Part shown: piece by piece, positions 1-20,276 of the stretch
How positions within the stretch are numbered: position 1 is the stretch's first letter
How the letters are laid out: each line of letters opens with the position of its first letter
Source: a virus
Virus record (IMG/VR): IMGVR_UViG_3300017744_000207
Coordinates: 1 to 20,276 of that record
Length of the DNA: 20,276 nucleotides
Reading direction: 5' to 3' (one strand)
Position numbers and translations under genes: made by a program
The notes under the pieces: model-generated
What the model was told of the DNA's origin: nothing
The model's input: only the letters and a program-made list of their open reading frames with translations
The model's database searches: none

Positions 1-1
1 T

Positions 2-1543
2 CAAGGCACAGCAATCAGCACTGCCCGCCCTGATTTTAATGCTGACACAGTCGCTATCTTTGAAAACGATTCCAACTGCTCAATTCAAATCCTCACAAAA
101 GATGCCAGCGCAATCGCTGAAATTAATATGGGCGGAATCGGTGAAGACCGAGAAGGCAATCTTCGATACATCGCTAGTGAGCAAAAAATGGAGCTGGGAC
201 CGCGAAACGCTAGCAGCAAAATGGGGCTGTATACTGCAGGCAGTCAGCGAATACACATTGATGCTTCAGGTAATACATCAGTCGGTGCGTCCACTCCTAA
301 GCACTTGTTCCACGTTCAAGATGGCGACCTTGGCATTGTCACAAACTCAGCCGATACTGTAGCGAAAAGCTTAATATTGGCCAAATCCCGAAATAATACA
401 GACGGCAATCATACGGTTGTTAACAATGACGACAGTTTAGGAACAATTAAATTTACGGGCAGCGACGGAGACAGCTTTCAAGAAGCCGGTCAAATTGAGA
501 TTAACGTCGACGGTACACCCGGCGGAGTTTTCGGGGTCTCAACTAGCTTTAGCGGCGGCGTTGGCGCAGGATATTCAACTGGATCAGGAGTGGCCACAAC
601 CACGACCGGTGGAACTGGCAGCGGCGCAACGGTAAATATTAACGAAGTAAACGGAAGCGGGGCCATCACTTCGTTATCTGTTAACGCTAAGGGTTCAGGC
701 TATGATACCGGCGACACGTTTACTGTAAACGGCGGAAGCTCTTTAGCGACTTGTACCGTGATTAGTGGTGTGCCTGGGGAATTAACATTAAGCACAACAC
801 CAGGATCGTCCGCACATATACACGGCGCAAGCGGTGGACCCGTTGCTCGTTTACGTATGGACCATCAAGGCGTTGTCTACTCTGGTGGAGATACAGCGTC
901 TCTTTGGAACTTTCAAAGATACTTAGGCTCAAGCCCTACAAGTTACGCGGAGATTCGCACTGAATCAGCTGGTTTTTCTTTGCACTCAATGTACCAGGGC
1001 AATAATAGTGAAATTAGCTTTTTGTATAATTATGTAGAACGCTACAACTTAACAAGCGCGGCGGGTTTTCAGATTTTTAACGGTTATGCGGTGCCAGGGT
1101 CTAGCGTTGCAAATGGCGTGATTCTTTATTCAGAGGACGTGAACCAAAACCCCGGCAGCGGCGCAGCCGATTACGCTGAGCTTAAAGTAAGAGATGAAAT
1201 AGGAAACATTACTACGTTATCACCTCACAACTTTTCAGTGGCTGAACGTTCGGACCCTATGGCTTGGTCCCATTATGGGAAAAACCCGTTCGTAGGTAAA
1301 GAAATCAACGTTGATATGATGGCGGTTATTAAAGCAGTTGAACAGCTATCAGGGCAAAGTTTTATTCAAGAACGTGACCTTGACCCGTCTGAGTGTCGAG
1401 ACTGGGACACAGAAGAGCTGGCAAGAGTCGGTAAGTCTCAGGAGGCAATTGACGAGTGGGAGCTTAAGAGCGACGAAGACAAGAGCAAAATACCACGGCC
1501 TGAGCTTTACGTAGCGCAACCAAAGCCGGACTGGATGAACTGA
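2..1543 (+). CDS. Tail fibre / receptor-binding structural protein, 5' end outside the window
   Basis: The frame is open from base 2, so the gene begins left of the window; an internal ATG at 128 gives 471 residues, but the coding pattern continues upstream of it (513 residues in total). The first third has the fibre-type pattern of short beta repeats (IHIDASGNTSVG followed by HLFHVQDGDL), known from phage fibres and trimeric stalks. Around residues 200-250 there is a Gly/Ser/Thr-rich block with GSGYDTGDTFTV, a repeat common in marine phage fibres. The C-terminal part (VRDEIGNITTLSPHNFS, then an acidic helical tail) resembles the end module of marine phage fibres; no peptidase S74 chaperone motif is seen. 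Role inferred: host recognition at the virion tail. It is the first of a rightward run, and the next gene starts one base after its stop. Confidence 0.75.
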   Translation, partial: QGTAISTARPDFNADTVAIFENDSNCSIQILTKDASAIAEINMGGIGEDREGNLRYIASEQKMELGPRNASSKMGLYTAGSQRIHIDASGNTSVGASTPKHLFHVQDGDLGIVTNSADTVAKSLILAKSRNNTDGNHTVVNNDDSLGTIKFTGSDGDSFQEAGQIEINVDGTPGGVFGVSTSFSGGVGAGYSTGSGVATTTTGGTGSGATVNINEVNGSGAITSLSVNAKGSGYDTGDTFTVNGGSSLATCTVISGVPGELTLSTTPGSSAHIHGASGGPVARLRMDHQGVVYSGGDTASLWNFQRYLGSSPTSYAEIRTESAGFSLHSMYQGNNSEISFLYNYVERYNLTSAAGFQIFNGYAVPGSSVANGVILYSEDVNQNPGSGAADYAELKVRDEIGNITTLSPHNFSVAERSDPMAWSHYGKNPFVGKEINVDMMAVIKAVEQLSGQSFIQERDLDPSECRDWDTEELARVGKSQEAIDEWELKSDEDKSKIPRPELYVAQPKPDWMN

Positions 1544-1544
1544 C

Positions 1545-1832
1545 GTGGAAGATGTACTGCTCCAGAGTGGAGGTACGGCAGGTCTTATCGCTGCACTTTG
1601 GGGCATTGCTGCTGCTATTAAAAACCACAAAGCGAAAGCCAACGGGGGCACTACTTACACAAGGATTACTATCCTTGAAAATAAAGTAGGTGAGCTACAA
1701 CAAGAGGTTGAAAACCTTAGAGATAAACTTGGAAAAACTCACAGAGATTTATGTGAGTTTAGAGAAGAGTTTAGAATATATCTTGCGAAACTTGAAACAC
1801 GCGAAGAGATGCGTAGAGAGATGTCAAAATGA
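1545..1832 (+). CDS. Small membrane-anchored coiled-coil protein, possible lysis accessory
   Basis: Starts with GTG one base after the fibre stop codon, which suggests translational coupling; the ribosome site is weak. The 95 residues have an Ala/Gly-rich hydrophobic stretch at about residues 9-26 and then a long charged helix (about 44-95) with heptad-like spacing (ILENKVGELQQEVENLRDKL). The layout of an N-terminal membrane anchor plus coiled coil is that of an inner-membrane spanin (Rz-like) or of a holin accessory protein. It overlaps the holin-like gene by four bases (ATGA). Function is inferred from architecture and position only; no family was recognised with certainty. It could also be a virion-associated small protein. 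Confidence 0.6.
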   Translation: MEDVLLQSGGTAGLIAALWGIAAAIKNHKAKANGGTTYTRITILENKVGELQQEVENLRDKLGKTHRDLCEFREEFRIYLAKLETREEMRREMSK

Positions 1833-2062
1833 AACCGGGAATTAAAACAACTGAATTTATTATTAGCTTGGTTGGTATGATTGGTGGGGTGGTTCTCGCT
1901 AGTATTGAGGGTAATCAGTGGACTCAAATGATTGGTGCGGTTTTAGCTGCTGTGTGTGGCGGGAGCTACACGATGGGTCGAAGCATCGTTAAAGGCAAAG
2001 AAGCTACGGGTGCTGCACAAGTAGAGGCTGCTAGGCAACTGGCAAAAAAGCAGGCTCAGTAG
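1829..2062 (+). CDS. Holin-like two-helix membrane protein
   Basis: 77 residues with two hydrophobic segments (about 11-26 and 33-50) separated by a short turn, a positively charged region (GRSIVKGKEA) and an Ala/Lys/Gln-rich cytoplasmic tail. Small size, two membrane helices, and position ahead of a putative cell wall enzyme fit a holin, which would form lesions in the inner membrane at the end of infection. The start overlaps the preceding stop in ATGA. Close to the end the codons GCA AAA AAG contain the heptamer A_AAA_AAG (2044-2050), four codons before the TAG stop; see the separate entry, because the next ORF is open in the -1 frame through this site. Confidence 0.65.
   Translation: MKPGIKTTEFIISLVGMIGGVVLASIEGNQWTQMIGAVLAAVCGGSYTMGRSIVKGKEATGAAQVEAARQLAKKQAQ
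2044..2050 (+). promoter_or_regulatory. Candidate -1 ribosomal frameshift site A_AAA_AAG
   Basis: In the reading frame of the holin-like gene the codons are GCA AAA AAG, so the heptamer is correctly phased as X_XXY_YYZ; A_AAA_AAG is the slippery sequence of E. coli dnaX. A slip would read on through the downstream ORF to the TAA at 2287-2289, giving about 153 residues instead of 77. A weak AGG lies eight bases upstream; no convincing downstream hairpin was found. Confidence 0.35.
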
Positions 2063-2085
2063 CAGGTGAAAGTTTAATCAAGCGT

Positions 2086-2289
2086 GTGGATCTCGGACTT
2101 AAAAAGGTCGGTAGTTTATCGCCGGGTTCGGGACTGTTCAAACTTGCTGCTGGCTTTAACAATGATGGGGGTCGGATTGACGGCCTGCTTGAGCATAGAG
2201 TTAGCGAAGAGGTGTCTATATTTGCCTCTGCTAACATTGATACACATAGACAATGGGAAGCTATGACTGGAATAAAAATAGAATGGTAA
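2086..2289 (+). CDS. Unknown protein with outer-membrane-like C terminus; possibly the frameshifted extension of the holin
   Basis: The first possible start is GTG at 2086, giving 67 residues, but the frame is open back to 2035 and the residues before the GTG (SVAGESLIKR) look like part of the same protein. No normal start codon exists between 2035 and 2086, and the best ribosome site (AGGTGA at 2064-2069) is too far from the GTG. This leaves a non-canonical start, or a -1 shift from the preceding gene at 2044-2050. The protein has alternating hydrophobic/polar residues (LFKLAAGFN, VSIFASANI) and ends in GIKIEW; an amphipathic last strand ending in an aromatic residue recalls the beta-signal of outer membrane proteins. 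No family recognised. An overlapping ORF in another frame from 2084 lacks these features. Confidence 0.5.
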   Translation: MDLGLKKVGSLSPGSGLFKLAAGFNNDGGRIDGLLEHRVSEEVSIFASANIDTHRQWEAMTGIKIEW

Positions 2290-2301
2290 GGAATATTAAT
2301 A

Positions 2302-2895
2302 ATGAAGCCCCTAATATTAGAGCATATCGAGGCTCAGGGTCATAAGGTATTCGATAGCGATAACTATGATTTAAACTTATTTGGTATTAGAGTTGGTAGA
2401 GACTCTAATAAGTTTGATGACGTTATTGGTTGCGCATATAAAGACGAGGGAGCTTGGCGCGTAGAGCAATGGCGGGCCACTACTGACCCTGGTTATTACC
2501 ATCTTGAAAACCCACATAACTTAAAAGGCACCGCAATATTAGTCCCTGGCCAATACCGGGGAGTTTGGTCACTAGACTACCACCAAGGAAAGACTCTAGC
2601 GTTGTGCCAGCGTAATGGCGAAGTCAAAGTCTATCGAGATGCAAATCGAGATAGAATATTAAACATGAATACAGATACAATTTCAGAAGGGTTCTATGGA
2701 ATTAACATACACCAAGCTGGAAAGATTTCTTCTAGGGTAGACCGGTGGTCTGCTGGTTGTCAGGTCTTAGCAAGACAGACTGATTTTGATAGGTTGATGT
2801 TTCTTTGTAAGAGACAAATTGAAATACACGGGTGGGATAAGTTCACCTACACACTTCTCGACGTGAGCGAGTTAAATAACAAAAGGTTTGTATGA
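2302..2895 (+). CDS. Putative cell wall enzyme with L,D-transpeptidase-like motif (candidate endolysin)
   Basis: 197 residues, start ATG 12 bases after the previous stop with AAGGAA ahead of it. Near the C-terminal third are GINIH (His137) and, 13 residues later, WSAGCQVL (Cys153). The pattern His ... Ser-x-Gly-Cys is that of the YkuD-type L,D-transpeptidase active site, whose Cys attacks the peptidoglycan stem peptide; related WSAGCQ proteins occur in phage genomes. No signal peptide is evident, so release would depend on the holin two genes upstream. Position in the lysis block supports a role in cell wall degradation or modification, but the substrate and even hydrolase versus transpeptidase activity are inferred. 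No lysozyme or amidase motif is visible. Confidence 0.55.
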   Translation: MKPLILEHIEAQGHKVFDSDNYDLNLFGIRVGRDSNKFDDVIGCAYKDEGAWRVEQWRATTDPGYYHLENPHNLKGTAILVPGQYRGVWSLDYHQGKTLALCQRNGEVKVYRDANRDRILNMNTDTISEGFYGINIHQAGKISSRVDRWSAGCQVLARQTDFDRLMFLCKRQIEIHGWDKFTYTLLDVSELNNKRFV

Positions 2896-2912
2896 GTAGA
2901 TAGTAGGTTAAT

Positions 2913-3659
2913 ATGAATAAGCGTAACAAGGTTCAGAAGATATTCTTCGTCCCCGACGCGCATGTGCCGTATCATGATAATAAAGCCTTTAAGCTAGTCC
3001 TTAAAGCAATTAAAAAATTTGCCCCTGATACCCTGGTCGTTCTTGGAGACTTTGCAGATTTCTATTCTGTAAGCTCCCACGATAAATCCCCCGATCGTCG
3101 TATATTATTAAATGATGAAATTAAAGCTGTTAGAAAAGCGCTCTCATCTATTGAGAAGCTTAACGTCCCCCGAAAGATTTTTATTTCTGGTAACCATGAG
3201 AACAGGCTTGAAAGATATATAACAACTAAGTCTCCCGAGTTGTTTGGTTTAATGTCTATCCCTGAGTTGTTTCAACTTGAGAACAACGGTTGGGAGTATG
3301 TCCCTTATAAGAAGCATGTAATGTTGGGAAGGTTGGCCATCTCTCATGACTATGGGTCAGCTGGACAATCTGCCCATAGAACAGCAGCAACCAAGCTAGG
3401 TTCCTCTGTAGTCATTGGCCACACACACCGTTCTGCAATGTTCGCTCGCAATACTGTAGACGGGAAGCTGATGATGTCTGCCATGTTTGGGTGGCTCGGA
3501 GATCTTACCCAGATTGATTACATGCACCAAGCCTCAGTCACTACTGATTGGATCACTGGTTTTGGCGTTGGCTACAAGCTTCAAGATGGGACAGTGATTC
3601 TTAACTCAATCCCAATTGTAAATAACTCATGCATTCTTGAAGGGGAGATTATTAAATGA
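2913..3659 (+). CDS. Calcineurin-like metallophosphoesterase
   Basis: 248 residues carrying the whole metal-binding signature of the calcineurin-like phosphoesterase family in order: DAH (Asp15, His17), GDFAD (Asp46), GNHEN (Asn94, His95), SHD (His145) and GHTH (His170, His172). These residues bind two metal ions that activate water for phosphoester cleavage. In phages such enzymes act on nucleic acid ends, cyclic nucleotides or phosphoproteins; the sequence does not tell which. No signal peptide or membrane segment, so it is cytoplasmic. The stop overlaps the next start (ATGA at 3656). Fold and metal site are secure; the substrate is unknown. Confidence 0.85.
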   Translation: MNKRNKVQKIFFVPDAHVPYHDNKAFKLVLKAIKKFAPDTLVVLGDFADFYSVSSHDKSPDRRILLNDEIKAVRKALSSIEKLNVPRKIFISGNHENRLERYITTKSPELFGLMSIPELFQLENNGWEYVPYKKHVMLGRLAISHDYGSAGQSAHRTAATKLGSSVVIGHTHRSAMFARNTVDGKLMMSAMFGWLGDLTQIDYMHQASVTTDWITGFGVGYKLQDGTVILNSIPIVNNSCILEGEIIK

Positions 3660-4009
3660 AAGTTTATTTTAACAAGGATAAGAAACCCTTAAAGAAAAAG
3701 CCAAGTAAAAGAGTTAGACGAAAGAAGTTACCCCCAAGCATACAGATTGGTAGTCATAATATAATTGTTATCCGTAAAGAGCTTGATGACTGCTTTGGTT
3801 ACTTTGATCCTAACAAACTTGAGATCGCTATCGGAGCCAGCGTGGATGATACCTTGGCCTGGGAAACCTTATGGCATGAAGTTATTGAAGCTATCAATTT
3901 TTTCTCTGAAGCAGATATGGAACACAAAAGTATTCAAGTTTTTGGGCTATTGCTTCACCAAGTAATTGATTCTATTTATTCTAAAAAGCCAGTTAGTTCA
4001 GGTAAGTAG
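3656..4009 (+). CDS. Basic small protein with HEVIE motif, possible metalloprotein
   Basis: 117 residues; the first 26 are strongly basic (KKPLKKKPSKRVRRKK), followed by a compact domain. Residues WHEVIEAINFF contain HExxE rather than the HExxH of zincin proteases, with a second His in the helix LLLHQVIDSI. Small phage proteins with a similar HE(V/I)(L/I)EAxN helix are common next to other late or accessory genes and have no established function; a metal site is plausible, a protease activity is not shown. It is translationally coupled to the metallophosphoesterase by the four-base overlap. Confidence 0.55.
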   Translation: MKVYFNKDKKPLKKKPSKRVRRKKLPPSIQIGSHNIIVIRKELDDCFGYFDPNKLEIAIGASVDDTLAWETLWHEVIEAINFFSEADMEHKSIQVFGLLLHQVIDSIYSKKPVSSGK

Positions 4010-4018
4010 AGGGTTAAC

Positions 4019-4432
4019 ATGAGAAAGCTTCGAGATGTTGTTGAAACAAAATCTACAAGAGATATGAAGTGGGTAGCTTCAGGTGTTTATACGCCTGATA
4101 TTAAAGATACCCCTAAGCAAACTAAGTTTCCAAAACTAATATCAATATTAATACCAATATTCCTTTGCCTGAGCTGCACGGATTGTACATCAACTAAAGG
4201 TGTTACCTTTCTTGATGCGTGTACTGAAGAGTGGGTTCACGGTGAAATGACAGGCACAACAATAGGCATGGCTCCTTTAGTTTTGTATGAAGGTAGGACA
4301 TATGTTCTTGGTCCAAACTCAACTCATGCTTGGGGTTGGCATTGTTATCACTTGTACCCTAGAGGGTTGAGTAAAAGTTATTATGTACCCGAACCTGAAG
4401 TGCAAAAGAAAGATGTTAAAGATTCTATATAG
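4019..4432 (+). CDS. Unknown single-span membrane or lipid-anchored protein
   Basis: 137 residues, start ATG preceded by AGAGGG at a good distance. After a 38-residue polar N terminus comes a hydrophobic segment (LISILIPIFLCL, about residues 41-52) followed by SCTDC, which is lipobox-like, and a Cys/Trp-rich C-terminal part ending in a charged tail. The long N terminus is unusual for a cleaved signal peptide; an internal ATG at residue 16 would give a shorter one but has a poor ribosome site. It is the last gene of the rightward block. A role in the envelope (outer-membrane spanin-like or exclusion) is conceivable but not shown. Confidence 0.5.
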   Translation: MRKLRDVVETKSTRDMKWVASGVYTPDIKDTPKQTKFPKLISILIPIFLCLSCTDCTSTKGVTFLDACTEEWVHGEMTGTTIGMAPLVLYEGRTYVLGPNSTHAWGWHCYHLYPRGLSKSYYVPEPEVQKKDVKDSI

Positions 4433-4435
4433 GTA

Positions 4436-4450
4436 GGGTGGGGGGCACCC
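4436..4450 (+). other. Small hairpin before the convergent terminator
   Basis: GGGTG and CACCC flank five G residues directly behind the stop codon of the last rightward gene. Five base pairs with a five-base loop; it may help the larger hairpin that follows. Confidence 0.3.
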
Positions 4451-4451
4451 G

Positions 4452-4495
4452 CTAGGGGAGGGGGAATTAATTAGGTCTTCAAGCCCCTCCCCTAG
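4452..4495. terminator. Bidirectional terminator between convergent gene blocks
   Basis: CTAGGGGAGGGG (4452-4463) and CCCCTCCCCTAG (4484-4495) form a perfect 12-bp stem with a 20-base loop, followed by TTCTT. It sits exactly where the rightward genes meet the leftward genes, so it could stop transcription from both sides. The T tract is short on both strands, so efficiency is uncertain. Confidence 0.7.
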
Positions 4496-4498
4496 TTC

Positions 4499-5230
4499 TT
4501 ATGCGTAACTATGAGAAGGTTTAAACTTTATCTGGTTGCTTGATTGGATTCTGTTTGCTAACAGGTGAGTGCTGCGTGTTTCCCGTGAAACACTATTCTT
4601 GGTACACACTGATAAACTCACCAAGGCTATAATCTCAAGTAAGATTGAGAGATATACATAGGCAAACAATCGTATCTTATTGGACGACACGCCTGTAACT
4701 CTGGCAAGGCCAGCGAACATAGGGGAACCCATCTCTTCGGGCGGGTTCCTCTCAAGCAAATCTAGATCTACTGCAATCTGACTAAGGTTATTCTCCCTCT
4801 TCAAGATATCTGATCTTAGATTCTTAGCGGCTGTGATCCTGTTGTACCCTTCATACTGAGCTGCCACTTGCATGTCAGCAGTGTTCATCTGTAAAAGCCT
4901 ATCTCTTTTAGATTGAAGCTGCTGATAAACCTCAGTCCTCTCAATGGCCCTGGCTTGAGAAGTCCTATCCGACTCCACGAAGAACCCAAGACTTGCCATC
5001 ATAGACACCGCAGTACACGCAGCGGATATCGCAAACAACCCAACCCTTTTGGCACCTATGCTATAGATAGCCATTAAACCAAAACCAAGCTGGGCTAAGT
5101 CATTGATAAGTCCAAGAACAGTTGCCTCTATATTGTTCCCATCTAAAGCCCAACAAAATCTGATAGTTAACCAGCACTTTAGAATGATTGCGAGTGTGCA
5201 GATAAAATAAAATATTGATTTGTTTTTCAT
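4499..5230 (-). CDS. Coiled-coil membrane protein, unknown function
   Basis: Start ATG at 5230 has GGGGAA ahead of it; a TTG nine codons upstream is possible but less likely. The 243 residues show about three hydrophobic segments in the first 95 residues (IFYFICTLAIILKCW, LAQLGFGLMAIYS, LFAISAACTAVSMMASLGFF), then about 95 residues of charged helix (SDRTSQARAIERTEVYQQL and on), and a last segment (YVYLSILLEIIALVSL) before a basic tail. This multi-span membrane plus central coiled-coil layout is seen in proteins of unknown role from phages and conjugative elements. It is the last leftward gene, next to the convergent terminator and separated from its neighbour by a hairpin and a palindrome, so it may be regulated separately. 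Superinfection exclusion or membrane takeover is a guess. Confidence 0.6.
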   Translation of the reverse strand: MKNKSIFYFICTLAIILKCWLTIRFCWALDGNNIEATVLGLINDLAQLGFGLMAIYSIGAKRVGLFAISAACTAVSMMASLGFFVESDRTSQARAIERTEVYQQLQSKRDRLLQMNTADMQVAAQYEGYNRITAAKNLRSDILKRENNLSQIAVDLDLLERNPPEEMGSPMFAGLARVTGVSSNKIRLFAYVYLSILLEIIALVSLSVCTKNSVSRETRSTHLLANRIQSSNQIKFKPSHSYA

Positions 5231-5258
5231 TATTATTCCCCGGTTGTGTTTTCCCAAG

Positions 5259-5274
5259 TGTCAATATTTTGACA
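5259..5274. promoter_or_regulatory. Palindrome TGTCAA-N4-TTGACA, possible regulatory site
   Basis: A perfect 6-bp inverted repeat spaced by four bases, lying in the gap upstream of the coiled-coil membrane gene. Each arm reads TTGACA on one strand, the consensus -35 hexamer, but no good -10 box lies 16-18 bases on in either direction. It may be a protein-binding site rather than a promoter. Confidence 0.35.
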
Positions 5275-5276
5275 GT

Positions 5277-5296
5277 GCCCCGTCCGAAGACGGGGC
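5277..5296 (-). terminator. UUCG-tetraloop hairpin after the small helical gene
   Basis: On the leftward strand GCCCCGTC and GACGGGGC form a perfect 8-bp stem closed by the very stable C(UUCG)G tetraloop, five bases past the stop of the gene at 5302. No U tract follows, so it may be a weak terminator, an RNA processing or stability element. Confidence 0.55.
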
Positions 5297-5301
5297 TAAT
5301 A

Positions 5302-5487
5302 TCATTTGGATTCTTTAATCTTTTGAATCCTGGCTTGAACCATAGCGTCTGCCATTTCATAAGCTTGCGCCGCTAACTTTTCAGCTTTATCAAATCTCAT
5401 TCTTGATTCACCTGCTACGAGACCTTGAACAATTGCCAAAGCAAATTCATCTCTCATAGTTTTTCGCGGTGTCTTACTTACTGCCAT
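5302..5487 (-). CDS. Small helical phage protein, unknown function
   Basis: 61 residues from the ATG at 5487, chosen because GGAG stands seven bases ahead; ATGs at 5490 and 5499 are in frame but badly placed. The pattern MRDEFALAIVQGLVAG ... AEKLAAQAYEMADAMVQAR is that of a widespread family of small, all-helical phage proteins found near replication genes, with no known biochemical role. It overlaps the end of the resolvase-like gene by 14 bases, so the two are probably translated together. Confidence 0.65.
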   Translation of the reverse strand: MAVSKTPRKTMRDEFALAIVQGLVAGESRMRFDKAEKLAAQAYEMADAMVQARIQKIKESK

Positions 5488-5824
5488 CATATTCTCCATA
5501 AGCTAGTTTAAGGATTTCAACAAAATCCGTTAGTCTCATTGTAGCTGTTGCTGGTTCTCTATCCCATTTGCAAATCGCTACACACTTCTTATCAGAGCCA
5601 TTGGTTGAGCTTGCTTCTTCTGCTTGCTCAAGTGCGGCTTTGATGTTCGGTCGTTTACCGACCTTGCACTCTACCCATATCTTGGGACAATCAACATCTG
5701 CTCTGGTGTCACCCGAAAAGCATTGGCCTGAACTTCTAATTGTCTTTGGTCCAAACACTTGCTTAAGAACATTTGCGATCTCCCTTTCAAAGCGAGCGCC
5801 TTTCTCTCTTTGATACTTACCCAT
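5474..5824 (-). CDS. PD-(D/E)XK nuclease, Holliday junction resolvase-like
   Basis: 116 residues from ATG at 5824 (MGKYQREKGARFER), the start typical of the family; a GTG six codons upstream is possible. Visible active-site elements: Glu in FEREIA near the N terminus, Asp in TRADVD, and the ECK triad in WVECKVG, giving E ... D ... ExK as in archaeal Hjc-type resolvases and related phage nucleases. The SSG turn (IRSSGQCFSGD) before the Asp also fits. The enzyme would cut branched DNA made during replication and recombination, in keeping with the Sak4-like ATPase and the Cas4-like nuclease further upstream in the same transcription unit. The start follows the preceding stop by two bases. Confidence 0.7.
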   Translation of the reverse strand: MGKYQREKGARFEREIANVLKQVFGPKTIRSSGQCFSGDTRADVDCPKIWVECKVGKRPNIKAALEQAEEASSTNGSDKKCVAICKWDREPATATMRLTDFVEILKLAYGEYDGSK

Positions 5825-5826
5825 AA

Positions 5827-6159
5827 TTAAAGTAACCCACACTTAACCCACAAAGGTTTGAGAACAAACCAATCGAAGATAGTGTAGATAGATTTACTTT
5901 CTCCTTTCGCTGCGGATAGTCTACGTTCAAGAGGTTTAAGCGACCTCTTAATAGATTTCAAATCTTTAATAACCTGTGTGTAACAGTTATAAAATTCAGT
6001 GGCATTCATAATACCAAGATTATCAACTCTCTTATCTTCGATAAGTTCCTGACTCTTATAGGATGATGCTATTTGAGCTATGTGTTTAATATCATCTTCC
6101 AAGCCTGTTAATAAATCTTCGATAATTTCTAAGTCTTGTTCCATAACAGTGTATTTCAT
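5827..6159 (-). CDS. Unknown helical protein
   Basis: 110 residues, start ATG with GGGGG five bases ahead. Mostly charged helix with heptad-like spacing (LEIIEDLLTGLEDDIKHIAQI; LKSIKRSLKPLERRL), then an aromatic C terminus (IFDWFVLKPLWVKC). No known motif. It lies between a zinc-ribbon gene and the resolvase-like gene with only a few bases on either side, so it belongs to the same operon. Confidence 0.55.
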   Translation of the reverse strand: MKYTVMEQDLEIIEDLLTGLEDDIKHIAQIASSYKSQELIEDKRVDNLGIMNATEFYNCYTQVIKDLKSIKRSLKPLERRLSAAKGESKSIYTIFDWFVLKPLWVKCGLL

Positions 6160-6167
6160 GTGACCCC

Positions 6168-6371
6168 CTAACTATTCCTGGTACCCTTTTTTTCATATGC
6201 TGTATCTCCCCAACTCTTTAGAAGCCTTAATGTGTAAGCTTCTTTAGGTAGTGGGTTTTTACAGCTTTCGCAAAGCCAGTAATCTCTACCGTGGATTGTT
6301 TCAAGTGATAAGTTATTTGTTATACATATACAATTTTGACAGTATGACGTGTCAGTCTTCTCCGTCGTCAT
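6168..6371 (-). CDS. Small zinc-ribbon protein
   Basis: 67 residues, start ATG with a strong GGAGGGGG just ahead. Two CxxC pairs (Cys11/Cys14 and Cys34/Cys37) about 20 residues apart, in the contexts YCQNCI and LCESCK, make a four-cysteine zinc ribbon; the tail is basic. Such proteins bind nucleic acid or other proteins; in phages they are often early regulators. It follows the DNA polymerase gene and is in the same direction. Role beyond zinc binding is unknown. Confidence 0.6.
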   Translation of the reverse strand: MTTEKTDTSYCQNCICITNNLSLETIHGRDYWLCESCKNPLPKEAYTLRLLKSWGDTAYEKKGTRNS

Positions 6372-6392
6372 TCCCCCTCCAGGACATTATTA

Positions 6393-8078
6393 TTAGTATG
6401 GTTTCATTGTCCCCCAGGATTCCCCAACATCGGCATCACTCTTAATTGGTGAGGAGCACCAAGGTTGGTCATTCATAACCCTGAGAATTTGTGGGATGAC
6501 TTCATCCTCGTAACCCTTCTTGATCTCGAAGAGTATTGAATCATGTACAGTTAGAACCATTCTAACTACGTCTCTATCCAACTCATTCCATATTCTGCAC
6601 ATGGATGAGCGAAGCATTTCCGATGCAGAGCCCTGCACCAAATAAGAAATAGCTTTATGATATGGAGGCTCAAAGCCCGTAAAATGCCGCCTACGTCCCG
6701 AATACATTGTAATGTAGCCACGGTTCTTAGCCACATTTTGTGCATCGTAGAGAAGCTTACGGAAGCCAGGGAATTGTTTATTATACTTGTCTAAGTATTT
6801 ACGTGCATCCTTCTCTGAGATGTTTAGGTTCTCTGCCAAAGCAGTAGCTCCAATCCCATAGATGATGCTGAAGTTAAGAGTCTTCGCGATGAAGCGATCG
6901 ATACCAACTTCTTTGGCTGTTGCGGTGTGGATGTCCACACCAGCTCTGATCATATCAAGCATCTTATTCTCACGGGCGTAGTGTGAACCCACTCGAATCT
7001 CAGCTTGGCTATAATCTATCTCTGCCAGGGTGAATCCCTCCCTGGCTATTATACAATCTTTAACTTTGTAGATTTCTGATTTACGCGGAACCGCGTGAAG
7101 GTTTGGTTTGGAACATGACAGCCTGCCTGAGACAGTACCAGTCATGCGGAAGGTGGGATGAATACAGTGTTCCTTATCCATTCTCTTAAGGAATGGGGAG
7201 TAGTATGTATTCTTAACTTTGGACCAAGCTCTGTACTCTAGTACAGCTCTAGCTTCGTCTCTATTTAATCTTTCAAGAGTTCGACTGGTTGAGTCAGGAA
7301 TACCTAACCACTTCTGAACTTGGATGGGAGATCCAGGGTTGATAGCATAGCCTCTCATATCCCTAATCTTAAACCCTACTTTGTTTATCTGGCTAGTGGC
7401 TTCTACTAGATTTGATTTAACTTTATCTACATCTAGTTTAATACCGTATAGTTCCATCTGAGTTATAAGCAGTTCAAACTCAGATACACTTTTAAAAAGT
7501 TCGTATGTGTTTTCTTGTTTAAGCATACCTTCAAACCGCTTAAGAAGTTTGGCGGTGAGGACTACATCTTGTTCGGCATACGGTGCAACATCTGTTGCAG
7601 GCAGTCTATACATATCCCCTTTACCGTAACCGAAAAGATTAAGCTTATCATCAAGAACTGATTCAGCTTCAGCTGCTTCTTTACCAAAGAACTTAGCACC
7701 AAGGCTTTTGAGCTTTAGGTTTTTGCTATCTTCGTCAAGCATGTGGGCAGCTATTAAAGTGTCCAGTATCTTGGCTGGTAAAGGTACACCCTCCTTGTGC
7801 AGAAACTTCAGGTCAAATTTGTAGTTATGGCCTACGTAAGTTTTAGAAGGATCTGACAAGTAAGGTGCAAGTTTACCCAGGTAATCGAGGGGGAGGTTCC
7901 CCCCTACGATATGCCTGAAGGGGAAATAAAATGATTGGTCACCAGCAAGAACGGCAATGCCGCAGATCTTATCCCCAAGGAACGGTTCAAGCCCCGTGGT
8001 TTCTAGATCTACAAACAACAGATCTCTTTTGGCTAAACAGTTAATAGTTGTATTAAAGTTCTCAGTAGTGACAATCAT
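6393..8078 (-). CDS. polA: DNA polymerase, family A, with 3'-5' exonuclease domain
   Basis: 561 residues. Proofreading domain: DLETTG (Asp24, Glu26), GHNYKFDL (Asn85, Asp89) and YAEQD (Tyr167, Asp171), i.e. all exonuclease motifs. Polymerase domain: motif A DYSQAEIR (Asp355), motif B RFIAKTLNFSIIYG (Arg395, Lys399, Phe403, Tyr407) and motif C VHDS (His512, Asp513). The residue matching E. coli position 762 is Phe, a site used in viral ecology to sort PolA lineages. Motif C has Ser in place of the usual Glu of VHDE; both catalytic Asp are kept. There is no 5'-3' exonuclease domain, so it replicates phage DNA rather than repairing primers. Start preceded by GGGGGAA; it ends the replication core. 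Confidence 0.95.
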   Translation of the reverse strand: MIVTTENFNTTINCLAKRDLLFVDLETTGLEPFLGDKICGIAVLAGDQSFYFPFRHIVGGNLPLDYLGKLAPYLSDPSKTYVGHNYKFDLKFLHKEGVPLPAKILDTLIAAHMLDEDSKNLKLKSLGAKFFGKEAAEAESVLDDKLNLFGYGKGDMYRLPATDVAPYAEQDVVLTAKLLKRFEGMLKQENTYELFKSVSEFELLITQMELYGIKLDVDKVKSNLVEATSQINKVGFKIRDMRGYAINPGSPIQVQKWLGIPDSTSRTLERLNRDEARAVLEYRAWSKVKNTYYSPFLKRMDKEHCIHPTFRMTGTVSGRLSCSKPNLHAVPRKSEIYKVKDCIIAREGFTLAEIDYSQAEIRVGSHYARENKMLDMIRAGVDIHTATAKEVGIDRFIAKTLNFSIIYGIGATALAENLNISEKDARKYLDKYNKQFPGFRKLLYDAQNVAKNRGYITMYSGRRRHFTGFEPPYHKAISYLVQGSASEMLRSSMCRIWNELDRDVVRMVLTVHDSILFEIKKGYEDEVIPQILRVMNDQPWCSSPIKSDADVGESWGTMKPY

Positions 8079-8111
8079 TCTATTCCCCCGGTATTAGTTA
8101 TTTAGACTTTC

Positions 8112-8561
8112 TCAGAATGGCACGTCATCTGATACTGGCCCATCGGGGTGAGGTGCCAGTCTATCAATCTTAGAGTTCCACTTCTCGTTGTACTCTTCAG
8201 CTACAACAGAGGCCATACAGCGGCGACCAAGGGCCTTCTCCTTGGAGAACTTGACTGATTGCCCAGCCTCCCCAAGGCCAAGAGCCTCTACGGTTTCACT
8301 GAGCTTCCAAAGAGCAGCAGCTGTTAGAGCCGTGAAGACTCGCATCGAGTGACCTTGGTGGTCCCCGTCTGCAACTTCCATATCCCAAACAAACATAGGG
8401 TTGCCTGCTTTAGAAGTTTCTTTGTTTACATCAACTACACTAACAGCGTAATCGCCATCTGGTATGCAGTACCGTCTAGGGTCATTTGATTGTGTTTTCT
8501 TTGCAGGCTCCTGCTCAGTCAGGTCTACAACAAAATCTTGGTCTATATCTTCTGGATTCAT
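8112..8561 (-). CDS. Phage single-stranded DNA-binding protein (DUF669-like)
   Basis: 149 residues. The central part (IPDGDYAVSVVDVNKETSKAG, then FVWDMEVADGDHQG) has the pattern of the DUF669-like phage proteins that take the place of SSB beside recombinases of the Sak4 or Rad52-like type. The C terminus is acidic and ends DDVPF, matching the DDIPF tip by which bacterial SSB recruits partner proteins. It lies between the Sak4-like ATPase and DNA polymerase genes, as expected for a protein that coats single strands for both. Start ATG follows GGGAG. Family assignment is by pattern only. Confidence 0.7.
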   Translation of the reverse strand: MNPEDIDQDFVVDLTEQEPAKKTQSNDPRRYCIPDGDYAVSVVDVNKETSKAGNPMFVWDMEVADGDHQGHSMRVFTALTAAALWKLSETVEALGLGEAGQSVKFSKEKALGRRCMASVVAEEYNEKWNSKIDRLAPHPDGPVSDDVPF

Positions 8562-8603
8562 GTGAATCTCCCTTGTTAAAAAAAGTTAAGTTAAGTATTA
8601 TGG

Positions 8604-8638
8604 GAGAGTGTTTTCCTTTTAGGGGATTGAGCACTCTC
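8604..8638 (-). terminator. Hairpin between ATPase and SSB genes
   Basis: GAGAGTG (8604-8610) and CACTCTC (8632-8638) pair perfectly with a 21-base loop in the 98-base gap before the SSB-like gene, the widest gap in the replication core. On the leftward strand a run of seven T occurs about 20 bases further on, not adjacent. It may be a weak terminator or a processing site that adjusts SSB and polymerase levels. Confidence 0.35.
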
Positions 8639-8659
8639 ACCTTTCTGGTGCTCATTCCT

Positions 8660-9427
8660 CTATTTCTTTTTGGAACTCGCCTCTTTATTAAATATTTTGC
8701 TTAGATCAGGGTCTTCAATTATTTGTCCCAGTTTATCTGAAAAGGCAAACCCTCTGGTTTTTGCCCTGCACGAATTTTTATCACTGGTTAAAAGTTTACG
8801 ATTACCTTCTTTGTCCATGTACAAGTACCAAACGTAATCCACAAAACCCATGACAGCTTCGCCGCATACCTTGGTCAAGGATGGACGAACTTCGATAAGC
8901 TTTCCGTCATCAGTTGTTTCAACTTTTGCTAGTGCAGTAACGACAAAGTTTAATTTAGCATCTCGAAACATACGGAAGACACGTTTCATCCTTGCAGTGT
9001 TTTTACCGTAGTCACGTTGAGTTATCTCATCCAAAGAGTTTCTGGCTTTCTTGGATGGGTTGTTTACTTCAGCATATACGATGTCAGCTAAGTCAGATGC
9101 TTGAAACTCTGTAGCTGAATCCAGAACAACTGTACGAACAGTCTCATAACCTTTCTCTTTGTTAACGATAGACCAAAAGATTCTCTCTAGGTCTTCGCAT
9201 GTTTTGTGATTGGGTCTGCCTTCGGAATCTTTGCCAATGGTTTCATATAGAATCCCATCGATGTGACACACAGATGAAAGTCCACCTTCCACATCAATAA
9301 AGAGTACATCTTTCATGTGCGCTAGTTTTTGCAAGGTACCCGCAAGCGAAGTCTTACCTACCCCTGGATTTCCGTACAGTTCTAAATTAACAAATCGTTC
9401 AACATCTTTAACTTTCTTAGGCGGCAT
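8660..9427 (-). CDS. RecA-like AAA ATPase, Sak4-type recombination protein
   Basis: 255 residues. Walker A GNPGVGKTS (residues 19-27), FIDVEGG, Walker B VVLDS (about 100-104), and the later TRGFAFSDKLG region match the AAA_24 / Sak4 group of phage single-strand annealing ATPases, which are RecA-core proteins that work with a phage SSB. The Lys-rich tail could help DNA binding. The SSB-like gene directly downstream and the Cas4-like nuclease directly upstream (11-base overlap) complete a usual recombination trio. It would load on single strands and promote annealing during recombination-dependent replication. Confidence 0.8.
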   Translation of the reverse strand: MPPKKVKDVERFVNLELYGNPGVGKTSLAGTLQKLAHMKDVLFIDVEGGLSSVCHIDGILYETIGKDSEGRPNHKTCEDLERIFWSIVNKEKGYETVRTVVLDSATEFQASDLADIVYAEVNNPSKKARNSLDEITQRDYGKNTARMKRVFRMFRDAKLNFVVTALAKVETTDDGKLIEVRPSLTKVCGEAVMGFVDYVWYLYMDKEGNRKLLTSDKNSCRAKTRGFAFSDKLGQIIEDPDLSKIFNKEASSKKK

Positions 9428-10367
9428 AGTCTTCTCTCCTCTGAAATTGGTTTTTCAAATCTTCGGTATCTCGACCCTTCAAGTCTTCAATACAAATTTC
9501 TCTGAACTGGCAGAAGTTGCAGTTCATAAAGCCGATCGATCTCGGCGGTGGTTCAAACGACGATGATTGGGTTTTAATTTGCTTAACGCTTCTAATGAAA
9601 ACCGTATCCCATGTTCGTTGTAGTTCTTCATCTGTTCTGAAAGCACGGGACAATCTAATGAACTCTATGTCCTTTAACTTGTCTTTCATGTCTTCATAGT
9701 CAGCAATATCCAACCCGTTTTCGATAACGGCGTCCCGGTATATTTCCCAAGTTGTAGTAACCTTAGCCTTGGAAAGTGTACCCTTCTTAGTCATTGCTGG
9801 TTTCTTAGGTGCAGTGCTTTTGATTTGGCCACAGATGGTACCTATTGGATCTATGCCAAGGTCAATAACATGCTTCATGTAAACAGGTTTCTGTAGGTCT
9901 ATCTCTTCAACCCAGTCAGCTTGAAAAGACTTTCTGAATTTAAAATCCCAAAGCCATACCTGCCCACTTGGTTTGTGACGAGCAACCCAGTCGATGTAAC
10001 CGATGTATGAATCGCCATCATCAAGAGGTACTTCAACAGGGAACTCAATCAACGGTACTCCGTCTAGTTCAACTGTCTCCCAGTCTGACAATGGTAAAGA
10101 TGCTTCAAACATCCTAACAGATGCAGTTGCATCTTCGATGAGTTGCTGCACTTCATCTATCTCGCCAGTGTCGAACTCCCCTTCACCTATGACAATCTCG
10201 TGATGGATGTCTTCGCCACGTAAGATGTTCTCAATCATCTTGTGGCCAAGCTTACCGTAAGACATTGCTGGTGTGGGAGGTGACATGAGCCCCTCTACAT
10301 ATTTCAAGTGCCACTGATAGTTACACTTGCCCCATGTATTAATCTGAGAAAAACTAAATTTTGTCAT
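9417..10367 (-). CDS. Cas4/AddB-like PD-(D/E)XK exonuclease with iron-sulfur cysteines
   Basis: 316 residues. The N terminus (SFSQINTWGKCNYQWHLKY) carries Cys15 and the C terminus has CNFCQFREIC (Cys283, Cys286, Cys292): together the four cysteines that hold a [4Fe-4S] cluster in Cas4, AddB and related nucleases. Active-site elements in order: GKLGHKMIENIL (His42), GYIDWVA (Asp126), WDFKF (Asp141, Lys143) and the later Q-motif-like DLQKPVYM. The enzyme should resect DNA ends for the Sak4-like ATPase, whose gene overlaps by 11 bases. No cas1, cas2 or repeat array is present, so a CRISPR role is unlikely here. Confidence 0.85.
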   Translation of the reverse strand: MTKFSFSQINTWGKCNYQWHLKYVEGLMSPPTPAMSYGKLGHKMIENILRGEDIHHEIVIGEGEFDTGEIDEVQQLIEDATASVRMFEASLPLSDWETVELDGVPLIEFPVEVPLDDGDSYIGYIDWVARHKPSGQVWLWDFKFRKSFQADWVEEIDLQKPVYMKHVIDLGIDPIGTICGQIKSTAPKKPAMTKKGTLSKAKVTTTWEIYRDAVIENGLDIADYEDMKDKLKDIEFIRLSRAFRTDEELQRTWDTVFIRSVKQIKTQSSSFEPPPRSIGFMNCNFCQFREICIEDLKGRDTEDLKNQFQRREDYAA

Positions 10368-10376
10368 GTGTGTTTC

Positions 10377-12134
10377 CTAGTATGAAAATTTGTGTTTGAT
10401 CGCGAAGCGTTTAAACTTACCCTTCTTATCAACTTCATGGATATGCCCACCGTCAAGCAGCTTCTTTATCTTACGGCTAGCCGTAGACCTATCTGCCCTC
10501 AAGAAAGTTTCCACTTCAGGTATAGTCTTTGGACCTTCCTCAAAGAACTTAATTAAAAGATCGTCGCCATCTGATTTATCAGAGTCCCTTAATTCAACCT
10601 GATAGCTAGGAGCATTTGTATCAATGTTAAAACCTAGTTCGATTTCTTCAGGGTTTTTAGATGATTTAAAGTGTCTCTTCATCTTAACATTGAAGTTATC
10701 AATAGGAGTTATCTGCCAACCTGTTTCAAGGAAGGCGTTAAGAAACTGTGAGCCCCACAATCCCTCTCGGTGTAAGTCACCACCTTTTTTTCTATGGTGA
10801 GCTAAAACAAAAGTTGTCCCGTGTTTATCTCGGATATCTTTCATGAACATCATTTGTTCAGCTGCACTGGCCATGTAGTCATCTGTAGATACAGTTGAAT
10901 ACAACGGGTCAATCAACACCAACGCTGGCTTAATCTCTTCGCATACTTCTGCCAAGGCAGCTGTACTTGAAGGATCATCAAATCTCAGTTGTCTTTCAAT
11001 ATGCACATAGATGGGAAGATCTGGAGGCATATTCAATTTGAACATATCATTCTTGCAAGTTGGTTGTACCAAGTTCAAACGTGATGAAGCGATTACTGCT
11101 AAACGCTCTACAGTTTGAGGGTGGTGATCCTCCTGTTGCACAATGATAACCGGCCCCTTCTTCTCAACAGGTATCTGATTTAGGAATGGCATACCAGATG
11201 CCACTGACACTGCTAGGTCCATGAGCAACCAAGTCTTATATGAACCGGGAGGACTTACTACAAAAGCGATAGTGCTTTCGGGTAGCCAGTCTTTAACAGT
11301 CCACTTAACTGTGTTGTCTCCGAACATGGTCATGTAGTCATTGAAACCCATCAGCCCAAACTTGAGTTTGTTCTTTGGCTTCTCAATGTCTCTATGAAAC
11401 TTCTCTTCTTTAACGTTACGTGTATCGCTACGTTTAATTGAATCTACTGTTACACGTAGTTCAGAGTTTGGAAGAGGAGGCGCATTCTTTCTATTCCAAT
11501 CTTGTAGGATTGAAAGAACTACACGTTCAGTTAAACCTTTGGCAATAAAGTAACCAGCCAATCTAGCACAGATGTCATTGCGACCGCCTTTGGATACCCC
11601 TTGCAAAGCTTTCATAACCCAGTCAGGGTCTTTGCTTTGTAGCCGCTCTTTCTCTTTCTTCTCTGGGCTAGTCATAAAAGCCAATGGAAAGTTCCCTGGC
11701 TTACCTTGTTTAACCCATTGGTAGTCCCCCTTTTGAGTGATAGAGGGAGGTACAACTACCATCCCCCCATCACCCCTAACATCTATTCCATCTGCTCCAA
11801 CTTTGTTTGGTACCCTAGAAACCCCGGTCGGGTACCGATAGAATAAATGATAGCCCCCACTGCCAGTACGACTCACCAAGTCGGTAGGATAAAGTGCTAT
11901 GACTTTTTGGTACTTATCCTCCGCTGATAAATCACCCCGCTGGTCAATGTCTAGAACCACAAGGTTAGATCTCTTACCTGTGATCAACCCAATGTTTTTT
12001 TCCTGAAAGTCTACTATGTCCCACTGGTTTGTAGATTGTGTCCAGTTGTTGTGTATTGGACGTTTGCCCAAATGCTCAACTGGAATTACATAAAGACCCT
12101 TGCTTGTATATTCTTCGACAATTGAGAAATCCAT
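10377..12134 (-). CDS. Fused prim-pol primase and RepA-type helicase
   Basis: 585 residues in three parts. Residues 1-140: bifunctional primase/polymerase (prim-pol, AEP superfamily) with LDID (Asp62, Asp64), SGGYH (His96) and GIDVRGDGGMVVVPPS. Residues about 165-235: primase C-terminal helical region (GGRNDICARLAGYF). Residues about 285-500: RepA/AAA_25-type ATPase with Walker A SPPGSYKT (294-301), Walker B LVLIDP (405-410) and the HHRKKGG sensor region. The last 75 residues form a probable winged helix (IPEVETFLRADRSTASRKIKKLLDGG). It would unwind the template and make primers for PolA, replacing separate DnaB and DnaG. Start ATG preceded by GGGGGAT. Confidence 0.9.
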   Translation of the reverse strand: MDFSIVEEYTSKGLYVIPVEHLGKRPIHNNWTQSTNQWDIVDFQEKNIGLITGKRSNLVVLDIDQRGDLSAEDKYQKVIALYPTDLVSRTGSGGYHLFYRYPTGVSRVPNKVGADGIDVRGDGGMVVVPPSITQKGDYQWVKQGKPGNFPLAFMTSPEKKEKERLQSKDPDWVMKALQGVSKGGRNDICARLAGYFIAKGLTERVVLSILQDWNRKNAPPLPNSELRVTVDSIKRSDTRNVKEEKFHRDIEKPKNKLKFGLMGFNDYMTMFGDNTVKWTVKDWLPESTIAFVVSPPGSYKTWLLMDLAVSVASGMPFLNQIPVEKKGPVIIVQQEDHHPQTVERLAVIASSRLNLVQPTCKNDMFKLNMPPDLPIYVHIERQLRFDDPSSTAALAEVCEEIKPALVLIDPLYSTVSTDDYMASAAEQMMFMKDIRDKHGTTFVLAHHRKKGGDLHREGLWGSQFLNAFLETGWQITPIDNFNVKMKRHFKSSKNPEEIELGFNIDTNAPSYQVELRDSDKSDGDDLLIKFFEEGPKTIPEVETFLRADRSTASRKIKKLLDGGHIHEVDKKGKFKRFAIKHKFSY

Positions 12135-12175
12135 GATATCCCCCTATCAACATTAATTAGTGCTGTCAATAGCTG

Positions 12176-13501
12176 TTAGGCATAAGCTAGTCCTACGGAG
12201 TTGTTAATGATCGACATCTTATTCATCAAAGCGCTCGTCACTAACTTATCCATAGGGTGCTTGGCAGTTAGGATGTAGTAGTTGCAGGGGAACTTCTGTC
12301 CGATTCTGCAAATCCTATCCTCTGCTTGGAGGTTATCACCAGGAACCCATGACAAATCTACGAAGAGCATATGACTTGCCTTCGTTAAAGTTACGCCTGT
12401 CCCCATCGCCCCAATCGTACCAGCAATGCCCTTCAGCTCCCCATTTTGAAACTGTTTAATATATTCATTTCTCTTACTAGCAGGTGTGCTACCGGTGATA
12501 GTGCGCCACCCTTCTCTTGAATCAATTGCGTCAATGGCAGCGCGGTGTTGGCCGAACACAACCAATGGAAGATCTAGTTCTTCAAACGCTCCAAGCCAAT
12601 CTAACATTGCTGGTATCTTACCCCTGGCTACTGCTTCACGAATCTTTGCAATACTTTCAAACTCAATCTTTAGCTTTTGTGTTAGCTGTGAAGATGCAAT
12701 ATCTTTAAGATCAATGCCATGTGCTTTTAATTCATCTAGTATATTGTCGCACATCTTCATGACAGGTTTGCTAATATCCACTTCAATCATACCCCTGGTT
12801 TTTCCAGGGAGGTCGGGCAGTACATCGCGCTTTCTTCTGCCTAACGCAACACGTTTCAAACCCTCACCTGCTTTTGCTTGAGGGGTTCCCCAGTCCCAAC
12901 CATTCCACTGGTTCTTGTAACCCCTGAAAAGTCTGACAAAGTTTTCCCAGGTTCTGTAAGACTCTTTGTTTAAATCAATTGATTTTAAAAGACCCCATAG
13001 TTCATTGGGTTTATTCATCAAGGGGGTACCTGTCATTGCCCAGACAACCCCATCTAAGTTGATGACACGCTGCGCTAAAGCTCTAAAGTTCTTGGTTCTC
13101 TTTGCTTTGTAATTCTTAACTGCGTGAGCTTCGTCTGCAATTAGAGTTACCTTTCTTTCATCTGAACCAACGTGAGTATAGGCTTCAGCTAGTAGCTTAT
13201 TTAAATTAACACTTAAAGGAAGCATGGTATACGAAATGATTACAGCTTCTTTACCAACAGGGAATCTAAAGTCTTTCTTCTTTTTAATAATAGAAACAGG
13301 GTGAGGGTATCCCCACAACTTTAATTCAGCCTCCCAGTTAAAGCGTAAGAAAGCAGGACACACTACTAGAATAGGGTGGTTGTAATCCGCTGCTTTAATT
13401 GCTTGAACAGTTTTACCAAGTCCCATGTCATCGAAGAGTAGGGCGCGTTGCCTACTCTTTAGAAATGAGACACCTTTCTTTTGATACTCGTATAACTGCA
13501 T
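12176..13501 (-). CDS. SNF2-family DEAH helicase
   Basis: 441 residues with the full superfamily 2 motif set in SNF2 form: motif I DMGLGKT (25-31), motif II DEAH (123-126), motif III TGTP (157-160), motif V GTGVTLTKA and motif VI QAEDRICRIGQ (392-402). The length is near the minimum for a two-lobed SNF2 core, with no extra domain, as in many phage copies related to SMARCAL1/HepA proteins. Such proteins translocate on duplex DNA and can anneal or remodel forks. It sits upstream of the primase-helicase in the same direction, so a role in replication fork remodelling or origin opening is inferred. Confidence 0.9.
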   Translation of the reverse strand: MQLYEYQKKGVSFLKSRQRALLFDDMGLGKTVQAIKAADYNHPILVVCPAFLRFNWEAELKLWGYPHPVSIIKKKKDFRFPVGKEAVIISYTMLPLSVNLNKLLAEAYTHVGSDERKVTLIADEAHAVKNYKAKRTKNFRALAQRVINLDGVVWAMTGTPLMNKPNELWGLLKSIDLNKESYRTWENFVRLFRGYKNQWNGWDWGTPQAKAGEGLKRVALGRRKRDVLPDLPGKTRGMIEVDISKPVMKMCDNILDELKAHGIDLKDIASSQLTQKLKIEFESIAKIREAVARGKIPAMLDWLGAFEELDLPLVVFGQHRAAIDAIDSREGWRTITGSTPASKRNEYIKQFQNGELKGIAGTIGAMGTGVTLTKASHMLFVDLSWVPGDNLQAEDRICRIGQKFPCNYYILTAKHPMDKLVTSALMNKMSIINNSVGLAYA

Positions 13502-13512
13502 TGTGTTTTCCT

Positions 13513-13767
13513 TTATGCATCTTCATAAAATAAATCTTGGTCATCTCTTTTATTTTTACGGGCTTTGTTTCTAACTGGAGCATGCTTCGGTGAGAAGTTT
13601 TTCAATGCCCAGTTTGAACCAAAACGTACACCCAAAATTGTCCAAACTGATACACCTAGTATTTTAGCTAGAAAGTATTCCCAAAATATAAGTATGATTA
13701 ATGAGTATTTTATAAATACCCATACATAATCAACGCCTGTAAAAAACAGTTCTGATAAATAATCCAT
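13513..13767 (-). CDS. Small membrane protein
   Basis: 84 residues: a hydrophobic stretch at about residues 14-48 (VWVFIKYSLIILIFWEYFLAKILGV, enough for one long or two short helices), then a basic region (PVRNKARKNKRDDQD) that should lie in the cytoplasm, and an acidic end. The start has AGGAGAACAC ahead; the AGGAG overlaps the stop codon of the upstream gene. Function unknown. Confidence 0.55.
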   Translation of the reverse strand: MDYLSELFFTGVDYVWVFIKYSLIILIFWEYFLAKILGVSVWTILGVRFGSNWALKNFSPKHAPVRNKARKNKRDDQDLFYEDA

Positions 13768-13775
13768 GTGTTCTC

Positions 13776-14132
13776 CTACTCAAAGTCTATATCAACATAT
13801 CTCAAAGCATTCCTTTCATCCGTGTTACTTGCATCAACTACTTCGCTGATTAGGGAGGCTGAAGGTGTATCTTCTTTCCAAGCTTCAACACCTTCGACAA
13901 GTCTTAAACACAGCATTAACAAATCACACTCACCGCAATTTTCATTGCACTTATCTGTGTCAAAGTTAACGATCGCTTCTATCGATAGTTGAAAGAAGTC
14001 CTCCATCACTCTTATTATTTTCTCCTTGTGGCTCTCCAGATCTTCCTTGTCGTCGGCTCCCCCTCGCAGAATTATATCTACTGTTTCTTCTACGACGCCG
14101 CGAACGCTTTCTGATTTTGCCAAATTCAGCAT
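13776..14132 (-). CDS. Unknown acidic protein with four-cysteine cluster
   Basis: 118 residues from ATG at 14132, preferred because GGAGGGGG lies directly ahead; an ATG at 14147 would lack that spacing. Helical first half (VEETVDIILRGG, IIRVMEDFFQLS), then CNENCGECDLLMLC, whose four cysteines (CxxxCxxCx5C) could bind a metal or an iron-sulfur cluster, and an acidic tail. No family recognised. Its first 167 bases are overlapped in another frame by a candidate small gene starting at 14223. Confidence 0.55.
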   Translation of the reverse strand: MLNLAKSESVRGVVEETVDIILRGGADDKEDLESHKEKIIRVMEDFFQLSIEAIVNFDTDKCNENCGECDLLMLCLRLVEGVEAWKEDTPSASLISEVVDASNTDERNALRYVDIDFE

Positions 14133-14223
14133 GACCCCCTCCGTCATCCCTCTTATCTATTAAGCCGGTGCAAAGTATGAATAACATTAGAAGCGTGTAT
14201 GCCCCTATGTACTCATCACTCAT
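13966..14223 (-). CDS. Candidate overlapping small membrane protein with Arg-rich tail
   Basis: The ATG at 14223 overlaps the stop of the repressor gene (ATGA), a junction used by many real genes in this window. The first 25 residues contain a good membrane span (YIGAYTLLMLFILCTGLI); the rest is Arg-rich and low in complexity (RKRSRRRRRNSRYNSARGSRR) and lies out of frame inside the next gene, so part of it may be a by-product of that gene's codons. Real translation of at least the N-terminal part is plausible; the full 85 residues are uncertain. Confidence 0.35.
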   Translation of the reverse strand: MSDEYIGAYTLLMLFILCTGLIDKRDDGGGHAEFGKIRKRSRRRRRNSRYNSARGSRRQGRSGEPQGENNKSDGGLLSTIDRSDR

Positions 14224-14456
14224 CCAGCTTTACCAAATATATCAGGACGCATTTCATATCTTGTAACTTGCCCCTTAACAATTTTTTCAATTAACAAACA
14301 CTTCTCTGCTGGAATCTTACCTCTAAGCTTCCAGCTATTGATAGAAGGTTGCTGTAGTTTTAACTCTCTCGCCAAAGCTGATTGGCTACCTAGAATTGAA
14401 ATAACTTTATCCAACGCTCTTGCTGCTGAATTTGCATTTGTTTTTGTCATACTCAT
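14220..14456 (-). CDS. Cro/YdaS-type helix-turn-helix repressor
   Basis: 78 residues with a helix-turn-helix of the YdaS/Cro type: ALDKVISILGSQSALARELKLQQPSINSWK gives helix 2 (QSALARELK) and the recognition helix (QQPSINSWK), followed by GKIPAEKCLLIEKIVKG, a sequence pattern typical of this family. It should act as a dimer on an inverted repeat. The gene has its own promoter with an 18-bp palindrome over the start region (14474-14491), so it probably controls itself. It stands upstream of the small genes and replication core, so it may set the level of all genes to its left. GGAGAG precedes the ATG. Confidence 0.85.
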   Translation of the reverse strand: MSMTKTNANSAARALDKVISILGSQSALARELKLQQPSINSWKLRGKIPAEKCLLIEKIVKGQVTRYEMRPDIFGKAG

Positions 14457-14473
14457 AAAAACTCTCCACTGGT

Positions 14474-14491
14474 TGATAGGTATCTCTATCA
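14474..14491. promoter_or_regulatory. Operator palindrome TGATAG-N6-CTATCA
   Basis: Perfect inverted repeat with 6-bp arms and a 6-bp spacer, 18 bp long, lying immediately downstream of the -10 box and ahead of the repressor start codon. Size and place fit a Cro-like dimer site that would block the promoter when bound. Confidence 0.65.
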
Positions 14492-14520
14492 GTTATAAGT
14501 TATTAACACCAAACGGTCAA
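14492..14520 (-). promoter_or_regulatory. Sigma-70 type promoter of the repressor gene
   Basis: Reading leftward: TTGACC (14520-14515), a 17-bp spacer, then TATAAC (14497-14492). Each box differs from consensus by one base and the spacing is optimal. It lies in the 69-bp gap between two leftward genes and next to the palindrome at 14474-14491. Confidence 0.75.
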
Positions 14521-14525
14521 ATGGA

Positions 14526-15068
14526 TTAAGCCATTGCCATTACAAAAGATGTCTTGAAAGAACCGTTATCGTACTCAGACACAGCAGGGTCTCCTTCTTC
14601 AAAGAAGGAGAAGTTAATGTGTTGTTCGTTTAAACCTTTGAGTACCGATGTCATTTTGTTTACAGCAAACAAGGGGAACTTTGCAAAGCTTCTGATACCT
14701 TCATTCTCAGGAAAGATATCATCGTAGTTAACTAGCTCTACTTCCGCATGACTTTCTATAAAGTCTACATGTTCCTCTTGGTTATAAAGATAAGATTCTC
14801 CAGCCGTATTAAACTCAAAGCAAAGATTCTGTTTCTTTCTAACACACTGCTTAGCTGCCTTAGCATTTACATAGATTGTTGTAACAGGTTGCATTGCTTG
14901 TTGTGCAAAGAACGGACCTTTTAAAATCCCTGCAATCGCACCATCACTGGCCTTACTGATACACTGAGAACTTAGTGTTACTTCAATGTATTGTAGAGAT
15001 GCTGTCTTACCTGTCAGGTGATGTAGTAACATCATCTGATATGGGATCTCATACTTGTATATTGCCAT
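14526..15068 (-). CDS. Unknown protein, tentatively sliding-clamp-like at its C terminus
   Basis: 180 residues from ATG at 15068 (MAIYKYEIPYQ), which has AAAGGAAA ahead; upstream in-frame starts would run through the small gene before it. The sequence alternates strands and short helices. The end (VNKMTSVLKGLNEQHINFSFFEEGDPAVSEYDNG, broken by a turn, then FVMAM) resembles the last helix and strands of DNA sliding clamps, where a strand with DP follows a helix and the chain ends in an MPM-like strand. A complete clamp protomer would be longer than 180 residues, so this is weak. It precedes the repressor promoter and could otherwise be any phage accessory protein. Confidence 0.45.
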   Translation of the reverse strand: MAIYKYEIPYQMMLLHHLTGKTASLQYIEVTLSSQCISKASDGAIAGILKGPFFAQQAMQPVTTIYVNAKAAKQCVRKKQNLCFEFNTAGESYLYNQEEHVDFIESHAEVELVNYDDIFPENEGIRSFAKFPLFAVNKMTSVLKGLNEQHINFSFFEEGDPAVSEYDNGSFKTSFVMAMA

Positions 15069-15216
15069 CTTTGTTTTCCTTTCTAAGATGTTTAAGAACT
15101 CTATGTAAAGCATTCTCGCAATCATTTATAAGAAGAGTTGCTTGCGTTGTGTCTTCATTAGAATCTTTATTGAACTCTTCGATGCGGTTTATTAATCTGA
15201 TTACTTGCCCTTCCAT
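15049..15216 (-). CDS. Small helical protein of 55 residues
   Basis: ATG at 15216 with GGGGGATTA ahead, ending in TGA at 15049-15051. The product (MEGQVIRLINRIEEFNKDSN ... CENALHRVLKHLRKEN) is amphipathic helix throughout. It overlaps the next gene by 20 bases and the previous one by 50 bases, so both ends are coupled. It fills what would otherwise be a gap between two genes. No family recognised. Confidence 0.6.
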   Translation of the reverse strand: MEGQVIRLINRIEEFNKDSNEDTTQATLLINDCENALHRVLKHLRKENKDGNIQV

Positions 15217-15592
15217 TAATCCCCCTTATTGAAAAGACGCCATCCTTAGTAAACCAAACCCGGTCAAGAGGTCCAGTTACTTTCGTGTCGTCTTTAGCCC
15301 ATATAAAAGTGTTATGAAACATAGGGTTAAAGGTAATCCTCTCCGCATTAGATGGAGGTACCTCAATAAAAGTTTCGGTGTACTCGCCAACTAAGAATAC
15401 CGCTGGTGTTTTCTTTCCAGTTTCTTTAATTGTTTCAAGGGTTTTGGAATTGATTTTAGAATCAACATTAACCAGTACAAGGTTCGGAGTACGCTCATGT
15501 TTATTAATCACCTTTCTTTTGTGCCTGATAGACCAGAAGCAGTTGTGCTTTCCCCTACCTCTTCTTAGGTTACGATACACCCATACTTTCAT
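15167..15592 (-). CDS. Unknown basic phage protein (KVWVYRNL type)
   Basis: 141 residues, strongly basic, beginning MKVWVYRNLRRGRGKHNCFWSIRHKRKVI. Short phage proteins that begin KVWVYRNL and go on with a FWSIRHKGRVI-like strand pair are frequent in early regions of marine phages; their role is unknown, nucleic acid binding is possible from charge. AGGAG precedes the ATG, which overlaps the lipoprotein stop (ATGA). The last 16 codons overlap the 55-residue gene. Confidence 0.55.
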   Translation of the reverse strand: MKVWVYRNLRRGRGKHNCFWSIRHKRKVINKHERTPNLVLVNVDSKINSKTLETIKETGKKTPAVFLVGEYTETFIEVPPSNAERITFNPMFHNTFIWAKDDTKVTGPLDRVWFTKDGVFSIRGINGRASNQINKPHRRVQ

Positions 15593-15918
15593 TGTGCTCT
15601 CCTGAAAAGTTTACGTGTTTTCTTTTTGTAGTATTTCTTCTTTGGTTTTACCTTCTTCTTTTTGGAAGGGCATTTATAGAATTTCATAGGACGTTTGTAT
15701 TCTTTACGTTCGAGTCTTTTAATTGTCCTAGTAAACCCATCCGTTTTTTTATTACGTCTTTCAAATTCCGCGTTATCCAACATTCTATCTAGGGTGCGTT
15801 TCTCCCAGTAGGTCATGCATCCACAAGAGGGATCATATCTTTTAGTTCTAAGAGTTGTGCAGCCAGATAGAAGAGAGAGCCCCACTGCAAGCAGGGCTCC
15901 CTTTCCTATGGTTTCCAT
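15589..15918 (-). CDS. Small basic lipoprotein
   Basis: 109 residues: METIGKGALLAVGLSLLSGC is a type II signal peptide with the lipobox LLSGC, so Cys20 would be lipid-modified and the protein held in the cell envelope. The mature part has CGC and a very Lys/Arg-rich C terminus (KKKKVKPKKKYYKKKTRK). An early-region phage lipoprotein could serve in superinfection exclusion or envelope modification; this is inference. The start overlaps the DUF932 stop (TAATG) and the stop overlaps the next start (ATGA). Confidence 0.7.
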   Translation of the reverse strand: METIGKGALLAVGLSLLSGCTTLRTKRYDPSCGCMTYWEKRTLDRMLDNAEFERRNKKTDGFTRTIKRLERKEYKRPMKFYKCPSKKKKVKPKKKYYKKKTRKLFRRAQ

Positions 15919-16880
15919 TATGCGGCCAGAAGCATATCATTCAGCGTAGTCTCAGCCTTGCTAACAAGGTTAGAGCCACTGCCGAACAACGCGCTTTCAA
16001 AGCGGTTGCCTTGGCCACCCTTGGAAGAACGGTAGTAGTTCACATACTCTGTGACTGCGTTGTATGCAGCCCAGCCTGTGAAGCGTACACCTGGAAGGTC
16101 TTGACCCCGGCCCATAAGGTAGAGGCTTTGAAGTTTGTCTCGTGCATTCTCAGCACGCTTCTTGTTCCCCTCCTTGGGATCTGGAATCAAAGTATTAGCA
16201 AACGTATTCCAATTATCATTGGTCATCTGCGTTTGAGCCAATGCCTTAGAAAAGTCTACGACATTTGCCAAGTGTTGGTTTGCAAGTCCGAAGATATGCC
16301 GAGCCTCGTCCATACGATTACGCATGTTCCGAGTGTGGCGAACCGAGATACCTTGACCCCTACCACCTTTCAAAGCCATAGCTACGGTGTTAGCACAAAC
16401 TACACGAACGGTAGTAGGCAAACATCGCAACGCTCCTGACCCATCATGGGAGTTGTAAAGCAGGATGTACTTGTCAACCAAGTCTCCAGGCAATGCCTCG
16501 AACTCTCCAATCTTTCCAAGCACCCAAATCTTCTTACCATTACGGAGAGACCCCGCAGTGTGGTAACGCATAAGACCCTCATCGACCAAAGAGTCCATGA
16601 ACTCAAAGGCTTCTGTGTTCTGTAGAAGGTTGTAGTTCTTACCTACTACCCCAAGCACTGAGTTATCCATTGGGCGAACAACTGCCCGTTGGTCAGGGAT
16701 TTCAATTGCCTCCTCCCCTGGCTCGGTGTGAGCATACATAGCACGCTTCTCCACTTCCCACTCAAGACCCGAAGCTTCCAAAGCTTGCTTGGAGTGTACG
16801 TTTTGATCTCCAACGTAAACACCTTCTCCATGCCAAGGTACATCGCCTGCGTACATCATTGTTTCTACTGCTGCTGCCAT
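15918..16880 (-). CDS. DUF932 (phage/plasmid-like) protein
   Basis: 320 residues from ATG at 16880, which has AAGGAGAACACA ahead; an in-frame start 26 codons further up lacks a ribosome site and would overlap the ardA-like gene. The opening (MMYAGDVPWHGEGVYV), the middle (RAVVRPMDNSVLGVVGKNYNLLQNTEAFEFMDSL) and CLPTTVRVVCANTVAMAL with the downstream SVRHTRNM are those of the DUF932 family found on plasmids and phages. Its biochemical role is not established. The family often occurs near anti-restriction and mobile-element maintenance genes, as here, where the ardA-like gene is directly upstream with a 10-base gap. Confidence 0.85.
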   Translation of the reverse strand: MAAAVETMMYAGDVPWHGEGVYVGDQNVHSKQALEASGLEWEVEKRAMYAHTEPGEEAIEIPDQRAVVRPMDNSVLGVVGKNYNLLQNTEAFEFMDSLVDEGLMRYHTAGSLRNGKKIWVLGKIGEFEALPGDLVDKYILLYNSHDGSGALRCLPTTVRVVCANTVAMALKGGRGQGISVRHTRNMRNRMDEARHIFGLANQHLANVVDFSKALAQTQMTNDNWNTFANTLIPDPKEGNKKRAENARDKLQSLYLMGRGQDLPGVRFTGWAAYNAVTEYVNYYRSSKGGQGNRFESALFGSGSNLVSKAETTLNDMLLAA

Positions 16881-16890
16881 TGTGTTCTCC

Positions 16891-17394
16891 TTAAATGCAA
16901 TTCGCATTTGTAATAGTAAAAGTCTCATTTGCGAACTCAACTTCGCAAACATCACCACCTAGTTTTAGATCCCTGGTGAAAGAATCGTAGTCAAAGTAAT
17001 TCGCTAAGTCACCCATCATCTTGGGTAGATCATAGCAATCATCAATTAGTTCATATGCATAGTCACTAGCTGCACCGGGATATACACAAACGTCTTCTAG
17101 TTTTCCTTTGGCGTCTTCCAGTGTGTATCCCAGATCCTCTAACAAGTAGAGTAATGCTACTATCTCAGAAGGGTATGACAAGTTATCAATGTATTCTAAG
17201 TAGTCATTAAGATTACATGAAGTAACATCGCAATGATCAAACAAAGCTAAGTGCTTATCATCATTACCTTGGTAACTTAGTTCAACTTCTTCTACGTCAT
17301 GTTGTTTCATTTTCTTTTCAAGTGACTCTAAATCCTCGAAAAAGAAAAAAGGTTTTCCAGTATCATAAGGTGTTGCACAGAAATCATTACCCAT
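16891..17394 (-). CDS. ardA: ArdA-type antirestriction protein
   Basis: 167 residues, very acidic, the usual ArdA length (about 165). The C-terminal third (YELIDDCYDLPKMM, then ANYFDYDSFTRDLKLGG, then ETFTITNAN) matches the conserved ArdA pattern of a long helix, YxDYxxxARDL and a final strand. ArdA is an elongated dimer that mimics B-form DNA and occupies type I restriction enzymes, so incoming phage DNA escapes cleavage. The N-terminal part is divergent and has FFFF at residues 16-19. AAGGAG precedes the ATG, and a perfect inverted repeat lies just upstream (17409-17427). It is followed by the DUF932 gene. Assignment rests on pattern, length and charge. Confidence 0.7.
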   Translation of the reverse strand: MGNDFCATPYDTGKPFFFFEDLESLEKKMKQHDVEEVELSYQGNDDKHLALFDHCDVTSCNLNDYLEYIDNLSYPSEIVALLYLLEDLGYTLEDAKGKLEDVCVYPGAASDYAYELIDDCYDLPKMMGDLANYFDYDSFTRDLKLGGDVCEVEFANETFTITNANCI

Positions 17395-17408
17395 AATTTC
17401 TCCTTTGT

Positions 17409-17427
17409 ATATAGCTGTATGCTATAT
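17409..17427. promoter_or_regulatory. Inverted repeat ATATAGC-N5-GCTATAT ahead of the ardA-like gene
   Basis: Perfect 7-bp arms with a 5-base spacer, about 15 bases from the start codon and directly before the ribosome site. It could be an operator or a hairpin in the leader RNA that limits translation. Its arms differ from those of the repressor palindrome at 14474-14491, though both carry a CTAT core. Confidence 0.45.
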
Positions 17428-17442
17428 GTTTAAATAAAAATA

Positions 17443-17649
17443 TTACTTACTCTTAAATAAAGTGTGTAATAACCAAGCCATAAAACCAGAAGCTAGAACT
17501 GACATTAAGAAACCTACAGAATAACTTACTGCGTTATGGAATGTGAACAGGTTGCTAAAATCTACAAGTGTCCCAGTCCTGTAACCGAGGAAACCTGACA
17601 TGAATATTGTAAAAACTACCCATACAAATAAGGATAAGGAGTTGCTCAT
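17443..17649 (-). CDS. Small two-helix membrane protein
   Basis: 68 residues with two hydrophobic segments (SLFVWVVFTIFMSGFLGY and AVSYSVGFLMSVLASGFMAWLL) and short polar ends. The start overlaps the preceding stop (ATGA). Size and topology resemble holins or exclusion proteins, but it lies in the early block far from the lysis genes, so membrane takeover or exclusion is more likely. No family recognised. Confidence 0.5.
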   Translation of the reverse strand: MSNSLSLFVWVVFTIFMSGFLGYRTGTLVDFSNLFTFHNAVSYSVGFLMSVLASGFMAWLLHTLFKSK

Positions 17650-17954
17650 TCAGCCCACCCCTGCTGCCTAATATAATCTAGGACTTCTTCAGACACTGGT
17701 GGTTTGTCTTCTTCAATCTCACCCTTGGTCCTGAAGTCAAAGTTGCTACCGTCTAACTGGTTAGAAGCCCCATAGATAGCAGCCAAGTCTCGAAGTGACA
17801 TATTGATTGGTGCCTCTTCTAGTTTACCTAAGTTCATCCTGATGCAAAGTGACCATGCCTGTTCAGCTACATGTGCTAGTCTTGTCGCTTCACCGGATGG
17901 TGAACCAAGGTTTTGAAATACTTTACGTGCTTTTTCTACTTTATGTGAACTCAT
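17646..17954 (-). CDS. Unknown soluble protein
   Basis: 102 residues, start ATG with AAGGGGGAACA ahead. Helical N terminus (HKVEKARKVFQNLG, ATRLAHVAEQAWSL), a middle stretch MSLRDLAAIYGASNQL that could be a short helix-turn-helix-like pair, and a C-terminal PPVSEEVLDYIRQQGW. No known family. It has a possible promoter upstream and is coupled to the small membrane gene downstream. Confidence 0.5.
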   Translation of the reverse strand: MSSHKVEKARKVFQNLGSPSGEATRLAHVAEQAWSLCIRMNLGKLEEAPINMSLRDLAAIYGASNQLDGSNFDFRTKGEIEEDKPPVSEEVLDYIRQQGWAE

Positions 17955-17980
17955 ATTGTTCCCCCTTGTAGAGAGTTTAT

Positions 17981-18009
17981 ATTATAGGTGTCGGTAAATC
18001 TACCCAATA
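17981..18009 (-). promoter_or_regulatory. Possible promoter with perfect TATAAT
   Basis: Reading leftward, TATAAT (17986-17981) is a perfect -10 box 27 bases before the start codon at 17954, in a 58-base gap. The -35 region is poor (TATTGG at 17 bp or TTGGGT at 15 bp). Weak unless activated. Confidence 0.3.
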
Positions 18010-18012
18010 CTC

Positions 18013-18291
18013 CTACCGTGGACCCTGAGATGTATTACCACAAGGACAATGGAAGTCGTTACAGCATGGCCCTTCTTGGCCTTCAGGGTTTTCATCTGCA
18101 TAGTGGTTCTCTAGAAACTCACGAACAGAGCTTTGAAAAAGCTCCCACTTCTTAAATGCTTCAGGCCCCTTGGCAGATACAGCATCTTGTAAAAGTTCCC
18201 AGCCATCATCATTGATGTAATCAATAACCTCACATGTCTCTCCAAGGTTATCCATCTTCTCATCAATAAAAGCTTCAAAGTCATCAACCAT
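18013..18291 (-). CDS. Acidic protein with C-terminal cysteine knuckle
   Basis: 92 residues, strongly acidic helical body (DDFEAFIDEKMDNLG, VIDYINDDGWELL) and a C terminus with PCCNDFHCPCGN, in which four cysteines and a histidine could bind zinc. AAAGGGAG precedes the ATG. The start lies inside the end of the preceding 45-residue gene (8-base overlap). Function unknown; small acidic early proteins of phages often bind and inhibit host proteins. Confidence 0.55.
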   Translation of the reverse strand: MVDDFEAFIDEKMDNLGETCEVIDYINDDGWELLQDAVSAKGPEAFKKWELFQSSVREFLENHYADENPEGQEGPCCNDFHCPCGNTSQGPR

Positions 18292-18421
18292 TTGTATCTC
18301 CCTTTAAGATTAGTTCTACTGCTCTTCTGATCTCTTCATCAGAATACCACTCTCTTAAATTCTCAATTGTCATTACCAACGCTTGAAGGTTGGATCCTAA
18401 TGCTATGTCTTTATCTATCAT
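18284..18421 (-). CDS. Very small protein of 45 residues
   Basis: ATG at 18421 with AGAGGGATAAGCT ahead, TGA at 18284-18286. The product (MIDKDIALGSNLQALVM, IENLREWYSDEEIRRAVEL) is likely helical; its last eight bases overlap the start of the next gene. The ribosome site and tight junction argue for a real gene. Confidence 0.5.
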   Translation of the reverse strand: MIDKDIALGSNLQALVMTIENLREWYSDEEIRRAVELILKGDTNG

Positions 18422-18454
18422 AGCTTATCCCTCTTGTCTATAGATTAGGGTAAA

Positions 18455-18667
18455 TTAAAGTACCTCTACAATCTGGCTACCATAAGCCCATGCCCCATCG
18501 AAACCAATTACTAGATACTTCTTTGATTCTAATCTGGCTGCTGGTACAGGTGTACCGTACTTGCCACGCTCCTGCTTACACAGCTCAATGCGTGTGACAA
18601 CATCCTCAAGAATTGGTCCACCCCCGAAGCAGCTACGGTATCTAATCTTGTCTCCGACTCTAATCAT
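18455..18667 (-). CDS. Small beta-rich protein
   Basis: 70 residues beginning MIRVGDKIRYRSCFGGG, followed by alternating strands (VVTRIELCK, KKYLVIGFDGAW) and a hydrophobic end. The opening pattern VGDKIRYR with later IGFDGAW is that of a small SH3-like barrel, often seen in phage and ribosome-associated small proteins. The start overlaps the preceding gene by eight bases, with GGAGAAC ahead. Function unknown. Confidence 0.5.
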   Translation of the reverse strand: MIRVGDKIRYRSCFGGGPILEDVVTRIELCKQERGKYGTPVPAARLESKKYLVIGFDGAWAYGSQIVEVL

Positions 18668-18878
18668 TTAGTTCTCCTCTTTTTAATTGTTCAAAGTAAA
18701 CAAGCTTTTCTTTAATAGAATCTTTTGCTTTATTAAGAGCATAAAAAGGCGTCTCAAAGATTAACTCTTTATCCCCCTCATGGATTGAATAACTCCAAAT
18801 TTCTTTCTTTGCATAACTAATGTTCACGTAAAAAATCTTCACTTCATACGTGTCATTAACCATGTAATTCTCAACCAT
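18660..18878 (-). CDS. Unknown small protein
   Basis: 72 residues from ATG at 18878, chosen because GAGGTGG is correctly placed; an ATG at 18893 has no ribosome site. Pattern of a beta-rich front (YEVKIFYVNISYAKKEIWSY) and a helical tail (AKDSIKEKLVYFEQLKRG). Overlaps both neighbours by eight bases, so it is coupled on each side. No family recognised. Confidence 0.5.
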   Translation of the reverse strand: MVENYMVNDTYEVKIFYVNISYAKKEIWSYSIHEGDKELIFETPFYALNKAKDSIKEKLVYFEQLKRGELND

Positions 18879-19089
18879 ATGACACCACCTCATAATACAT
18901 TGCTAAGTCTAACCAAATTGTTTGATCATCTAAATAGACCAGTTGCTTCTCATACTTCACACCTTTCTCAATGTCGAAGCATATTGCAACAGCCGAAGTA
19001 AAGTCATCATTCCACTCAATGATGTTAATGATATGCCAGCCCAGCAAGGTATCATCCTTATGCCTTTCTAAAAGTTTCATACATGTCAT
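18871..19089 (-). CDS. Unknown small protein, paralogous at its start to the short ORF at 19327
   Basis: 72 residues beginning MTCMKLLERHKDDTLLGWHIINIIEW, with further strands (AVAICFDIEKG, KQLVYLDD) and an aromatic end. AGGAG precedes the ATG. The first 13 codons resemble those of the short ORF at 19327 (MTSLKLLERHKDE), about 80 percent identical over 41 bases, so one is probably a partial copy of the other. Function unknown. Confidence 0.5.
   Translation of the reverse strand: MTCMKLLERHKDDTLLGWHIINIIEWNDDFTSAVAICFDIEKGVKYEKQLVYLDDQTIWLDLAMYYEVVSYG
19049..19089 (-). repeat. Copy A of a duplicated gene start
   Basis: 41 bases from the start codon at 19089 match the 41 bases at 19287-19327 at 33 of 41 positions, with CATAAGGATGA and AAACTT kept exactly. 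Most differences are at third or conservative codon positions, so the peptide has been kept under selection in one or both copies. Confidence 0.6.
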
Positions 19090-19100
19090 GCTTTATTCTC

Positions 19101-19277
19101 CTAGTACGGGTAAAGGTAGCTACGGTCACACGCTGAACACTTTCGCCCGATCCTTGTTGTCCAACCTTCTCTTCCGTATTTAGTGTCTTTAAATTCCTCC
19201 ATATGGTGCCGGTTATCTTCACTTTTCTCACAATGAGATGCGTCTATTTCTTTTCGTTGTTCTTCAAAGTCTTTCAC
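19101..19277 (-). CDS. Small Cys/His protein of 58 residues
   Basis: GTG at 19277 with GGGGGG four bases ahead; TAG at 19101-19103. The product begins VKDFEEQRKEIDASHCEK and ends WTTRIGRKCSACDRSYLYPY. One Cys and several His in the middle plus the CSAC pair could bind zinc. GTG overlaps the stop of the 17-codon ORF upstream (GTGA). It may be made by coupling, or by a -1 shift in G_GGG_GGC, which would fuse it to MTSLKLLERHKDETGG. It explains most of the region 19104-19274. Confidence 0.5.
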   Translation of the reverse strand: MKDFEEQRKEIDASHCEKSEDNRHHMEEFKDTKYGREGWTTRIGRKCSACDRSYLYPY

Positions 19278-19327
19278 AAGCCCCCCGTCTCATCCTTATG
19301 TCTTTCAAGAAGTTTTAGGGATGTCAT
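19274..19327 (-). CDS. 17-codon ORF, coupled leader or remnant
   Basis: ATG at 19327 overlaps the stop of the preceding gene (ATGA), and the TGA at 19274 overlaps the GTG of the next one. Its peptide (MTSLKLLERHKDETGGL) copies the start of the 72-residue protein at 19089. The end contains the correctly phased heptamer G_GGG_GGC, directly before TTG TGA. It may be a leader, the front half of a frameshifted gene, or a remnant cut short by an indel in the G run. Confidence 0.4.
   Translation of the reverse strand: MTSLKLLERHKDETGGL
19287..19327 (-). repeat. Copy B of a duplicated gene start
   Basis: Partner of 19049-19089 (33 of 41 bases identical), 238 bases apart and in the same direction. 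The similarity ends where copy B enters its G run. Confidence 0.6.
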
Positions 19328-19806
19328 GCCGCCTCCTCTCTCAAATCTTCAATGAACTCATCGAGTTCTTTTGTTAACAGATCAAAACAAAACACTTCGT
19401 ATGAACAGTCAAGGTACGCATAGTGTACAGGCCCACTATTCCATTCATGTTTAGCAATATGAAACTCATCTGACTCGTAGGACTCTAAGTCCTCTGGTAG
19501 TTCAATTTCAATCTCACCAAGGATGTAGGATGCAAAGCATTTCTTTCTTGGCCAGCCTCCCAAAGCAAAGCCAAGGTTGATTTCGTACAAGGCCCCGAAG
19601 TGGCAGATATGCTCCACCACTTCGTTAACTTCCTTGTCTGTGAGTTCTTCTGTACTTGCTTCACGGATTGCATTATGCCAACGCTCTTCGTTCATTACAT
19701 AATCATCCGGTAAAAAAGTTACGAACTCCCCTGCATAATTCCCTTCGGGGTTGAGGTAATACTCATCCCGCATCTGTTCAAGGTATTCATCCAGTTTGGT
19801 TGTCAT
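19324..19806 (-). CDS. Unknown very acidic protein
   Basis: 160 residues from ATG at 19806 (MTTKLDEYLEQMRDEYY), with GGAGAAAACTG ahead; the longer start six codons up lacks a ribosome site. Asp/Glu-rich along its whole length (EELTDKEVNEVVEH, EIEIELPEDLESYESDEFH, ELDEFIEDLREEAA) with few basic residues. Such charge is typical of DNA-mimic or inhibitor proteins of phages, and the gene lies in the same block as the ardA-like gene. No family recognised; a DNA-mimic role is inference. The stop overlaps the 17-codon ORF and the start overlaps the preceding gene by 20 bases. Confidence 0.55.
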   Translation of the reverse strand: MTTKLDEYLEQMRDEYYLNPEGNYAGEFVTFLPDDYVMNEERWHNAIREASTEELTDKEVNEVVEHICHFGALYEINLGFALGGWPRKKCFASYILGEIEIELPEDLESYESDEFHIAKHEWNSGPVHYAYLDCSYEVFCFDLLTKELDEFIEDLREEAA

Positions 19807-20029
19807 CAGTTTTCTCCTCATCAAACGAGCTGTTTGATACTATACGTTCATTTGTTTTAATAAACTCGGGAAGTCCTGCCTTATCTGAGAAAAGAATGAT
19901 GACGTTTTTTAACCCTTCTGCCATATATGATATAGTTGTTACCGTATAAAGTTCGCCACACTCCCGTTGGCAATTCTCTTCATGGATAAAAATTTTCTTC
20001 TTCACGTAATGTGAACTTAAGTCAGCCAT
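19787..20029 (-). CDS. Unknown small protein
   Basis: 80 residues, start ATG with TAGGAGAACACT ahead. Basic N terminus (SSHYVKKKIFIHEEN) with CQREC, then strands and a helix (TVTTISYMAEGLKNVIILFSD, LPEFIKTNERIV) and an acidic tail (DEEKTDDNQTG). The two cysteines could bind metal with a partner. Overlaps the next gene by 20 bases. Function unknown. Confidence 0.5.
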   Translation of the reverse strand: MADLSSHYVKKKIFIHEENCQRECGELYTVTTISYMAEGLKNVIILFSDKAGLPEFIKTNERIVSNSSFDEEKTDDNQTG

Positions 20030-20038
20030 AGTGTTCTC

Positions 20039-20263
20039 CTAAATTAAAGGCATTTGTGTTTCATACTTAAGGGTTTCGTCATTCATAATCTTATGCGCTA
20101 CCTTGCAGGCATACTCATTACGACCGTCGAAGTTATTATTCGCATATTGGTCCGACTGAAATCTCAGCCATGCGTAACAAAGTTTAGAGAAAGATTGCTG
20201 AAGGGTGCGGTGTTGCTTGCCCATAATCTTACAAAACTTTTTAATGCGTGACTCGTTAGCCAT
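20039..20263 (-). CDS. Unknown basic helical protein, start near the window edge
   Basis: 74 residues from ATG at 20263. The 13 bases before it contain no clear ribosome site and the frame remains open to the window edge, so the true start may lie further right. The sequence is Lys/Arg-rich and helical (RIKKFCKIMGKQHRTLQQSFSKLCYAWLRF), with a C-terminal ACKVAHKIMND. Likely soluble; role unknown. The next gene's start is 10 bases past its stop. Confidence 0.45.
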   Translation of the reverse strand: MANESRIKKFCKIMGKQHRTLQQSFSKLCYAWLRFQSDQYANNNFDGRNEYACKVAHKIMNDETLKYETQMPLI

Positions 20264-20276
20264 TGCGTTAATAAAA

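Follow-up and report, generated by a model that had tools for sequence, protein, structure and literature searches.

Background

Orf18 of Tn916 is an ArdA protein with a solved structure (PDB 2W82; PF07275), in which Leu127 and Leu134 touch each other across the dimer (PMC3906837). Phages carry such proteins as well. The ArdA-like proteins of Mycobacterium phage Theia (gp81), Gordonia phage SpeedDemon and Rhodococcus phage RGL3 belong to the same family, and Theia has a Cas4 exonuclease about 4 kb downstream of its ArdA-like gene. An ArdA-like protein of Rhodococcus phage WC1 is expressed by 5 min, together with a Cas4 exonuclease (PMC10986025). In the anti-defence islands of conjugative elements ArdA is found among variable small genes (PMC11541004, PMC7648647).

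Here we analyse a 20,276-base contig of an uncultivated virus, which we call the window. A preliminary description proposed that a block of small genes at 15589-20263, containing an ArdA-like and a DUF932 protein, is a candidate anti-defence island. We read the locus as a further case of a known kind, an ArdA in a phage accessory slot with a few uncharacterised neighbours. Its ArdA is like Orf18 in length, in acidic charge over three domains, in the sequence of the C-terminal domain and in the interface leucines. It is unlike Orf18 in that the N-terminal third can hardly be aligned, in having seven cysteines, and in lying within a phage replication operon instead of a transfer region. Compared with the annotated proteins of Theia, SpeedDemon and RGL3 it shows 34-42% identity over 33-44% of the protein, that is, a third to under half of it. 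Theia and SpeedDemon share its charge (-16 to -17 per 100 aa) and its setting among small genes, but neither of these two examined loci has a DUF932 gene within about 5 kb. The window's DUF932 protein matches DUF932 / TIGR03299 proteins over its full length, and only in the window's clade is ArdA its neighbour. The locus resembles the conjugative-element islands in having ArdA among variable small genes; unlike them it has one known anti-defence gene and forms no discrete region apart from replication.

The gene block and its coding evidence

No near relative of the window at the DNA level was found among 50,697 phage records. The comparisons below use eight related contigs (L numbers) from three lineages; six are about 90% identical and two, L010 (35.9 kb) and L033 (54.7 kb), are more distant. 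Minus-strand genes run from 20263 down to about 4.5 kb, and the block contains 14 small ORFs, nearly contiguous or overlapping. These are listed with the L5 gp82-like gene that adjoins them. Slot A is the place between 18284 and 17646, and slot C the place between the lipoprotein and the L5 gp82-like gene (the 15589/15592 junction).

15167..15592, minus strand: L5 gp82-like protein, downstream side of slot C (PF25735, 44.7 bits against 27); conserved in L010 and L033
15589..15918, minus strand: small backbone lipoprotein with lipobox LLSGC and a very basic mature part; in all relatives including L010 and L033
15918..16880, minus strand: DUF932 / TIGR03299 phage-plasmid protein, 320 aa, backbone gene
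16891..17394, minus strand: ArdA-family anti-restriction protein, 167 aa, net charge -27
17443..17649, minus strand: 68-aa membrane protein in a backbone position, held in L010 and L033 by a 77-aa membrane protein
17646..17954, minus strand: conserved 102-aa backbone protein, 49-52% identity in L010/L033 and 91-95% in close relatives
18013..18291, minus strand: acidic 92-aa protein in slot A, -17.4 charges per 100 aa; other occupants in relatives
18284..18421, minus strand: 45-aa protein, 82% in L003, dN/dS 0.25-0.5
18455..18667, minus strand: 70-aa protein, 89% in L003, dN/dS 0.10
18660..18878, minus strand: 72-aa protein with only its two ends in common with a 182-aa phrog_6186 protein of L003
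18871..19089, minus strand: 72-aa protein, 83% in L003, dN/dS 0.14
19101..19277, minus strand: doubtful 58-aa Cys-containing ORF whose weak GTG start overlaps the stop of a 17-codon leader; no relatives
19324..19806, minus strand: acidic 160-aa orphan protein, candidate DNA mimic, -17.6 charges per 100 aa; no relatives
19787..20029, minus strand: 80-aa orphan protein with a good ribosome-binding site; no relatives
20039..20263, minus strand: 74-aa orphan protein at the contig end

Most starts in the block have a Shine-Dalgarno-like sequence, and dN/dS against the relatives is at most about 0.5 in every block gene compared (18660, 19101, 19324, 19787 and 20039 are left out, the last four having no relative to compare). 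The compared genes are therefore real, and they are under purifying selection. Other parts of the preliminary description also stand: the ArdA-like and DUF932 proteins both score above their Pfam cut-offs, and the lipoprotein and the small membrane protein are both present. Its statement that many of the genes are acidic or Cys-rich needs to be weakened, since only three or four are strongly acidic, several are basic (the lipoprotein at +25, 20039 at +5, 18455 at +3) and Cys-richness is modest. We infer the early status of the block from its position and by analogy with phage WC1 (PMC10986025). Promoter and terminator scans did no better than shuffled sequences.

Genes 19101-20263 have no relatives in any related locus compared. 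The 18660-18878 protein looks like the phrog_6186 protein of L003 with an internal deletion. The 17-codon ORF at 19277-19327 has a good ribosome-binding site, its stop overlaps the GTG start of 19101, and it resembles the N-terminal end of the 18871 protein (KLLERHKD); it is a candidate for a leftover of gene shuffling or a coupled leader arising from it.

A fixed backbone that leads into replication genes

Comparison with the relatives divides the block into two parts. Leftward of 17954 the order is fixed, and upstream of this point the content turns over quickly. The order is 17646, membrane protein, ArdA where present, DUF932, lipoprotein, slot C, L5 gp82-like protein, 14526, YdaS/Cro-like protein, 13776, membrane protein, SNF2 and primase. 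It is common to all three lineages wherever the contigs reach, bearing in mind that these are only three independent lineages and mostly fragments. The order of 17646, the membrane protein, DUF932, the lipoprotein and the L5 gp82-like protein is kept at roughly 37-72% protein identity. Gene-for-gene conservation, which the preliminary description had named as counting against an island, is partly seen in the downstream half, from 17646 to the L5 gp82-like gene.

Some backbone genes evolve fast too, the lipoprotein being 44% identical between sister phages, so the divergence is wider than the slots alone. The C-terminus of this lipoprotein is rich in lysine and arginine (net +25), and the basic tail is absent in L010 and L033. 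The YdaS/Cro-like protein at 14220-14456 (PF15943, 80 bits) is predicted to bind DNA and lies in the operon of all lineages.

The ArdA gene

The protein encoded at 16891-17394 matches Pfam PF07275 over residues 37-152 with 41 bits (cut-off 27) and phrog_2059 'anti-restriction protein' with an E of 3.9e-11. A profile search with it finds the Tn916 ArdA structure (PDB 2w82, E 5.5e-4). Acidic residues outnumber basic ones in all three domains (D+E/K+R 14/5, 8/2 and 15/3), and the resulting -16.2 charges per 100 aa equal those of annotated phage ArdAs, where net charge is -30 in Theia and -29 in SpeedDemon. Leu127 and Leu134 of Orf18 align to L123 and L130 in the 2w82 profile alignment, and both are invariant in 7/7 ArdA sequences aligned. 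The AF2 model is weak (pLDDT 70, pTM 0.50). Compared with known structures it ranks 2w82 second, with Z 3.6 and rmsd 4.5 over the C-terminal 70 residues only, and a Foldseek search at E 0.001 returns nothing. So weak a model cannot confirm the fold, and family membership therefore rests on sequence. We conclude that this is a genuine but distant ArdA-type gene, for which anti-restriction activity is predicted.

At a dN/dS of 0.23-0.33 the gene is not under diversifying selection, and constraint on it is weaker than on DUF932 (0.10-0.15) or on the SNF2 helicase (0.06-0.09). Searches for its relatives found none in plasmids and, by a pattern-based scan, none in 84,980 species genomes.

Two palindromes lie at the edges of the gene. 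A perfect 17-bp palindrome, AAATGC-N5-GCATTT, is found at 16893-16909, at the ArdA stop and just upstream of DUF932. It occurs exactly once in each related contig and in none of 100 shuffles of the window, and L033, which lacks ArdA, keeps it with a different spacer. It is possibly an operator or an RNA hairpin or, in L033, a scar of ArdA loss. The second, ATAGC-N5-GCTAT at 17411-17425, lies upstream of ArdA and is found at the same position in L010; L033 has TTAGT-N5-GCTAA there, a change that looks compensatory. The YdaS/Cro-like protein is a candidate regulator of both.

Gain and loss of ArdA, and the exchangeable slots

In L033 DUF932 (5001-5978) comes straight after the membrane protein (4658-4891). 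All the flanking genes are present, and ArdA is absent from the entire 54,675-base record. For L006, identity to the window is 96-100% along most of the downstream stretch but falls to 75-82% over the 5' two-thirds of ardA, or 75-86% when the start of the DUF932 gene is included. This local drop tells us that alleles have been exchanged, and together with L033 it makes ArdA an exchangeable cassette. Phages of this group acquire or lose ArdA at a single slot of an otherwise collinear operon.

The other slots also change hands. In the window, as in L002 and L005, slot A is filled by 18013; L003 and L004 have a hyperacidic 109-aa ORF there, and L010 and L033 an unrelated ORF. Slot C is empty in the window and L010, while elsewhere it holds an ORF of 68 aa (L005, L006), 132 and 68 aa (L003, L004), 143 aa (L002), 112 aa (L008) or 38 aa (L033). 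No convincing family match was found for the slot ORFs compared. Between the L033 and L010 phages identity is 95-98% across the first 6.2 kb, and on the replication side it is 91.9% across 12.0 kb. About 16.7 kb separates these two parts, and only 5.6 kb of it (about a third) can be aligned, in eight patches at 66-88%; a single stretch of 6.7 kb does not align at all.

The fast turnover expected by the preliminary description is therefore real for the upstream half (17955-20276), ArdA and the two slots, but not for the order of the backbone. The turnover supports an arms-race region, though one with a fixed backbone order inside it.

The acidic proteins 19324 and 18013

The strong acidity first described for 19324 and 18013 is confirmed, and with ArdA they are the three most acidic of the 17 small window ORFs scored. 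The start of 19324 is probably the ATG at 19806, giving 160 aa. It has no homologue in viral contigs, phages, plasmids or the PDB (tblastn, Pfam, PHROGs, NCBIfam and PDB searches), and we rejected the idea that it is itself an ArdA homologue, as hhalign against ArdA gave nothing. Homologues of 18013 were found only in two close relatives, so neither protein has known relatives outside this phage group.

Charges of -15 or below per 100 aa are found in 5% and 14% of the small ORFs of the two relatives scored, and in 0 of the larger ORFs. Charge alone is insufficient evidence of DNA mimicry because acidic small ORFs occur elsewhere in these phages, including the relative without ArdA. We think it improbable that slot A is a dedicated place for interchangeable acidic inhibitors (18013 and the 109-aa ORF of L003/L004) with 19324 as a further DNA mimic. 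If it were so, these would be novel families of inhibitors, acting on defences other than type I restriction.

The DUF932 gene

The match of 15918-16880 to its family is full-length and strong (Pfam 198 bits against 23; NCBIfam 259.8 against 110.7), and the gene is present in all relatives. ArdA was found within about 5 kb of DUF932 in 0/72 distant phage loci, as far as the contigs permit, and DUF932 at 0/9 other ArdA loci. The two are neighbours only in this phage group, even though many of the fetched loci hold DUF932. Anti-defence by association is therefore rejected for DUF932 as a general rule.

The AF2 model of DUF932 is confident (pLDDT 87.6). No solved structure matched its fold; the best Foldseek hit has E 0.013 and TM < 0.2, and the best VIA match (Z 6.3) covers 82 helical residues only and is not usable. 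Nine residues (G115, D133, R159, C162, N164, H182, W270, A272 and N274) are invariant in 49 DUF932 sequences, which suggests a catalytic or ligand-binding site. A search of the literature on DUF932 found no function. At two distant loci, too few to generalise from, Pfam places DUF932 next to a PD-(D/E)XK nuclease and an AAA_24 ATPase, and both families also occur in the window's replication operon. Insensitive profiles derived from the window find replication-gene neighbours at 7/72 distant loci, all SNF2. One gene on from the DUF932 of a 174-kb phage contig (L035:6271-7479) is a PARP catalytic domain protein with a weak WGR match. It is more likely that the conserved block genes, DUF932 among them, serve general early phage functions.

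Which explanation fits the locus?

We consider it likely that the region forms the upstream end of an early/replication operon transcribed leftward. Its fixed-order backbone, 17646 to SNF2 helicase and primase, has accessory slots between its genes and a hypervariable stretch upstream. One slot holds a real, acidic ArdA, which would act as an elongated, probably dimeric DNA mimic against type I restriction. Made soon after entry, ArdA would fill the DNA-binding groove of the host's type I restriction-modification enzymes, so incoming phage DNA would be protected. Accessory roles in host interaction are probable for the other variable genes, of which some may be anti-defence.

Phages typically have small early genes that evolve fast and whose role is unknown. 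The region could be an ordinary early region, in which small genes serve host takeover, regulation and many other functions and ArdA is the sole anti-defence gene, and we give this an even chance. The block adjoins the replication operon and its YdaS/Cro-like regulator without a break, and the acidic small ORFs of the ArdA-less relative fit as well. Taken alone, however, this reading leaves unexplained why ArdA and the neighbouring slots swap while the order is kept.

A true island would mean that most of the small genes, including 19324 and 18013, are inhibitors of different defences clustered with ArdA. Mobile elements are known to carry clusters of anti-defence genes surrounded by small genes of unknown function (PMC7648647; PMC11541004). 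The fast turnover and slot swapping, and a charge density in 19324 and 18013 equal to that of ArdA, also speak for it, and a block-wide anti-defence function is possible. An island should contain several recognised anti-defence genes, but ArdA is the single one here; no known anti-defence or defence family was found in the other block genes (Pfam, PHROGs and NCBIfam included). Its content should be accessory and fast-changing, which is true of the slots and the upstream half but not of the backbone order, and half of the block is conserved backbone. It should also be discrete from replication, but the same strand and order continue into SNF2 and primase in three lineages. We therefore regard an island as unlikely. 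The interpretation in the preliminary description is supported in part: the ArdA is real and exchangeable and the region varies, but no second anti-defence gene can be named. It is very unlikely that the ArdA homologue has turned regulator, a DNA mimic titrating a phage or host DNA-binding protein instead of acting against restriction, because presence/absence and allele exchange better fit an accessory counter-defence role, even though its N-terminal half is divergent, its C-terminus is strongly conserved and chromosomal ArdAs can alter gene expression (PMC12548430).

Implications

DUF932 is widespread in phages, and an anti-defence label for it is not warranted from this neighbourhood. At this locus the natural presence/absence of a distant phage ArdA, and the exchange of its alleles, can be followed directly in an otherwise collinear operon. 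Relatives have unrelated small genes in the slots at 16891-17394, 18013-18291 and the 15589/15592 junction, and searching such slots is an efficient way to find new anti-defence proteins.
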